Positions 1 through 60,166 of a DNA stretch of 60,166 nucleotides are shown in pieces. This DNA is from a bacterium (GTDB taxonomy: Bacteria > Bacillota > Clostridia > Lachnospirales > Lachnospiraceae): positions 1 to 60,166 of the forward strand of contig JAUNJY010000026.1 of assembly GCA_030535455.1 (NCBI GenBank), given 5' to 3'. The notes beneath the pieces are model-generated. The model saw only the letters and a list, made by a program, of their open reading frames with translations. It did not search any database and was not told the DNA's origin. How positions within the stretch are numbered: the stretch's first letter is position 1; every line of letters starts with the position of its first letter. A program made the translations under genes and the position numbers.

Positions 1-54
1 CAGACTGTAAATCTGTTAGCAGCGCTTTCGAAGGTTCGAATCCTTCTCCATCCA
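1..54 (+). tRNA. tRNA-Tyr (GTA), 5' end cut by window
   Basis: The 3' part of a tyrosine tRNA. The anticodon loop starts at position 5 and carries GTA at 7-9. A long variable arm follows, as expected for a class II tRNA-Tyr. The T arm has GAAGG/CCTTC around TTCGAAT, and the acceptor strand ends at about 54 with no encoded CCA. The D arm and 5' acceptor strand lie outside the window. Confidence 0.9.
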
Positions 55-89
55 TTGAGTTTTACTCAAATCAATCTAATAACAAATGT

Positions 90-163
<74 letters not shown>

Positions 164-184
164 TTTAAAACTTTTAAGTTTTAT

Positions 185-257
185 GCCCAGATAGCTCAGT
201 TGGTAGAGCAAGGGACTGAAAATCCCTGTGTCGCTGGTTCGATTCCGGCTCTGGGCA
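185..257 (+). tRNA. tRNA-Phe (GAA)
   Basis: Complete cloverleaf with acceptor GCCCAGA paired to TCTGGGC. The anticodon stem is GGGA/TCCC around a loop carrying GAA, and the T loop is TTCGATT. CCA is not encoded. Confidence 0.95.
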
Positions 258-279
258 TTATTAATCAGAACAAGGTTAT

Positions 280-350
280 GCGGGTGTAGTTCAATGGTAG
301 AACACTAGCCTTCCAAGCTAGATACGTGGGTTCGATTCCCATCACCCGCT
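280..350 (+). tRNA. tRNA-Gly (TCC)
   Basis: Complete cloverleaf with acceptor GCGGGTG paired to CACCCGC. The anticodon loop carries TCC, and the discriminator base is T350. It is the last gene of the tRNA cluster and is followed by a terminator. Confidence 0.95.
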
Positions 351-360
351 TTATTTTTTA

Positions 361-387
361 GGACGATGATGATATCGTCCTTTTTTT
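361..387 (+). terminator. Rho-independent terminator of the tRNA cluster
   Basis: A perfect 7-bp stem GGACGAT/ATCGTCC with a 6-nt loop is followed by seven T. It lies 10 bases after tRNA-Gly. Confidence 0.9.
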
Positions 388-437
388 ATTGCGCAGGAAA
401 CTGCCAAAGAAGTGCCCTAGTATGGAAATTATAGATG

Positions 438-446
438 TGGTATACT
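438..446 (+). promoter_or_regulatory. Extended -10 promoter for the radical SAM operon
   Basis: TGG followed by TATACT forms an extended -10 element about 30 bases before the start codon at 476. No good -35 is visible, which is tolerated with an extended -10. Confidence 0.45.
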
Positions 447-475
447 ACGGGTAGTGTTTTATAAGAAAGGGAATA

Positions 476-2212
476 ATGATGAAAATTTTATTAGCAGCAA
501 TTAATGCAAAATATATCCATTCTAATCTTGCGGTGTATTGTTTAAAAGGATACTGCAAAGAGTATGAAGATCAGATAGAAATAGTGGAATTTACAATTAA
601 TAATCAATTAGATGCGATTATTGCAGGTATTTATAAAGAGAAACCAGACTTTATTGGATTTTCCTGTTATATCTGGAATATCAATATGGTTTATGACCTT
701 GCGAAGGAGCTTCATAAAGTATTGCCAGAGACTAGGATTTGGGTAGGTGGACCGGAAGTTTCTTATGATGCTGTTGATGTGCTTAATAATCATCCTTATA
801 TTGAAGGTGTAATGATTGGAGAAGGTGAAGAGACATTCCATGAAATAATGCAGTATATGATTGATGGAAAAGGTGAATTGAAGGATATTGCAGGAATTGC
901 ATATCGAAAAGATGAGACAGCGGTAATGACATCTCCTAGAGAAATCATGGACTTAACAAAAGTACCATTTCCATATGAAAAGATGGAACAATTCCAAAAT
1001 AAAATCATTTACTATGAGACAAGCAGAGGATGTCCATATTCTTGCAGCTATTGCCTGTCATCGGTAGAGAAAAAAGTACGACTTCGCGATCTTGAAAAAG
1101 TAAAGCAGGAGTTAAAGTTCTTCTTAGATCAGAAAGTAGTTCAAGTTAAGTTTGTAGACCGTACCTTTAACTGTAATCCTGACCATACGATGGGGATTTG
1201 GGAGTATATTCATGAGCATGACAATGGTATCACGAATTTCCATTTTGAAGTATCTGCAGACATCTTAAGAGAACGTGAGATTAACCTGCTTAACAAGATG
1301 CGTCCAGGACTTGTTCAGCTTGAAATTGGCGTTCAGTCTACCAACGAGGAAACGATTACGGCAATTCGTCGTAAGATGGACCTTACGAAGTTAAGAAAGG
1401 CAGTAGATGGGGTTAAGAAAGGGAAAAATGTTCATCAACATTTAGATCTTATTATTGGACTTCCATATGAAGATTATGCAACCTTTAGAAACTCCTTTAA
1501 TGAAGTTTACGATATGGAACCAGATCAATTACAGATTGGTTTCCTTAAGGTGTTGAAAGGTTCTTATATGCATGAATGCTGCGAAAAGTATGACATCGTT
1601 TATAAGGATACGGCCCCATATGAAGTGCTTTCTACAAAATGGATTACTTTTGATGATGTATTGAGATTAAAAGGTCTAGAAGACATGGTTGAAGTATATT
1701 ATAATAGTGGACAATTTATTAATGCTGTAAAATATCTTGAGCATTTCTTTGAAACACCATTTGATATGTATACAAAGCTTGCGGATTATTATGAAAAGAA
1801 TCAATTATTTGATCGCAATCATTCAAGAATTCAACGTTTCTATATCTTGCTTGATTTCTATAAAGAAGAAGTAGGACAACATGTGAAGGAATTTGAGGAG
1901 ATCTTAACTTACGACTGTTATTTACGTGAAAAGATGAAGAGCAGACCAGACTTTGCTGTTCAAGAAGATCATGAATATAAAATGATGATGGAAGAACTAC
2001 AGGCACAGGAAGAAAAACTTCGTGTTGCAGGATATGAAGATGTTCCATTTAAGAAGCTTATAAAATTGGTTCATGTTGAGAAGTTTACAATTGATGTGGA
2101 ACGTACGGCAGCTTTAGGTGAGGCGGTATATGAGCCACAGATCATCGTTTTTGATTATAATCACCGTAACCCTCTTAATCATGATGCAACAACTTATGTG
2201 GTAAACAGATAG
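476..2212 (+). CDS. B12-binding-type radical SAM protein, DUF4080 family
   Basis: A 578-residue cytoplasmic radical SAM enzyme. Residues 1 to about 130 look like a Rossmann-type cobalamin-binding domain (PDFIGFSCYIWN and GGPEVSYD segments). The radical SAM cluster motif CxxxCxxC is Cys186, Cys190 and Cys193. The C-terminal 200 residues match the DUF4080 type found with this architecture. Substrate is unknown; relatives modify RNA, lipids or small molecules. ATG codons at 476 and 479 are both possible, after a GAAAGGG ribosome site. The nth gene starts 8 bases after the stop, so the two are probably cotranscribed. Confidence 0.85.
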   Translation: MMKILLAAINAKYIHSNLAVYCLKGYCKEYEDQIEIVEFTINNQLDAIIAGIYKEKPDFIGFSCYIWNINMVYDLAKELHKVLPETRIWVGGPEVSYDAVDVLNNHPYIEGVMIGEGEETFHEIMQYMIDGKGELKDIAGIAYRKDETAVMTSPREIMDLTKVPFPYEKMEQFQNKIIYYETSRGCPYSCSYCLSSVEKKVRLRDLEKVKQELKFFLDQKVVQVKFVDRTFNCNPDHTMGIWEYIHEHDNGITNFHFEVSADILREREINLLNKMRPGLVQLEIGVQSTNEETITAIRRKMDLTKLRKAVDGVKKGKNVHQHLDLIIGLPYEDYATFRNSFNEVYDMEPDQLQIGFLKVLKGSYMHECCEKYDIVYKDTAPYEVLSTKWITFDDVLRLKGLEDMVEVYYNSGQFINAVKYLEHFFETPFDMYTKLADYYEKNQLFDRNHSRIQRFYILLDFYKEEVGQHVKEFEEILTYDCYLREKMKSRPDFAVQEDHEYKMMMEELQAQEEKLRVAGYEDVPFKKLIKLVHVEKFTIDVERTAALGEAVYEPQIIVFDYNHRNPLNHDATTYVVNR

Positions 2213-2220
2213 GAGAACAC

Positions 2221-2889
2221 ATGGCAAGAAGAATTAGCAAACAAGAGCGCGAACGTATTCAGGCAATCCTTGATTTGCTTGATGAGCATTATACAACGGA
2301 ATATAAATGTTATCTAAACCATGAAAATGCATGGCAGTTGTTAATTGCAACCATGCTAAGCGCACAATGTACTGATGAGCGCGTAAATATTGTAACTAAG
2401 GATTTGTTTCAAAAATATAAATCCATTGAAGAGTTTGCAAATGCAGATTTAAAAGAGTTAGAGAGAGATATTCATTCCACAGGATTTTATAAAAACAAAG
2501 CAAAGAATATTATCTTGTGCATGAATAAACTGATCAATGACTTTGGTGGAGAGGTTCCTAGGGATGTAGATGAGCTGACATCTCTTGCAGGAGTTGGTCG
2601 TAAGACTGCCAATGTCATTCGTGGTAATATTTATAATGATCCAAGTATCGTAGTGGATACCCATGTAAAGCGTATCTCTACAAAATTAGGATTTACCAAG
2701 GAGACAGATCCGGATAAGATTGAGCAGGACTTAATGCAGGTAGTCCCTAAGGAACACTGGATCCTATATAATATTCAGATTATTGCCCATGGAAGAAGTA
2801 TTTGTACGGCAAGAAGTCCACAGTGTGAGACATGCTTTATGAATACGCTATGTAAGAGTTATTTAAAGGATAAGAAAAGAGGAAAATAA
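2221..2889 (+). CDS. nth: Endonuclease III
   Basis: Base excision repair DNA glycosylase/AP lyase that removes oxidised pyrimidines. The helix-hairpin-helix reads LAGVGRKTANV, with catalytic Lys128 and, in the VDTHV segment, Asp146; both are shifted by eight from the E. coli K120/D138 pair. The four iron-sulfur ligands are Cys195, Cys202, Cys205 and Cys211 (C-x6-C-x2-C-x5-C). Length (222 aa) is normal. The stop codon directly abuts the ATG of the following exonuclease gene. Confidence 0.96.
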   Translation: MARRISKQERERIQAILDLLDEHYTTEYKCYLNHENAWQLLIATMLSAQCTDERVNIVTKDLFQKYKSIEEFANADLKELERDIHSTGFYKNKAKNIILCMNKLINDFGGEVPRDVDELTSLAGVGRKTANVIRGNIYNDPSIVVDTHVKRISTKLGFTKETDPDKIEQDLMQVVPKEHWILYNIQIIAHGRSICTARSPQCETCFMNTLCKSYLKDKKRGK

Positions 2890-3618
2890 ATGGTACAGTC
2901 ATTTGTTGCAATTGACGTAGAAACGACAGGATTGTCACCGGATAAGTATCATATTATTGAAGTTGGGGCACTTAAAGTAAGGGATGGGGAAGTTGTTGAG
3001 ACTTTCTCTTCTCTAATTAACCCAGGATATGAACTATCTTCTACGATTGTTAATCTAACAGGTATTACTGACTCGATGCTGTCAGGTGCTAAAAGCTTTA
3101 AAGAAGTAGCAGAAGAGTTACGCACGTTTCTTGGAGAGGAAACCCTTCTTGGACATAATGTCAGCTTTGATTATCGATTTTTAAAGACGGAATTTATGAG
3201 GGCAGGATATAAGTTTGACCATCCGGTCATTGATACCCTTGCCATTGCAAGACAGATGCATAGTGATTTAAAGAGCAGAAGCCTTGAGAACCTTTGCAGA
3301 CATTATGGATTGTATAATCCAAATGCCCATCGTGCTTTTGATGATGCTAAGGTGACAATGGAATTGTATTTTGCAATGATGAAAAATGGTGAAAGAGGGA
3401 TTAAAGAGGTGGCGGGTCTTGACCAGCTAGCTAATCCAGGAAGCTATTCTTATAAGATTAAGAAGGATTCTCCTATTACGCCTCGTCAAAAAAATTACTT
3501 GATTGATTTAATGAAATATCATAAAATAGACAACGTACAACAGGTAGAAAAACTCACAAAACGTGAGGCTTCCCGCATGATCGACCAGATTATTTTTGAA
3601 AAGGGAAGGATTCAATAG
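2890..3618 (+). CDS. PolC-type 3'-5' exonuclease (DnaQ-like DEDDh)
   Basis: A stand-alone DEDDh exonuclease of 242 aa. Exo I is IDVETTG with Asp9 and Glu11, Exo II is LGHNVSFDY, and Exo III is HRAFDDAK. The last 60 residues (ITPRQKNYLIDLM onward) form a small helical tail seen on many clostridial homologues. It starts immediately after nth, which suggests translational coupling and a role in DNA repair or end processing. It is not the PolC polymerase, as there is no polymerase domain. Confidence 0.88.
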   Translation: MVQSFVAIDVETTGLSPDKYHIIEVGALKVRDGEVVETFSSLINPGYELSSTIVNLTGITDSMLSGAKSFKEVAEELRTFLGEETLLGHNVSFDYRFLKTEFMRAGYKFDHPVIDTLAIARQMHSDLKSRSLENLCRHYGLYNPNAHRAFDDAKVTMELYFAMMKNGERGIKEVAGLDQLANPGSYSYKIKKDSPITPRQKNYLIDLMKYHKIDNVQQVEKLTKREASRMIDQIIFEKGRIQ

Positions 3619-3664
3619 TATAAACTTGTTGCCTTTGCAAATGATAAGAATATAGAATAAATAA

Positions 3665-3695
3665 TGCTCTGCAAATTGACTCGCAGAGCAATTTT
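3665..3695 (+). terminator. Probable terminator after the nth-exonuclease operon
   Basis: Stem TGCTCTGC/GCAGAGCA of 8 bp with a 10-nt loop, followed by ATTTTG. The T tract is short, so it is probable rather than certain. Confidence 0.6.
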
Positions 3696-3736
3696 GTATA
3701 CTTTATAAGAAATTGTATTGCAATCCCCTGTAAAGT

Positions 3737-3765
3737 AAAAAAAGGCTTTCTAAAAGAAGAAAGCC
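3737..3765 (-). terminator. Rho-independent terminator, minus strand
   Basis: Read on the minus strand, GGCTTTC and GAAAGCC form a 7-bp stem followed by seven T. It lies downstream of the minus-strand gene at 3830-4447, with the structured element at 3771-3820 in between. Confidence 0.8.
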
Positions 3766-3770
3766 AAGAG

Positions 3771-3820
3771 GTGCACTCATCCGAAAGGAAGGTATCGCTG
3801 ACGTGACCAAGTTAGGTACG
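3771..3820. ncRNA. Putative structured RNA element, copy A
   Basis: About 50 nt that align with 38399-38448 without large gaps. Shared blocks are GCACTCA, a short GAAA-capped hairpin (TCC/GGA here), then GACCA(A/G)GTT and GG. The ends GTGC and GTAC can pair as RNA on the plus strand, with a G-U. I do not recognise a named family. Orientation is unsettled: the adjacent terminator favours the minus strand, the end pairing favours plus. Confidence 0.45.
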
Positions 3821-3829
3821 TTGTTCTGA

Positions 3830-4447
3830 TTATTCAAAATATTGATAGTATCGAATTTTTTCGATTTGAGATAGGAAGGCTTCACTTTTTTCTGGGAGCA
3901 TTTCTTTGACATGGTTTTCAAGTTCTATAATTTTAGTATCTTCATTATGATCGGCATAAATCTTTGCCAGTGTCAAGAAGGTAAGCTTAATATCAGAGCC
4001 AATGGAAACCGCATATTCTAATATGTTTCTTGCATCCTCGTATCGTCTGGTCTCATAAAGGGAGCAGCCATAGGAGGTCAATGTATGGATTAGTGAGAAG
4101 TAATTCTCATCGTACTGGCTAAGTAAGTCAAAGTTTGCAATTCCGTAGTTAAGCTTGAGTTCCGTATTTGCATAATTGGATAGGTTTACGATTGGCTTCC
4201 CGCTAATCGCAAGAAGGGAATCGATGTACTCGTCAAGGGTCTCATCTACGCCTTTCTGAATGGGCAGGGTATGAATAGGAACCGTAATATAGTTTAGATT
4301 GCTAATATCTTTCTTACGAGCAATCTGTGCTTGTTTTTCGGTATTGATAAACGCTTCCCTTGCCTCGGTATCTGTTTTTGTGGCTTTCTTTCGTTCATAA
4401 CGGAGCCAGACGCAAAATAGCAGTACCAAACATAAAATAGTAGGCAT
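3830..4447 (-). CDS. Membrane-anchored TPR-like protein, function unknown
   Basis: A 205-aa protein with one N-terminal hydrophobic segment (residues 1-14), then a basic stretch and a soluble domain. Residues about 110-190 look like two tetratricopeptide-type helical repeats (a YETRRYEDARNILEYA segment and a LAKIYADH segment), which suggests a protein-binding scaffold. An AAAGAAAGG site precedes the ATG on the minus strand at a rather long spacing. It stands alone between convergent and divergent neighbours. No enzymatic motif is visible, and I do not recognise the family. Confidence 0.65.
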   Translation of the reverse strand: MPTILCLVLLFCVWLRYERKKATKTDTEAREAFINTEKQAQIARKKDISNLNYITVPIHTLPIQKGVDETLDEYIDSLLAISGKPIVNLSNYANTELKLNYGIANFDLLSQYDENYFSLIHTLTSYGCSLYETRRYEDARNILEYAVSIGSDIKLTFLTLAKIYADHNEDTKIIELENHVKEMLPEKSEAFLSQIEKIRYYQYFE

Positions 4448-4528
4448 AACAGCACAACCTTTCTTTGGTTTTTAAAGATATTTTTGCGGCTGTTCATATA
4501 AGCTTAGACGTAAAGAGGTGAATCTATA

Positions 4529-4630
4529 ATGAACATGTATAGTAAAAAGACTAGAAAAGTGGTTTCTACAGTAATCATCGCATTTTTAATTTTAGCAATG
4601 CTTATAAGTGTTGTTGCCGCAGCATTTTAA
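4529..4630 (+). CDS. Small single-pass membrane protein, 33 aa
   Basis: A short gene encoding 33 residues. A basic N-terminus (YSKKTRK) is followed by one hydrophobic helix of about 20 residues. A strong AAGAGGTG ribosome site lies 9 bases before the ATG, and the stop is TAA. The layout resembles small Firmicute membrane proteins such as the Prli42 and DUF4044 types, but similarity at this length proves little. It sits between the divergent TPR-like gene and the VanW gene. Confidence 0.6.
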   Translation: MNMYSKKTRKVVSTVIIAFLILAMLISVVAAAF

Positions 4631-4743
4631 TCATTAATATTGAATATACATAAAATGTATCAATCTGTCAATCGAGATTGCAGTGGGTTATGATTTTATG
4701 GATATTACACTGATGCAAGCATATAAAAAGGGGATTGAAGTTT

Positions 4744-6285
4744 ATGAACAAGAAAAAAATGATTATCATAATACTGTCAATTATAGTACTTGGGATTTCT
4801 GCAGGCATAATTACTCTAAATGTGCTTACACATGTAGATGAAAATAGTATTTGCGAGAATGTATATATTGATACATTAAATATTGGAAGTATGACTAAGG
4901 AGCAGGCAAAAGAGGCGCTTGATGCTTACGTTGACCAGCTCAAAGAGACAAAAGTTACTATCACGATCAATGGCAAAGAGGTTAATACTACGCTAGATAA
5001 GCTTGGTTTAACAGTAGATGAACAAAACTATATTGATGAAGCAATGGATGCAGGAAAGACAGGGAGCCTGATAAAGCGTTACCTTGACTTAAGAAAGATT
5101 AAATCTGAAAAATTAGTGTTTACACTAGCATTCACATTAAATGATAGCAATATCGATAAAGTTATGAAAAAATGCCAGAAATACGATATCGACCCTAAAA
5201 ATTCAGTTCTTACAAGAGAAGATGGAAAATTTGTTGCCACAGAGTCTGAAAGTGGAATTGTCTTATCAGTAGATCAGACAAAACAGGTATTGAATGAGGC
5301 AATTAAGAACTGGAATCGTAAGGATGCGATTACTTTAGAAGCGGTGGTTGAAAATACCGACGCTGAAATTACAAAAGAAAAAGCACTTTTATGTGATACA
5401 ATATTAGGAACGTTTTCCACATATTATGGAAGCTCTAGTGCAAACCGTAGAATGAATGTAGAAAATGGTGCAGCCAGAATTGATGGGACTGTATTATATC
5501 CAGGTGAGGAGTTTTCAGCCGCTGCCGCAATGGGGCCATTTGAAGAGAATAACGGTTATGCGCTTGCAGGTTCTTATTTAAACGGTAAGACTGTAGAAAG
5601 TTTTGGCGGTGGGGTATGTCAGGTATCTACCACACTTTACAATGCATTACTGTTAGCAGAAATGGACATTACAGAACGATTTAATCATTCTATGACGGTT
5701 TCTTATGTAAAACCGAGTATGGATGCTGCCATTTCTGGCAATTATAAAGACCTAAAGTTTAAAAATAATACAGATGCTCCTGTGTATGTGCAGGCATATA
5801 CAAGTGGCGGCAGATTGCACTTTACAATCTGGGGTCATGAGACAAGAGCAAAGAACAGAACAATAGAATATGTAAGTGAAGTTACATCTTATATTGAACC
5901 AGGAAATGACGTAGTTACAGAGGATCCGACTAAGCCAACAACATACCGCAAGGTAGAGTCAAGTGCTCATCAAGGATGTAAGGCAAATCTATACAAAGTG
6001 ATTTTCATTGATGGTGTAGAACAAAGTCGTGAGCAAGTAAACTTTAGTTCTTACGCAGCAGCACCAAATTATATTACTGTTGGTACACAAGAAGAGAAGA
6101 AGGAAGAAGAAAATACTGCTGAAGATGGTGCAGCAACACCTGGACCAGAAGCTACAGCAACACCGGAGGCTAGCCCAGAGGCAACAGTAGCACCAGAGGC
6201 AACAAAGCAGCCAGCTGTTTCAGAAAAGCCAAAGGAAACGGTATCACCTTCTGTAACTCCAAAGCCAACACAAAAAGCGCAATAA
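4744..6285 (+). CDS. VanW family protein with YoaR-like domain
   Basis: A 513-aa cell-envelope protein. Residues 1-25 form a signal anchor after a lysine-rich N-terminus. Residues about 45-210 resemble the YoaR/PF12229 domain, thought to bind peptidoglycan. Residues about 215-350 are the VanW domain, with the FGGGVCQVSTTLYNA signature and a following H-S-M-T-V block. The C-terminal 80 residues are a low-complexity Pro/Thr/Glu/Ala tail suited to crossing the wall. A TTG nine bases upstream is in frame, but the AGGGGA site fits the ATG at 4744. The biochemical role of VanW is unknown. Confidence 0.85.
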   Translation: MNKKKMIIIILSIIVLGISAGIITLNVLTHVDENSICENVYIDTLNIGSMTKEQAKEALDAYVDQLKETKVTITINGKEVNTTLDKLGLTVDEQNYIDEAMDAGKTGSLIKRYLDLRKIKSEKLVFTLAFTLNDSNIDKVMKKCQKYDIDPKNSVLTREDGKFVATESESGIVLSVDQTKQVLNEAIKNWNRKDAITLEAVVENTDAEITKEKALLCDTILGTFSTYYGSSSANRRMNVENGAARIDGTVLYPGEEFSAAAAMGPFEENNGYALAGSYLNGKTVESFGGGVCQVSTTLYNALLLAEMDITERFNHSMTVSYVKPSMDAAISGNYKDLKFKNNTDAPVYVQAYTSGGRLHFTIWGHETRAKNRTIEYVSEVTSYIEPGNDVVTEDPTKPTTYRKVESSAHQGCKANLYKVIFIDGVEQSREQVNFSSYAAAPNYITVGTQEEKKEEENTAEDGAATPGPEATATPEASPEATVAPEATKQPAVSEKPKETVSPSVTPKPTQKAQ

Positions 6286-6299
6286 TGTAAATATAGCAG

Positions 6300-6324
6300 T
6301 CACAAGTTGGTCTGTGATTTTTTT
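6300..6324 (+). terminator. Terminator after vanW-like gene
   Basis: Stem TCACA/TGTGA followed by seven T. A second hairpin (GGGCTTCAC paired with GTGAAGGCCC, about 6327-6360) follows without a T tract. Confidence 0.65.
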
Positions 6325-6391
6325 AGGGGGCTTCACGCTACAATGTAATGTGAAGGCCCCATTACAATACGAAAAACTTTGAGGTGAAGAG

Positions 6392-7387
6392 ATGAAAATA
6401 GGAAAAATATCCGAATCAGTTTTGAAAAGATCCGTATTTAAGCAAATCAGACATAGAAGAGATGAAGTTTTAATTCGTCCAAATGTGGGAGAGGACTGCT
6501 CATATGTAGATACGACAGAATCTGAAGTTATGATCCTTTCCACAGATCCAATCACTGGTACTGTAAATGACATTGGTAAACTAGCAGTTCATATTACGGC
6601 CAATGATATTGCATCTAGTGGCGGAGAAATGATTGGAATTATGGTTACTTTACTGCTTCCTGAAGATACAAAGGAACAGGAATTAAAAGCGATCATGATG
6701 GACTTAGAGCAAAACTGTAAGGATTTAAATATAGAAATCATGGGTGGCCATACTGAGGTTACGACAGCAGTAAATCAGCCGATTATCTCTGTAACAGGAG
6801 TTGGTAAGATTTCAAAAGAAGATATGGTTACCACAAGCGGATTAGAAGTTGGACAGGATGTCGTTATGACAAAATGGGCTGGACTTGAAGGAACTGCAAT
6901 TATTGCAAAGGATGAAGAGGAACAGCTTCTTACAAGATATACAAGAGACTTTATCAATAGTGCAAAATCATTTATAGACCATATCAGTGTTGTGAAAGAA
7001 GCTAAGATTGCGAAACAGTATGGTGTTACAAGCATGCATGACGTGACAGAGGGCGGAATGTATGGTGCACTTTGGGAAATCGGTTCTGCATCCAATGTTG
7101 GCCTTGAAATTGATTTAAAACGTATTACCATTAGACAAGAGACAGTAGAAATCTGTGAGTTCTTTGATCTAAATCCATATTTGTTGATCTCAAGTGGATG
7201 TATGTTAATGGGAACCCATAGAGGAGCTGACTTAGTTGAGGCTCTTAAAAAAGAGGGCATCGAGGCTGCCGTAATCGGTAAGGTTGTGGAAGGTCATGAA
7301 CGTATCGTATTTAATGAAGATGAGAGAAGATTTTTAGAACCACCGAAGAGTGATGAGCTATATAAGGTCGGAAATAAAGTAAAGTAA
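6392..7387 (+). CDS. AIR synthase-like ATP-binding protein (HypE/SelD/ThiL fold)
   Basis: A 331-aa protein of the PurM/HypE superfamily. The N-terminal half carries the ATP/Mg-binding blocks VGEDCSYVD, STDPITGT and HITANDIASSGG; the C-terminal half has MHDVTEGGMYGALWE. True HypE ends in a cysteine that is carbamoylated during hydrogenase maturation. This protein ends in VGNKVK with no cysteine, and no hyp genes are nearby, so I do not call it HypE. It is probably a small-molecule kinase or amide-forming enzyme of unknown substrate. trmL begins 20 bases downstream. Confidence 0.8.
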   Translation: MKIGKISESVLKRSVFKQIRHRRDEVLIRPNVGEDCSYVDTTESEVMILSTDPITGTVNDIGKLAVHITANDIASSGGEMIGIMVTLLLPEDTKEQELKAIMMDLEQNCKDLNIEIMGGHTEVTTAVNQPIISVTGVGKISKEDMVTTSGLEVGQDVVMTKWAGLEGTAIIAKDEEEQLLTRYTRDFINSAKSFIDHISVVKEAKIAKQYGVTSMHDVTEGGMYGALWEIGSASNVGLEIDLKRITIRQETVEICEFFDLNPYLLISSGCMLMGTHRGADLVEALKKEGIEAAVIGKVVEGHERIVFNEDERRFLEPPKSDELYKVGNKVK

Positions 7388-7407
7388 GAGAAAGAGAGCG
7401 AAGAAAA

Positions 7408-7911
7408 ATGATTAATGTAGTTTTACATGAGCCGGAAATTCCAGCAAATACAGGAAATATTGGACGTACTTGCGTTGCAACAGGAGCAAGACTTCATTTG
7501 ATTGAACCATTAGGATTTAAACTTGGTGAAAAAGAGATCAAACGTGCGGGTCTTGATTACTGGGATAAGCTAGATGTTACCGTTTATGAAGATTTCGACG
7601 ATTTCTTAAGACGTAATCCTGGCGCAAAGTTATATATGGCAACTACTAAGGCAACTCATGTGCATTCCGATGTAACATATGATGATAACTGTTTTATCAT
7701 GTTTGGAAAAGAGAGTGCTGGTATTCCGGAAGAAATCTTATTAGAACATGCAGATACTTGCATCCGTATTCCTATGATTGGAGACATTCGTTCTCTTAAC
7801 CTTAGTAACTCGGTTGCTGTTGTTGTATACGAAGCACTCAGACAACATGGATTTGAGAAAATGACATTGGAAGGCCATTTACACAATCATAGCTGGTCAG
7901 AGGCAAAATAG
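7408..7911 (+). CDS. trmL: tRNA (cytidine(34)-2'-O)-methyltransferase
   Basis: SPOUT-class enzyme that 2'-O-methylates the wobble nucleotide of certain leucine tRNAs. Length (167 aa) fits the family. The three SpoU motifs are visible: EPEIPANTGNIGRTC at the N-terminus, MFGKESAGIPEEIL in the middle, and IPMIGDIRSLNLSNSVAV near the end, which forms the trefoil-knot S-adenosylmethionine site. It is probably cotranscribed with the upstream HypE-like gene. A hairpin chain starts two bases after its stop. Confidence 0.94.
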   Translation: MINVVLHEPEIPANTGNIGRTCVATGARLHLIEPLGFKLGEKEIKRAGLDYWDKLDVTVYEDFDDFLRRNPGAKLYMATTKATHVHSDVTYDDNCFIMFGKESAGIPEEILLEHADTCIRIPMIGDIRSLNLSNSVAVVVYEALRQHGFEKMTLEGHLHNHSWSEAK

Positions 7912-7912
7912 C

Positions 7913-8069
7913 GGCACCGAGGACGGTGCCATCAGATAAAATCTTATTTTATCTGATGTTAAAAGTAATGAAAGGGTCAAGTACGCAAAGCGTACTTGAC
8001 CCTTTTCGTGTTTCAGGAAGTGAATTCCTGAAACACGATTCCAATGGGGGGATGAATTCCCTCTGGAAT
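7913..8069. repeat. Chain of adjacent inverted repeats (hairpin array)
   Basis: Four perfect hairpins and one imperfect hairpin in a row: 7913-7930 (7 bp), 7931-7957 (12 bp, ATCAGATAAAAT arm), 7971-8005 (16 bp, AAAGGGTCAAGTACGC arm), 8007-8037 (13 bp, CGTGTTTCAGGAA arm) and 8038-8069 (ATTCCA/TGGAAT with an inner G-rich/C-rich stem). The first two are contiguous. The first may terminate trmL. An open reading frame across the block (7926-8150) is explained by the palindromes and has no convincing start. Confidence 0.8.
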
Positions 8070-8165
8070 GAAGATAACAGAGTACCAGAGGTTCTCCGGG
8101 TCACTCCGTATTGGGTGACAGAAGTGAGTGAGAAGAAGTTTTTCAAATAAATTACATAAATGGGA

Positions 8166-8235
8166 TTGACAACTATACTTGTCATGCATATAATGTGACT
8201 ATAGCAAGTGACAAGAAAAGTTGTCATATTGACAA
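8166..8235 (+). promoter_or_regulatory. Consensus SigA promoter with XRE operators
   Basis: TTGACA at 8166-8171 and TATAAT at 8189-8194 are separated by exactly 17 bases. Two identical operators, TGACAA-N6-TTGTCA, lie at 8167-8184 (over the -35) and 8209-8226 (just after the start of transcription). A further TGACAA half-site is at 8230-8235. Operator centres are 42 bases apart, about four helical turns. This fits autorepression by the XRE protein encoded next. Confidence 0.8.
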
Positions 8236-8258
8236 GAAAGATAGTCAGAGGTGAGCAG

Positions 8259-8474
8259 ATGCCATTATACAATCGATTAAAGGAATACAGAGCAAAGATT
8301 AATGTGAACCAGCAGGAGATGGGAAAGATGGTTGGAGTGTCGAGACAGACAATCAGCCAGATTGAACGTGGAGATTATTCGCCATCGGTTACGTTGGCGT
8401 TGAAGATTGCAAAGGTATTTGAGACGTCAGTAGAAGAGATATTTCAGTATGAGGAGGATGGGGAACATGAGTAA
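8259..8474 (+). CDS. XRE family transcriptional regulator, 71 aa
   Basis: A compact Cro/C1-type repressor made almost only of the helix-turn-helix domain (QQEMGKMVGVSRQTISQIERG, then SVTLALKIAKVFE). The start is the ATG at 8259, six bases after an AGAGGTG site. An upstream in-frame ATG at 8208 would lie within the operators, close to the predicted transcription start. It overlaps the DUF3169 gene by 8 bases, the usual pairing for this family. It probably represses its own operon through the TGACAA/TTGTCA operators; the inducing signal is unknown. Confidence 0.85.
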   Translation: MPLYNRLKEYRAKINVNQQEMGKMVGVSRQTISQIERGDYSPSVTLALKIAKVFETSVEEIFQYEEDGEHE

Positions 8475-9261
8475 GGAAAAGGTTTGTGAAATTCAGAGGG
8501 AAAATAAGAAGGCATTTGGGAAATTTATTGTAATCATGATTATGTCTACATTGATTGGTGCCATTGTTGGTATGCTTACAGCAAAGCTTCCAGAGAATAG
8601 TACAGAGGCTATAGCAAGAGGAATTATGGCTGGACTACATTTGATTACGCCATATGCAAATCTAGTGATTGTTAGTGTAGGGACAATTGTGGTTACGGTT
8701 CTTTTTAAAATAAGTAAACAGCGTTTTAAGACATGGAATGGCGAAGATGAGGATGAGATGGAACGAATTGATCGTTTACTCTCTTATGCAATCTATATCA
8801 CTACAATGATTATGATTTTGGCATGCTTCTTTTTCGCTGCTGGAATGAAAGTATTCCAGTTTGTTGAGTTGCGTGAGGATGCAGCCAAAACAATACCTGT
8901 GGTATGCTGGTTTGTATCTTTTATTCTAGTATTAGTATTTGTTACAGTCTCACAGAGAATACTTGTTGATTTCTTAAAGCAGATAAATCCTGAGAAAAAG
9001 GGAAGTATTTATGATATAAAGTTTACTAAGAAGTGGGAAGAGAGCTGTGATGAGGCAGAAAGACTCCAGATATATAAGGCAGGGTATAAATCCTACCCGG
9101 TAACTAGCATGACTTGTTTGGTATTGTGGATAGTATGCTTGATGGGGTCAGTAATTTGGGACTTTGGATTAATGCCGGTAGCCATGGTAACCGTTGTTTG
9201 GACTGTGCTTACGACAAGTTATACATGGGAAAGCATGAGAGTATCAAAGAGAAATAAGTAA
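8467..9261 (+). CDS. DUF3169 family membrane protein
   Basis: A 264-aa integral membrane protein with about six hydrophobic segments in three pairs (residues 20-75, 100-165 and 210-255). A soluble, acidic loop (WNGEDEDEMERI) lies between the first two pairs. The start at 8467 follows AGGAGG by 9 bases; an ATG at 8449 lies ahead of that site. DUF3169 genes are typically paired with a small XRE regulator, as here. Function is unknown, and the tight autoregulation suggests a dose-sensitive or stress-related product. Confidence 0.8.
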   Translation: MSKEKVCEIQRENKKAFGKFIVIMIMSTLIGAIVGMLTAKLPENSTEAIARGIMAGLHLITPYANLVIVSVGTIVVTVLFKISKQRFKTWNGEDEDEMERIDRLLSYAIYITTMIMILACFFFAAGMKVFQFVELREDAAKTIPVVCWFVSFILVLVFVTVSQRILVDFLKQINPEKKGSIYDIKFTKKWEESCDEAERLQIYKAGYKSYPVTSMTCLVLWIVCLMGSVIWDFGLMPVAMVTVVWTVLTTSYTWESMRVSKRNK

Positions 9262-9326
9262 AAGAGTCAATGTTTGTCCTTAAGAGAATTAAGGAGTATT
9301 TTATCTAAATAATCAGCTGGATACTG

Positions 9327-9389
9327 AAAAGGAATGGCAGCTCTTTACAATACAAGTGTTTTGTACTGTAAGGAGCTGCCATTCCTTTT
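9327..9389. terminator. Bidirectional terminator
   Basis: A long hairpin with arms AAAAGGAATGGCAGCT and AGCTGCCATTCCTTTT, extended inward with small imperfections. The A and T tracts at the ends make it functional in both directions. It separates the DUF3169 gene from the convergent histidine kinase. Confidence 0.85.
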
Positions 9390-9397
9390 TATGTTTA

Positions 9398-10807
9398 TCA
9401 GATATCACTTAATGGAAGGCTGAACGTGAATTCTGTTCCGGCACCTTCAGTGCTAATAACTGTTATATTTTCATTATGGGCGTTGATGATTTCCTTTGTA
9501 ATGCTAAGTCCAAGACCAGTTCCTTTTTTGTCCTTGCCTCTCGAGAGATCGGTTTTATAAAATCGTTCCCAAATCTTTTTAAGAGAGTCTTTGGGGATGC
9601 CAATGCCATAATCTTTTATACTGATAAAGGCCTTGTTGTTTCGCTCGTTAATCAGGATGCGTATGCTGGAGTTATGGTGGCTGAACTTGATGGCATTATC
9701 AATCAGATTGTAGAACACCTGCTGGATTTTATCCATATCTGCATCAACAAACAGCTCTTCCGAAGAAAACTCAAGATTTATGGTAATCTTCTTTTTGGTA
9801 CAAGTTCCTTCAAAGGTGCTAACCGTCTTCTTTATTACACTATTTATATCAAAGCTTGTAATATTAAGCATGCTGCCATTACGTTCAAAGGTGTTAAGTG
9901 TTAATAGATTATTGGTCAGCTTATTTAGACGCTCTGTTTCAAATACAATGATATCGATATACTTGTTTTGCATTTCATAAGGGATTGTCCCGTCTAAAAT
10001 GGCCTCGGCATATCCTTTGATAGAAGTCAGCGGAGAACGAAAATCATGGGAGATATTTGCAATAAAGTTCTTTTGATATTCATCTATGCTGTTTAACTCA
10101 GTGGCCATAAAGTTAATTGTATTTGCCAGATCATTAAACTCATCATTTCCACGAAGGCTGATTGAAGCATCAAAGTGACCAAGGCTGTATTCCTTTGCAG
10201 CTTTGATTAACTTATGGAGTGGACGAATACTGAATAGGTACATACAGACAATCAATATAATTAGCGTTACCATAAAGTAGAGAAGAAGGGTATTGATTAC
10301 ATTGGTAATTTGAATGGTATCTTCTAATACTTTATCCTCACTCATAAAGACAAAGATATAGCCAACGGTATTGTAATTAACGATGATATTACTCTCGGCC
10401 ATAATCATTGGAGTATCAAAGTATCCAGGATATTTCACTCCGCTTTTTGTATTACTGTTTAATATGGATGGGTCAATGGCTAGTACATTTGTGGTCACGC
10501 CAGACATGGAGTCCTCGGTATCTAGTAGTAGTGTACCTTCATGATCGGTCATCCAGATGCGGGTGTTTGTTAAGGAACCAACGGTAACAAGCTGTTTATA
10601 AAGAAAGCTTTTTGTTATGGAGTTTGCATAATACTCTTGGACGTACTGATTACAAATGGACTCAGATTCTTGATATAAGGCAATCTTCTTTTGATTGACT
10701 AGGTTTGTTTTTATCTGGTTGCTTCCGTAGGTATTCAACAGAATGAAAAGAGATAGAAATACAAGGAAGAAGCAACAGCAGTATTTATATAATAGGCTTG
10801 TTCGCAT
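9398..10807 (-). CDS. Sensor histidine kinase (HAMP, HisKA, HATPase)
   Basis: A 469-aa membrane kinase. A first membrane helix (about residues 8-26) precedes an extracytoplasmic sensor domain of about 145 residues. A second helix (about 175-195) is followed by HAMP. The HisKA site is FIANISHDFRSPLTS with phospho-acceptor His254. The ATP-binding domain shows the N box (NLIDNAIKFS), G1 (DYGIGIP) and G2 (GTGLGLS). It resembles PhoR/VanS-type kinases. The start is 14 bases after the response regulator stop, so the two form an operon. The signal cannot be read from the sequence. Confidence 0.92.
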   Translation of the reverse strand: MRTSLLYKYCCCFFLVFLSLFILLNTYGSNQIKTNLVNQKKIALYQESESICNQYVQEYYANSITKSFLYKQLVTVGSLTNTRIWMTDHEGTLLLDTEDSMSGVTTNVLAIDPSILNSNTKSGVKYPGYFDTPMIMAESNIIVNYNTVGYIFVFMSEDKVLEDTIQITNVINTLLLYFMVTLIILIVCMYLFSIRPLHKLIKAAKEYSLGHFDASISLRGNDEFNDLANTINFMATELNSIDEYQKNFIANISHDFRSPLTSIKGYAEAILDGTIPYEMQNKYIDIIVFETERLNKLTNNLLTLNTFERNGSMLNITSFDINSVIKKTVSTFEGTCTKKKITINLEFSSEELFVDADMDKIQQVFYNLIDNAIKFSHHNSSIRILINERNNKAFISIKDYGIGIPKDSLKKIWERFYKTDLSRGKDKKGTGLGLSITKEIINAHNENITVISTEGAGTEFTFSLPLSDI

Positions 10808-10821
10808 AGGCTTAAATCCTT

Positions 10822-11553
10822 CTAGTTATTTTTCAATTCAAATTTGTAACCGATACCCCATACGGTAGCAAGTCCCCAGGAAGGGTTGTCTTTAATCTTT
10901 TCTCTTAGTCGTTTGATATGTACATCTACAGTTCGAGTATCACCGATGTATTCATAGCCCCAGATATGGTCTAATAACTGTTCTCTTGTAAATACTTGAT
11001 TTGGATGGGAAGCTAGGAAATAGAATAGTTCCAGCTCTTTTGGCGGCATTTCGATGCGAGTGCCATAATTGATCACCGTGTAATTGGATTGATTAATGAT
11101 TAGGTTATCATATTCCACAAAATCGCCGGTTTGTTCTAGGGCAGCCTCATTGGTAGCGGCAGTCGGAATGTTAGTCTGTACGGGATGAAATCTGCGTAAG
11201 ACGGCTTTGACTCTTGCAACTAATTCCTTGGAATCAAATGGTTTGATTATATAATCGTCAGCCCCTAGCTCCAGGCCTAATACCTTGTCAAAGATCTCAC
11301 CTTTGGCAGAGAGCATTATGATTGGTACGGAAGATGTCTTTCTAATTTCACGGCATACTTCATATCCATCAATGCCAGGAAGCATAAGGTCTAGTAAGAT
11401 AAGGTTTGGTAAATAAGTGGGGAAGGCATCTAGTGCCTCTTCCCCATCATTTACGATTAAGGTATCAAAACATTCTTTGTTCAGGTATAAGGAAATCAGT
11501 TCGGCAATATTATTATCATCATCTACGATTAGTATTTTCTGTTTTGTTGCCAT
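10822..11553 (-). CDS. OmpR/PhoB family response regulator
   Basis: A 243-aa regulator. The receiver domain has the acidic pair DDDN near the N-terminus, phospho-acceptor Asp55 in LLDLMLPG and the conserved Lys in DDYIIKPF. A linker of about 25 residues leads to a winged-helix DNA-binding domain with the EQLLDHIWGYEY and DVHIKRLREKI blocks. It is the partner of the downstream kinase. An AGGAGGT site lies just ahead of the ATG on the minus strand. Confidence 0.94.
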   Translation of the reverse strand: MATKQKILIVDDDNNIAELISLYLNKECFDTLIVNDGEEALDAFPTYLPNLILLDLMLPGIDGYEVCREIRKTSSVPIIMLSAKGEIFDKVLGLELGADDYIIKPFDSKELVARVKAVLRRFHPVQTNIPTAATNEAALEQTGDFVEYDNLIINQSNYTVINYGTRIEMPPKELELFYFLASHPNQVFTREQLLDHIWGYEYIGDTRTVDVHIKRLREKIKDNPSWGLATVWGIGYKFELKNN

Positions 11554-11614
11554 AGGTAAAACCTCCTGATTTTATTATTTATGATAACAGAATAAACGAT
11601 TTGCATTCAGTCTG

Positions 11615-13993
11615 TTATTTGAATTCTACGATGGTAACGCCGTGGTCACCTTCACCGAATCCACCTACTCTATAGGATTTGATATATTTTATTCGTTTTA
11701 AATGTGCGTGGATACCGTTCTTTAATGCACCGGTTCCTCGACCATGAATAATCGTTACTTTTGGCAAGTGAGCAAGATAAGCATCATCTAGATATTTATC
11801 TAGGATAGAGAGTGCCTCATCTACCGTTTTGCCGATTACGTTGATCTCTGGGCTGATAGCAAAGGACTTATTCATCTTGATCTTACCAGAGCCTGTCTTT
11901 TGCATATTTGGTGCAGTGATAGTTGGTTCATCAATTAGCTCAAGGTCTGAGATGTTTATCTGGCTTCTTAGAATACCCATTTGTACAAAACAGTCACCTT
12001 TTGCATTTGGAAGACTGCTAATGGTTCCTTTTAGGTTTAGGCTTGTAACAAATACCGCATCGCCAAGTTTGAAGTCGGCAGCTTTATGCTGCTTTTTAGG
12101 TTTTGCTTTGTTGCCGGAAAGAAGAGAGGTCTCGCTGCCCTTCATTCGATTGCGAAGCTCATTACGCTCGCGTTCCATCTGTTTGCTTAGGCCGCTTTCG
12201 TTGGACCATTTATTGTATTTCTTGATTGTGGTATCCGCATATTCCTTGGCATCCTGCAAGACTTTATAAGCTTCCTCTTTGGCTTCTTTTAGAATACGGT
12301 CACGCTGTGCCTCGAGTTTTTCATTCTTTTCTTCAAGCTTTTGCTTCTGAGCTTCCATTTCTGCTTTATAAGCTTCAATTTCTTCACGTTCTTTTTCAAT
12401 TGCAACACGATTTTCTTCTAAGTCAGCAAGCAAATCTTCAAAGCTTTGATCCTCAGAGTCGATTAACTCTTTTGCAGAGTCGATGATTTCATTGGATAAT
12501 CCTAGTTTGCTTGAAATGGCAAATGCATTACTCTTACCAGGAATACCGATTAATAGACGGTAAGTTGGTCGTAACGTCTCCACACTGAATTCGCAGCATG
12601 CATTTTCCACGCCTTCTGTTGTAAGGGCGAATACTTTTAATTCGCTGTAGTGAGTCGTCGCCATAGTGCGAATTTGTTTATTATGAAGGTAAGAAAGGAT
12701 GGACATGGCAAGTGCTGCACCTTCTGTCGGATCCGTTCCTGCACCTAATTCATCGAATAATACTAAGGACTTTTCATTGGCATGTTCTAAGATAGATACG
12801 GTATTTGTCATATGGGAGGAGAAAGTACTTAAGCTTTGCTCGATACTTTGTTCATCTCCGATATCCGCATATACGTCTTCGAATACTGCAAGGGAAGAAC
12901 CGTCAAAGGCAGGAATATGAAGTCCGGCCTGTCCCATTAGGGTAAATAGTCCTACAGTCTTTAAGGAAACGGTCTTACCACCTGTATTAGGTCCAGTAAT
13001 CACGAGGAGATTAAATTCTTTTCCTAGGTAAATATCAATAGGAACAACCTTTTTGGAGTCAATCAATGGATGACGGCCTTTTTTGATGTTTACATATCCG
13101 TCTTCATTGAAAACAGGAGCAGTGGCATGCATTTTCTTGGCAAGCATTGCTTTAGCAAAGATAAAGTCAAGGGATACTAAAATCGATAAATTGGATTCAA
13201 GTGCTTCCATTTGCTCTGCACATTGTTCGCTAAGTTCGGCAAGGATACGTTCAATCTCTTCTTGTTCCTTTAATTCTAGTTCACGAATGGAGTTATTTAA
13301 TTGCACAATGCTCATTGGTTCAATAAATAAGGTTGAACCGGTAGAAGACTGATCATGAATCATGCCAGGTACCTTGGAACGGTATTCTGCTTTCACAGGG
13401 ATACAGTAGCGGCCATTACGCATGGTGATGATGGCTTCTTGTAACATAGTCCTTCCAGTCTGGGAATTTACGATCTTATTTAATTGTTCGTGGATCTGGC
13501 CATTGGCATTTTTAATAGAGCGACGAATATTCTTTAATGTGCTGCTTGCTTCGTCACTGATTTCTTCTTCGGAAATAATGCAGCGTTTTAACTCATTGTT
13601 AAGTGGAGTAAGTGGTTCAAGCAAGAAGAAACGTTCACTTAAAGAGTCCTTGTCTTCCTCTTCTTCATCATGGCTGCCATAGGCTTTTGCACGAAGGGCA
13701 CAGTCTAATAGGGAACTGATATTCAAGAGTTCGACTATTCCAAGAGTGCTTCCAACTTCAAGACGTTTTAAGCTGGCACCAATATCTTTAATTCCACGAA
13801 GGCTTAGGCTCCCTTTCTGCAGAATTCGAGAAAGAGCATCTGCAGTTTCTTGTTGTGCTTCATTAATGGACGTAAGGTCACAAAAAGGAAGCAATGTATG
13901 ACAGAGCTCTTTTCCAAGAGAGGAACTTGCGAGTTCTGTTAATTGATCTATGATTTTATTAAATTCTAATGTTTTTAGAGCTTTTTGGTTCAT
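11615..13993 (-). CDS. mutS2: MutS2 ATPase/nuclease
   Basis: A 792-aa MutS2 protein. The core has the Walker A motif GPNTGGKT, Walker B region LVLFDELGAGTDPTEGAA and the ABC-type STFSSHM signature. A long coiled coil follows (about residues 515-620), then a KOW-like segment and the C-terminal Smr domain with HGRGTG. The Smr LDLR-type motif reads INVIG instead. Family members suppress recombination or split collided ribosomes. The gene is monocistronic, with an AAAGAAAGG ribosome site. Confidence 0.93.
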   Translation of the reverse strand: MNQKALKTLEFNKIIDQLTELASSSLGKELCHTLLPFCDLTSINEAQQETADALSRILQKGSLSLRGIKDIGASLKRLEVGSTLGIVELLNISSLLDCALRAKAYGSHDEEEEDKDSLSERFFLLEPLTPLNNELKRCIISEEEISDEASSTLKNIRRSIKNANGQIHEQLNKIVNSQTGRTMLQEAIITMRNGRYCIPVKAEYRSKVPGMIHDQSSTGSTLFIEPMSIVQLNNSIRELELKEQEEIERILAELSEQCAEQMEALESNLSILVSLDFIFAKAMLAKKMHATAPVFNEDGYVNIKKGRHPLIDSKKVVPIDIYLGKEFNLLVITGPNTGGKTVSLKTVGLFTLMGQAGLHIPAFDGSSLAVFEDVYADIGDEQSIEQSLSTFSSHMTNTVSILEHANEKSLVLFDELGAGTDPTEGAALAMSILSYLHNKQIRTMATTHYSELKVFALTTEGVENACCEFSVETLRPTYRLLIGIPGKSNAFAISSKLGLSNEIIDSAKELIDSEDQSFEDLLADLEENRVAIEKEREEIEAYKAEMEAQKQKLEEKNEKLEAQRDRILKEAKEEAYKVLQDAKEYADTTIKKYNKWSNESGLSKQMERERNELRNRMKGSETSLLSGNKAKPKKQHKAADFKLGDAVFVTSLNLKGTISSLPNAKGDCFVQMGILRSQINISDLELIDEPTITAPNMQKTGSGKIKMNKSFAISPEINVIGKTVDEALSILDKYLDDAYLAHLPKVTIIHGRGTGALKNGIHAHLKRIKYIKSYRVGGFGEGDHGVTIVEFK

Positions 13994-14189
13994 TTTATTG
14001 CCTTTCTTTAAGGTGTGTTGTGTCCTTGAATGAAGGAACTGTTAAGTTATATTTTACCTTATTTACAGTGAAAATAAAACATATTCTTTTGAATTATGAG
14101 GTTTGTTTACAAAGTATTCATATCTTGTTCATAACTTAATGATATACTTATTCTATAGGACTTTAGAACGAGTATTAAAGGAGAAACTC

Positions 14190-15536
14190 ATGGCGGACGA
14201 AAATAAATCAGTACATAATGGTCCATCTGAAGAAGAACAATACACCTTTGTAAAGGAAACCATTCGGCCAAAGAAACGAAGCAAAGCAAAAAAAGTTGGA
14301 TTTACTATAGGAATGGCAGTAGTATTTGGAATTACAAGCTGTATTGTCTTCTGTTTATGTTTACCATTATTTTCGGATTACTTTGAGATAAACAGTAAAC
14401 AAATTACGATCGGAAAAGGCGATGGGTTTGAAAGTGTAGCGACTAAGACAATTTCGCCAGAGGGAACATCTGTAACAGCAGTTCCTACAGCAGTTCCGAC
14501 CAAGATAAAGACGGAACAGCCAAAACATACTAGTACACCAAAGCCTACAAAGACTCCTGCGTCAGATGCAGTTGTCTCAATAAGCAAGAAGATCCAGTTT
14601 ATCAGTGAAAAGGTCAATACTTGCATTGTTAAGGTTACTTGTGTGCAGAGCAGTTATGATTTATTTGATACTCCAGGTCAGGATACCAATTCTACTTGTG
14701 GAATAATCGTCGGAAAGAGTGATGAGTATTTATTGATCTATGTTGCCCAGTCGAAGGTAAGTGCCACCGATAATTTGATTATCACATTTGCGGATAATTC
14801 TGTAGCAAATGCAAAACTATTTAATAAGAGTGACGATCTGGGAATTGCAATCATTGCAGTTGAAATTGCAAAACTGACGAAAGAGCAGCTAGCTTCAGTT
14901 GATGTGGCAGAGTTTGATACAACGTATGAGCTAAAGACAGGAGAGACCGTGATTGCATTAGGCAGTCCTAATGGCCATATGTATTCTGCCCTTTATGGAA
15001 CAGTTGCAAATGAACCATACAATGACTATATCGTGGATAATGCGGTTGCACTGGTAAATACTACGATAACCTATAATAGCAATGGGGAAGGCGTTCTTGT
15101 AAATCTGGAAGGAAAGATTGTAGCGTTTATTACTCATGTAGCTAACTTTACCAGCCAGCTAAATGCAAATGTAAATACCTGTTATAGTATCCGCAGTATT
15201 AAGCCAATCATTACAAAGCTGGTAAATAAGAAGGATTCTATATATTTCGGTATTACTGCAAATGATATTTCGCCTGAGATTGCATATAAGATTGGCATGG
15301 ATAAGGGCATCTATGTTACCAAGGTAGATAGTGATTCTCCTGCTTTTAATGTGGATATAAAAAAGGGAGATATCATTACTGAGATTAATGGCGTAGGGAT
15401 TACGGATGTTGCAGAATTTAATGCGATCATCAATAACTTTCATAACAAAGACCATATACAGGTGACGTTTTATCGCACCCAGGGAGATAAGAAAGTAGAG
15501 GAGAAAGTTTTGCTAGAGCTTAGCATTGTAGAGTAG
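14190..15536 (+). CDS. Membrane-anchored HtrA-like protein with PDZ, catalytic residues lost
   Basis: A 448-aa protein. It has a cytoplasmic N-terminus (about 45 aa), one membrane helix (about 48-70), a Thr/Pro-rich stalk, a trypsin-like S1C domain (about 125-345) and a C-terminal PDZ domain (about 350-445, with GIYVTKVDSDSPA and KKGDIITEING). Aligned to HtrA/DegP, the catalytic His position in TNNHV reads IYVAQ, and GNSGGPL reads SNGEGVL, so Gly299 replaces the Ser. The Asp of SDDLGIA is kept. It is therefore probably a non-proteolytic scaffold or sensor. The start follows AAAGGAG by 6 bases; an upstream start at 14103 lacks such a site. Confidence 0.82.
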   Translation: MADENKSVHNGPSEEEQYTFVKETIRPKKRSKAKKVGFTIGMAVVFGITSCIVFCLCLPLFSDYFEINSKQITIGKGDGFESVATKTISPEGTSVTAVPTAVPTKIKTEQPKHTSTPKPTKTPASDAVVSISKKIQFISEKVNTCIVKVTCVQSSYDLFDTPGQDTNSTCGIIVGKSDEYLLIYVAQSKVSATDNLIITFADNSVANAKLFNKSDDLGIAIIAVEIAKLTKEQLASVDVAEFDTTYELKTGETVIALGSPNGHMYSALYGTVANEPYNDYIVDNAVALVNTTITYNSNGEGVLVNLEGKIVAFITHVANFTSQLNANVNTCYSIRSIKPIITKLVNKKDSIYFGITANDISPEIAYKIGMDKGIYVTKVDSDSPAFNVDIKKGDIITEINGVGITDVAEFNAIINNFHNKDHIQVTFYRTQGDKKVEEKVLLELSIVE

Positions 15537-15560
15537 AACAATTGCATTGGAAGGATATAC

Positions 15561-15593
15561 AATAATAAAGGGGGGATAACCCCCTTTATTATT
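15561..15593. terminator. Terminator-like hairpin
   Basis: Arms AATAATAAAGGGGG and CCCCCTTTATTATT form a nearly perfect stem with a very short loop. It follows the HtrA-like gene. The A/T ends could support termination in either direction, though the T tract is interrupted. Confidence 0.65.
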
Positions 15594-15662
15594 GGTTTAA
15601 AGTATATTATAATGGGAAGTAATAATGAGGACATTTATTGATTAGAAAGGTTAGGTATTAAA

Positions 15663-16610
15663 ATGATATATATAACAGATTTACACGAAGGGGATTCTAT
15701 TAAAGGAATATATTTATGTAAATCCAAAAAAACATGTCAGAAGCCTACGGGAAAAAGTTATTACTCCTTGACGTTACAGGATAAGACAGGTACTTTAGAC
15801 GCAAGAGTATGGAATTTGACAAGCGGCATTAATAATTTTAATACAATGGATTATATCCATGTAAAAGGAAAGGTAGTTTATTTCCAAAATGCACTTCAAC
15901 TCCATATTGATCAAATTCGAGTTGCGCAAGAAGGAGAATATGATAAAGAGGATTATGTCCCACTATCAAGCCAAGGCATCGAGAAGATGTATGGCGAATT
16001 GACAGATTATATTGGTACGATTAAAAATAAGTATTTAAAGAAATTAGCAGAAAGCATTTTTATAGAGGATGCAACGTTTAAAAGAAGATTTACAAGCCAT
16101 TCAGCAGCAAAAAGTGTTCACCACAGTTTCCAAGGAGGACTCTTAGAGCATACGCTTAGCGTAGTTAAGGTAAGTGAATTTATGGCAAAGCAATATCCAA
16201 TTGTAAATCGTGACTTGCTATTAGTTGCAGCGATGTTCCATGATATTGGAAAGACAGAAGAAATTTCAGCATTTCCAGAAAATGATTATACCGATGATGG
16301 ACAATTGTTAGGACATATCATGATTGGTGTTGAAATGGTAGGAATAAAGATTCGTGAGATCGAAGGATTTCCACACGATCTTGCAAGCCAGTTAAAACAC
16401 TGTCTGATTGCACATCATGGTACATTAGAGTACGGTTCTCCAAAGAAGCCGGCAACAATTGAAGCATTGGCACTTAGCCTTGCAGATATGCTAGATGCAA
16501 GAATGCAGACCATGAAAGAAGGATTGGAAGCAGCAGATCCTAAGTTAGACTGGATTGGCTACAACCGTTTCTTTGAAACAAATATTAGAAAGACTACGAA
16601 TGTAGATTAA
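15663..16610 (+). CDS. HD-domain 3'-5' exoribonuclease, YhaM-like
   Basis: A 315-aa cytoplasmic protein. The N-terminal OB-fold (about residues 1-105, with LTLQDKTGTLDARVW) is followed by an HD phosphohydrolase domain. Metal-binding blocks are HHSFQGGLLEHT, MFHDIGK and HCLIAHHG. This arrangement matches YhaM/CbfA-type exoribonucleases, which trim RNA ends with manganese. rlmD starts 16 bases later, suggesting a shared transcript. Confidence 0.88.
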   Translation: MIYITDLHEGDSIKGIYLCKSKKTCQKPTGKSYYSLTLQDKTGTLDARVWNLTSGINNFNTMDYIHVKGKVVYFQNALQLHIDQIRVAQEGEYDKEDYVPLSSQGIEKMYGELTDYIGTIKNKYLKKLAESIFIEDATFKRRFTSHSAAKSVHHSFQGGLLEHTLSVVKVSEFMAKQYPIVNRDLLLVAAMFHDIGKTEEISAFPENDYTDDGQLLGHIMIGVEMVGIKIREIEGFPHDLASQLKHCLIAHHGTLEYGSPKKPATIEALALSLADMLDARMQTMKEGLEAADPKLDWIGYNRFFETNIRKTTNVD

Positions 16611-16626
16611 TAAAAAGAGGACTCCA

Positions 16627-18051
16627 ATGGTAGAAAAGAACGAAGAATTAATAGTAAAAATTGATGCTTACGGATCTGAAGGAGAAGGAATTGGGCGTAT
16701 CGACGGATACGCTCTTTTTGTCAAAGATGCCGTAATTGGTGATACAGTCAAAGTAAAAGTAATGAAAGCTAAGAAGAATTATGCATTTGCAAGACTTATG
16801 GAAATCATTACTCCATCCAAAGACCGTATTGAGCCACCTTGTACGTTGGCTAGAAAATGTGGTGGATGTCAGATCCAGCATATTGATTATGAAAAACAGT
16901 TAGAATTCAAACATAATAAAGTGAAAAACTGCTTAGAGCATATTGGCGGTTTTAAAGTTGTAGAGCAGGGAACAGTGGAAACAGATGTTGATGCTGTGGA
17001 TAACGTAGTCGTTATGGAACCTGTGTTGGGGATGGAAGATGCATTTTACTATCGTAATAAGGCGCAATTCCCAGTAGGAACGGATAAAGACGGAAAAGTA
17101 ATCACAGGTTTTTATGCAGCAAGAACGCATAATATTATTGAGACGACGAGCTGTGCAATCCAAGCGAAGGAAAATGATGAAATTCTTCAGATCGTACGTG
17201 ACTTCTTAACTGAATATAAAATCTCTACTTATGATGAAGAGAGTCATAAGGGGTTAGTACGCCACATCCTGACTCGCGTAGGATATAAGACAAAGGAAAT
17301 CATGGTGTGCTTAATCCTAAATGGAAAGAAACTTCCACATCAAGAGGAACTGATTGCACGTCTGATCAAAGTACCTCATATGACAAGCATTACGATCAAT
17401 GTGAATACAAAGAAGACAAACGTGATCTTAGGAGAAGAATGTATTACATTATGGGGACAATCCTATATTACGGATTATATTAAAGATGTTAAATTCCAGA
17501 TCTCACCTCTAAGCTTTTATCAGGTAAATCCAGTACAGACAGAACGTCTTTACAGTCAGGCACTTGAATATGCAGACCTTACTGGAGATGAAGTGGTTTG
17601 GGATTTATATTGTGGAATCGGAACAATCAGCTTATTCCTTGCAAAGAGTGCAAAACATGTATATGGTGTTGAAATCGTGCCTCAGGCAATTGAGGATGCT
17701 AAAATAAATGCAACGATCAATGACATTGACAATGCAACTTTCTTAGTTGGTGCAGCGGAAGAGGTAGTTGAGGACCTTTATAAGAAGAAAGAGGCAAGAG
17801 CAGACGTGGTCATGGTAGATCCACCAAGAAAAGGATGTGCTCAGAGCCTGCTTGACACCATTGTTTCCATGGGACCTAAGAAAGTGGTATATGTAAGCTG
17901 TGATCCGGCAACATTAGCAAGAGATTTAAAGTATCTTAGAGAAAAGGGATATGTGACAAAGACTGCAAGAGCAGTGGACATGTTCCCGAATTCTATGCAT
18001 GTGGAAACTGTTGCAGTGCTTTGTCGCGCAGAGGGCTCATCCTCTAAATAA
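16627..18051 (+). CDS. rlmD: 23S rRNA (uracil-C5)-methyltransferase, RlmD/RumA family
   Basis: A 474-aa RNA methyltransferase. Residues 1-60 form a TRAM RNA-binding domain. A four-cysteine iron-sulfur site follows (C-x5-CGGCQ at about 77-85, and the later C in TTSCAIQ). The SAM domain has FYQVNPVQTERLY, the VWDLYCGIGTISLFLA motif and the PPRKGC segment. The catalytic nucleophile is the Cys of YVSCDPATLARDL. Many Firmicutes have several paralogues (RlmCD type), so the exact uridine target is uncertain. Confidence 0.92.
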   Translation: MVEKNEELIVKIDAYGSEGEGIGRIDGYALFVKDAVIGDTVKVKVMKAKKNYAFARLMEIITPSKDRIEPPCTLARKCGGCQIQHIDYEKQLEFKHNKVKNCLEHIGGFKVVEQGTVETDVDAVDNVVVMEPVLGMEDAFYYRNKAQFPVGTDKDGKVITGFYAARTHNIIETTSCAIQAKENDEILQIVRDFLTEYKISTYDEESHKGLVRHILTRVGYKTKEIMVCLILNGKKLPHQEELIARLIKVPHMTSITINVNTKKTNVILGEECITLWGQSYITDYIKDVKFQISPLSFYQVNPVQTERLYSQALEYADLTGDEVVWDLYCGIGTISLFLAKSAKHVYGVEIVPQAIEDAKINATINDIDNATFLVGAAEEVVEDLYKKKEARADVVMVDPPRKGCAQSLLDTIVSMGPKKVVYVSCDPATLARDLKYLREKGYVTKTARAVDMFPNSMHVETVAVLCRAEGSSSK

Positions 18052-18074
18052 AATAGAACACTTCGACAAAACTG

Positions 18075-18083
18075 TGCTATAAT
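18075..18083 (+). promoter_or_regulatory. Extended -10 promoter for map
   Basis: TGC followed by TATAAT gives an extended -10 element 44 bases before the map start codon. No convincing -35 is seen. Confidence 0.5.
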
Positions 18084-18126
18084 AAATGAAAAATCAGTTT
18101 GGCATAAGGAAAAGAGGAATAGAAAA

Positions 18127-19002
18127 ATGGAAAAGAAACTTGGCCGTAATGACGCTTGCTGGTGTGGAAGCGGAAAGAAATATAAAGCTTGTCATGAAGC
18201 ATTTGATGCTAAGATTAAATCATTTAAAGATAAAGGTGTATTAGTTCCTAAGCGTTCAATCATTAAGACGAAAGAACAAATCGAAGGAATTAAGGCGAGT
18301 GCAGCAATTAACATTGCTGTATTAGATTATGTTGCAGAAAATATTCGCGAGGGTATGACAACAAATGAAATCGATAAGCTGGTTTATGATAAGACAACAG
18401 AATTAGGAGGCGTTCCAGCACCATTAGGATTTGAAGGCTTCCCTAAGAGTGTTTGTACTTCAATCAATAGCCAGGTATGTCACGGTATTCCAAGTGATGA
18501 GGATGTACTTGAAAGCGGTGATATTATAAATGTGGATGTCTCTACAATTTATAAAGGATACTACTCAGATTCTTCTAGAATGTTCTGCATCGGTGACGTT
18601 TCTGATGAAATGAGAAAATTAGTTGATGTTACAAAAGAATGTGTTGAGATCGGGTTACAACATGTAAAACCATGGACAAGATTAGGTGATATGGGTTATG
18701 CTGTTCATCAACATGCTTTAAAGAACGGTTATACAGTTGTTAAAGAAGTAGGTGGACATGGTATTGGCTTAGAGTTCCATGAAGAGCCTTGGGTAAGTTA
18801 TGTAACACAGCCAGATACCGGAATGCTTATGGTACCAGGATTATGCTTTACAATCGAACCAATGGTAAACATGGGTACGGATGCAGTATTTGTAGATGAT
18901 GCAAATGACTGGACAATCTATACAGATGATAATATGCCAAGTGCACAATGGGAAGTACAGGTTCTTGTTACGGAAGATGGATATGAATTAATTTCATACT
19001 AG
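18127..19002 (+). CDS. map: Type I methionine aminopeptidase with SEC-C zinc motif
   Basis: Removes the initiator methionine from nascent proteins. The first 25 residues are a SEC-C zinc motif (NDACWCGSGKKYKACH), probably for ribosome or zinc binding. The catalytic domain follows, with the metal ligands in NVDVSTIYKGYYSDSSR (two Asp), GGHGIGLEFHE (His) and FTIEPM (Glu), and a last Glu in WEVQV. The 291-aa length equals a MetAP-I plus this N-terminal extension, a common clostridial form. Confidence 0.95.
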   Translation: MEKKLGRNDACWCGSGKKYKACHEAFDAKIKSFKDKGVLVPKRSIIKTKEQIEGIKASAAINIAVLDYVAENIREGMTTNEIDKLVYDKTTELGGVPAPLGFEGFPKSVCTSINSQVCHGIPSDEDVLESGDIINVDVSTIYKGYYSDSSRMFCIGDVSDEMRKLVDVTKECVEIGLQHVKPWTRLGDMGYAVHQHALKNGYTVVKEVGGHGIGLEFHEEPWVSYVTQPDTGMLMVPGLCFTIEPMVNMGTDAVFVDDANDWTIYTDDNMPSAQWEVQVLVTEDGYELISY

Positions 19003-19012
19003 GTAAAGATAA

Positions 19013-19056
19013 AACAGATTTAAGTAAAGACACTTTGCTTAAGTCTGTTTTTTTTA
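19013..19056 (+). terminator. Rho-independent terminator after map
   Basis: Arms ACAGATTTAAG and CTTAAGTCTGT form an 11-bp stem followed by about eight T. Confidence 0.9.
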
Positions 19057-19060
19057 TAAG

Positions 19061-19159
19061 AAAGACTTAAGGCTCCTTGCCAATGACATTAATGCAGGAG
19101 AGCAGATTATATCAATGCTTGATAAGATGACACAGGAATATCACAAAAGCGACATATAA
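19061..19159 (+). pseudogene. Possible remnant of a truncated gene's C-terminus
   Basis: The stretch reads as about 32 codons with normal residue composition (LANDINAGEQIISMLDKM, then TQEYHKSDI and a TAA stop). There is no start codon or ribosome site, and it begins right after the map terminator. It looks like the tail of a helical protein whose front was lost, perhaps the regulator of the chromate transporter. At this length it could be chance. Confidence 0.3.
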
Positions 19160-19202
19160 TGGTTATATATGAGGGTGGTGGATAAAAGAAAAGAGGTACC
19201 AT

Positions 19203-20726
19203 ATGAATCAACTGGCATATCAACAGGATGCGATTGATGAGAAAATGGGAGACGTAATTTTAATACCATTTGAGGAGACAAAAGGGAAGTCTCAGAAAAG
19301 ACTGATCAGGGCAATCCTAAGTAACTTAAAAATAGGCTTTATTGGCTTTGGAGGAGGAAGTATTCTAATTCCTGTAATTGAAAAGGAAGTGGTGGAAGAA
19401 CAGGGGCTTATATCAGAAGAGCAGCTGAATAAGGATATTGTAGTGGCCAGCATTACACCAGGCGCTCTTCCTGTAGAGATTGCATCAGCAGTCGGAAGAA
19501 GAGTTGGTGGAATAAAAGGAATGGTGCTTGCAGCAATGGCAATGGCACTGCCGGGAGCTTTTTTAATGGTTATGCTGCTTTCGGTAATTACAGCATCTAG
19601 TGACGGCATACTAGAGCAAATTCAGTATATTGCCATGGGAATTAATTGTTTTATTACATTTTTGCTGACAGAGTATGTTGTAGGGGCAATTAAGGTTTGC
19701 AAGAAAGAAAAGAGGCTAGAAGCAGGTATTATAATTATGCTGCTTGTCGTGTTTGCAACCTGTGGAAAAGAGATATATGGGCTGCTTGGAATTGAGAGGA
19801 CGCCAATTTTTGATGTATCAACATTGAGTGTGCTCAGTGTAACATTCTTTGTTATCTTTTTTACTCAGGGAAAAAGAGAAGGACATAGAGTTTTTATTGC
19901 CGGAGTCATAAGTACTCTGTATCTGCTATGTGTTGGGAAGGCAGGAATTATTTCTGGCCAGGCAGTAAAGAATACCTTAGTAGCAGTGATGGTATTATTA
20001 TCGATTTATGGAATTGTCTGCTCCTTAAGGGAGAAAAAGATAGAGGTAAATTGTCCATATAGCAAAATGATAAAAGAGACCATAAGTTGTATTGCAGTCA
20101 TTTTTTTGTGTTCGCTTCCTGCAATTGTTATGGTAGAAAATATAGTTATGTACATAGGAAAAGGTTTAATTTCCACAATGCTGTCCTTTGGCGGAGGGGA
20201 CGCATATCTAACCATTGCAGAGAGTATGTTTGTAAATGATACGATGGTGTCGTCGGAGCAATTTTATTCTCAGCTTGTGCCCATTGCAAATGCCTTACCT
20301 GGAAGCATATTGTGCAAAATGCTATCAGGAATTGGGTATTACATAGGATATAATCAGACCGGGACTAGAATAGGCGGATACCTTGTTGCAATATGCGGTT
20401 TTGCTTGTAGCGTCATGACATCATGTGGTGTCTTTACGTTTATTTGTCATGTATATGAATTTTTTGAAGAAATATCGGTTTTAGAACTACTTAAAAAATG
20501 GATACGTATCATCATATCTGGACTATTAGTAAGCATTGCATTGTCACTGATCTTAGTAAATGTCAGAGTCAGCCATGCAGCTGGCTTCCATGTAACAAGT
20601 GTGCTAGTCTTTTCAGGAATTGTATATGTAGTAAACTGGATCGCAGTAAAACGAGGTTTTAAGCACCATATGGTGTTGGTAGCGCTATCTGGGATTTCTA
20701 TGCTGATGTTTTTAAACCATTTATAA
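19203..20726 (+). CDS. Chromate transporter, two-domain CHR family
   Basis: A 507-aa membrane protein with two homologous halves, each starting with a glycine-rich signature: FGGGSILIP (about residue 50) and FGGGDAYLT (about residue 330). Each is followed by a PGALP or LPGSIL segment. About ten to twelve hydrophobic helices are visible. Long-chain CHR proteins export chromate, or in many anaerobes serve an unknown anion. Here the two halves are fused, unlike the paired short CHR genes common in Firmicutes. It stands alone, with an AAAGAGGT ribosome site. Confidence 0.85.
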   Translation: MNQLAYQQDAIDEKMGDVILIPFEETKGKSQKRLIRAILSNLKIGFIGFGGGSILIPVIEKEVVEEQGLISEEQLNKDIVVASITPGALPVEIASAVGRRVGGIKGMVLAAMAMALPGAFLMVMLLSVITASSDGILEQIQYIAMGINCFITFLLTEYVVGAIKVCKKEKRLEAGIIIMLLVVFATCGKEIYGLLGIERTPIFDVSTLSVLSVTFFVIFFTQGKREGHRVFIAGVISTLYLLCVGKAGIISGQAVKNTLVAVMVLLSIYGIVCSLREKKIEVNCPYSKMIKETISCIAVIFLCSLPAIVMVENIVMYIGKGLISTMLSFGGGDAYLTIAESMFVNDTMVSSEQFYSQLVPIANALPGSILCKMLSGIGYYIGYNQTGTRIGGYLVAICGFACSVMTSCGVFTFICHVYEFFEEISVLELLKKWIRIIISGLLVSIALSLILVNVRVSHAAGFHVTSVLVFSGIVYVVNWIAVKRGFKHHMVLVALSGISMLMFLNHL

Positions 20727-20727
20727 A

Positions 20728-20762
20728 AAGAGAGTGTATGAACGGTTTCATACACTCTCTTT
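20728..20762. terminator. Terminator hairpin, probably bidirectional
   Basis: Arms AAGAGAGTGTATGAA and TTCATACACTCTCTT form an almost perfect stem between convergent genes. A second imperfect hairpin (about 20766-20811, GACAAATGAAA with TTTCAT and GTTTGTC) lies next to the HAD gene stop. Confidence 0.8.
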
Positions 20763-20812
20763 AGGCTGTAGACAAATGAAATTCTGATTTCATCTAGAGT
20801 TTGTCGACAAGT

Positions 20813-21496
20813 TTACAAGTATTGATATAATTCATCCAGATGCTTAATCTCTAAGTCCACCGTGGCATTGGTATGATTGGTTTCTCCATTTGGATTGTAC
20901 CAGCAAGTAGTAATGCCGGCATTGTTTCCGCCTAAGATATCACTTGTTAAAGTGTCACCGATGATAATCATTTTAGCAGGATCTGCATTAGGAATTTGCT
21001 CATAGCATTTGTTGAAGAAGCGCACATCTGGTTTTTGATATCCTAATGTTTCAGAGATAAAGATGTCTTTCATGAATTTGTCCAGACCAGACGCTTCTAA
21101 GCGCTTATGCTGAGTTTTGGCAACACCATTGGTAACAATATATAAGTCATAGTGATCAGAAAGATACGTGACAAGAGGAAGGGCTCCTGGCAGCAAGTAG
21201 GCACCTTCGGCAAGCAGTGCCTGATATTGTTTTTCAAAAGCAACGCCATCAAGAGGGATACCCAAGCGTTCAAAAAGACGAACAAAACGAGTGTACAGCA
21301 CAGTGTCGCGACTAATTTCTCCAAGCTCGTATTGTTTCCATAATCCATGATTGATTTCATCATATAAGGCAAGTGTGGAAGTAGTAAGGTCAAGAGCGTT
21401 CTGCTCAAATACACGCTTAAGTGCAGCTGACTGTGCTTTGTTAAAGTCTAGTAGGGTGCCGTCTACATCCAGTAAGATAGTTGTGATTTCTTTCAT
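20813..21496 (-). CDS. HAD family phosphatase, YjjG-type nucleotidase
   Basis: A 227-aa haloacid dehalogenase-like hydrolase. Motif I is DVDGTLLDF with the two catalytic Asp, motif II is IVTNGV, the Lys of motif III follows in the SETLGYQKPD region, and motif IV is IIGDTLTSDI. Length and the DEINHGLWKQYELGEI cap region fit YjjG-like enzymes that clear non-canonical pyrimidine monophosphates. It lies 21 bases after the AraC regulator gene, so they are probably one transcript. Confidence 0.87.
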   Translation of the reverse strand: MKEITTILLDVDGTLLDFNKAQSAALKRVFEQNALDLTTSTLALYDEINHGLWKQYELGEISRDTVLYTRFVRLFERLGIPLDGVAFEKQYQALLAEGAYLLPGALPLVTYLSDHYDLYIVTNGVAKTQHKRLEASGLDKFMKDIFISETLGYQKPDVRFFNKCYEQIPNADPAKMIIIGDTLTSDILGGNNAGITTCWYNPNGETNHTNATVDLEIKHLDELYQYL

Positions 21497-21517
21497 TTGT
21501 GTCCTCCAAGTCGGTAG

Positions 21518-22375
21518 TTATTCTGCATTACATAGTTTGTCCCAAGGGGAAGTAGTCATTCCATCTTTGCGATAAGCCCTTGGGGAAATTCCGTATACCT
21601 TTTTAAAAATATCTCCAAAATAGTTGCTGTCGTTAAAACCACATTCCAATGCGATTTCTGTAATTGGCTCGCTTGTATCTTTTAATTTACGAGCAGCCTC
21701 TTTTAGCCGGATCGTATTTAGATACTCTTTAAATCCAAATCCCGTCATTGCCTTGAATTTCTTTGAGAAGTAAGTGGTACTCATGTTTACCTTTTGAGCA
21801 ACATCCTCTAAGGTAAGCTCATGTTCAAAGTTTTCACAGATATAGCGGGCAGCAGTGGTAATATCGGAAGCTTCCACAGGCTCCTCTAACTCATGCCTGC
21901 TTGTCTTTTGTAAACGCAATAAGTAAAGAAGAAGTTCTTCCAGACGGTTTTGTAATATTGTCATAGAGAATTCATCGCTAAGTTCTTGCTGGGAAGACAT
22001 AAACGTCAGTAGTTCCAGAAGATATGCCTGGTCGTTTTCCGGGATCGAACATTTTGGATATTGGAAGCAGGAAAGGATTGTGTTTCTGCCATATTTATTA
22101 TATAGCCGGTCTAATTCGTGTTCATCAAAGTAAATCACAATACGTTCATGAGAGTGATCAGTAAGATAGCTGGTATGATGCAGGTCACCGCCACGAATTA
22201 ACATCATATCATGAGGATTTAGTGTATAGAAGCTGTGGTTGATAAAGCATTTTCTAGTTCCGTCTAGCAAATAATACAGCTCAAAATAGGCATGCATATG
22301 ATCATTTTGCATTTTAAATTTTGGTGGTCGAACGATTCGCTCGACAAAAATACTTTCATTGTGAAGACGATTCAT
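21518..22375 (-). CDS. AraC family regulator with cupin sensor domain
   Basis: A 285-aa regulator. The N-terminal 110 residues form a cupin-like ligand domain (MHAYFELYYLLDG, and MLIRGGDLHHTS with its His cluster). The C-terminal 100 residues contain two helix-turn-helix motifs (LTLEDVAQKVNMSTTYFSKKFK, and ITEIALECGFNDSNYFGDIF). It is divergent from the MATE exporter gene, a likely target, though the pairing is inferred from position only. A small sugar or drug may be the ligand. Confidence 0.9.
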   Translation of the reverse strand: MNRLHNESIFVERIVRPPKFKMQNDHMHAYFELYYLLDGTRKCFINHSFYTLNPHDMMLIRGGDLHHTSYLTDHSHERIVIYFDEHELDRLYNKYGRNTILSCFQYPKCSIPENDQAYLLELLTFMSSQQELSDEFSMTILQNRLEELLLYLLRLQKTSRHELEEPVEASDITTAARYICENFEHELTLEDVAQKVNMSTTYFSKKFKAMTGFGFKEYLNTIRLKEAARKLKDTSEPITEIALECGFNDSNYFGDIFKKVYGISPRAYRKDGMTTSPWDKLCNAE

Positions 22376-22411
22376 ATAGTAACTCCTTAATCATTATGTA
22401 AGTTTGGATAC

Positions 22412-22420
22412 ATTATATCA
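22412..22420 (-). promoter_or_regulatory. Extended -10 promoter of the araC-type gene
   Basis: On the minus strand the sequence reads TGA then TATAAT, an extended -10, about 37 bases before the start codon at 22375. Confidence 0.5.
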
Positions 22421-22536
22421 CAAAAAAACAGTACTTTATATATGAAAAAGGCAGATAATTCATGGTATGTGGGAAGTTATTGCTATAGAATAAACGTGTA
22501 AATAAGAAGTAGCAATGCTTAGAAGGTAGATAGAAT

Positions 22537-23955
22537 ATGGAAAAAAGCGAAAAAGGGCTTTCAGAGAAAGACAGAAAAAACAGAGATTTAATTTTACACG
22601 GGAATATGTGGACGGTAGTGTTTAAGATGTGTGCACCTCTTGCCCTGTATCAGAGTTTAAACCAATTATTTAAAATACTAGATACACAGATGGCAGCACA
22701 TATCAGTTCCACAAGCGTATCAGCAGTAGCGTATTTATCACAGATCAGCCTTATGTTATCAGCGCTTGGCGGCGGACTTGCAGTAGGTGCAAGTTTAAAA
22801 GTAAGTGAAGCGTATGGTGCAGGTGATTATGAACTGGTTAAGAAGAGAGTAAGCAGTTTGTATATGATGTGTGTCGCAATTGGAGCTGTAGTACTGATAG
22901 GAATTTTACCATTCACAAGGCAGTTTTTACGGATGGCCAATACGCCAGAGACATTGATAGATGTCGGTCAGAAGTATTTTGTCATTGACCTGATCTCAAT
23001 GGTCATTATGTTCTTTAATAACGTATACATATCCATTGAGAGAGTAAGGGGAAATTCCAAGCGTATCTTATATCTCAATATGATCGTGATTTTCGTAAAG
23101 CTTTCCATCACGGCCTTATTCGTTTATGTATTGCATGGTAATATAACATCCATCGCATTTGCTACTTTGCTATCACAACTTGCGTTATTTGCATTTGCGA
23201 TTATAAATAGCAGCAAGAAGGGAAACCTATTTAGTTTTTCGTTAAAAGCAATCTCGCTGAAGAAAAAAGTAAATGCTCCAATGATCTTTTCCTCTATTCC
23301 GGTCATTATGGAAAAAGTACTTTTTGCTTTCGGAAAAGTTGTGGTAAACTCCATGTCTACAAGTTATGGAGATTTAACAGTTGGTGCCCTTGGGGTGTCC
23401 AATAATATTGGTGGAATTACCACAAGTCCTCAGAATGGATTTCAAGAGGGTGGGGCCGCTATTATTAGTCAGAACCTGGGAGCAAAAAACTATGCACGTG
23501 CATTAGATGCATTTAAGAAAGTTATGATATTTAATGTCAGTATCGGTGTATTGGGATATTCGATAACGACAATTTGGTTGTCACAGATTAGTGAGATATT
23601 TGCGAAGAATGATCCGGTATTTCATCAGATGATCATCCATATCTATTCCTATGAAGCACTAGGAGCAGTAATGCTTGGGATTAATGCATCGATCTTAGCT
23701 CTTCTCTATGGTTATGGTCTTATGCGTTATACCTTTATTATCAATGTTAGCAGGGTATTTGTATTCCGTATTCCAGTCTTATGGGGACTGCAGCGGTTTA
23801 CCAATATTGGGAATGAAAGTGTTGGTATTGTAATGATGGTGAGCAATGTGGCAACAGGAGTGTTTGCCTTGCTAGTAATGGCTCATGTTTTAATTAAAAT
23901 AAAGAAAAATACACTTCATGGATACGATTTTATGGATGAAAGTGTAGCAGCGTAG
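22537..23955 (+). CDS. MATE family efflux transporter
   Basis: A 472-aa membrane protein with about twelve helices in two homologous halves. The N-half has MWTVVFKMCAPLALYQSLNQLF and the TSVSAVAYLSQI segment. The C-half has PVIMEKVLFAFGKVVVNSM and the ISQNLGAKNYARA motif typical of MATE proteins. It would export drugs or metabolites using a sodium or proton gradient. The divergent AraC-type gene may regulate it. Confidence 0.9.
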   Translation: MEKSEKGLSEKDRKNRDLILHGNMWTVVFKMCAPLALYQSLNQLFKILDTQMAAHISSTSVSAVAYLSQISLMLSALGGGLAVGASLKVSEAYGAGDYELVKKRVSSLYMMCVAIGAVVLIGILPFTRQFLRMANTPETLIDVGQKYFVIDLISMVIMFFNNVYISIERVRGNSKRILYLNMIVIFVKLSITALFVYVLHGNITSIAFATLLSQLALFAFAIINSSKKGNLFSFSLKAISLKKKVNAPMIFSSIPVIMEKVLFAFGKVVVNSMSTSYGDLTVGALGVSNNIGGITTSPQNGFQEGGAAIISQNLGAKNYARALDAFKKVMIFNVSIGVLGYSITTIWLSQISEIFAKNDPVFHQMIIHIYSYEALGAVMLGINASILALLYGYGLMRYTFIINVSRVFVFRIPVLWGLQRFTNIGNESVGIVMMVSNVATGVFALLVMAHVLIKIKKNTLHGYDFMDESVAA

Positions 23956-23996
23956 TGGGGACTATAGTTTGAAATGAGAGAATAGATAATATAAAA

Positions 23997-24045
23997 GAGC
24001 GGTAACGTAATGGAATGTGGTGTACGTTACCGCTCCTTCTTTTTC
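23997..24045. terminator. Terminator between MATE and uxaC
   Basis: Arms GAGCGGTAACGTA and TACGTTACCGCTC form a perfect 13-bp stem with a 13-nt loop. It is followed by CTTCTTTTTC, so it serves the MATE gene and perhaps the convergent uxaC transcript. Confidence 0.8.
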
Positions 24046-24113
24046 TCTATGTTTGAAAGGAGATAAAGATAATCTATTTAGAACAAGCATAAGCTTGTTG
24101 CTAACTTAAAATA

Positions 24114-25535
24114 TTATTTTGTAACTGTTTCTAAGTCAAAACCGAAGTAGTTTACGGCATTGTTGTAAGAAATGTTAGTTACCATTTCGCCAAGAGTCTT
24201 CATATCAGCTGGGTATTCGCCATTTTCAACCCAAGTACCGAATAAATCGCAAAGGATTCTTCTGAAGTATTCATGACGAGTGTAGCTTAAGAAGCTTCTT
24301 GAGTCAGTAAGCATTCCTACGAAACCAGCAAGATATCCTAAGTTACCAAGGCTGATCATTTGATTTTGCATACCTACTTTGTGATCGTTGAACCACCAAG
24401 CAGAACCTTGTTGAATCTTAGCTGTAGCAGTGGAATCTTGGAAACATCCAAGAATAGTTCCGATTGCTTCGTTATCGTTTGGATTTAAGCTGTAAATGAT
24501 TGTTTTTGGTAATTCATCTGCAATGTTTAATGCATTTAATAAATCAGCCATTTGTGCACTTGGAGCATAGTTGTTGATGCAGTCATATCCTGTATCTGGT
24601 CCAAGTTGTTTATATCTAAGCTCGTTGTTGTCACGTTTACAGCCATAGTGCAATTGCATGATCCAGCCAAGAGCGTGATATTCTTTACCAAAGAAGATCA
24701 TACAAGCTGTTTTGTATTTTAATTCTTCTTCTTTTGTTACTGCTTCACCATTAAGGCGTTTTGCGAAGATTGCTTCGATTTCTTCCTCTGTTGCAGGAGC
24801 GTACATAACGTACTCAAGTGCATGGTCAGAAACTTTACATCCTCTTGTATTAAAGTAAGACATACGAGCGCGTAATACGGCTTTTAAGTCTTCGAAATTA
24901 TCAATATGTTTTCCGCTTACATCATAAAGTTGTTTTAAATATGTTGTAAATTCCGGTTTTTCGATGTTCATTGCTTTGTCTGGTCTCCAAGCTGGAAGAA
25001 CCTGAACGTCAAAGCTTTCATCTGCAGCAATTTTTTCATGCCATTCTAATGTGTCAATTGGATCATCTGTTGTACAAATTAATGTAACATTTGATTTCTT
25101 GATTAAGTTTCGTACGGACATCTCTTTTTCTGCAAGTTTTGTATTGCATAAATTCCATACTTCTTCAGCAGTATCGCCGTTTAAGTAGCCGTCAAATCCA
25201 AAGTAGCGTTGAAGTTCTAAGTGACTCCAGTGGTAAAGAGGATTTCCGATGGCTTTTCCTAATGTCTCTGCCCACTTTTGGAATTTTTCACGGTCAGAAG
25301 CATCACCTGTTATGTAGCGTTCTTCAACGCCGGCTGAACGCATAAGTCTCCATTTGTAATGGTCTCCGCCTAGCCATACTTGAGTTATGTTCTCGAATTG
25401 TCTATCTTCCGCAATTTCTCTTGGGTTGATGTGACAGTGGTAGTCTAATACAGGTGTTGTTTCAGCGTAGTCATGAAAAAGTACTTTCGCAGTTTCAGTA
25501 GATAAAAGAAAATCTTTGTCCATAAATTGTTTCAT
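24114..25535 (-). CDS. uxaC: Glucuronate/galacturonate isomerase
   Basis: First step of intracellular hexuronate use: D-galacturonate to D-tagaturonate (and glucuronate to fructuronate). The 473-aa length is typical. The amidohydrolase-type metal motif DYHCHINP is at about residue 31. The LTDSRSFLSYTRHEYFRRILC block near the C-terminus is a family signature. It lies 24 bases downstream of the lacI gene on the minus strand, and diverges from uxaB. Codon use (mostly A/T-ending, GAA and AAA) matches the other pathway genes. Confidence 0.96.
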   Translation of the reverse strand: MKQFMDKDFLLSTETAKVLFHDYAETTPVLDYHCHINPREIAEDRQFENITQVWLGGDHYKWRLMRSAGVEERYITGDASDREKFQKWAETLGKAIGNPLYHWSHLELQRYFGFDGYLNGDTAEEVWNLCNTKLAEKEMSVRNLIKKSNVTLICTTDDPIDTLEWHEKIAADESFDVQVLPAWRPDKAMNIEKPEFTTYLKQLYDVSGKHIDNFEDLKAVLRARMSYFNTRGCKVSDHALEYVMYAPATEEEIEAIFAKRLNGEAVTKEEELKYKTACMIFFGKEYHALGWIMQLHYGCKRDNNELRYKQLGPDTGYDCINNYAPSAQMADLLNALNIADELPKTIIYSLNPNDNEAIGTILGCFQDSTATAKIQQGSAWWFNDHKVGMQNQMISLGNLGYLAGFVGMLTDSRSFLSYTRHEYFRRILCDLFGTWVENGEYPADMKTLGEMVTNISYNNAVNYFGFDLETVTK

Positions 25536-25559
25536 AAAATAGCCTCCATAAATATGAAA

Positions 25560-26561
25560 TTAGAATGCGGTCGTTTCTCGCTTTACAATTTCCGCTGGGA
25601 AAATAGTCTTTAGCGGAACTGGTTCGTCTGAGAAAACTCCCATCAATGTTGAAACGCAGTTTTTACAAACCGTTTCAAGCTTGTTATCAATTGATGTAAG
25701 CTCAGGATCACAACATTCAGCATAAATAGAGTTATTATAGCCAATGATAGATAGTTCTTCTGGAATGGCTAATTTTAAGGCTTTGGCGTATTTGATCGCG
25801 CCAACTGCTAAGCTATCGTCACTTGTAATAATACCCTTGAAGTCAAGTCCATTTTGTGAAAGGGAAACAAGGTGGTTTGTAACACTTTGTAAATCACCCG
25901 TAAAATACGAAACGAGTTCTTTTCTGTAAGCAATTCCATTATCCTTTAATGCAGCCATATAACCATCAAGTTTTTGCTTGCCGCTATATGATTTTGAATT
26001 ATAAAGATATAGAATATCTTTGATGCCATTTTGAATAAGGGCATTCGTAGCATCATAGATTGCTTGGAAGTCATCACATAATGCACAGTAGATATTTTCA
26101 CCGCTAAGTGCTCCATTCAGAATTAAGATAGGAACCTTTTTGGCAGCAAGTCTGATATAGTCATTTTTAGAATCTTCTGCTTCTACAAAATTAGAGCCAA
26201 CAAGAATCATTGCATCTACACGTTTTGAAAGCAGTAAATTCAAATACTTTTGTTTTCCTTCTAATTCATATCCTGTACAGCAGAGGATCACATCATAACC
26301 ATTCTTTCTAAGCATTTGTTCTAAATAGTAAATTGCTTTTGCTAAATAAGGGTCGGATGAATCCGCACAAGAAATACCTACAGTGTTCATCGTGTTAAGT
26401 CCAAGACCTCTTGCAAAGGCATTAGGAGTGTAGCCACATTCCTTAATGACTGCAAGGACTTTGTCCTTAGTCTTCTGACTAACATTGGTATTCCCGTTAA
26501 TAACCCTTGAAACAGTAGCAATTGAAACTCCTGCTTCCTTCGAAATATCATAAATGTTCAT
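25560..26561 (-). CDS. LacI family regulator of the uronate genes
   Basis: A 333-aa repressor. The N-terminal helix-turn-helix is MNIYDISKEAGVSIATVSRV followed by the hinge region (YTPNAFARGL). The rest is a periplasmic-binding-protein-like sugar-sensing domain (DAMILVGSN, IIGYNNSIYAECCDP). It is the first gene of the lacI-uxaC transcript and faces uxaB. TGTAAGC-type operators lie between the two promoters, so it probably represses both directions until a uronate intermediate binds. The effector is inferred, not shown. Confidence 0.9.
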   Translation of the reverse strand: MNIYDISKEAGVSIATVSRVINGNTNVSQKTKDKVLAVIKECGYTPNAFARGLGLNTMNTVGISCADSSDPYLAKAIYYLEQMLRKNGYDVILCCTGYELEGKQKYLNLLLSKRVDAMILVGSNFVEAEDSKNDYIRLAAKKVPILILNGALSGENIYCALCDDFQAIYDATNALIQNGIKDILYLYNSKSYSGKQKLDGYMAALKDNGIAYRKELVSYFTGDLQSVTNHLVSLSQNGLDFKGIITSDDSLAVGAIKYAKALKLAIPEELSIIGYNNSIYAECCDPELTSIDNKLETVCKNCVSTLMGVFSDEPVPLKTIFPAEIVKRETTAF

Positions 26562-26586
26562 ACATGCACCTCTTCAAAAAATAAAA

Positions 26587-26669
26587 TGTAAGCGACTATG
26601 CTTACACCAAATTGTAAGCCCTTTCATTAAGCTTACATTGAGTATACTATAAAAAAAAGCCGAATACAA
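26587..26669 (-). promoter_or_regulatory. lacI-uxaC promoter with two operators
   Basis: On the minus strand a -35-like TTGTAT (26664-26669 on plus) and TATACT (26641-26646) are 17 bases apart. Directly downstream lie two inverted repeats of TGTAAGC/GCTTACA: 26613-26637 (spacer 11) and 26587-26606 (spacer 6). They would block transcription if bound by the adjacent LacI protein. Confidence 0.7.
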
Positions 26670-26782
26670 GCCATAGAAACCAAAAAAGTAGGAAGCCTTT
26701 TTCTGGCATATAATAAGGAAGTAAGTCCGAAAAGCATAAAAAAATGGACAAAAATGAAATAGTTACCAGTATGAAAATAATC

Positions 26783-26828
26783 TTGACGAAATGTTTGAAT
26801 AGAGTTAAAATGCATGTAAGTACTTACA
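26783..26828 (+). promoter_or_regulatory. uxaB operon promoter with palindromic operator
   Basis: TTGACG (26783-26788) and TAAAAT (26806-26811) are separated by 17 bases. The perfect 14-bp palindrome TGTAAGTACTTACA at 26815-26828 sits over the expected transcription start. It shares the TGTAAG half-site with the operators on the lacI side. Confidence 0.8.
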
Positions 26829-26855
26829 ATAAAATTTTCGCAAGAGGTAATGGGA

Positions 26856-28319
26856 ATGAATACATTAAACAAAGAACTTGTAAAAAAGGGCAATCGACCT
26901 ATTAAAGTTTTACAATTTGGTGAAGGTAATTTCCTTCGTGCATTTGTAGATTATATGATCGATGTAGCAAATGAAAAAAATGTTTTCGATGGTGATGTTG
27001 TATTAGTAAAACCAATCGAATTCGGTAACTTAGATCGCTTCCACAATCAAGATTGTGTTTACACAGTTTCTTTACGTGGATTAGTAGATGGAGAAGCAAC
27101 TGAAATCAATCGTGTAATTACAAGTGTAGCTGATGCAGTAGATGCTGGATTAGAATATGAAAAATACAGTGAATTAGCAAAATTAGATTCCTTACGTTTC
27201 ATCGTTTCTAACACAACAGAAGCTGGTATCGTATATGATGAAACTGATCAGTTCGAATTAAACCCACCAAAAACATATCCTGGTAAATTAACAAAATTAT
27301 TATTTACAAGATATGAAGCATTCAAAGGGGATGTAAACAAAGGACTTATCATTCTTCCGGTTGAATTAATCGACGACAACGGAATTAAATTAAAAGAATG
27401 TGTTCTTAAATTAGCAAAACTTTGGAACTTAGAAGAAGATTTCATTACTTGGTTAAATGAAGCATGTGTATTCTGCTCCACATTAGTTGACCGTATCGTA
27501 ACTGGATACCCATTTGATGAAGCAAAAGCAATCTGTGAAAAACTTGGTTACGAAGATAACTTATTAGATACTGCTGAACCATTTGGTTTATGGGTAATCG
27601 AAAGTGAAAAAGACATCAGTGGTGAATTCCCACTTGATAAAGCAGGTATGCCAGTAATCTTTACTGACAATCAAAAACCTTACAAACAAAGAAAAGTTAG
27701 AATCTTGAATGGTGCACATACATCTTTCGTTTTAGCATCTTTCCTTGCTGGAAACGATTACGTATTACAATCTATGGACGACAAATTAGTTCATGATTAT
27801 ATGTACAGTACATTATTTGACGAGGTAATTCCTACGTTAACTTTACCAAAACAAGATTTAGTAGATTTCGCTAACGCTGTAATCCAACGTTTCAGAAATC
27901 CATATATCAAACATGCATTATTATCAATCTCCCTTAACTCTGTTTCTAAATGGAGAGCAAGATGTATGCCAAGTTTCTTAGGTTACATTGAAGAATTTAA
28001 CAAACTTCCAAAACATCTTACATTCTCTTTAGCTGCATTAATTGCATTCTATAGCGGAAATGAAATGAGAGACGGTGCCTTAATCGGTAAACGTGGAGAC
28101 GAAGAATACAAGATCATGGACGACAAAGATGTACTTGAATTCTTCTTCAATCATAAAGATGCTGAAAGCAAAGTAGTTGTAAAAGAATTCTTAAGCAATG
28201 AAAAATTCTTCGGCCAAGACTTAACAAAAGAATTAGATACTCTTGAAGCTGTAACTGCTTACCTTGATGACATTAAAGCAATGGGCATGAGAGAAGCAAT
28301 GGAGAAACATTTCGCATAG
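26856..28319 (+). CDS. uxaB: Tagaturonate reductase (altronate oxidoreductase)
   Basis: NADH-dependent reduction of D-tagaturonate to D-altronate. The protein (487 aa from this start) belongs to the mannitol dehydrogenase superfamily, with the N-terminal nucleotide-binding segment LQFGEGNFLRAFVDY and the central LVDRIVTGYP motif. The start at 26856 lies 7 bases after AGAGGT; the in-frame ATG at 26850 is too close to that site. Codon use is strongly A/T-ended (TTA, AAA, GAA), suggesting high expression. uxaA follows after 12 bases. Confidence 0.95.
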   Translation: MNTLNKELVKKGNRPIKVLQFGEGNFLRAFVDYMIDVANEKNVFDGDVVLVKPIEFGNLDRFHNQDCVYTVSLRGLVDGEATEINRVITSVADAVDAGLEYEKYSELAKLDSLRFIVSNTTEAGIVYDETDQFELNPPKTYPGKLTKLLFTRYEAFKGDVNKGLIILPVELIDDNGIKLKECVLKLAKLWNLEEDFITWLNEACVFCSTLVDRIVTGYPFDEAKAICEKLGYEDNLLDTAEPFGLWVIESEKDISGEFPLDKAGMPVIFTDNQKPYKQRKVRILNGAHTSFVLASFLAGNDYVLQSMDDKLVHDYMYSTLFDEVIPTLTLPKQDLVDFANAVIQRFRNPYIKHALLSISLNSVSKWRARCMPSFLGYIEEFNKLPKHLTFSLAALIAFYSGNEMRDGALIGKRGDEEYKIMDDKDVLEFFFNHKDAESKVVVKEFLSNEKFFGQDLTKELDTLEAVTAYLDDIKAMGMREAMEKHFA

Positions 28320-28331
28320 AGGAGATTAGTT

Positions 28332-29813
28332 ATGCAAAAAGCAATCAGAATCAATGAGAATGATAATGTTGCAGTTGCATTACAAGACATTACTAAGGGA
28401 GAGAATTTCTCCTTTGGTGATGTATCTGTAACAGTAGCAGAAGACATTCCACGCGGACATAAATTCGCGCTTACAAACCTTGAAGCAAAAACACCTGTAA
28501 TCAAATATGGTTTCAGCATCGGTAATACGACTGAAAGCGTTGAAGCAGGACATTGGATCCATACTCACAACTTAAAGACAGGTCTTGGAGATCTTCTTGA
28601 ATATTCCTATAATCCAACAGAAAAGAAAGAGCTTACAAAAGAAGAAGCATATTTCAATGGTTTCCGTTGGGAAAATGGAAAAGTTGGTGTACGTAACGAA
28701 GTATGGATTATCCCAACTGTTGGCTGTGTAAACAATATTGCAACAGCAATGGCTACACAAGCAAACAAAATGATCAAAGGAAGCGTAGAAGGCGTTATCG
28801 CATTCCCACATCCTTATGGTTGTTCTCAAATGGGCGATGATCAAGATAATACAAGACAAATTCTTGCAAACTTAGTAAACCATCCAAATGCTGGTGCAGT
28901 ATTAGTGTTAGGGCTTGGATGTGAAAACAGCAATGTAAACGAACTTAGAAAATACATTGGTGAATACGATGAAAATCGTGTAAAATTCTTAGTCTGTCAA
29001 GATAGCCATGATGAAATGGAAGATGGCCTTGAATTATTAGAAGAGTTAATCGACTATGCAGCTAAATTTGAACGTGAAAAAATTAGCGCAGACGAATTAG
29101 TAGTTGGCTTAAAATGCGGTGGTAGTGACGGGTTATCCGGAATTACAGCTAATCCAACAGTTGGTGGATTTTCCGATAAGTTAATTGCAAACGGTGGAAC
29201 AACAATCCTTACAGAAGTACCTGAAATGTTTGGTGCTGAAACACTTCTTATGAATCGTTGTGAAAATGAAGGATTATTCCATCAGACAGTAGACTTGATT
29301 AATAATTTCAAAAATTATTTCACAAGTCATAACCAAACGATTTATGAAAACCCAAGCCCAGGAAACAAAGCTGGTGGTATTTCAACACTTGAAGATAAAT
29401 CATTAGGTTGTACACAAAAATCCGGTAGTGCAGTAGTAAAGGGTGTATTAGGATACGGTGATATCGTAAAGACAAAAGGCCTTAACTTACTTAGCGCACC
29501 AGGTAATGATCTTGTTGCAGCTACAGCTTTAGCAGCATCAGGAGCACATATTGTATTATTTACAACTGGTAGAGGAACACCATTTGCGTCTCCAGTACCA
29601 ACTGTAAAAATCTCTAGTAATTCCAATCTTGCAGGACGTAAATCTAACTGGATTGACTTTAATGCAGGCGAATTAGTAGAAGGTAAGACAATGGAAGATA
29701 TGGTAAATGGTTTATTTGACTTTGTACTTGAAGTTGCTTCAGGCAAACAAGTTAAGAGTGAAGAAGCTGGTTTCCATGACATGGCAATCTTTAAACAAGG
29801 TGTCACATTATAA
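28332..29813 (+). CDS. uxaA: Altronate dehydratase
   Basis: Dehydrates D-altronate to 2-keto-3-deoxygluconate. The 493-aa protein contains the N-terminal SAF domain (about residues 10-85, IRINENDNVAVALQDI) and the large UxaA catalytic domain (FPHPYGCSQMGDD, GLKCGGSDGLSGITANP, LFTTGRGTPFASPVPT). It is the second gene of the uxaB operon. Confidence 0.96.
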   Translation: MQKAIRINENDNVAVALQDITKGENFSFGDVSVTVAEDIPRGHKFALTNLEAKTPVIKYGFSIGNTTESVEAGHWIHTHNLKTGLGDLLEYSYNPTEKKELTKEEAYFNGFRWENGKVGVRNEVWIIPTVGCVNNIATAMATQANKMIKGSVEGVIAFPHPYGCSQMGDDQDNTRQILANLVNHPNAGAVLVLGLGCENSNVNELRKYIGEYDENRVKFLVCQDSHDEMEDGLELLEELIDYAAKFEREKISADELVVGLKCGGSDGLSGITANPTVGGFSDKLIANGGTTILTEVPEMFGAETLLMNRCENEGLFHQTVDLINNFKNYFTSHNQTIYENPSPGNKAGGISTLEDKSLGCTQKSGSAVVKGVLGYGDIVKTKGLNLLSAPGNDLVAATALAASGAHIVLFTTGRGTPFASPVPTVKISSNSNLAGRKSNWIDFNAGELVEGKTMEDMVNGLFDFVLEVASGKQVKSEEAGFHDMAIFKQGVTL

Positions 29814-29832
29814 AGAAATGTTAATTTTTTAA

Positions 29833-29861
29833 CTTGTGGGAGGCATCATGTCTCCTGCAAG
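29833..29861 (+). other. Intercistronic hairpin uxaA-kdgA
   Basis: CTTGTGGGAG (29833-29842) pairs with CTCCTGCAAG (29852-29861) over 10 bp including two G-U pairs, with a 9-nt loop. No T tract follows. It is probably an mRNA processing or stability element. Confidence 0.5.
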
Positions 29862-29906
29862 GATAAATATAGTAAATACGATTGGAAAAAGTAGGAGGAT
29901 TTTATC

Positions 29907-30872
29907 ATGAGTAACAAAATTATCGACGAAGTATCAAATATTGGTATCGTACCTGTAATCGCATTAAACGACGCTAAAGACGCTGAACCTTTAGCAAAAG
30001 CACTTATCGCTGGTGGTCTTAACTGTGCAGAAGTAACATTCAGAACAGATGCAGCTGAAGAATCTATCAGAATTATGGCTGAAAAATTCCCAGAAATGAT
30101 CGTTGGTGCTGGTACAGTTCTTACTGAAGATCAAGCAGACCGCGCTATGAACGCTGGTGCTAAATTCTTAGTAAGCCCAGGTCTTAACCCTAAAATCTTA
30201 GCTTACTGTGTAGAAAAAGGATATCCAATGATCCCTGGTACTACAAATCCATCCGACGTTGAACAAGCAATCCAATTAGGATTAGATGTTGTTAAATTCT
30301 TCCCAGCTGAACAAGCAGGCGGAATTAACATGATCAAAGCTATGTGTGGACCTTACACTAAATTAAGATTCATGCCAACTGGCGGTGTTAACGCTGGAAA
30401 CTTAAACAACTACTTAGCATTCGATAAAATCGTAGCTTGTGGTGGTACTTGGATGTGTAAAAACGACTTAATCGAAGCTGGAAAATTCGATGAAATCGAA
30501 AGATTATCCAAAGAAGCAGTAGTAAACATGTTAGGTTTTGAATTAAAACACATCGGTATCAACACTGATAGCGCTGAAGAAGCTGAAAAAACTGCAGATA
30601 TGTTTGAAGCTATGTTCGGTTTCGCTAAAAAAGTTGGAAACAGCTCTGTATTCGCAGGAAGCGAAGTAGAAGTTATGAAAGCTAAAGGAAGAGGAACTCA
30701 TGGTCATATCGCAGTAGCTACAAACTCTGTTGATCGTGCAGTATACCACTTAGCAAAACAAGGATTTGAATTTGATATGGACTCTGCAGCTTACGATAAC
30801 AAAGGCAATATGAAAGTTGTTTACTTCAAAAACGAAGTAAGCGGATTTGCTGTTCACTTAGTAAGAAAATAA
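29907..30872 (+). CDS. kdgA: KDPG/KHG aldolase fused to a VOC (glyoxalase-like) domain
   Basis: Cleaves 2-keto-3-deoxy-6-phosphogluconate to pyruvate and glyceraldehyde-3-phosphate. Residues 1-205 are the class I aldolase, with the EVTFRT block and Schiff-base Lys130 in VVKFFPAEQ. Residues about 210-321 form an added VOC-fold domain (ELKHIGINTDSAEEAEKTADMF ahead, GHIAVATNSVDRAVYHLAKQG, then VVYFKNEVSGFAVHLV). Usual aldolases are about 205-215 aa. The added domain's ligand is unknown, and its metal-binding residues are not all evident. A GTAGGAGG site precedes the ATG. Confidence 0.93.
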   Translation: MSNKIIDEVSNIGIVPVIALNDAKDAEPLAKALIAGGLNCAEVTFRTDAAEESIRIMAEKFPEMIVGAGTVLTEDQADRAMNAGAKFLVSPGLNPKILAYCVEKGYPMIPGTTNPSDVEQAIQLGLDVVKFFPAEQAGGINMIKAMCGPYTKLRFMPTGGVNAGNLNNYLAFDKIVACGGTWMCKNDLIEAGKFDEIERLSKEAVVNMLGFELKHIGINTDSAEEAEKTADMFEAMFGFAKKVGNSSVFAGSEVEVMKAKGRGTHGHIAVATNSVDRAVYHLAKQGFEFDMDSAAYDNKGNMKVVYFKNEVSGFAVHLVRK

Positions 30873-30924
30873 GCAGTCTCTTCCTCAGAGGATATAAGTT
30901 TCAAGGATAATAATATATAAATTA

Positions 30925-30962
30925 CCCTAGTTGCTTCTTATTATATGTAGAAGTGACTAGGG
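30925..30962 (+). other. Intercistronic hairpin kdgA-kdgK
   Basis: CCCTAGT (30925-30931) pairs with ACTAGGG (30956-30962), and CTTC pairs with GAAG inside. No T tract follows. The kdgK ribosome site starts about 27 bases later. Confidence 0.5.
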
Positions 30963-31004
30963 ATCAAAATAAAAATGAATGTAAGATTGAAAGGAATTAT
31001 AATT

Positions 31005-32030
31005 ATGAGTAAAAAAGTAGTTACATTTGGTGAAATCATGTTAAGACTAGCTCCAGAAGGATATTATCGCTTTGTACAAGCTGATAAATACGGCGCTACA
31101 TACGGCGGTGGAGAAGCAAACGTTGCAGTTTCTTTAGCAAACTATGGTTTCGATGCAAAATTCGTTACTAAACTTCCAAAACATGAAATTGGTCAAGCTG
31201 GAGTTAACTCCTTAAGAAAATTTGGTGTTGATACTTCTTACATCACTCGTGGTGGTGACAGAGTAGGTATCTACTTCTTAGAAAAAGGTGCTTCTCAAAG
31301 ACCTTCTAAAGTAATCTATGATCGCGCTGGTTCTTCTATCGCAACTGCTACAACTGCAGACTTCAACTGGGATGAAATCTTCGAAGGAGCTGAATGGTTC
31401 CACTTCACTGGTATCACTCCAGCATTAGGAGATAACGTAACAGAAATCTGTTTAGAAGCTTGTAAAGCTGCAAAAGAAAGAAACATCACAATCAGCTGTG
31501 ACTTAAACTACCGTAACAAATTATGGTCTAAAGAAAAAGCTGGCGAAGTAATGGCTAAATTATGTGAATACATCGATGTATGTATCGCTAACGAAGAAGA
31601 TGCTGCTGACGTATTCGGTATCCACGCTTCTAACACAGATGTAACTTCTGGTCAATTAAACTTAGATGGTTACACTGATGTTGCAAAACAATTAACTGAT
31701 CGTTTCGGATTCAAAAAAGTTGCAATCACTTTAAGAGAATCTATCTCAGCTAACGATAACAACTGGGGTGCTATGTTATACGAAGATGGTAAGAGCTACT
31801 TCTCTAAGAGATACAAAATGCACATCGTTGACCGTGTAGGTGGTGGAGATTCCTTCGGTGGCGGATTAATCTGCGCATCTTTAAATGAATTAGATCCTCA
31901 AGCTACAATCGAATTCGCTGTAGCAGCTTCTTGCTTAAAACACAGTGTTGAAGGTGACTTCAACTTAGTATCTGTTGATGAAGTTAGCAAATTAGCTGGT
32001 GGCGATGCTTCAGGTCGTGTTCAAAGATAA
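31005..32030 (+). CDS. kdgK: 2-keto-3-deoxygluconate kinase (PfkB family)
   Basis: Phosphorylates 2-keto-3-deoxygluconate to KDPG with ATP. The 341-aa protein has the ribokinase-family substrate motif GGGEANVAVSLANYG near the N-terminus and the catalytic anion-hole motif RVGGGDSFGGGLI (catalytic Asp) near residue 280. The ATG at 31005 follows AAAGGA by 9 bases and gives the conserved N-terminus MSKKVVTFGEIMLR. The ATG at 30975 adds ten unlikely residues. Codon bias is strong. Confidence 0.93.
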   Translation: MSKKVVTFGEIMLRLAPEGYYRFVQADKYGATYGGGEANVAVSLANYGFDAKFVTKLPKHEIGQAGVNSLRKFGVDTSYITRGGDRVGIYFLEKGASQRPSKVIYDRAGSSIATATTADFNWDEIFEGAEWFHFTGITPALGDNVTEICLEACKAAKERNITISCDLNYRNKLWSKEKAGEVMAKLCEYIDVCIANEEDAADVFGIHASNTDVTSGQLNLDGYTDVAKQLTDRFGFKKVAITLRESISANDNNWGAMLYEDGKSYFSKRYKMHIVDRVGGGDSFGGGLICASLNELDPQATIEFAVAASCLKHSVEGDFNLVSVDEVSKLAGGDASGRVQR

Positions 32031-32078
32031 TTAAGGTTAAACAGCCAATCGCTCTGTGAGAGCTGGTCTATTTAATAA

Positions 32079-32174
32079 AAACATCCTGATGTTTCGAAGA
32101 AGCTTTGAATACAAATTAACTTAATAATAAGTTGTTAAAGATAGCGTATGTTTCCATAGGGGGCATGCGCTATC
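32079..32174 (+). other. Two intercistronic hairpins kdgK-kduI
   Basis: AAACATC/GATGTTT (32079-32094, 2-nt gap) and GATAGCGTATG/CATGCGCTATC (32140-32174, 11 bp with one G-U). The second ends about 10 bases before the kduI ribosome site. Neither is followed by a T tract. Confidence 0.5.
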
Positions 32175-32196
32175 CTATAAGAAAGGAAGTAATACT

Positions 32197-33024
32197 ATGG
32201 AATTACGTACAGCTGCATCTCCAAAAGACGTGAAACATTATGATACTGCACGTCTTAGAGAAGAATTCTTAATCCAAGATTTATTTACACCAGGAGAAGT
32301 GAAAATGATCTACAGTCATATCGACCGTATCATTACAGGTAGTGCTGTTCCTACCCCAAGCTTAACTTTAACTGCAGGTGATGAATTACGTGCAGAATAT
32401 TTCCTTCAAAGAAGAGAAATGGGTATTATCAATATCGGTGGAAAAGGTACAGTAACAGTTGATGGAACTGTATATGAAATGGATTACAAAGATGGTTTAT
32501 ACATCGGTATGGGCTCTAAAGACATTGAATTCAAATCCAATGACGAAACTGCTCCAGCAAAATTCTATTTCCACAGTGCACCAGCACACAAGACTTATCC
32601 AACAGTATTTATTAAACCAGAAGATTGTGTAACTGAAGAATTAGGTTCTTTAGAAACAGCTAATCATCGTACAATCAGAAAATACATCCTTCCAGGTCAA
32701 GTAGAAAGCTGCCAATTAGTAATGGGTATGACTACACTTGAACCAGGCAGTGTTTGGAACACTATGCCATGTCATACACATGACAGAAGAATGGAAGTTT
32801 ACTTATACTTCGAATTACCAGAAGATGCTGTAGTATTCCACTACATGGGTGAACCTACAGAAACAAGACATATCGTTATGAGAAACGAAGAAGCAGTAAT
32901 CAGCCCAAGTTGGTCTATTCACTCTGCTTCCGCTACACAAGCGTATACATTCATCTGGGGTATGGTTGGTGAAAACCAAGCATTTGATGATATGGATCAC
33001 GTTAAAATGACAGACCTTAGATAG
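32197..33024 (+). CDS. kduI: 5-keto-4-deoxyuronate isomerase
   Basis: Converts 5-keto-4-deoxyuronate, from unsaturated galacturonate, to 2,5-diketo-3-deoxygluconate. The 275-aa length equals the family norm. The zinc-binding cupin block MPCHTHDRRMEVYLYFELP (two His and a Glu) is intact, and the last His is in the WSIHSASATQAY segment. Its presence shows that the pathway handles products of pectate lyases as well as hydrolysed galacturonate. An AAAGGAAG site precedes the ATG. Confidence 0.96.
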   Translation: MELRTAASPKDVKHYDTARLREEFLIQDLFTPGEVKMIYSHIDRIITGSAVPTPSLTLTAGDELRAEYFLQRREMGIINIGGKGTVTVDGTVYEMDYKDGLYIGMGSKDIEFKSNDETAPAKFYFHSAPAHKTYPTVFIKPEDCVTEELGSLETANHRTIRKYILPGQVESCQLVMGMTTLEPGSVWNTMPCHTHDRRMEVYLYFELPEDAVVFHYMGEPTETRHIVMRNEEAVISPSWSIHSASATQAYTFIWGMVGENQAFDDMDHVKMTDLR

Positions 33025-33070
33025 AGTTAAGGTCTTCGCTACATAATTGTGGCAGTACTTTGAGTATTAG

Positions 33071-33099
33071 AAGTGTTGCCTTTAAAAAAAGGTGCACTT
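33071..33099 (+). other. Intercistronic hairpin kduI-kduD
   Basis: AAGTG/CACTT and CCTTT/AAAGG form a two-part stem with a small internal loop and an A-rich cap. It is followed by TATAT rather than a clean T tract. Confidence 0.45.
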
Positions 33100-33134
33100 T
33101 TATATAAAAATGATAATTAAAAGGAGATTTAACA

Positions 33135-33938
33135 ATGGATTATTTAAATAAGTTTTCATTAGAAGGTAAAGTAGCATTAGTTACAGGTGCTTCTTACGGT
33201 ATCGGTTTTGCAATCGCTAAAGATATGGCAAAAGCTGGCGCAACTGTTGTTTTCAACGACATCAAACAAGAATTAGTTGACAAAGGATTAGCTGCATACA
33301 AAGAAGAAGGCATCGAAGCTCATGGTTATGTATGTGACGTAACAGATGAAGAAGCTGTAAATGCTATGGTAGCAACAATTGAAAAAGAAGTTGGCGTAAT
33401 CGACATCTTAGTTAACAATGCTGGTATTATCAAACGTATCCCTATGTGTGAAATGACAGCTGCTGAATTCAGACAAGTTATCGATGTAGATTTAAATGCT
33501 CCATTTATCGTAGCAAAAGCTGTTATCCCTTCAATGATCAAAAAAGGTCATGGTAAGATCATTAACATCTGTTCTATGATGAGTGAATTAGGTCGTGAAA
33601 CTGTATCTGCTTACGCAGCTGCAAAAGGCGGTTTAAAAATGCTTACTAGAAATATCTGTTCTGAATACGGTGAATTCAATATCCAATGTAATGGTATTGG
33701 ACCTGGTTACATCGCTACTCCACAAACTGCACCATTACGTGAAACTCAAGCAGATGGAAGCAGACATCCATTCGATCAATTCATCATTTCTAAGACTCCA
33801 GCAGCTAGATGGGGAGAACCAGAAGATTTATCCGCTCCAGCTGTATTCTTAGCATCTGATGCTTCTAACTTCATCAATGGACATGTTCTTTATGTTGATG
33901 GTGGTATTTTAGCTTACATTGGAAAACAACCACAGTAA
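33135..33938 (+). CDS. kduD: 2-deoxy-D-gluconate 3-dehydrogenase (KduD, SDR)
   Basis: Reduces 2,5-diketo-3-deoxygluconate to 2-keto-3-deoxygluconate. A classical short-chain dehydrogenase of 267 aa, with the cofactor motif TGASYGIG, the NNAG motif and the catalytic Ser plus Tyr-x-x-x-Lys (SMMSELGRETVSAYAAAKGG). The segment ending with HPFDQFIISKTPAARWGEP is typical of KduD. It is the last gene before the importer promoter. Confidence 0.93.
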   Translation: MDYLNKFSLEGKVALVTGASYGIGFAIAKDMAKAGATVVFNDIKQELVDKGLAAYKEEGIEAHGYVCDVTDEEAVNAMVATIEKEVGVIDILVNNAGIIKRIPMCEMTAAEFRQVIDVDLNAPFIVAKAVIPSMIKKGHGKIINICSMMSELGRETVSAYAAAKGGLKMLTRNICSEYGEFNIQCNGIGPGYIATPQTAPLRETQADGSRHPFDQFIISKTPAARWGEPEDLSAPAVFLASDASNFINGHVLYVDGGILAYIGKQPQ

Positions 33939-33974
33939 ATTTTTGTATAATATTAGTATCCAATTTCCAAAAAC

Positions 33975-33990
33975 ATGAAATCGTTTGCAT
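33975..33990 (+). promoter_or_regulatory. cre-like catabolite response element
   Basis: ATGAAATCGTTTGCAT fits the Bacillus cre consensus WTGNAANCGNWNNCAW at every fixed position. It lies about 65 bases upstream of the -35 of the importer promoter. CcpA-type control by preferred sugars is inferred. Confidence 0.6.
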
Positions 33991-34053
33991 AAATACGATG
34001 ATTGTACGTCAATTTGTACAAAAAAAGTGTGCATGATGTGTAAAATATCACGA

Positions 34054-34082
34054 TAGACATATGAATTGCATAATGGTATATT
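34054..34082 (+). promoter_or_regulatory. Promoter of the importer operon
   Basis: TAGACA (34054-34059) and TATATT (34077-34082) are separated by 17 bases. Transcription would start near 34089, leaving a leader of about 127 bases before the binding-protein gene. Confidence 0.6.
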
Positions 34083-34096
34083 TAAAGGGCAAAGTA

Positions 34097-34156
34097 AATA
34101 TGCATAAATTACACAAAGTTTACATGGAATGGCAATGTAATTTATGCATATTTTTT
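34097..34156 (+). terminator. Terminator-like hairpin in the importer leader
   Basis: A perfect 17-bp stem (34097-34113 with 34136-34152, arm AATATGCATAAATTACA) with a 22-nt loop ends in a run of six T. It lies after the predicted promoter and before the binding-protein gene. It could terminate read-through from kduD, act as an attenuator, or protect the 5' end of the mRNA. Confidence 0.7.
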
Positions 34157-34215
34157 ACAATTGATTTGCAAAGGTTTGCAAGGAATTAAACCCAAAAGGA
34201 AAAGGAGAAAGAGAT

Positions 34216-35526
34216 ATGAGAAACTTTAAAAAAGTAGTTGCTATGACTCTTATTGCTGCTTCTACTGCATCTTTAGCAGCATGTGGTTCAGGTTCATCTG
34301 ACAATGGTAAAAAGAAAATTACATTAGCTTGGTGGGGTGGTGACTCTAGACATACTGCAACAAAAGCTGCTGTAGAAAAATGGAAAGCTACTCACACTGA
34401 TTTCGAAGTAGATCTTCAATATAACTCATGGGATGGTTATGAAGATAAAATGTCTACAAAATTCGCTTCTAAAACTCAAGCAGATATCAACCAAATTAAC
34501 TGGGGTTGGTTAAACTCTTACGATAAAAAAGGCGATTTATTCATGGATTTAAATGATAGCAAATTAAATGGCAAATTAGACTTAACTCAATTTGATGAAA
34601 AATACTTAAATCAATGTAAAGTTAACGATAAAGTAGTTGCTGTACCAGTTTCTATCACAGGTAGAATTTTCTACTGGAACATGACAACATTCAAAGCAGC
34701 AGGAATTGAAAAAGCTCCTACTACATACGAAGAACTTAAAGCTGCAGGTGCTGCATTTAAAGACAAATTAGGGGATGATTACTATCCTTTAGCACTTAAC
34801 GAATTAGATAGAACAATCCTTATGGTTAACTATCTTGAATCTGTTTACAACAAAGAATGGGTTGTAGATAATAAATTAAACTACACTGAAGCTGAAATTA
34901 CAGAAGGTTATAAATTCATCCAAGATCTTGAAGATAACCATGTAATTCCAAACCTTAAAAAATTAATCGGTGATGGTGCTGACTCTCTTGATAAGAACAG
35001 CAACTGGATCGATGGAAAATATGCTGGTATCTTCGAATGGGATTCTTCAGCAGTTAAATTCCAAAAAGCTCTTAACAAAGAGAAAAACCCTGAATTCGTT
35101 GTAGGTGATGAAATCAAATTCGGCGAAAACAAAGGTGGTTACACTAAGATTTCCTTAGCATTTGCTATTTCTCAAAACACTAAATTCCCAGAAGAATGTG
35201 CTGACCTTGTAAACTTCTTATTAAACGAAGAAGAAGGCGTTAAAGAAATGGGTCTTGAACGTGGTACTCCACTTAGCAAAAAAGCATTATCTACTTTAGA
35301 AGCTGCTGGTAAGTTAAAAGGTGATATGGTTACTGAAGCAAACGCAAAAGTAATCTCAAGCTCTCCATTCCAAATGGATCCTACATTTGAAGATCAAAAA
35401 CTTAAAGGATCTACTGGTGCTTACTTCACAACTATGCAAAATGCTAGTTACAAAACTAAGTCCAATGAAGAAGCTGCTAAAGATTTAGTAACAGCTATCG
35501 AAGCAGTACTTGCTAACAACAAATAG
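34216..35526 (+). CDS. Sugar ABC transporter substrate-binding lipoprotein
   Basis: A 436-aa extracellular solute-binding protein, family 1. Residues 1-23 form a lipoprotein signal with lipobox LAAC and a short GSGSSD linker. The mature protein shows WWGGDSRHTATKAAVEKW and a YDLF-like binding-cleft region typical of oligosaccharide binders. In this context the ligand is probably an oligogalacturonide. Codon use is strongly biased, consistent with high expression. A 13-bp hairpin follows the stop, suggesting the mRNA is cut or protected here. Confidence 0.9.
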   Translation: MRNFKKVVAMTLIAASTASLAACGSGSSDNGKKKITLAWWGGDSRHTATKAAVEKWKATHTDFEVDLQYNSWDGYEDKMSTKFASKTQADINQINWGWLNSYDKKGDLFMDLNDSKLNGKLDLTQFDEKYLNQCKVNDKVVAVPVSITGRIFYWNMTTFKAAGIEKAPTTYEELKAAGAAFKDKLGDDYYPLALNELDRTILMVNYLESVYNKEWVVDNKLNYTEAEITEGYKFIQDLEDNHVIPNLKKLIGDGADSLDKNSNWIDGKYAGIFEWDSSAVKFQKALNKEKNPEFVVGDEIKFGENKGGYTKISLAFAISQNTKFPEECADLVNFLLNEEEGVKEMGLERGTPLSKKALSTLEAAGKLKGDMVTEANAKVISSSPFQMDPTFEDQKLKGSTGAYFTTMQNASYKTKSNEEAAKDLVTAIEAVLANNK

Positions 35527-35535
35527 GTAATTCAA

Positions 35536-35565
35536 AAGTCGCCAAATAGTAATATTTGGCGACTT
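35536..35565 (+). other. Stem-loop after the binding-protein gene
   Basis: AAGTCGCCAAATA and TATTTGGCGACTT form a perfect 13-bp stem with a GTAA loop and no T tract. Such elements after binding-protein genes often raise the amount of the binding protein over the permeases. Confidence 0.65.
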
Positions 35566-35587
35566 CTTAAAGAGATAGGAGAAAGCC

Positions 35588-36469
35588 ATGGATATAAATG
35601 ACTGTATAACAGACTATCTAATAAAAGTTATAGAAAACGATACGCTCAACAATGAACATAAAAACCAGTTCGTCGTTTGTCTCAACTATTTATACAAGGC
35701 ATCTAAGGATGATCAATGTAAAAATGTAGTATATAAGATAGCGAATCAACAGTGCAGTCAGGAGACATTTGGTTATTCTGACTCGGATCTTGGTACAGTA
35801 CTATATGACTGTTATTTAGAAACCAATAATTTAAAATATCGAAAAGCGATAGAGCTATTTATGTCAGAAGTAAATAGCAAACTTCAATCTGAATGGAAAG
35901 ACTTTTTTAAAAGTGAAGAGTGCAAGGCAGAATCCTGTGTGGACAGGTTACATAAAATGATGCCTTTCTATATGGCTTATGAGACAGCCTTTCATAATAA
36001 AGAAAATTATAATGAAATTGTAGATACATTCCTAAATGTAAATTCTTATTTAGACTTACATAATAAGTATTCATTACATGTAGCAGCGGTATATGCAATG
36101 ACATTAATAGATACATTGGATGTGATGTCAAAAGAGATATTTGAGCATTATAAGACACTTGAGACATTATGTAAAACATCTATAAAACAAATATTAGAAC
36201 ATATCAAAAACGAAAACAAATTAATTTATCAAACAATTGATAAAAGTGAAATAGACAAAAGTACACTTTCGGATTTAGCAAGAGTAGCGTATGTATTACT
36301 AAAAGCATGCCGCATGAGAGTGCTACTACCAGAAAAATATCAAACAACCGGTATGGATCTTTATGATTTCGTATGTAGCGGTGTTGATAATATAATGGAA
36401 CAAGAGTATGAGTTAATGGCAATGAGTATACTGGCGTATGCTGAAAAACTTATGCTTGAGTCCAACTAA
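35588..36469 (+). CDS. Unknown protein, possibly a divergent GH88/GH105-like six-hairpin protein
   Basis: A 293-aa soluble, mostly helical protein with no signal peptide, between the binding protein and permeases. Several blocks resemble unsaturated uronyl hydrolases (GH88/GH105): GTVLYDCYLETNNLKYRKAIE, then CVDRLHKMMPFYMAYETAF, where Asp119 falls where a catalytic Asp is expected in the family DGLYM-x-PF block, and LARVAYVLLKACR. It is shorter than such enzymes (about 350-380 aa), and I cannot find the usual Trp-rich active-site motifs. Codon use is far less biased than in both neighbours. It may be an enzyme, a remnant, or a sensor; confidence in the fold is low. Confidence 0.45.
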   Translation: MDINDCITDYLIKVIENDTLNNEHKNQFVVCLNYLYKASKDDQCKNVVYKIANQQCSQETFGYSDSDLGTVLYDCYLETNNLKYRKAIELFMSEVNSKLQSEWKDFFKSEECKAESCVDRLHKMMPFYMAYETAFHNKENYNEIVDTFLNVNSYLDLHNKYSLHVAAVYAMTLIDTLDVMSKEIFEHYKTLETLCKTSIKQILEHIKNENKLIYQTIDKSEIDKSTLSDLARVAYVLLKACRMRVLLPEKYQTTGMDLYDFVCSGVDNIMEQEYELMAMSILAYAEKLMLESN

Positions 36470-36502
36470 TAATTTTAACAGCCAGGAATGGAGGAAGTTA
36501 GT

Positions 36503-37441
36503 ATGGCGAAGAAACAAGCCTCTGCTGCGGTAGCTGTACCAAAGCAAAAATTTAGTTTTAAGAAAAGTGTCGAAAACAATATGGGATTCTTCTTTATCTT
36601 ACCATGGTTAATTGGTTTCTGTATATTCAAATTATACCCATTTGGTGCATCACTTTTCTACAGTTTCACAGATTACAATCTCTTCAGAGGTATCAGTGAA
36701 TATGGTTTCATGAACTACCAGACAATCTTCAGCACTGAAGAAATTGTAAAAGCATTAATCGTAACTTTTAAATATGCATTTATTACAGTTCCATTAAAAC
36801 TATGTTTCGCATTATTTATTGCGTACATCCTTAACTTTAAGATTAAAGGTGTTAACTTCTTTAGAACAGGTTACTATATCCCTTCTATCTTAGGTGGTTC
36901 TGTTGCAATCGCAGTATTATGGAAAGCATTATTCAGAGATGAAGGTTTAATCAACACTGCTTTAGGCTTCATCGGTATCAATGGACCAAACTGGTTATCT
37001 GATCCTAACTATGCATTATTCGTAATCTGTGCATTAAGAGTATGGCAATTCGGTTCTGCGATGGTTATCTTCCTTGCAGCACTTAAAAACGTACCTGCTG
37101 ATTTATACGAAGCTGCTTCAATCGATGGTGCTGGTAAATGGAGACAGTTCTTCAAAATTACAGTTCCAATGATTACACCAGTTATCTTCTTCAACATGGT
37201 AACTCAGCTTTGTCAAGCATTCCAAGAATTCAACGGACCTTACGTAATCACAAAGGGTGGCCCTCAAAACTCTACAAACCTTATTTCATTACTTGTTTAC
37301 AATAGTGCATTCAAGACAAATGAAATGGGTATGGCAAGTGCAATGGCTTGGGTAATGTTTGTTATCGTAATGGTATTAACTATTATTTCATTCATTAGCC
37401 AGAAACATTGGGTATATTACTCAGATGAAGACGGGAGGTAA
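36503..37441 (+). CDS. Sugar ABC transporter permease (MalF-type)
   Basis: A 312-aa integral membrane subunit with six helices. The cytoplasmic EAA loop reads YEAASIDGAGKWRQFFKITVP, the site that docks the ATPase. The start at 36503 follows GGAGG by 8 bases; the ATG at 36488 is upstream of that site. No ATPase gene is present, so a shared MsmX-like ATPase elsewhere is probably used. Confidence 0.9.
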   Translation: MAKKQASAAVAVPKQKFSFKKSVENNMGFFFILPWLIGFCIFKLYPFGASLFYSFTDYNLFRGISEYGFMNYQTIFSTEEIVKALIVTFKYAFITVPLKLCFALFIAYILNFKIKGVNFFRTGYYIPSILGGSVAIAVLWKALFRDEGLINTALGFIGINGPNWLSDPNYALFVICALRVWQFGSAMVIFLAALKNVPADLYEAASIDGAGKWRQFFKITVPMITPVIFFNMVTQLCQAFQEFNGPYVITKGGPQNSTNLISLLVYNSAFKTNEMGMASAMAWVMFVIVMVLTIISFISQKHWVYYSDEDGR

Positions 37442-37448
37442 TTAGAAC

Positions 37449-38306
37449 ATGAGTTTAAAAGCTAAAAAAACAATTGGTAATTTCTTTAAATATTTTGTAC
37501 TAATCCTTGTAGGTTTCTTCATGGTTTATCCATTATTATGGATGTTTGGTGCAACATTTAAAGACAACAGTGAAATCTTTAACGGCGTTGGTCTAATTGC
37601 AAAGAACCCAACATTAGATGGTTACAAAAATGCAATGAACAGTGTCGGTGGTGATATTAACATTTGGTCATCATTACTTAACACATATAAGTTTGTAATT
37701 CCAAAAGTAGTATTTACAATTTTCTCAGCAACAATTACAGCATTTGGATTTGCTCGTTTCAAATTCAGAGGAAGAAACTTTTTATTCAGTGTATTAATGG
37801 CAACATTATTTATTCCTCAAGTAGTACTTAATATTCCACAGTTCGTTTTATTCAACAAACTTGGATGGGTGGATTCACCATTCTACTTAGCAATTATGAT
37901 CCCTTCTTTATTTGCAGCTGATACTTACTTCGTATACATGTTAATTCAGTTCTTACGTGGTGTTCCAGTAGAACTTGAAGAAGCAGCAAAAATCGATGGA
38001 TGTAACATTGTTCAAACATTATATAAAGTTATTATTCCAATGATCAAACCAGCAATCGTTTCTTGTGCATTATTCCAATTCATGTGGTCAAATAATGACT
38101 TTATGGGACCTTTGCTTTATGTACAAACACCAAATTATTATCCAGCTTCCCTTTTTGTTAAGATTTCTATGGATGCGGATACAGGATTTGAATGGAACCG
38201 TGTATTAGCAGTTTCCTTAATTTCCATCATCCCATCATTAGTTATTTTCTTCTTAGCTCAAGATTCCTTCGTAGATGGTATCGCAGCTGGTGGTGTTAAG
38301 GGTTAA
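37449..38306 (+). CDS. Sugar ABC transporter permease (MalG-type)
   Basis: A 285-aa membrane subunit with six helices. The EAA loop reads LEEAAKIDGCNIVQTLYKVI. It starts 7 bases after the other permease gene and ends at a strong terminator. It forms the translocation pore with the upstream permease. Confidence 0.9.
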   Translation: MSLKAKKTIGNFFKYFVLILVGFFMVYPLLWMFGATFKDNSEIFNGVGLIAKNPTLDGYKNAMNSVGGDINIWSSLLNTYKFVIPKVVFTIFSATITAFGFARFKFRGRNFLFSVLMATLFIPQVVLNIPQFVLFNKLGWVDSPFYLAIMIPSLFAADTYFVYMLIQFLRGVPVELEEAAKIDGCNIVQTLYKVIIPMIKPAIVSCALFQFMWSNNDFMGPLLYVQTPNYYPASLFVKISMDADTGFEWNRVLAVSLISIIPSLVIFFLAQDSFVDGIAAGGVKG

Positions 38307-38315
38307 GACCCTTGG

Positions 38316-38348
38316 AGGTTGTCCAATTTCATTGGACAACCTTTTTTT
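38316..38348 (+). terminator. Terminator of the importer operon
   Basis: AGGTTGTCCAAT and ATTGGACAACCT form a perfect 12-bp stem followed by seven T. Confidence 0.92.
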
Positions 38349-38382
38349 AATTTAATGGCAATATGCCATTAAATTAAAAAAA
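38342..38382. repeat. Perfect 19-bp palindrome overlapping the terminator T tract
   Basis: The arm at 38342-38360 (seven T, then AATTTAATGGCA) is the exact complement of 38364-38382, with a 3-base centre. The T tract of the terminator forms one arm. The right half begins the direct repeat described next. Confidence 0.7.
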
Positions 38383-38409
38383 ACGCTCCGCTAAGGATGC
38401 GCACTCACC
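38357..38409. repeat. Direct repeat, copy 1
   Basis: This 53-base stretch (GGCAATATGCC through GCGCACTCACC) recurs at 38482-38533 with only one A fewer. It includes a poly-A run, the imperfect hairpin CGCTCCGCTAAGGATGCG and the start of structured element B. Confidence 0.85.
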
Positions 38410-38448
38410 TGAAAAGGTAGATGTCGTTTGCACGACCAGGTTCGGCGC
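38399..38448. ncRNA. Putative structured RNA element, copy B
   Basis: Related to 3771-3820. Outer stem GCGC/GCGC (38399-38402 with 38445-38448), hairpin ACCT-GAAA-AGGT (38407-38418) and hairpin GTCG/CGAC (38423-38436) make a compact three-way fold. On the minus strand it is followed by a hairpin and a run of eight T, as copy A is. No known family recognised. Confidence 0.45.
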
Positions 38449-38481
38449 GGACAAAGTGTCATAGCCACTTTGAATGAGAAG

Positions 38482-38533
38482 GGCAATATGCCATTAAATT
38501 AAAAAAACGCTCCGCTAAGGATGCGCACTCACC
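38482..38533. repeat. Direct repeat, copy 2 (partial element)
   Basis: Second copy of the 53-base repeat, 125 bases downstream of the first. It stops at the CACTCACC block, so it contains the flanking hairpin but only the edge of the structured element. Between the copies, CAAAGTG/CACTTTG (38452-38472) forms a further hairpin. Confidence 0.85.
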
Positions 38534-38590
38534 ATTTTTATTTATAGGACATGCTGTCGGAAGCACGGCAGTCTGTCCTATGAGTAAAAA
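38534..38590. repeat. Long hairpin before the GH28 gene
   Basis: TTTTTA/TAAAAA, ATAGGACA/TGTCCTAT and CTGTCG/CGGCAG stack into one interrupted hairpin. The remaining bases to the GH28 start (38591-38675) show only its AAGGAAG ribosome site; I see no strong promoter. Confidence 0.6.
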
Positions 38591-38675
38591 TAAACTTTTA
38601 TGATTGCTCTAAAAGCTAGTAACAAAAGAGGAAAAAAATCAATAAAGTTACAAGTAGTGAAAGGAAGATAGAATA

Positions 38676-40208
38676 GTGAATATTAAAATACTTATGACAA
38701 CTGCCAGAAGTGCAGTCCTTGAGATCGAGGATGGCAGTTTATATGAAACGAAAAAAACATATGATGTGTATCTAAATGGAGAACTTGTAACAAGTACAAA
38801 ACGAGTGATCACCAATCTTTTTTCACTTGCTCCGGATACAAAATACCAAGTGTCGGTACTAGAAGGCCAGACGCAAGTTGGACAAACCAGCTTTCAAACC
38901 AAATATGAATTTGTAACCTTAAATGTAAAAGATTTTGGTGCAAAGGGTGATGGCATACAAAATGATACAAGCTTTATCCAAGCAGCAATCATGGCTTGTC
39001 CAAAAGACAGCCGCGTATTAATCCCAGAAGGAACTTATCTGGTGACAAGCTTATTTTTAAAGAGCGATACTAATATTGAGATTGGAAAGGGAGCAAGAAT
39101 TGTAGCACATAAGGATCGCAGCCTATATCCAAAACTACAGGGATTGATTGAAAGCTATGATGAAACTAAAGAATATAATCTAGGAACTTGGGAAGGAAAT
39201 CCTCTCATTATGTTTGCTGGCATTATAACAGGTATTAATGCTGAAAATGTATCGATTTATGGAGAAGGTATTCTTGACGGAGATGCTACTTTTGAAGATT
39301 GGTGGAAAGAACCAAAAGTTATGAACGGTGCATTCCGTCCAAGGCTATTATACTTAAATAAATGTAAAGACATTACGGTGCAAGGATTTACATTTAAAAA
39401 TAGTCCATCATGGACAATTCACCCATACTTTAGCAATCAATTAGGATTTTACGGCTTGACTGTAGAAAATCCAGCAGACTCCCCAAATACAGACGGATTA
39501 GATCCGGAATCTTGTGAAGATGTTAAGATCATAGGGGTGCGTTTTACCTTAGGAGATGATTGTATTGCAATTAAGTCCGGAAAAATCTATATGGGCAAGA
39601 AGTATAAGGTGCCTTCAAGAAATATTGTGATCCGTCAATGTTTAATGGAAAATGGACATGGTGCAGTAACAATCGGTAGTGAGATGGCTGCTGGAGTAAA
39701 AGAAGTCATGGTACGTGACTGTGTATTCCGTCATACAGACAGAGGATTACGTATCAAGACAAGACGCGGCAGAGGTGAGGATGCTGTTCTTGATGAAATC
39801 ATCTTTGAGAATATCGATATGGATCACGTAATGACACCATTTGTTGCAAATAGCTTCTATTTCTGTGATCCAGATGGAAGAAGTGAGTATGTACAGTCCA
39901 AGGAATTTTACCCTGTGGATGACAGAACTCCGGCAATCAAGCATTTAGCATTCCGCAATATTAAGGCAACCAACTGTCATGTAGCGGCAGCTTATTTTTA
40001 TGGATTGCCAGAACAAAAGATTTCTTGTATTGAAATGAAAAATGTATATGTTGATTTTGCAGAAAATCCAAAATGTGATGTTCCTGCCATGATGACAGGA
40101 ATTGAACCATGCAGTAAGATGGGCATTTTTGCAAAGAATGTTGAAACTATGATAATGGAAAATGTAGAAATCGTCGGCCAGACAGAATGGCAAGAAGACG
40201 AAGAATAG
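38676..40208 (+). CDS. GH28 polygalacturonase, predicted intracellular
   Basis: A 510-aa glycoside hydrolase family 28 enzyme. Residues 1-85 look like a fibronectin-III-type domain; the right-handed beta-helix follows from NVKDFGAKGDGIQND. All catalytic positions are present: NTDGLD with Asp273, DD at 294-295, GHG with His328, and RIK at 359-361. There is no signal peptide, so it should hydrolyse imported oligogalacturonides in the cytoplasm, probably as an exo-enzyme. The start is a GTG, 8 bases after AAGGAAG. The next gene starts 12 bases after its stop. Confidence 0.93.
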   Translation: MNIKILMTTARSAVLEIEDGSLYETKKTYDVYLNGELVTSTKRVITNLFSLAPDTKYQVSVLEGQTQVGQTSFQTKYEFVTLNVKDFGAKGDGIQNDTSFIQAAIMACPKDSRVLIPEGTYLVTSLFLKSDTNIEIGKGARIVAHKDRSLYPKLQGLIESYDETKEYNLGTWEGNPLIMFAGIITGINAENVSIYGEGILDGDATFEDWWKEPKVMNGAFRPRLLYLNKCKDITVQGFTFKNSPSWTIHPYFSNQLGFYGLTVENPADSPNTDGLDPESCEDVKIIGVRFTLGDDCIAIKSGKIYMGKKYKVPSRNIVIRQCLMENGHGAVTIGSEMAAGVKEVMVRDCVFRHTDRGLRIKTRRGRGEDAVLDEIIFENIDMDHVMTPFVANSFYFCDPDGRSEYVQSKEFYPVDDRTPAIKHLAFRNIKATNCHVAAAYFYGLPEQKISCIEMKNVYVDFAENPKCDVPAMMTGIEPCSKMGIFAKNVETMIMENVEIVGQTEWQEDEE

Positions 40209-40220
40209 AGAGGGAATAGT

Positions 40221-41060
40221 ATGCAAATAGGATTACGTTTACACGATGCAAAACAGCTTCCATTGGAAGAACGTTTAGAAGTAGTACATGAGCAAGGTTT
40301 TAAGTGTGGTCATTTAGCACTTTCTAAAGTAATTAACGAATATAGTGTTGCAAACAGCGCATTAACACCAGGATATGCGATGTATTTAAAACGATTATTC
40401 TGGAAGAATGAACTAGATGTGGCGGTACTTGGCTGTTACTTGAATTTAGCAAATCCCAATGAGGAGAGCTTAAAACAAATCATGAAAAAATATGAGGCAC
40501 ATATTCGCTTTGCTTCTGCATTAGGAGTTGGAGTCGTTGGTACCGAGACAGGTGCGCCGAATGAAGAGTATAAGTATGTGCCAGAATCCCATGGCGAAGA
40601 AGCATTAGAGACATTTATTAGAAACCTTCGTCCAGTGGTGGAATATGCTGAAAAAATGGGAGTGATCTTTGCAATTGAGCCTGTATGGAACCATATTGTA
40701 TGGAATCCAAAGAGGGCAAGACAAGTATTAGATACAATTAACTCACCAAATCTAAAGATTATTTTAGATCCTGTAAACTTATTATCCATTCATAATTATG
40801 AACAGAGAGAAGAAGTAATCAAAGAGGCAATTGAACTTCTTGGGGAAGATGTTGCAGTTGTCCATATTAAAGATTTCATCGTAAAAGATAATGACCTGGT
40901 ATCTGTTGGGGCAGGAACCGGCATGATGAATTATAAGGAAATCCTTACTTTTATTAAAAAAGAAAAGCCATACATTCATGTGACTCTTGAAAATACAACT
41001 CCAGAGAATGCAGTTTCATGTAAGAACCATATTGAGGAAATCTATAACAGCATTGTATAA
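40221..41060 (+). CDS. Sugar phosphate isomerase/epimerase-like TIM barrel
   Basis: A 279-aa xylose isomerase-like TIM barrel (AP endonuclease 2 superfamily). Metal-binding blocks are FAIEPVWNH (Glu), ILDPVNLLS (Asp), VVHIKDF (His/Asp) and HVTLENTTP (Glu). It is coupled to the GH28 gene, so its substrate is probably a uronate or a pectin-derived sugar. The exact reaction is unknown. Confidence 0.82.
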   Translation: MQIGLRLHDAKQLPLEERLEVVHEQGFKCGHLALSKVINEYSVANSALTPGYAMYLKRLFWKNELDVAVLGCYLNLANPNEESLKQIMKKYEAHIRFASALGVGVVGTETGAPNEEYKYVPESHGEEALETFIRNLRPVVEYAEKMGVIFAIEPVWNHIVWNPKRARQVLDTINSPNLKIILDPVNLLSIHNYEQREEVIKEAIELLGEDVAVVHIKDFIVKDNDLVSVGAGTGMMNYKEILTFIKKEKPYIHVTLENTTPENAVSCKNHIEEIYNSIV

Positions 41061-41091
41061 TAAAATGTGTTAGAAGATAGGAGAGAAGGCT

Positions 41092-42084
41092 ATGGCAGTT
41101 ACAATTAAGGATATTGCAAAGCAGGCGGGTGTATCTTATTCTACTGTATCCAGGGCACTTAATAATAGTGACATGGTAAGAGATGATAAGAAGGAAATGA
41201 TTTTAGAAATTGCAAATGAGTTGGGCTACTTTCCGAATCAAGCAGCCATAAATCTAAAGAATCAAAAAGCGAATACCATTGGGTTGTTCTTTTCCAAATT
41301 TGGAAGGATTACCTCTCCATTCGTACTACATAAGTCATTAATCGGTATGTATGAGGTAGTAGAGTCTAAGTACAACATCATTGTAAAGGGTATCGATTCT
41401 CAAACACCAGGTTCTTTAAATCCTACCAATATGGATGGAATCATTGTAATTAGTCAGAAAGAAACAGATAGCATATTTATTGAGGAAGCAATTAAGAAGA
41501 ACATTCCTGTAGTCGTATTAAATCGTCCGGTTTACTTGGGGGTATCAAATGTATTGACGGATGAGACAAAAGGAATGAAACATGCAATGCTACATTTGCT
41601 TGAAAATGGACATCGTAATATAGGAATTATTGAAGCAGGTTCTGAGCTTGCAAGTACAAGGGCCAGACACAGAGGATGGGTAGAAGCAGTACAGCAATAT
41701 GGATTATCGGAGGATGATTTTATTGTAGAGCGTGGAAATTACTCCTTTGAAAGTGGATACAATGCAGCAAAATATCTAATCCAGTCGGATGAGATTACAG
41801 CAATTTTATGCTTCAACGATGATATGGCATTTGGTGCAAATCAGGCAATTGCGGAAGCAGGACTGCATATGCCAAATGATATTTCTCTTGTGGGATATGA
41901 CAATCTCGATATTAATCGAGTTGCCGAGCTTGGTCTTACTACAGTAGAACGTAATATGGAAAAACTAGCAGTGGAGGGAACAAAGCTGCTATTAGAGAAG
42001 ATTGAAGACGGTCTGATAGAAAACGAACGTATTTACATGGAAACTAAGTTAATTGTTCGAAGTTCTGTAAAAAATATAGGTTAA
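41092..42084 (+). CDS. LacI family regulator of the importer/GH28 region
   Basis: A 330-aa repressor with the N-terminal helix-turn-helix TIKDIAKQAGVSYSTVSRAL and a C-terminal sugar-binding domain (DGIIVISQ, SLVGYDNLDI). It is last in the GH28-isomerase group. Its operators are not obvious; the leader of the importer operon is a candidate place. It shares only family-level similarity with the regulator at 25560-26561. Confidence 0.9.
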   Translation: MAVTIKDIAKQAGVSYSTVSRALNNSDMVRDDKKEMILEIANELGYFPNQAAINLKNQKANTIGLFFSKFGRITSPFVLHKSLIGMYEVVESKYNIIVKGIDSQTPGSLNPTNMDGIIVISQKETDSIFIEEAIKKNIPVVVLNRPVYLGVSNVLTDETKGMKHAMLHLLENGHRNIGIIEAGSELASTRARHRGWVEAVQQYGLSEDDFIVERGNYSFESGYNAAKYLIQSDEITAILCFNDDMAFGANQAIAEAGLHMPNDISLVGYDNLDINRVAELGLTTVERNMEKLAVEGTKLLLEKIEDGLIENERIYMETKLIVRSSVKNIG

Positions 42085-42152
42085 TTATAGTTAGGGATGG
42101 GACAGTCTGTCAAAATGGCCGATATAGTAGATAGAGATATTGGAGGCGCTTT

Positions 42153-42671
42153 ATGACAGAAAATGTAGATACTAGCATTCACCTAACAAAACTTAATATT
42201 TCGGATGGTCCTCTTGTATATCGTATGTTACAACGAATTCCAAGACTAGAAAATGGGTTTTATAATGGAGCATATGGCTTGTCTTATGATGCATTTAAGA
42301 AATGGCTCATCAGGCAGGATGAGATATCGAGAGGAATTAATCTGGAAAAGGACATGGTTCCTCAGACGCTATATTGGTTAATCGTGGATCATATTCCAGT
42401 GGGATGTGGGAAGCTTCGACATGAGCTGACAGAGATATTAAGAGAGACAGGTGGTAACATATCCTATAGTATAGAACCGCAAAGGAGAGGAAATGGCTAT
42501 GGAACGTTGCTCTTGTCTGGTCTGTTGGATGAGGCAAAAAAGACGGGACAGCAGGAAGCCATTGTGACCGCATATAACTATAATTATAAGAGTATCCATG
42601 TTGCTAAAAGAAATGGCGGCATTAATTATCGCATTACAAATATAAAGCACTATTTTCGTTTCCAGCTATAA
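42153..42671 (+). CDS. GNAT family N-acetyltransferase
   Basis: A 172-aa acetyltransferase. The acetyl-CoA loop is PQRRGNGYGTLLLSGLL (Q/R-x-x-G-x-G/A type), after a beta-strand GGNISYSIEP. The substrate is unknown; N-terminal extension and TFYWLIVDHIPVG-like strand resemble predicted ribosomal or antibiotic acetyltransferases. Its last eight codons are part of the terminator stem. Confidence 0.85.
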   Translation: MTENVDTSIHLTKLNISDGPLVYRMLQRIPRLENGFYNGAYGLSYDAFKKWLIRQDEISRGINLEKDMVPQTLYWLIVDHIPVGCGKLRHELTEILRETGGNISYSIEPQRRGNGYGTLLLSGLLDEAKKTGQQEAIVTAYNYNYKSIHVAKRNGGINYRITNIKHYFRFQL

Positions 42672-42700
42672 TGGCTTGGAGACGAAAATAGTGCTTTTTT
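42645..42700 (+). terminator. Terminator overlapping the GNAT coding end
   Basis: AAGCACTATTTTCGTTTCCA (42645-42664) pairs with TGGAGACGAAAATAGTGCTT (42677-42696), 20 bp with one G-U, followed by more T. The 5' arm lies in the coding sequence. It also faces the convergent gene at 42708. Confidence 0.85.
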
Positions 42701-42707
42701 CATTTGT

Positions 42708-43097
42708 CTAGCGGTTAAGCCAGTCGAGTGCAGATTTTACAGAAGAGAAGAACTGGTAATGAAATGGATTGCGATCCTCCTTTACCAGCTTTAAACGAAA
42801 GACAGGACGTTCATTTACCGGAATGCCTACAATGGCAATTTTATCAATGGTATCTTTATATGTAAGAAGCTGATGTATGTACTGTTCGATTACTTCGGAA
42901 GTAACATTGGTGTTATAAAAAAGAGTGCATAAGTGAATGCATTCCTCTTTGTGAGACTTAAGATATTCGTTCTCCAGTTCCATAACATGATAGAGCTTAT
43001 CGTAATCACTATAAAAACTATTGTAGTTTAATGTGTATACAGAGGTATCCACACTATGAATTAGAGTTAATTCTTTGGTACTGGGCTTTACTAGCAT
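42708..43097 (-). CDS. Conserved hypothetical, STAS/SpoIIAA-like size
   Basis: A 129-aa soluble protein. The start MLVKPSTKE at 43097 follows AGGAGGAATACAG on the minus strand; an upstream reading to 43205 lacks such a site. The C-terminal part alternates strand and helix (KIAIVGIP, then SSVKSALDWLNR) like STAS or SpoIIAA-like proteins, but without the conserved phosphorylated Ser context. It is divergent from the cotJ operon. Function unknown. Confidence 0.6.
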   Translation of the reverse strand: MLVKPSTKELTLIHSVDTSVYTLNYNSFYSDYDKLYHVMELENEYLKSHKEECIHLCTLFYNTNVTSEVIEQYIHQLLTYKDTIDKIAIVGIPVNERPVFRLKLVKEDRNPFHYQFFSSVKSALDWLNR

Positions 43098-43254
43098 CTG
43101 TATTCCTCCTATAGTTTTAGTATGTAAAAAAGAAAAACATCTAGTTAATATTATAATATACCAGGGAACGGTATGCAATAAGACAAGCACAAAGTGATGA
43201 GACATACATAATATGTACTATAACTAAGTTAAGACCTAGAAAGGAGTAATTGAT

Positions 43255-43641
43255 ATGGAGCAATGTAATGCATGTAAATGCAATAAGTCTTGTAATAATG
43301 AGTGTAAGAAAGAGTCTAAAATGGATTGCAAATTAGACTGCAAATTAGATTGTAAGCTGGATTGTAACAAATCCGGAGTAAATAGATCAGCTTGTTATAC
43401 TGAAAAGACACCATGTCAACAAATGAAGAATAGGACTGCATGTTATAAAGAAGAGAAGAGATGTTATCCTAAGTATAATTGTCCAGAGACAGCAAATGAT
43501 GAGATCGGATGTATGCCACTAGCAATGTCATATGTACCTTGGCAACAATGGGGAGATGTATTCACGGCAGAATGTGGGTTAGCTCACGGAACCGTATTCC
43601 CTGATTTAGTAAAACCATTCTGGGTTAATTGTGGACAGTAG
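43255..43641 (+). CDS. cotJA: Spore coat protein CotJA with Cys-rich N-terminal extension
   Basis: First gene of the cotJ operon, made in the mother cell in Bacillus. The CotJA core is in the last 50 residues (PLAMSYVPWQQWGDVF, HGTVFPDLVKPFW). Unlike the ~80-aa Bacillus protein, this one (128 aa) has about 75 extra N-terminal residues rich in cysteine and lysine, including a repeated MDCKLDCKLDCK pattern, which could cross-link or bind metal. AGAAAGGAG precedes the ATG. A CATACATAAT stretch at 43203 weakly resembles a SigE -10, but no -35 fits. Confidence 0.88.
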   Translation: MEQCNACKCNKSCNNECKKESKMDCKLDCKLDCKLDCNKSGVNRSACYTEKTPCQQMKNRTACYKEEKRCYPKYNCPETANDEIGCMPLAMSYVPWQQWGDVFTAECGLAHGTVFPDLVKPFWVNCGQ

Positions 43642-43658
43642 GATTAGGGGGAAGCAAA

Positions 43659-43910
43659 ATGTGTGAAGAAGAGAAATTGTTACAATTTATCAGAGAAGTA
43701 AGTTTTGCAGTGACGGATGTAGGATTATATCTGGATACTCATCCTTGTGATCGTTATGCATTAAAATATTATGCAAAATATAAAGAATTAAGGGAAAGAG
43801 CATTAGAAGAATATCAGAAAGAATATGGTCCATTGCTGGTAGATGGCGTAGAAAGCTGCGATTACTGGACTTGGGTAGAAGATCCATGGCCATGGAAAGG
43901 TGGTAAGTAA
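43659..43910 (+). CDS. cotJB: Spore coat protein CotJB
   Basis: An 83-aa helical protein with the CotJB pattern (FAVTDVGLYLDTHPCD, ALKYYAKYKELRERAL, YWTWVEDPWPWKGG). The start at 43659 follows AGGGGGAA by 5 bases; an ATG at 43629 overlaps cotJA and is less likely. It is cotranscribed with cotJA and cotJC. Confidence 0.92.
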   Translation: MCEEEKLLQFIREVSFAVTDVGLYLDTHPCDRYALKYYAKYKELRERALEEYQKEYGPLLVDGVESCDYWTWVEDPWPWKGGK

Positions 43911-43913
43911 TTT

Positions 43914-44579
43914 ATGTGGAACTATGAGAGTAGATTACAGTATCCTGTAAATATAAAGAAATGTAATTTGAAGGCTGCTCAGGTTATTATGAGTCAGTTT
44001 GGCGGACCAGATGGAGAGTTAGCAGCAGCAACAAGATATCTTTCTCAAAGATATATTCAACCTTATAAAGAAGTAGCTGGACTTTTGACCGATATCGGAA
44101 CAGAAGAATTAGCTCATATTGAAATTGTAAATGCAATTATATATCAACTCACAAAAGGTGCTACTCCTTGTGAAATCAAGGCAGCAGGCATGGATAAATA
44201 CTTTGTTGACCATACACTAGGTCAATGGCCACAATCTGCAGGCGGCGTACCATTTACCTCTACTTATATCCAAAGTAAAGGCGATCCAATTTGTGATTTA
44301 CATGAAGATATGGCAGCAGAGCAAAAAGCAAGGGTAACTTATGATAATATCTTACGTCTAGTAGATGATCCTGATGTTTGTGATCCAATTCGCTACTTGA
44401 GAGAGCGTGAAGTAGTGCATTTCCAGAGATTTGGTGAAGCACTTCGCATTACTCAGGATAACTTGAATGCAAAGAATTTCTATTATATCAATCCAGCATA
44501 CGACATGCCATGCAAGAAACGTTGCAATACTTGTAATACTTGCAATAGCTGTGACAGCTGTAAAAAATGTGGTGAGTAG
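43914..44579 (+). CDS. cotJC: Spore coat protein CotJC, manganese catalase family
   Basis: A 221-aa ferritin-like diiron/dimanganese protein. The metal-binding helices are GGPDGELAAATRY, TEELAHIEIV, EDMAAEQKARV and REREVVHFQRF, which supply the Glu and His ligands. Family members are spore-associated manganese catalases. The last 22 residues hold eight cysteines spaced mostly CxxC, a tail absent from the Bacillus protein. An AAAGGTGG site overlaps the end of cotJB, 4 bases before. Confidence 0.93.
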   Translation: MWNYESRLQYPVNIKKCNLKAAQVIMSQFGGPDGELAAATRYLSQRYIQPYKEVAGLLTDIGTEELAHIEIVNAIIYQLTKGATPCEIKAAGMDKYFVDHTLGQWPQSAGGVPFTSTYIQSKGDPICDLHEDMAAEQKARVTYDNILRLVDDPDVCDPIRYLREREVVHFQRFGEALRITQDNLNAKNFYYINPAYDMPCKKRCNTCNTCNSCDSCKKCGE

Positions 44580-44610
44580 CTTCGTAATATAGGAGGTAAC
44601 CATTTAATTA

Positions 44611-44649
44611 AAAAAAGGGGTGGGAGAAGAAATCTTCCATCCCTTTTTT
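44611..44649. terminator. Terminator of the cotJ operon
   Basis: AAAAAAGGG through GGAGA pairs with TCTTCCATCCCTTTTTT with two imperfections; six T follow the stem. Confidence 0.8.
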
Positions 44650-44785
44650 AGAAAAAAACTGCTCTTTAGTCCTCTTTGCTTTGTTATTTTCTTAGTGAAA
44701 GTTACTATTGTAAAGTATAGGGACTTCTTATAAAATAGAACAATGTATAGATTACATATAATAAGAAGCAAAAAGGAGGGACAAG

Positions 44786-45271
44786 ATGAAAATACAAGCG
44801 AAAAATATGAGAAAGTCCATACATCGAGTAAGTCTGTTGTTGGCATTTAAGAGGGCAAGAGTTATAACCATATGCTTGTTACTGTTAGATTTAGTGCAGA
44901 GAGTATATTATAGGTATCCAATCACAGGAATTTATATTGTATTACTCTATATACTACTTCCTTTCGTGCTTGGAATACTACTTCGTCCCTATATAAATCA
45001 AGAATTAGAACAAGAGCTGCCGATCATGCAGAAAATTTATAAATATACAAAAAATGAATATTATTCATTAACAATTACAACAGTGATTGTGAGTCTGATG
45101 AGTGTCCTTTGGGGAAGCGGGACAAGCCAAACGAAAAATATTAGCGAGCAGTCATGGCATATGAGGATGGGACCCCTTCTGATTTGCGGTGTCTGTATAA
45201 GTGTAATAATTGGAGTCTATTATTATAATAGGAAGGAACTAGTGAAACGTCTAAAAAACAATGCACTATAG
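44786..45271 (+). CDS. Small integral membrane protein, unknown
   Basis: A 161-aa protein with a basic N-terminus and about four hydrophobic segments (near residues 25-45, 48-65, 95-112 and 128-147), ending in a basic tail. An AAAGGAGG site precedes the ATG by 8 bases. I do not recognise the family, and its neighbours (cotJ upstream, mbl downstream) give no functional hint. Confidence 0.55.
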   Translation: MKIQAKNMRKSIHRVSLLLAFKRARVITICLLLLDLVQRVYYRYPITGIYIVLLYILLPFVLGILLRPYINQELEQELPIMQKIYKYTKNEYYSLTITTVIVSLMSVLWGSGTSQTKNISEQSWHMRMGPLLICGVCISVIIGVYYYNRKELVKRLKNNAL

Positions 45272-45527
45272 TCATAATTTTACAGAAAAAGAGCAATAAT
45301 ATGAGGGAAACACTGTAATTTAATTAAAAAGAGTAAGATTTGCCTATAAAATTAAAATTTGATTTGAAAAATAGTAGAAACAGTATATAATATAGTATGT
45401 ATGTTTATGTATATTATTTTGTATATATTTTGGAAGAATTATTGACAGTATAACTTAGATACTATTGGTAATATTAGATAGATAATAATAGAGAATATAG
45501 AGAATGAGTGTTTGAAAGGAGAACGTC

Positions 45528-46517
45528 ATGTTAGGTAGTGATATCGGTATCGATTTAGGAACGGCAAGCGTGCTTGTTTATATAAAAGGAAAAGGTGTTG
45601 TATTAAAGGAGCCATCAGTAGTGGCATTTGATCGTGATACAAACAAAACTAAGGCAATTGGTGAAGAAGCAAGATTAATGCTTGGTAGAACACCAGGAAA
45701 TATTGTAGCAGTAAGACCTTTAAGACAAGGTGTTATTTCTGATTATACAGTAACAGAAAAAATGTTAAAATACTTCATTCAAAAAGCAGTTGGCAAAAAG
45801 CCATTCAGAAAACCTAGAATCAGTGTTTGTGTGCCAAGTGGTGTAACAGAAGTTGAAAAGAAAGCTGTTGAAGATGCAACATATCAAGCAGGGGCAAGAG
45901 AAGTTGCAATCATCGAAGAACCAATTGCAGCAGCAATCGGTGCAGGTATTGACATCTCAAGACCTTGTGGAAACATGATCGTTGATATCGGTGGTGGTAC
46001 TTCTGATATCGCTGTAATTTCTTTAGGTGGTACTGTAGTTAGTACATCTATCAAAATTGCAGGGGATGATTTTGATGAAGCAATCGTTCGTTATATGAGA
46101 AAGAAACACAATTTATTAATCGGTGAAAGAACTGCAGAAGATATCAAAATCAAAATCGGTTCTGCTTACAAACGCCCAGAAGTTGTAACAATGGACGTTC
46201 GTGGACGTAATTTAGTAACTGGTTTACCAAAAACAATTACTGTAACTTCTGATGAAACAGAAGAAGCATTAAAAGAAACAACATCTCAAATCGTAGAAGC
46301 TGTACACAGTGTGTTAGAAAAGACTCCACCAGAATTAGCAGCAGATATCGCTGACCGTGGTATCGTATTAACAGGTGGCGGATGTTTACTTTACGGATTA
46401 GAAGAATTAATTGAAAGTAAGACAGGCATTCAGACTATGACAGCAGAAGATCCTATGACAGCAGTAGCAATCGGTACTGGAAAATTCGTAGAATTCTTAT
46501 CTGGTAAAAGAGATTAA
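45528..46517 (+). CDS. mbl: MreB/Mbl family cell-shape actin
   Basis: A 329-aa bacterial actin that guides lateral wall synthesis on the inner membrane face. The phosphate 1 motif is GIDLGTASVLVY, phosphate 2 is MIVDIGGGTSDIAVISL, and the adenosine motif is IVLTGGGCLLYG. Synteny mbl-flhO-flhP matches Bacillus subtilis and supports Mbl over MreB, since mreCD are absent. AAAGGAG precedes the ATG by 7 bases. Codon use is strongly biased to A/T, suggesting high expression. Confidence 0.92.
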   Translation: MLGSDIGIDLGTASVLVYIKGKGVVLKEPSVVAFDRDTNKTKAIGEEARLMLGRTPGNIVAVRPLRQGVISDYTVTEKMLKYFIQKAVGKKPFRKPRISVCVPSGVTEVEKKAVEDATYQAGAREVAIIEEPIAAAIGAGIDISRPCGNMIVDIGGGTSDIAVISLGGTVVSTSIKIAGDDFDEAIVRYMRKKHNLLIGERTAEDIKIKIGSAYKRPEVVTMDVRGRNLVTGLPKTITVTSDETEEALKETTSQIVEAVHSVLEKTPPELAADIADRGIVLTGGGCLLYGLEELIESKTGIQTMTAEDPMTAVAIGTGKFVEFLSGKRD

Positions 46518-46533
46518 TTAATATAGAAATTAG

Positions 46534-46577
46534 AACAAAACTTAAGTGGATTGCATTTATTCTGCTTAAGTTTTGTT
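46534..46577 (+). terminator. Probable terminator of mbl
   Basis: AACAAAACTTAAG and CTTAAGTTTTGTT form a perfect 13-bp stem with an 18-nt loop. The T tract is short, and the 3' arm overlaps the -35 of the next promoter. Confidence 0.65.
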
Positions 46578-46592
46578 TAGTTTTGTCGATAT
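46567..46592 (+). promoter_or_regulatory. SigD-like promoter for the flagellar rod genes
   Basis: TAAG (46567-46570), a 14-base spacer and GTCGATAT (46585-46592) resemble the SigD consensus TAAA-N15-GCCGATAT, with one mismatch in each box and a spacer one base short. Confidence 0.5.
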
Positions 46593-46637
46593 AATATATG
46601 ATAAGTATAATTAGCAGGAAAAGAAGGGAAAAAGGTT

Positions 46638-47402
46638 ATGGTTAAAGGGTTATACTCCGCCTATACAGGATTGCTTAGTGAACAAAAACGATTAGATATT
46701 GTTTCTAATAATGTAGCCAATGCTGCAACGGTAGGATATAAAAAAGAAGGCGTGACGAATCAGGCATTTGGGGAGCTATTAGCAATTAAGACAAAAGACG
46801 CATCTGTAGACCAGTCCATTGGTTCAATGAGCTTAGGGACAAAGCTAGGGGAAGTTTATACAAACTATGATCAAGGTTCTCTTCAAGAAACAGGGAATAC
46901 ATTTGACCTGGCAGTGTCGGGAAATGGGTTTTTCCAAGTTGCTGTAGCTGATAAGAACGGAAATGAAACAACAAAGTATACTAGGGACGGAAGCTTTAAA
47001 TTAGATAGCAATGGCTATATCCTTGATAGCGATGGAAATCACTTGATTGGTGAAAATGGATATGTGCAGGTTCCAGATACCAATGGAACGATTGCAATTG
47101 ATGCCTCAGGAGCAGTTTATTGTAATAATGTGCAGGTAGATACCATTGAATTAAAGGATTTTGAAGATTATAATTACCTAAAAAAATACGGAAACAACTT
47201 GTATGACGCAGTGGATGGAGCTGAAGAAAAAGATGCATCAGGGAATGTATTGCAAGGATATTTAGAGCAATCCAATGTTCAGACTGTAGAGGAAATGGTA
47301 AATATGATTACAATCACAAGAGCGTATGAAACAAACCAGAAAGTAATGAATACTATGGACAGCATGTTAGATAAAGTAGTAAATCAGGTAGGAAGCATTT
47401 AG
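46638..47402 (+). CDS. flhO: Flagellar basal-body rod protein FlhO/FlgF type
   Basis: A 254-aa rod/hook protein exported by the flagellar apparatus. The N-terminal rod motif (MVKGLYSAYTGLLSEQKRLD, then SNNVANAATVGYKKE) and C-terminal coil (SNVQTVEEMVNMITITRAYETNQKV) flank a central FlgE/F/G domain with SGNGFFQV. It precedes flhP, as in Bacillus. Confidence 0.9.
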   Translation: MVKGLYSAYTGLLSEQKRLDIVSNNVANAATVGYKKEGVTNQAFGELLAIKTKDASVDQSIGSMSLGTKLGEVYTNYDQGSLQETGNTFDLAVSGNGFFQVAVADKNGNETTKYTRDGSFKLDSNGYILDSDGNHLIGENGYVQVPDTNGTIAIDASGAVYCNNVQVDTIELKDFEDYNYLKKYGNNLYDAVDGAEEKDASGNVLQGYLEQSNVQTVEEMVNMITITRAYETNQKVMNTMDSMLDKVVNQVGSI

Positions 47403-47420
47403 GGAGGAAAAACGTAACTT

Positions 47421-48236
47421 ATGATGAGAGCACTATGGACAGCAGCAACGGGTATGTCATCCCAGCAGACAAATGTTGATACGATATCAAATAATATTGC
47501 CAACATTAACACAACAGGCTATAAAAAGGAAACAGCAGAGTTTAAATCTCTTTACTATCAAACCATTCAAGAAACACAATCAGATAGTGAAGGAAATCAA
47601 AAGCCAGTAGCGGCACAGGTAGGTTTAGGTGTACGAAATTCAGCGATTACATCTAGATTTGAACAAGGTGCGTTGACGGAAACAGGAAACTATCTTGATC
47701 TTGCAGTATCAGGAAGTGGCTTCTTTGCAGTGCAGTTAAACGATGGTTCCATTGCTTATACAAGAACAGGTGCATTTAATGCTTCTGTGACAGCAAATGG
47801 AACTACGATCTGTGATGCAGATGGTAACCCATTATTAGACGTAGATGGTAATCCAATTGAAATTCCAGAAGGAATGAGCATGAGCAAGATGAGTGTTGAT
47901 TCCAGTGGTGTGATTAGCTTCCCTGATGCATCAGGAAATTATCAATCCACAGGAATTAAGATTGCAATGTATCAGTTTGCCAATCCGGCAGGTCTTGAAA
48001 AACTAGGAAACTCGAACTATAAAGAAAGCAGCGTATCCGGAGCAGCACAATTAGAAAGTGAATCCGATGCATTATCCATCAGTACAATCAGACAAGGCTA
48101 CTTAGAATCTTCGAATGTACAAGCGGTTGATGAAATGGTTAACTTGATTGTTGCACAACGTGCATACGAAATGAACTCAAAGATCATTACAGCAGCAGAT
48201 ACTATGATGCAGCAGGCAAATAATCTTAGAGGATAA
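47421..48236 (+). CDS. flhP: Flagellar basal-body rod protein FlhP/FlgG type
   Basis: A 271-aa distal-rod-like protein. The N-terminus MMRALWTAATGMSSQQTNVD and SNNIANINTTGYKKE, the central SGSGFFAVQL, and the C-terminal SSNVQAVDEMVNLIVAQRAYEMNSKI are signatures of FlgG-family proteins. It starts 18 bases after flhO. Confidence 0.92.
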   Translation: MMRALWTAATGMSSQQTNVDTISNNIANINTTGYKKETAEFKSLYYQTIQETQSDSEGNQKPVAAQVGLGVRNSAITSRFEQGALTETGNYLDLAVSGSGFFAVQLNDGSIAYTRTGAFNASVTANGTTICDADGNPLLDVDGNPIEIPEGMSMSKMSVDSSGVISFPDASGNYQSTGIKIAMYQFANPAGLEKLGNSNYKESSVSGAAQLESESDALSISTIRQGYLESSNVQAVDEMVNLIVAQRAYEMNSKIITAADTMMQQANNLRG

Positions 48237-48257
48237 TTAAGATAGGAGAGAGCATTC

Positions 48258-48581
48258 ATGAGTTTATCAATTGACAGCAATTCCTTATATAGTCTATATG
48301 GGACAGGCACTACCTCTTCTTCTACAAGTAAGCTAGAAGCTACATTAGATTCAAACCTTACAACTTCAAATGATGAAGAGTTAATGGAAGCATGTAAAAG
48401 CTTTGAGACTTATTTCGTGGAACAAGTATTTAAAGAAATGAAAAAGACAGTACAAAGCAGTGATGAAAACGAGTATACAGAATACTTTGGAGATATGTTA
48501 TATCAACAGTATGCCGAAGCAGCTTCCGAACAAGGGAATCTCGGAATTGCCCAGATGCTTTACGAATCCATGAAACGATAA
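48258..48581 (+). CDS. FlgJ N-terminal-type rod-binding protein
   Basis: A 107-aa protein matching the rod-binding half of FlgJ (ACKSFETYFVEQVFKEMKKTV, YFGDMLYQQYAEAAS, GIAQMLYESMK). The muramidase half of proteobacterial FlgJ is absent, normal in clostridia. It would cap rod assembly. It follows flhP by 21 bases. Confidence 0.88.
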   Translation: MSLSIDSNSLYSLYGTGTTSSSTSKLEATLDSNLTTSNDEELMEACKSFETYFVEQVFKEMKKTVQSSDENEYTEYFGDMLYQQYAEAASEQGNLGIAQMLYESMKR

Positions 48582-48607
48582 TAAATACAATAGAGAAAAA
48601 TAGAGGA

Positions 48608-48655
48608 AGACTGTTTTATACTAAAATAAATTTTTAGTTTTAGAACAGTCTTTTT
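48608..48655 (+). terminator. Terminator of the rod operon
   Basis: AGACTGTTTTA pairs with TTTTAGAACAGTCT (AGACTGTT/AACAGTCT at the base), followed by five T. Confidence 0.75.
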
Positions 48656-48699
48656 CATGTATAATAATAGTATGGAATGAAACGCATGGAGGTGACGAA

Positions 48700-50931
48700 G
48701 TGGAAGAAGAAGTACTAGAGGGATATGTGGATCGAATTGTATATCGAAATAGTGAAAATGGATACACTGTACTAAGTTTAGTACGTGATGATATAGAGAT
48801 GACCGTAGTCGGAACATTTACTTTTATTAATGAAGGCGAATTTATCTGTGTTACGGGAAATTATACAAAACATGCGGTATATGGAGAACAGCTTGTGATG
48901 AAAAGCTATGAGGTCAAAGAGCCGGAAGATTTGTTTTCCATGGAACGTTACTTAGGTTCGGGCGCCATAAAAGGTGTCGGTAGTGCACTTGCAGCAAGAA
49001 TTGTAAGGAAGTTTAAGAAAGAGACATTTACAATTATCGAGCAAGAGCCAGAGCGCTTATCTGAGGTAAAAGGCATATCAGAGCGTTTGGCAAGAGAAAT
49101 CTGTGAACAGTTTGAGGAAAAGCGGGAAATGCGAAGTGCAATGCTTTTCTTACAAAAGTATGGAATTTCAACAACTTACGCGGTTAAAATATATAAACAG
49201 TATGGTCAGCGCATGTACGAAGTAGTAAGGGATAATCCTTATAAGCTGGCGGAAGACATTAGTGGAATAGGTTTTAAGCTGGCTGATGAGATTGCAAGAA
49301 ATGTAGGTGTTAATGTAGACAGTGAGAACCGTATTAAAGCAGGAATCATGTATGCATTATCCAATGCAACGGCATTTGGCCATACGTATCTTCCGGAAGC
49401 AGAGCTATTATCCACTGCAAGTGAGCTTCTTGGCGTAGAAGCAGAAAAGATCAACCATCAGATTATGGACATGGTAATCGAGAAGAAGATCATTATTAAA
49501 GAAGTAAATGAGAGAAGAGTCATTTATCATGCTACTTATTATTATATGGAACTTAATTGTGCCAGAATGCTAGTGGATTTGGATATTAAATATGATGTGC
49601 CAGAGGCTGCGCTAGTTGACCATGTGAGACAAATTGAGAAGACATCAGGCATCCAGTTAGATGAGATGCAGAGGATGGCAATCTGTGAAGCTGCCAGAAA
49701 TGGTCTGTTAGTAATTACAGGTGGACCGGGTACTGGTAAGACGACTACGATCAATCAGATCATTCGTTTCTTTGAGACCCAAGGATTAGAAATCTTACTT
49801 GCAGCACCGACCGGAAGAGCAGCAAAGCGAATGAGTGAGACGACAGGATATGAGGCACAGACAATTCACCGACTGTTAGAATTAAATGGCGGCATGGAAG
49901 AGAATGGAGGGCGAATGCATTTCGAACGAAATGATGAAAATCCATTGGAGGCAGATGCCATCATTATCGATGAGATGTCCATGGTAGATATCAGTCTGAT
50001 GAATGCATTTTTAAAGGCAATCAGTGTTGGTACCAGAGTAATCCTTGTTGGTGACGTTAACCAGCTTCCTAGTGTTGGGCCGGGAAATGTGTTAAAGGAT
50101 ATTATTGATTCTGAATGTTTTAATGTAGTTCGATTGAATAAGATCTTTAGACAGGCAGCAGAAAGTACGATTATCACCAATGCCCATAAAATTAATGATG
50201 GGCAGCCAATCAAGTTTGATAATAAGAGCAAGGACTTCTTTGTATTACAGCGAGAGGATACGACACTGATTCAAAGGGTAGTATTATCTCTTGTTATGGA
50301 GAAGATGCCGAAGTATGTAAATGCATCACCATTGGATATTCAGGTGCTTACTCCGATGCGTAAAGGTGAACTTGGAGTGGAGAAGCTAAATGAGATCCTG
50401 CAGAAATATATTAATCCGGAGTCTCCTGAGAAAAAAGAGAAGGAGTCTCGTGGCATTGTATTTCGCGAAGGTGATAAGGTAATGCAGATTAAGAATAACT
50501 ATCAGTTAGAATGGGAAGTAAAAAACCAGTATAATATTCGATTAAATAAGGGAACAGGTGTATTTAATGGAGATTGTGGAATAATAAAGGAAATAAATAC
50601 TTTTGCAGAACTGATGGAGGTAGAGTTTGAAGAGGGAAAGACGGTAGAATATCCATTTAGTAACCTGGATGAATTGGAGTTAGCATATGCAATCACAATT
50701 CATAAATCACAGGGTAGTGAATATCCTGCGGTTGTACTGCCAATCCTTACAGGACCAAGAATGTTATTTAATCGAAACCTCTTGTATACAGCGGTTACCA
50801 GAGCGAAAAGCTGTGTTACCATAGTAGGAAGTGCATACATGGTGCAAAAGATGATCGACAATACAATGGAACAAAAACGTTATTCGACACTAGATACACG
50901 ATTAAAGGAAATAATTGGTTTGAAAAACTAA
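48700..50931 (+). CDS. recD2: RecD2-type ATP-dependent DNA helicase
   Basis: A 743-aa 5'-3' superfamily 1B helicase that acts without RecB/RecC. An N-terminal OB fold and helix-hairpin-helix region (about residues 1-190, LGSGAIKGVGSALAARIV) precede the motor. Motif I is GGPGTGKTTT, motif II is IIIDEMSMVD, motif III GDVNQLPSVGPG, motif V YAITIHKSQGSEYP, and motif VI AVTRAK. The start is a GTG after GGAGGTGA, 4 bases away. Length is normal for RecD2. Confidence 0.94.
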   Translation: MEEEVLEGYVDRIVYRNSENGYTVLSLVRDDIEMTVVGTFTFINEGEFICVTGNYTKHAVYGEQLVMKSYEVKEPEDLFSMERYLGSGAIKGVGSALAARIVRKFKKETFTIIEQEPERLSEVKGISERLAREICEQFEEKREMRSAMLFLQKYGISTTYAVKIYKQYGQRMYEVVRDNPYKLAEDISGIGFKLADEIARNVGVNVDSENRIKAGIMYALSNATAFGHTYLPEAELLSTASELLGVEAEKINHQIMDMVIEKKIIIKEVNERRVIYHATYYYMELNCARMLVDLDIKYDVPEAALVDHVRQIEKTSGIQLDEMQRMAICEAARNGLLVITGGPGTGKTTTINQIIRFFETQGLEILLAAPTGRAAKRMSETTGYEAQTIHRLLELNGGMEENGGRMHFERNDENPLEADAIIIDEMSMVDISLMNAFLKAISVGTRVILVGDVNQLPSVGPGNVLKDIIDSECFNVVRLNKIFRQAAESTIITNAHKINDGQPIKFDNKSKDFFVLQREDTTLIQRVVLSLVMEKMPKYVNASPLDIQVLTPMRKGELGVEKLNEILQKYINPESPEKKEKESRGIVFREGDKVMQIKNNYQLEWEVKNQYNIRLNKGTGVFNGDCGIIKEINTFAELMEVEFEEGKTVEYPFSNLDELELAYAITIHKSQGSEYPAVVLPILTGPRMLFNRNLLYTAVTRAKSCVTIVGSAYMVQKMIDNTMEQKRYSTLDTRLKEIIGLKN

Positions 50932-50972
50932 GAAAAATATAATATAATAGAGCATAATCTAAAAGGAGAAAT

Positions 50973-51881
50973 ATGAATATGAATTGTACATTAGTTATTA
51001 TGGCTGCAGGCATGGGGAGCCGTTTTGGTGGCATTAAGCAATTAGAACCAGTAGGTCCAAGTGGTGAAATCATTATGGATTATTCAGTATTCGCAGCAAA
51101 AAAAGCTGGGTTTACAAAGGTAGTATTTATCATTCGAAGAGATATTGAGGAAGCATTTAAGCAAGCAATCGGTAATCGTTTAGCAGAACAAATCGAAGTT
51201 GAATATGTATTCCAAGACATGGAGGCACTTCCAGCAGGATATGAAGTTCCAGCAGGAAGAACAAAACCTTGGGGAACTGGACAAGCAATTCTTGCAATCA
51301 AAGATACAGTAAAAGAACCATTTGCAGTAATTAATGCAGATGATTACTATGGAGAAGAAGGATTTAAGAAAATTGCAGAATTCTTATCTACAGCTAAGAA
51401 TACAGATGGAAAATACAATATCTGTATGGTAGGTTTTGAATTAGGCAATACATTAAGTGATAACGGTGCTGTTACACGTGGCGTTTGCGAAGTAAATGAA
51501 GCAAACAAACTTGTAGATATCTGTGAAACAAGCGGTATTGAAAAAGTAGATGGCGTGATCAGATCTGATATCGAAGGTCAGAAGTTAACTGACAAGACTC
51601 CAGTATCCATGAATATGTGGGGCTTCACACCAGAATTCATTAACGAATTAGATGCAAGATTTGCAGCATTCTTAGATGGTATTGAAGGAAATGAATTAAA
51701 AGCAGAATACTTACTTCCATCAATCGTTGGTGATTTAATCGAAGAAAATAAGGCAGACGTTACTGTTCTTACATCTTCTGATAAATGGTTTGGTGTAACT
51801 TATAAAGAAGATAAACAAGTTGTAGTAGATAGTTTTGCAAAACTTGTTGAAGAGGGTGTATACCCTAAGAAATTATTCTAA
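50973..51881 (+). CDS. Sugar nucleotidyltransferase
   Basis: A 302-aa NDP-sugar pyrophosphorylase-like protein. The nucleotide-binding signature is VIMAAGMGSRFGGIKQLEPVG, with catalytic metal Asp in FAVINADDYYG. It probably makes a nucleotide sugar for envelope or glycan synthesis; the sugar is unknown. AAAGGAG precedes the ATG at 50973. An in-frame ATG at 50979 is also possible. Confidence 0.87.
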   Translation: MNMNCTLVIMAAGMGSRFGGIKQLEPVGPSGEIIMDYSVFAAKKAGFTKVVFIIRRDIEEAFKQAIGNRLAEQIEVEYVFQDMEALPAGYEVPAGRTKPWGTGQAILAIKDTVKEPFAVINADDYYGEEGFKKIAEFLSTAKNTDGKYNICMVGFELGNTLSDNGAVTRGVCEVNEANKLVDICETSGIEKVDGVIRSDIEGQKLTDKTPVSMNMWGFTPEFINELDARFAAFLDGIEGNELKAEYLLPSIVGDLIEENKADVTVLTSSDKWFGVTYKEDKQVVVDSFAKLVEEGVYPKKLF

Positions 51882-51910
51882 GGAATACTTTTTAATATAG
51901 GGAGAATGAG

Positions 51911-52633
51911 TTGGGATTATATAAGAACATAATAGGACTTATATATCCACAACGATGTCCAATCTGTGAGAAGATTGTGCTTCCCAAAGGAGCATTTATC
52001 TGTTCGGAGTGTTATGACAAACTCCAATGGGTAAATGCTCCTTATTGTATGAAGTGTGGAAAGCCAATAGCAAGCAACTATAAGGAATACTGTTATGATT
52101 GTGAGAATAAGAACTTTCATTATGAGTATGGATATGGTATGTGGATATACGATGAAAACTTAAGAAGGTCCATCGTAGGCTTTAAGTATAAAAATCGCAG
52201 AGAATATGCAGATTTTTATATTCAGCAGCTGGTACTGCACTACAGAGAAAAGATTAACCGGATGCAGGTAGATGTGATTGCGCCTGTACCAGTACATAAA
52301 AAAAGATACCGTCAAAGAGGATATAACCAGGCTGCCATATTGGCGGAGGGATTAGGCCGAGAACTTGGTTATCCGGTAGAGGATGAGTTATTAGTGAGAT
52401 GCAAGTATACAGCACCTCAAAAGACACTAAATGATAAAGAACGTTTTCTTAATTTAGAGAAAGCGTTTAAGGTAAACAGGAAGAAGATATCCGAATATGT
52501 TGGGAAAAAGGTATTGCTTGTAGATGACATATATACCACAGGAAGTACCATTGAAGCCTGTACCAATGTGCTATTACAAGCAGGAGCAGCAAAGGTATAC
52601 TATATCAGCTTGTGTATAGGAAAAGGATATTAG
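51911..52633 (+). CDS. comF: ComF family phosphoribosyltransferase-like protein
   Basis: A 240-aa late competence-type protein. The N-terminus holds a double zinc ribbon (CPIC, CSEC, CMKC, CYDC). The C-terminus is a PRTase fold with VLLVDDIYTTGSTIEAC. It starts at a TTG after GGGAGA. In Bacillus comF lies in the comFA-yvyF-flgM region; here comF is again followed by yvyF, although comFA and flgM are absent. Confidence 0.92.
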   Translation: MGLYKNIIGLIYPQRCPICEKIVLPKGAFICSECYDKLQWVNAPYCMKCGKPIASNYKEYCYDCENKNFHYEYGYGMWIYDENLRRSIVGFKYKNRREYADFYIQQLVLHYREKINRMQVDVIAPVPVHKKRYRQRGYNQAAILAEGLGRELGYPVEDELLVRCKYTAPQKTLNDKERFLNLEKAFKVNRKKISEYVGKKVLLVDDIYTTGSTIEACTNVLLQAGAAKVYYISLCIGKGY

Positions 52634-52644
52634 GAGGAATACAA

Positions 52645-53046
52645 ATGGACGTAAGAAATTGTAAAAGTTGCGGAAAACTATTTAACTATTTTGGAGGACA
52701 ACAGTTTTGTCCAATATGTTTAAATGAATTAGAAGAGAAGTTTAAGGTGATAAAAGATTATATTTATGATCATCCAGAAGCAGATGTACAGGAAATCTCA
52801 ACTGAGTTCCAAGTGGGAATACCAATCATACACCGCTGGATAAGGGAAGAACGTCTTTCATTTTCTGAGAACTCAGCAATCGGACTGGAATGTGAAGGGT
52901 GCGGAGTGACAATCAAGACTGGCCGCTTCTGTAAGAAATGCAAGAATGATCTGACACATGGATTTGCTAATGCATTTACCAAGCAAGCACCTGTTAAGAG
53001 AGAAGAGAAGACCGTTGCAAGTCCTAAGATGAGATTTTTTAAATAA
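52645..53046 (+). CDS. yvyF: Flagellar operon protein, YvyF/TIGR03826-like
   Basis: A 133-aa protein with two zinc-finger pairs: CKSCGKLF with CPIC at the N-terminus, and CEGCGV with CKKC near the C-terminus. Between them is a helix-turn-helix-like region (DVQEISTEFQVGIPIIHRWI). The start at 52645 follows AGGAGGAA, the stop of comF lying within that site. YvyF proteins sit beside flagellar regulators, and a MerR-like DNA-binding role has been suggested. Confidence 0.85.
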   Translation: MDVRNCKSCGKLFNYFGGQQFCPICLNELEEKFKVIKDYIYDHPEADVQEISTEFQVGIPIIHRWIREERLSFSENSAIGLECEGCGVTIKTGRFCKKCKNDLTHGFANAFTKQAPVKREEKTVASPKMRFFK

Positions 53047-53048
53047 GC

Positions 53049-53091
53049 AAAAAGACGGGAGTTCCAATTAACTGGAACTCCCGTCTTTTTT
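53049..53091. terminator. Bidirectional terminator
   Basis: AAAAAGACGGGAGTTCCA and TGGAACTCCCGTCTTTTT form a perfect 18-bp stem with a 6-nt loop between convergent genes. A small hairpin GGCAA/TTGCC follows at 53095-53106. Confidence 0.92.
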
Positions 53092-53152
53092 GTGGCAAAG
53101 TTGCCAGGCTTTATGCTACAGGACATGATCCGGCAGCAGACTAAAGCCAATA

Positions 53153-54001
53153 TTATAGTTTATAAGAGCCTTTTTCATCCTGACGAATTTTGTTTTCTTT
53201 CATTAATCGTCCAAGAGCTCTTTTGAATGCATTTTTACTTAGGTTGAATTCTTTCTTAATTGCTTCTGGAGCAGACTTATCATTGAAAGGAATAAATCCG
53301 TTATTAGCAGTTAAGGAATTATAGATTAAAGTAGCATCATCATCCATTTGGATATAAGTTTTTTCACGTAGGCTAAGATCTAATTTTCCATCTTCTCTTA
53401 CGTTGCTGACACGAGCCTCAATTGTCTGACCAACACGTACTGGCTCAAATAATTGTTGTCTTGTGATTAAGCCGGAGTATTTTTCGTCAACTGCAACGAA
53501 TGCACCGAATTGTTCGCTGATTTCATAAACCATACCAGATACTTTGTCATCTTTTTTGTATGGAGAGTCTGTGCTTAAGTATTCGTATACTTTCATTGTT
53601 GCACAAAGACGATCACTCTTATCGATATATAAAGTAACTAAGGCTTGTTCTCCTTGTTTTACTTTATCTGTTTGCTCTTTAAATGGTAAGAATAAATCTT
53701 TTGCAAGTCCCCAGTCAAGGAATGCACCGATTGTTCCAACTTCTTTTACATTTAATTTATTTACTTGTCCCATTACTAATGTTGGAGTCATACGAGTAGC
53801 GATTAGGCGGTCTTCGCTATCTTTGTAAATAAATACGGAAATTGTATCTCCGACTTTTGTATGTTCTGGAACCTGGCTTTTTGGTAAAAGCACTTTATCG
53901 TTAGAAGTTTCTTCTGTTGCTAAGTAAACACCGAAATCTGTTGTTTTTACAACGAGAAGTGTTTGTTGTTCTCCAAGTGAAATTGTTTTGTTAATGCTCA
54001 T
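53153..54001 (-). CDS. cvfB: CvfB-type S1 RNA-binding protein
   Basis: A 282-aa cytoplasmic RNA-binding protein of the CvfB/YitL family. Three S1-like OB domains (residues about 5-70, 72-135 and 145-215, with GTIGAFLDWGLAKDLFLP and SGMVYEISEQFGAFV) precede a winged helix (about 220-282, LSKNAFKRALGRLMKENKI). CvfB in Staphylococcus affects virulence gene and RNA levels. Codon bias is fairly strong. The gene starts 13 bases after the thioesterase stop, so they share a transcript. Confidence 0.9.
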   Translation of the reverse strand: MSINKTISLGEQQTLLVVKTTDFGVYLATEETSNDKVLLPKSQVPEHTKVGDTISVFIYKDSEDRLIATRMTPTLVMGQVNKLNVKEVGTIGAFLDWGLAKDLFLPFKEQTDKVKQGEQALVTLYIDKSDRLCATMKVYEYLSTDSPYKKDDKVSGMVYEISEQFGAFVAVDEKYSGLITRQQLFEPVRVGQTIEARVSNVREDGKLDLSLREKTYIQMDDDATLIYNSLTANNGFIPFNDKSAPEAIKKEFNLSKNAFKRALGRLMKENKIRQDEKGSYKL

Positions 54002-54014
54002 GTAGTAAATCTCC

Positions 54015-54722
54015 TTATTTCTTTATGAAAATGACAACGCAGTAAGGGTAATCATCAGTTCCTGCAAGTACCACTGTACATTTGTTGTCTTCTATTGTGA
54101 CCTTTGGAATAATTGTATCGGATAAAACGGCAGATTTTCTATACTCTGCACGCATCTCTTTAATTTCAAAATCTTCAGGAAGATAATCAGTAGCCATCTT
54201 TATATATTGACCATTGTTTACGTGGTTATTCGTATCAAGATTACTTTTTGTAACTGAAAATGCTTCATGAGTGGTATAGTTTTCAGGAACCGGAATTTTG
54301 CGAGGAGCTTTCTCCATCGGATATTTTTCTTCCAGTTCATATTTTATAAGCTCTTCCTCTGTTAGTTTGGTAGGGCGCATGCGCTTCGTATCCATCAGAA
54401 CCCAGATAGAATTAGCGACAGCCAGAAGTTCACCCTCTTCTGTTTCCATTTTAAAATTACGGTAGCCAAACATGGTTTTAAATTCATAAGGCCAAGTACT
54501 TATAATGATTTTTTCATTTAATTTTGGGAAACGAGTTATGACGATTTGCCAGTTTGTGATAATCCAGACACGGTTAGTTGCGTTTAAATAATCAATGCCA
54601 ACACCAACATCTTCTGATTGGAATGTACTGCAATCTTGGAAATAGTTTATGATGCCAGCTAAATCAAGCTTTCTGTTTGGATCAATTTCACTATAACGAA
54701 CTCGACTTTGAAATGAATACAT
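54015..54722 (-). CDS. Acyl-ACP thioesterase, FatA-like
   Basis: A 235-aa double hotdog-fold thioesterase that releases fatty acids from acyl carrier protein. The N-terminal hotdog holds the RVRYSEIDPNRKLDLAGIINYFQD block; the C-terminal one holds KSNLDTNNHVNNGQYIKMA, with the catalytic Asp/Asn/His cluster. The start at 54722 (MYSFQSRVR) follows AAAGGAG; a start at 54746 lies before that site. Confidence 0.9.
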   Translation of the reverse strand: MYSFQSRVRYSEIDPNRKLDLAGIINYFQDCSTFQSEDVGVGIDYLNATNRVWIITNWQIVITRFPKLNEKIIISTWPYEFKTMFGYRNFKMETEEGELLAVANSIWVLMDTKRMRPTKLTEEELIKYELEEKYPMEKAPRKIPVPENYTTHEAFSVTKSNLDTNNHVNNGQYIKMATDYLPEDFEIKEMRAEYRKSAVLSDTIIPKVTIEDNKCTVVLAGTDDYPYCVVIFIKK

Positions 54723-54870
54723 AATTAACTCCTTTGTTATTGACATTGTTGTAATTATAACATTTTATAGGAAAAATACAATAGAAATGACGGGAAATGG
54801 GTACTGGACTGGTTTTTTTATGAAAAAAAGTATATAATAAGGAAGAAAACCATTAAAAGGAGTAAAAATA

Positions 54871-55248
54871 ATGAAAAAGATAATTAACACTGAAAAGGCA
54901 CCAGCAGCAATTGGTCCATACTCTCAAGCAATCGAAGTAAACAACATGGTATTTACTTCAGGTGTAATTCCAATTGATCCAACAACTAACACATTAGTAA
55001 CAGGACCAATCGAAGAACAAGCAGAGCAAGTTCTTTTAAACTTATCAAACTTATTAGAAGCAGCAGGAACAAGTACAGATAACGTAATCAAGACTGTTGT
55101 ATTCATTAAAGATATGAATGATTTTGCAAAAGTAAACGAAGTTTATTCTAAATACTTTACAAAAGATTTCCCAGCAAGATCATGTGTAGAAGTTGCAAGA
55201 CTTCCTAAAGATGTTCTTATTGAAGTAGAAGCAATTGCAGTAAAATAA
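54871..55248 (+). CDS. ridA: RidA family reactive intermediate deaminase
   Basis: A 125-aa enzyme that hydrolyses reactive enamines and imines from PLP enzymes. The signature AAIGPYSQAIEVNNMVFTSG is at the N-terminus, and the catalytic Arg is in DFPARSCVEVARLP, with the last Glu in LIEVEAIA. An AAAGGAG site precedes the ATG. Codon bias is strong. Confidence 0.95.
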   Translation: MKKIINTEKAPAAIGPYSQAIEVNNMVFTSGVIPIDPTTNTLVTGPIEEQAEQVLLNLSNLLEAAGTSTDNVIKTVVFIKDMNDFAKVNEVYSKYFTKDFPARSCVEVARLPKDVLIEVEAIAVK

Positions 55249-55286
55249 TTGATTGTTGGGGGACAATCGTAAGGAGGCTTTAAGGT

Positions 55287-56267
55287 TTGAATAATAAAAA
55301 CAGCGTGATAAAGGGAAATGCCCTATTTTTCGTGATTATCATTAATTATTTAATCTTGAATATCGGACTAAATATAATAGTAGGGATTTTCAATATCCAA
55401 TTAACATATATTGAAAGCATACTGATTGCACAAATCGGATATGCATTCCCTGCCATTGTATATGCATTTTCAAGAAAACGACCAGTAAGAAATCATATAC
55501 GATTAAGAAAAATAAATCTGCTTACGATTTTACTTCTAATTATATTTGCATTTGCAATTATGCCGCTAATGACATTTATAAATTCGTTATCCCTTCTTAT
55601 TGGACATAATACAATAGGAAGCACGATAACAGGAATGCTAGAGCAGACGAACTTTGTGTGGTGTCTGCTGGCAATCGGAGTATTGCCGGCAGTTATGGAA
55701 GAGTTCGTGTATCGTGGTGTGATTTATAATGAACAACGGGAAGGAAATATGGTTAAGGCTATTTTATGCAGTGGTCTGTTCTTTGGATTACTTCATATGA
55801 ATATCAACCAGTTCTCCTATGCATTTGTGTTAGGTGCAATCTTTGCAATCTTGACAGAAGCTACGGGGACCATTCTGAGTTCTATGATTGTACATGCTAC
55901 AATAAACTCGTTCTCAGTGAGTCTGTCAAAAATACAGCCTTATCTTGTAGAACGATTAAATCAGATACAGCAAAATGCAGGACAGGAAGTAACTCCAATT
56001 AAAGATACTCTGTCTAGAGCGGATATTATACAGCTGCTTCCATCGTACTTTATATCAGCAGTGTTTTCTGCAGCATTTTCTGCATTTATTGTATATTTAA
56101 TTGTAAAATATAATAAACGTGAAAAGGAAGTAAAGCAGATTATTGCTTCAACTCCGGAAGAAAAAAGCAGAAGAAAACAAGTAGCATTTGCAGACGTATG
56201 GTTTATCCTAGCAGTAACCATATGTGTGGTAATCATGCTAAGCAGAGAAATAAGTCATTGGATATAG
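55287..56267 (+). CDS. CPBP family intramembrane metalloprotease
   Basis: A 326-aa membrane protein with eight or so helices. The Abi/CPBP motifs are EEFVYRG (Glu-Glu-x3-Arg) around residue 143, FGLLHMNINQF with His, and IVHATINSF with His/Asn. The family includes CAAX prenyl proteases and bacteriocin-immunity proteins; the substrate is unknown. It starts at a TTG 9 bases after AAGGAGG. Confidence 0.87.
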   Translation: MNNKNSVIKGNALFFVIIINYLILNIGLNIIVGIFNIQLTYIESILIAQIGYAFPAIVYAFSRKRPVRNHIRLRKINLLTILLLIIFAFAIMPLMTFINSLSLLIGHNTIGSTITGMLEQTNFVWCLLAIGVLPAVMEEFVYRGVIYNEQREGNMVKAILCSGLFFGLLHMNINQFSYAFVLGAIFAILTEATGTILSSMIVHATINSFSVSLSKIQPYLVERLNQIQQNAGQEVTPIKDTLSRADIIQLLPSYFISAVFSAAFSAFIVYLIVKYNKREKEVKQIIASTPEEKSRRKQVAFADVWFILAVTICVVIMLSREISHWI

Positions 56268-56272
56268 TATAA

Positions 56273-56312
56273 AAAAAGGAATGTAACATGTTCGTATGTT
56301 ACATTCCTTTTT
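56273..56312. terminator. Bidirectional terminator
   Basis: GGAATGTAACAT and ATGTTACATTCC with flanking A and T tracts form a strong stem between the convergent CPBP and yjfB-like genes. Confidence 0.9.
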
Positions 56313-56316
56313 GATT

Positions 56317-56493
56317 CTAAAGCTTAATGTCAATATGCTGTCCTACGTTAGGATCAACAGACTCTTCTAACATGGCAGTCATAGCGTCGCCAGTAGCCTC
56401 AACTTGGTCTAAGCTTTTAGATAGCATGCCGATGCTGATCGCAGAAGAAAGACTAGATTGGCTCATTGCGATTGAAAGTGATGCAATATCCAT
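56317..56493 (-). CDS. YjfB-type putative motility protein, 58 aa
   Basis: A small protein MDIASLSIAMSQSSLSSAIS onward, ending VGQHIDIKL, matching the YjfB_motility type of Bacillus. The start at 56493 follows GGAAAGGAG by 9 bases; the ATG at 56499 is too close to it. A SigD-like promoter lies upstream, so the gene is probably coexpressed with late flagellar genes. The molecular role is unknown. Confidence 0.82.
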   Translation of the reverse strand: MDIASLSIAMSQSSLSSAISIGMLSKSLDQVEATGDAMTAMLEESVDPNVGQHIDIKL

Positions 56494-56522
56494 ACACATA
56501 CACTCCTTTCCTTATATAATAC

Positions 56523-56549
56523 ATATCGGAATAGAAAAGAGATGTCTTA
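56523..56549 (-). promoter_or_regulatory. SigD promoter for yjfB-like gene
   Basis: On the minus strand TAAG, exactly 15 bases, then TCCGATAT. It differs from TAAA-N15-GCCGATAT at one base in each box. Confidence 0.72.
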
Positions 56550-56669
56550 ACCGAAAAAGAGTATCAAGTGATATTTCTAAAAAGTTAATAGAATGTTACA
56601 AAAATAATCAAAAAAGTTATTAATTACATAATATTCGTAAAGAAAATTCCATAAAATACATTGGTTTTA

Positions 56670-56704
56670 TTGACAGCGTTAACCAACTTTGTTATACTAA
56701 AGTT
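56670..56704 (+). promoter_or_regulatory. SigA promoter of the NlpC/P60 gene with inverted repeat
   Basis: TTGACA (56670-56675) and TATACT (56693-56698) are 17 bases apart. The inverted repeat AACTTT-N8-AAAGTT (56685-56704) spans the -10, and TTGGTT/AACCAA (56661-56686) spans the -35. These could be operator sites. Confidence 0.72.
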
Positions 56705-56766
56705 AAGATATTTAACAATTTTGTAATAATTAGAATATAACTTTTAGATAAATTGGAGGCTAAAGT

Positions 56767-58146
56767 ATGAATAAGGCTAGATTATGGAAATCTACCATTG
56801 GTATGACTTCCGCATTGGCATTGTTTATGTCAGTTAATACAGTATCTGTAAGTGCAACACCTGCCAATACAGATAATAGTCAAAACGTAACAGTTTCTTC
56901 AGCAATAGACGGATCTGCAAATTCATTAGCAGGAATTTCATTATCATTAGAGAATTACTATGCTGATAGTTTAAATAATATAGATGTTGCCGATGATGTG
57001 GCAGCACAAAATACAAAAGCAGCGGCAGCAACTGCAACAGCAGAAGCAAAAGTGGCTGAAGAGAATAAAGAAGAAGTAAAAAAAGAAAGCAAATATGCTA
57101 ACACAGGTATTGCAATCGTTAATAAATATGTAAACATTAGAAAAAAACCTACAACAGATAGTGACGTAGTTGGTAAGCTTTACAAAGGCGGATCTGCGAA
57201 AGTTCTTAAAGTTTCTGGAGATTGGGTTAAGATTGAGTCTGGTTCGGTTACTGGATACATAATGAAAGATTACTTAGCAATTGGCGAAGATGCTGAAAAA
57301 GTTGCTGAGGAATACGGACGTGTATACATGGTAGTTAAAACTGAGACATTACGTCTTAGAGAAAAGAAAAGTACAGACAGCAAGATTATCACATTACTAG
57401 CAGGCGACGAAAAGTATGATGTAATCGGCTATAATGATAAATGGGTAAAAGTAAAAGTAGACGATGAAGTTGGTTATGTAGCTAAAGAATTCGTAAGTGT
57501 TAAGGTTAAATTTACAAAAGCGATTTCCATTAAAGAGGAACAAGAAGCAGCAGCAAAGAAAGCAGCTCAAGAAGCAGCAATCGCAGCAGAAGAAGCAAGA
57601 AGACGTGAAGAAGCACAAGCGCAAGCACAAGCAAGCAGTAGCTCTTCAAGCTCAAGCTCTAGTTCAAGTTCATCATCAAGCAGACCAAGCAGCTCATCAA
57701 GTTCAAGCTCTAGTTCAAGTTCATCATCAACAAGCAGACCAAGCAGTTCATCAAGCTCATCAAGCTCATCCAGTACAACTTCTTCAAGCAAGTCTGGAAG
57801 CTCAGTAGCAAGTTATGCAACTCAATTTGTTGGTAATAGCTATAGATGGGGCGGTACAAGCTTAACAAACGGTACTGACTGTTCTGGATTTACAATGTCT
57901 GTATATAGACATTTTGGTATCAGTATCCCTAGAACATCTTCTTCTCAAGCTGGTGCTGGAAGAAGTGTAAGTACAAGCAGCTTACAAGCTGGAGATTTGG
58001 TATTCTATGGTAGTGGTGGATCTATTAGCCATGTAGCAATCTACATTGGCGGTGGAAAAATCGTTCATGCAAGTAATAGAAGAGATGGTATTAAAATTTC
58101 AAGTGTAAACTACAAAACTCCAATCTGTGCGAGAAGAGTTTTATAA
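56767..58146 (+). CDS. Secreted NlpC/P60 peptidoglycan hydrolase with SH3 domains
   Basis: A 459-aa cell-wall endopeptidase. Residues 1-31 are a signal peptide. Two SH3b domains follow (about 115-175 and 190-245, VNIRKKPTTDSDVVG and LRLREKKSTDSKIIT), then an Ala/Glu-rich helix and a Ser-rich linker (about 290-340) with a repeated SSSRPSSS unit. The C-terminal NlpC/P60 domain has the catalytic Cys in GTDCSGFTMSVYRHFG and His in ISHVAIYIGGG, with a further His in KIVHASN. It would cut stem-peptide links during growth or division. Confidence 0.92.
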   Translation: MNKARLWKSTIGMTSALALFMSVNTVSVSATPANTDNSQNVTVSSAIDGSANSLAGISLSLENYYADSLNNIDVADDVAAQNTKAAAATATAEAKVAEENKEEVKKESKYANTGIAIVNKYVNIRKKPTTDSDVVGKLYKGGSAKVLKVSGDWVKIESGSVTGYIMKDYLAIGEDAEKVAEEYGRVYMVVKTETLRLREKKSTDSKIITLLAGDEKYDVIGYNDKWVKVKVDDEVGYVAKEFVSVKVKFTKAISIKEEQEAAAKKAAQEAAIAAEEARRREEAQAQAQASSSSSSSSSSSSSSSSRPSSSSSSSSSSSSSSTSRPSSSSSSSSSSSTTSSSKSGSSVASYATQFVGNSYRWGGTSLTNGTDCSGFTMSVYRHFGISIPRTSSSQAGAGRSVSTSSLQAGDLVFYGSGGSISHVAIYIGGGKIVHASNRRDGIKISSVNYKTPICARRVL

Positions 58147-58151
58147 TATAG

Positions 58152-58184
58152 AAAGCAGTCCTAGAGATAGGGCTGCTTTTTTTG
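58152..58184 (+). terminator. Terminator of the NlpC/P60 gene
   Basis: AAAGCAGTCCTA pairs with TAGGGCTGCTTT (one G-U), followed by T. Confidence 0.88.
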
Positions 58185-58296
58185 TGTAAGAATACTTTAT
58201 TTTGAATTTTTATATGGAAAAATATGTAATAAATGGTATAATGAGTATAGCTAATTGTTAATAGATGACACAAAATCGATTATTAGGAGGAATAAT

Positions 58297-58662
58297 ATGC
58301 ATCTGCAGGATCGTAGAAAGGATAAAAGGCTTCCCATAGAATTACATTTAGAAATAAACCATATGTTTCGTCAAGGAGAAGAAGTAATAGATAATATGGA
58401 TGCCCAAATTGATGTAATCAATATCTCAAGGTCTGGAATTGGATTTATAAGCAAGGCATTCTTGCCAATTGATTATTACTTTAATGCTAGAATTACTTTA
58501 AGTCCAAAGGAGTTTTTCTTTGCAGTGATTAAGATTAACCGAAAACGACAAACGGAGGAAAGTAATTATTTGTATGGGGCAGAATTTGTTGGCTTAGCGC
58601 CATTTCTTGCAGATAAGATAGATGTGTATGAACAAGGCTTATATGAAAAAGTAATGAAATAA
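58297..58662 (+). CDS. Single-domain PilZ protein
   Basis: A 121-aa PilZ domain protein. The c-di-GMP-binding RxxxR is in DRRKDKRLPIEL near the N-terminus, and the second motif (D/N)xSxxG is NISRSGIG. It would sense c-di-GMP, perhaps to alter motility or wall processes. The ATG at 58297 follows AGGAGG by 6 bases; a reading from 58255 is unlikely. No enzymatic domain is attached. Confidence 0.88.
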   Translation: MHLQDRRKDKRLPIELHLEINHMFRQGEEVIDNMDAQIDVINISRSGIGFISKAFLPIDYYFNARITLSPKEFFFAVIKINRKRQTEESNYLYGAEFVGLAPFLADKIDVYEQGLYEKVMK

Positions 58663-58781
58663 TACATTTAAATAAGTAATATAATCTATTACAATAGTTA
58701 GAATACTATATTACTTTCAATAGAGTTAGTAAAGTGTTAGAATATTTGTTTTGGCCATTATTTCATAGTATAGCAAGTGAA

Positions 58782-58798
58782 TTGTGCAAATTGCACAA
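58782..58798. promoter_or_regulatory. Inverted repeat, possible operator
   Basis: TTGTGCAA-A-TTGCACAA is a perfect palindrome in the non-coding stretch 58663-59368. No promoter is evident at it. Confidence 0.3.
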
Positions 58799-58844
58799 AA
58801 AAGAAAGTATTATATAGTTCTATATTCCGGGAGAAAATGACAGA

Positions 58845-58952
58845 TGTGGATAGACTGGATAAAACAATCCACATGTGAACTCATGATAAAATCAATAAAA
58901 TTGAGTTATGCACCAAGTTATCCACTTTATCCACAAGTTAATGTGTGGAAAA
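58845..58952. promoter_or_regulatory. DnaA-box cluster
   Basis: Five sites fit or nearly fit the DnaA box TTATCCACA: TTATCCACA exactly at 58927-58935; TTATCCACT at 58918-58926; inverted CTATCCACA at 58845-58853 and inverted TTTTCCACA at 58944-58952; and a weaker CAATCCACA at 58865-58873. AT-rich sequence follows. The stretch between the pilZ and hpf genes (58663-59368) otherwise holds only the palindrome, the hpf promoter and its leader. Confidence 0.7.
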
Positions 58953-59177
58953 TGGGCTTCATAATTATTGTCAAGTTCGAATGTTTGTTTTGTTGTAAAT
59001 GATAAATCACCTGAAATTTAAATTAATAGTTTTACTTGTTACTAAAAATGAATTGTCATGAAACTTAATGAAATAATGTAAATTATAAGCATAATTGTAA
59101 AATTAGTCACAGTTATTAGTGAATATCAATATATAAGTATTACTCACTAAAAATAACAGACTTAATTTGGATATGGG

Positions 59178-59206
59178 TTGATATCTTTGGATAAGATTGC
59201 TATAAT
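59178..59206 (+). promoter_or_regulatory. SigA promoter of hpf
   Basis: TTGATA (59178-59183) and TATAAT (59201-59206) are 17 bases apart. The resulting leader is about 155 bases and contains a nested inverted repeat: CTTTTATAAGT/ACTTATAAAAG (59278-59347) with CATATT/AATATG inside. Confidence 0.75.
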
Positions 59207-59368
59207 ATTATTAAATAATACATAGTTCTTCAATTTACATAGCCTTATCAGAATGACGTTGTATTAGGATAAAAAAGCTTTTATAAGTACATAACTCATA
59301 TTAGAATATAGCCACACATCCCAATATGGAAACTCCACTTATAAAAGTTAAAAAAGGAGTTGGATCTT

Positions 59369-59899
59369 ATGAAATATATTATTAGCGGTAAGAACATTGA
59401 GGTAACAAATGGTTTGAAGTCAGCAGTATATGAGAAGATCGGTAAGCTTGAAAAATTCTTTACTGATGAGACGGAGGTTCATGTTACTTTAAGTGTTCAA
59501 AAGGACAGACAAAAGATTGAAGTAACAATTCCAGTGAAAGGAAACATTATACGTGCAGAACAAACAAGCACGGATATGTATGTATCTATCGATTTAGTTG
59601 AAGAAGTAATAGAACGCCAACTTAAAAAGTACAAAAACAAATTGACCCTACATAAACAACAGGCGGCAATCAATTTTAATTCTGCTTTTATTGAAGAAGA
59701 TGATGACGATGATGAAGCAATCAATATCATTCGTTCAAAACATTTTGCAATGAAGCCGATGGATGCCGAAGAAGCCTGTGTTCAGATGGAGCTTTTAGGC
59801 CATGCCTTTTATGTATTTAGAAATGCAGATACAGATGAAGTAAATGTAGTATATAAAAGAAAAGGCAATACGTATGGACTGATTGAACCAGAATTTTAA
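59369..59899 (+). CDS. hpf: Long-form ribosome hibernation promoting factor
   Basis: A 176-aa protein that dimerises 70S ribosomes into inactive 100S particles. The N-terminal HPF/RaiA domain (about residues 1-100, MKYIISGKNIEVTNGLKSAV, then VEEVIERQLKKYKNKL) is joined by an acidic linker (EEDDDDDE) to the C-terminal dimerisation domain (VQMELLGHAFYVFRNADTDEVNVVYKRK). The ATG at 59369 follows AAAGGAG by 9 bases; an in-frame TTG at 59360 overlaps that site. Confidence 0.95.
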   Translation: MKYIISGKNIEVTNGLKSAVYEKIGKLEKFFTDETEVHVTLSVQKDRQKIEVTIPVKGNIIRAEQTSTDMYVSIDLVEEVIERQLKKYKNKLTLHKQQAAINFNSAFIEEDDDDDEAINIIRSKHFAMKPMDAEEACVQMELLGHAFYVFRNADTDEVNVVYKRKGNTYGLIEPEF

Positions 59900-59921
59900 A
59901 AAATAAAAATTTGAATATAAT

Positions 59922-59960
59922 AAAAAAGGGAAGCTAAGTAATGTTAGCTTTCCTTTTTTT
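59922..59960. terminator. Terminator of hpf
   Basis: AAAAAAGG and AAGCTAA pair with TTAGCTT and CCTTTTTT with one bulge, followed by T. The remaining 200 bases of the window (59961-60166) show no gene; the promoter of a downstream gene may lie there. Confidence 0.85.
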
Positions 59961-60166
59961 ATTGAACAAAAGCATTCCTTTGGGAAGTCTATAATCAATA
60001 AAAAATGGCTTTCCAAAAAAAAGACAGAAAGCTAAGACATGGTTCTTGTCATTTGTAAGTGACAAAGTATGAAAAATGTCATATATATAGGGGTTTATGC
60101 GGTTTTCCTTAGGGAAAAAAGAGTTGCTATGTCTATATAGTAATGTTACAATAAGACTATTATGAT

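Follow-up and report, generated by a model that had tools for sequence, protein, structure and literature searches.

The 60,166 nt of Lachnospiraceae contig JAUNJY010000026.1 (GCA_030535455.1), hereafter the window, contain two copies, A and B, of a short repeat whose parts are listed in Table 1. Copy A is flanked by two convergent genes, one of exonuclease type (PF00929) and one without a Pfam match, and copy B by genes for a transporter permease (PF00528) and a glycoside hydrolase of family 28 (PF00295). Three clustered tRNA genes are recognized by Rfam on the plus strand at positions 90-350. The initial annotation had reported conserved blocks shared by the two places, and GCACTCA, C(C/T)GAAA, GACCA(A/G)GTT and GG are indeed present at both; the outer ends, which it described as able to pair, form helix P1 of the fold documented below. 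The extent that it gave, 3771-3820, is too small, the feature at A occupying approximately 3699-3824. A hairpin and T tract on the minus strand had also been noted as abutting both copies. At A this agrees with the terminator scan (3765-3744); the equivalent hairpin at B is absent from the terminator-scan list and visible by eye only, as a short, bulged stem (38401-38384) followed by eight T. In the same scan, the host hairpin that precedes copy A registers as a terminator only when read on the minus strand; on the plus strand it has a 10 nt loop and its T tract reads ATTTTGTA.

Table 1. Positions in the window of copies A and B, their parts and the adjoining host hairpins
Feature	Position	Strand	Basis
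Host hairpin GCTCTGC/GCAGAGC with short T tract, immediately before copy A	3666..3698	+	Sequence; conserved in G001
Copy A, whole element, without H1	3699..3824	-	Bounds from empty orthologous site in G001
H4 palindrome of copy A, imperfect	3699..3737	.	Sequence; also picked up by H4 script
H3 hairpin (3744-3765) and T tract (3743-3737, minus strand) of copy A	3737..3765	-	Terminator scan
Core of copy A (model R1)	3766..3821	-	cmsearch, 61.6 bits
Host terminator before copy B	38314..38348	+	Terminator scan, 14 pairs
H4 palindrome of copy B	38349..38375	.	Sequence; H4 script
H3 of copy B (38384-38401) and A-run 38376-38383 (minus-strand T tract)	38376..38401	-	Sequence
Core of copy B (model R1)	38394..38450	-	cmsearch, 75.6 bits
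H1 hairpin of copy B (CAAAGTG/CACTTTG)	38452..38472	+	Sequence
Truncated second unit in tandem with copy B (part of H4, A-run, H3, core edge)	38482..38533	-	Direct repeat of 38357-38409; 12.2 bits

On the strand designated R1, which is the minus strand at A and B, a full unit consists of an H1 hairpin, a 56-nt core, an H3 hairpin with a T tract and an H4 palindrome, usually followed by a host terminator. Read on strand S, the order is host stem and T tract, H4, A-run, H3, core and H1, often with a T tract behind it. The elements are about 125-190 bp in size; copy A is without H1, and behind copy B stands a second unit that is truncated. In places copies are arranged head to tail, in arrays of two or three, and the arrays at L226, L235 and L151 combine clearly different units or subfamilies, all in one orientation. 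H1 and H3 look like outward-facing terminator hairpins and, judged from their sequence, may function in termination. By eye, the layout is the same in many of 18 loci from other genera, and also in copies from genomes G249, G319, G130, G259, G112 and G322. In the source genome (G000), 17 of 113 cores overlap a crude ORF call, which counts against a purely intergenic repeat. At two loci (L158, L224), on the downstream side of the core as read on R1, H3 continues as a long, near-perfect inverted repeat in which part of the core edge is copied, as if by template switching. A second repeat family, which begins (T)CAGACTGTAGACAA directly after terminator-like hairpins, occurs in 13 distinct contexts (L006, L011, L137, L141, L155, L161, L220, L224, L229, L279, L295, L339, L395); several copies continue for ~200 nt, and the window has only two weak matches.

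A 14-base pattern taken from A and B has 14 matches in G000, compared with one for the reversed pattern. A structure-aware model of the R1 core (56 nt), built from 11 copies including A and B, identified at least 131 matches in this genome (E<=0.001), a lower bound since 150 of 1,574 first-look candidates were scored. A covariance model built from the copies and a search of related genomes, as the initial annotation had proposed, yielded many further copies as well as covarying stems. The original observation is thus confirmed, and it understates the case, since A and B belong to a set of at least 131 copies. Within the window, the best matches after A and B are the truncated tandem unit at 12.2 bits and others below 10 bits. 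All four genomes available for the genus have matches, 131 in G000, 73 in G001, 45 in G003 and one in G002, as do, under stricter filters, 57 of the 299 genomes sampled across the family. A class-wide sample gave seven genomes out of 391, six of the same family, G000 included, and one (G430) of another family of the class. The two G430 loci (L426, L430) have related cores and flanking hairpins, without T tracts, and possibly represent a wider superfamily.

Locus L431, on a Roseburia sp. 831b plasmid, shows the element's layout and is assigned to the element from this layout, a BLAST match of 76.6% covering 35% of the query and a profile score of 7.6 bits; it is not listed by the R2 model at E<=0.01. 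From an exact-pattern scan of genome contigs, 80 of the 108 stretches found were run against the model, and strong cores were found in only two loci, both from isolate S3R_St_47, the next best among those 80 scoring 29 bits (E 1.1e-4). Two pattern scans of viral contigs returned no matches. Cores are present in MT837746.1, MT836815.1 and MT835487.1, the three records inspected of ten matching ones, which are unverified fecal 'bacteriophage' scaffolds and may be host DNA.

Conservation of the core fold was evaluated with 88 loci, none used in model building, that provided 99 copies, 96 of them distinct. In a structure-fitted alignment, 95.1% of the cells in helices P1, P2 and P3 are paired and there are 166 both-side changes, versus 53 in shuffled alignments, and structures slid along the sequence as a control are 10-56% paired. 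A structure-blind alignment gave nearly the same values, 94.9% paired and 165 both-side changes, the largest of 500 shuffles having 69. Related copies inflate these counts, but the excess is nevertheless large, and compensatory change has preserved the minus-strand fold of the core. Copy A itself pairs poorly in P2. On this covariation evidence P1-P2-P3 replaces the GAAA-capped hairpin of the initial annotation, the bases of which belong to helix P2, where they pair with the GACCA(A/G)GTT block, and to an unpaired bulge. G.U pairs exceed A.C pairs by 194 to 36, or by 108 to 34 after removal of one near-constant G.U pair, which points to R1 as the folded strand. Of the 96 rows, 72 contain a tandem G-A motif (CGAA/TGAG or CGAG/CGAG).

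The flanks of copy A are 89-90% identical to G001 on both sides, and the element, ~126 bp, is absent there, the site lying right after the host hairpin. When 122 G000 copies were compared with the fetched part of G001, 14 had flanks on both sides, of which one was shared. Twelve of these 14 site comparisons were inspected, and two, copy A and L269 (read by hand), are clean empty sites; no target duplication is visible at either. In three cases (L270, L272, L251) about 20-30 nt remain at the G001 site; in five (L145, L257, L279, L149, L136) the element is absent from G001, but there is no clean alignment between the flanks, and at the sites of B and L213, G001 has another or a truncated element. 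In G003, eight copies have identical cores and are near-identical throughout the element, with different flanks. Copies have therefore spread within genomes. A MITE mobilized by a DDE transposase would be expected to leave a target-site duplication, and none was seen at the two sites, copy A and L269.

The initial annotation had left a choice between a small RNA, a riboswitch and a mobile palindrome. The last of these fits; the varied flanks, the empty site and the lack of a suitable promoter do not support, as far as sequence can tell, a small RNA or riboswitch. A structured minus-strand RNA, small RNA or attenuator, ending at H3 would account for the covariation, for the wobble asymmetry that favours the minus strand and for a core followed by H3 with its T tract. 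Against it, the consensus promoter scan placed no promoter that would transcribe the core of A or B, its matches being two at A (minus- and plus-strand, in H4 and upstream of the element) and one at B, downstream of the element. Identical copies are found at unrelated places, and GNYA loops are common, whereas RNA loops of this type are usually GNRA. Nor does any Rfam family reach threshold, in agreement with the initial annotation, which had matched the element to no known family, and a known Rfam RNA was rejected on the same ground. With Rfam 15, only three tRNAs in the window reach the gathering threshold; the 18 loci of other genera yield one tRNA and, beside the element, one group II intron. 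When A, B and L373 were scanned permissively, all listed matches were sub-threshold, and many were to microRNA models at the H4 palindrome. We regard a structured minus-strand RNA as quite unlikely.

Recent copies have a single orientation and immediately follow an intrinsic terminator's T tract. A terminator on strand S is present within 210 nt upstream of the core for 23 of 24 G003 copies and 66 of 107 G000 copies, as against 89 of 1,500 random windows, a control not matched for intergenic position. In G249, G319 and G130 the element begins ~7-9 nt after the stem and T tract, as judged by eye, and the scripted distance to the TAGG motif is 4-22 nt, mostly 8-13. The upstream neighbouring genes in G000 are on the same strand in 90 of 103 cases, close to the baseline of ~86%, which, like the lower share of copies with a terminator in that genome, counts against the reading. 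In the complete genome G003, all 48 copies are consistent with one pair of replichore borders. As those borders were set after the copies had been seen, only the 38 copies located in arcs measured by GC skew were counted and the 10 in unresolved stretches were dropped; all 38 (35 arrays) are oriented with replication, with a chance of about 0.005 given 243 of 283 ORFs (86%) in sampled blocks that are partly masked in places. In three other complete genomes, 18 of 20 copies agree with the local GC skew and two are against it.

Hairpins close to both ends, the orientation linked to replication, a right end (e.g. CTTTTTCAT) that resembles the target (e.g. TTTTTTAT) and insertion without visible target duplication at copy A and L269, as in elements of IS200/IS605 type, are all consistent with an IS200/IS605 offshoot, a PATE or REP that is mobilized by a Y1 HUH transposase and inserts as a single strand beside a short T-rich target. 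The conserved fold is, however, on R1 and the lagging-strand template is S, a poor fit to a simple single-strand model. No mobilizing enzyme was found, a Y1 transposase and a reverse transcriptase each being undetected in some copy-rich genomes. The Y1 transposase (PF01797) is present in five of eight such genomes tested for it and undetected in G003, which is complete, G239 and G114. G000 has two intact Y1 genes and one broken, with no intact core near these loci, the sole core-like match there being a degenerate 14-bit piece in L304. The resident IS200-type transposases were accordingly rejected as the only mover, and descent from an IS200/IS605 element is possible but doubtful. Among the matches listed for a full-length profile, which was run over 683 kb of G001 plus 400 kb of G003, no gene-carrying version, or pair of ends around a gene, was recognized. 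At L304:2320-2432, there are two degenerate core-like pieces in opposite orientations, a few hundred bases from an IS200-like gene.

Group IIC introns insert behind intrinsic terminators in one orientation, and a retro-mobile RNA that used machinery of the group II intron type would explain the same type of target here; three RVT_1 matches in G003 point in this direction. RVT_1 (PF00078) is, however, undetected in G000 (93.6% complete), G239 and G114, and no intron domain was found in the element, the only Intron_gpII match, in L195, being beside it. A retro-mobile RNA is thus highly unlikely, and a group II intron as such was rejected, with no RVT_1 in these three genomes and no Intron_gpII match inside the element in the scanned loci. 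The L195 match (Rfam, L195:25-98) adjoins the core at L195:156-210 and is apparently in or beside the H4 palindrome.

A script recovered H4 as a paired hairpin from 57 of the 113 G000 copies; these have 47 different arm pairs and 96% self-pairing, a value that is high because the script retains only paired hairpins. When that selection is removed (72 of 113 copies, 66 distinct), own arms score 0.653 and cross-paired arms 0.590, a small excess, with 0.653 also the largest of 2,000 shuffles. In total, 58 matches from G003, G249 and G319 were parsed for arm comparison, with a parser that favours paired arms. Recent copies in G003 and G249 have a nearly constant inner arm; the host side is variable, centred on T5, A or G, T, and has 0-3 mismatches to that arm. 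In G319, the arms vary between loci and mostly match each other. The site of copy B in the sister genome G001 has a different palindrome. From this pattern we infer pairing between element and target, with later correction of the palindrome. Alternatively, the arms may match because replication corrects imperfect palindromes after insertion, and not through any reading of the target. This alternative, for which we see about even chances, is favoured by arms that in G319 are locus-specific yet matched, together with the almost single inner arm of the recent G003 and G249 copies and its few mismatches, but it leaves the choice of T tracts for insertion unexplained.

Short palindromic mobile repeats (REP, PATE, RUP) are a known kind. 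REP, BIME and REPIN sequences, associated with RAYT transposases, are likewise short, non-coding, intergenic, palindromic, present in many copies and arrayed, whereas the element described here has a four-part layout and a fixed place after terminators, with no Y1 transposase detected in three of eight copy-rich genomes. PATEs and other non-autonomous derivatives of IS200/IS605 share the hairpin ends, the absence of a visible target duplication and the replication-linked orientation; they differ from the element in its conserved, bulged core, and no parent IS with matching ends was recognized near the Y1 genes of G000 or in the scanned parts of G001 and G003. With group IIC introns it has in common the terminator target and the single orientation, but neither a ribozyme domain nor a reverse transcriptase gene was seen in its 125-190 bp or so. 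BOX, RUP and Correia elements are similarly modular, non-coding, mobile and intergenic. We know of no terminator-linked, replication-linked placement for these. A title-level search of literature outside subscription journals and preprints found no description of it. The element is apparently unnamed, its apparently new features being its terminator-linked place, its replication-linked orientation and the absence of a shared Y1 or reverse transcriptase enzyme.

Taken together, A and B are probably copies of a non-autonomous mobile element that lands behind the T tracts of terminators and is present in this genus as well as many other genera of the family. The target would be the terminator stem and T tract, probably single-stranded during replication. 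The A-run beside H4 may act like a guide by pairing with the target, T5 followed by A or G and a further T, and an enzyme presumably recognizes the folded core. As H1 is itself terminator-like, new copies could land behind it and so form arrays, and an element that lands after transcript ends with terminators of its own would do little harm. It is a bolder, and to us unlikely, proposition that these are a new class of minimal mobile element that needs no resident Y1 transposase or reverse transcriptase, pairs its A-run with the terminator T tract during replication and has its guide arm rewritten at each site by palindrome correction. If the guide arm is so rewritten, the element would be retargeted.

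Whatever the mover, a repeat that reaches 45 to 131 copies in each of three genomes from the genus, and has matches in 57 of the 299 genomes sampled from the family, has seemingly gone without a name. If truly aimed at intrinsic terminators, it would constitute a natural system for low-harm intergenic landing, in which DNA insertion is tied to the ends of transcripts and to the direction of replication. Its spread would add terminator-like hairpins behind many genes and may alter transcriptional read-through across these genomes.
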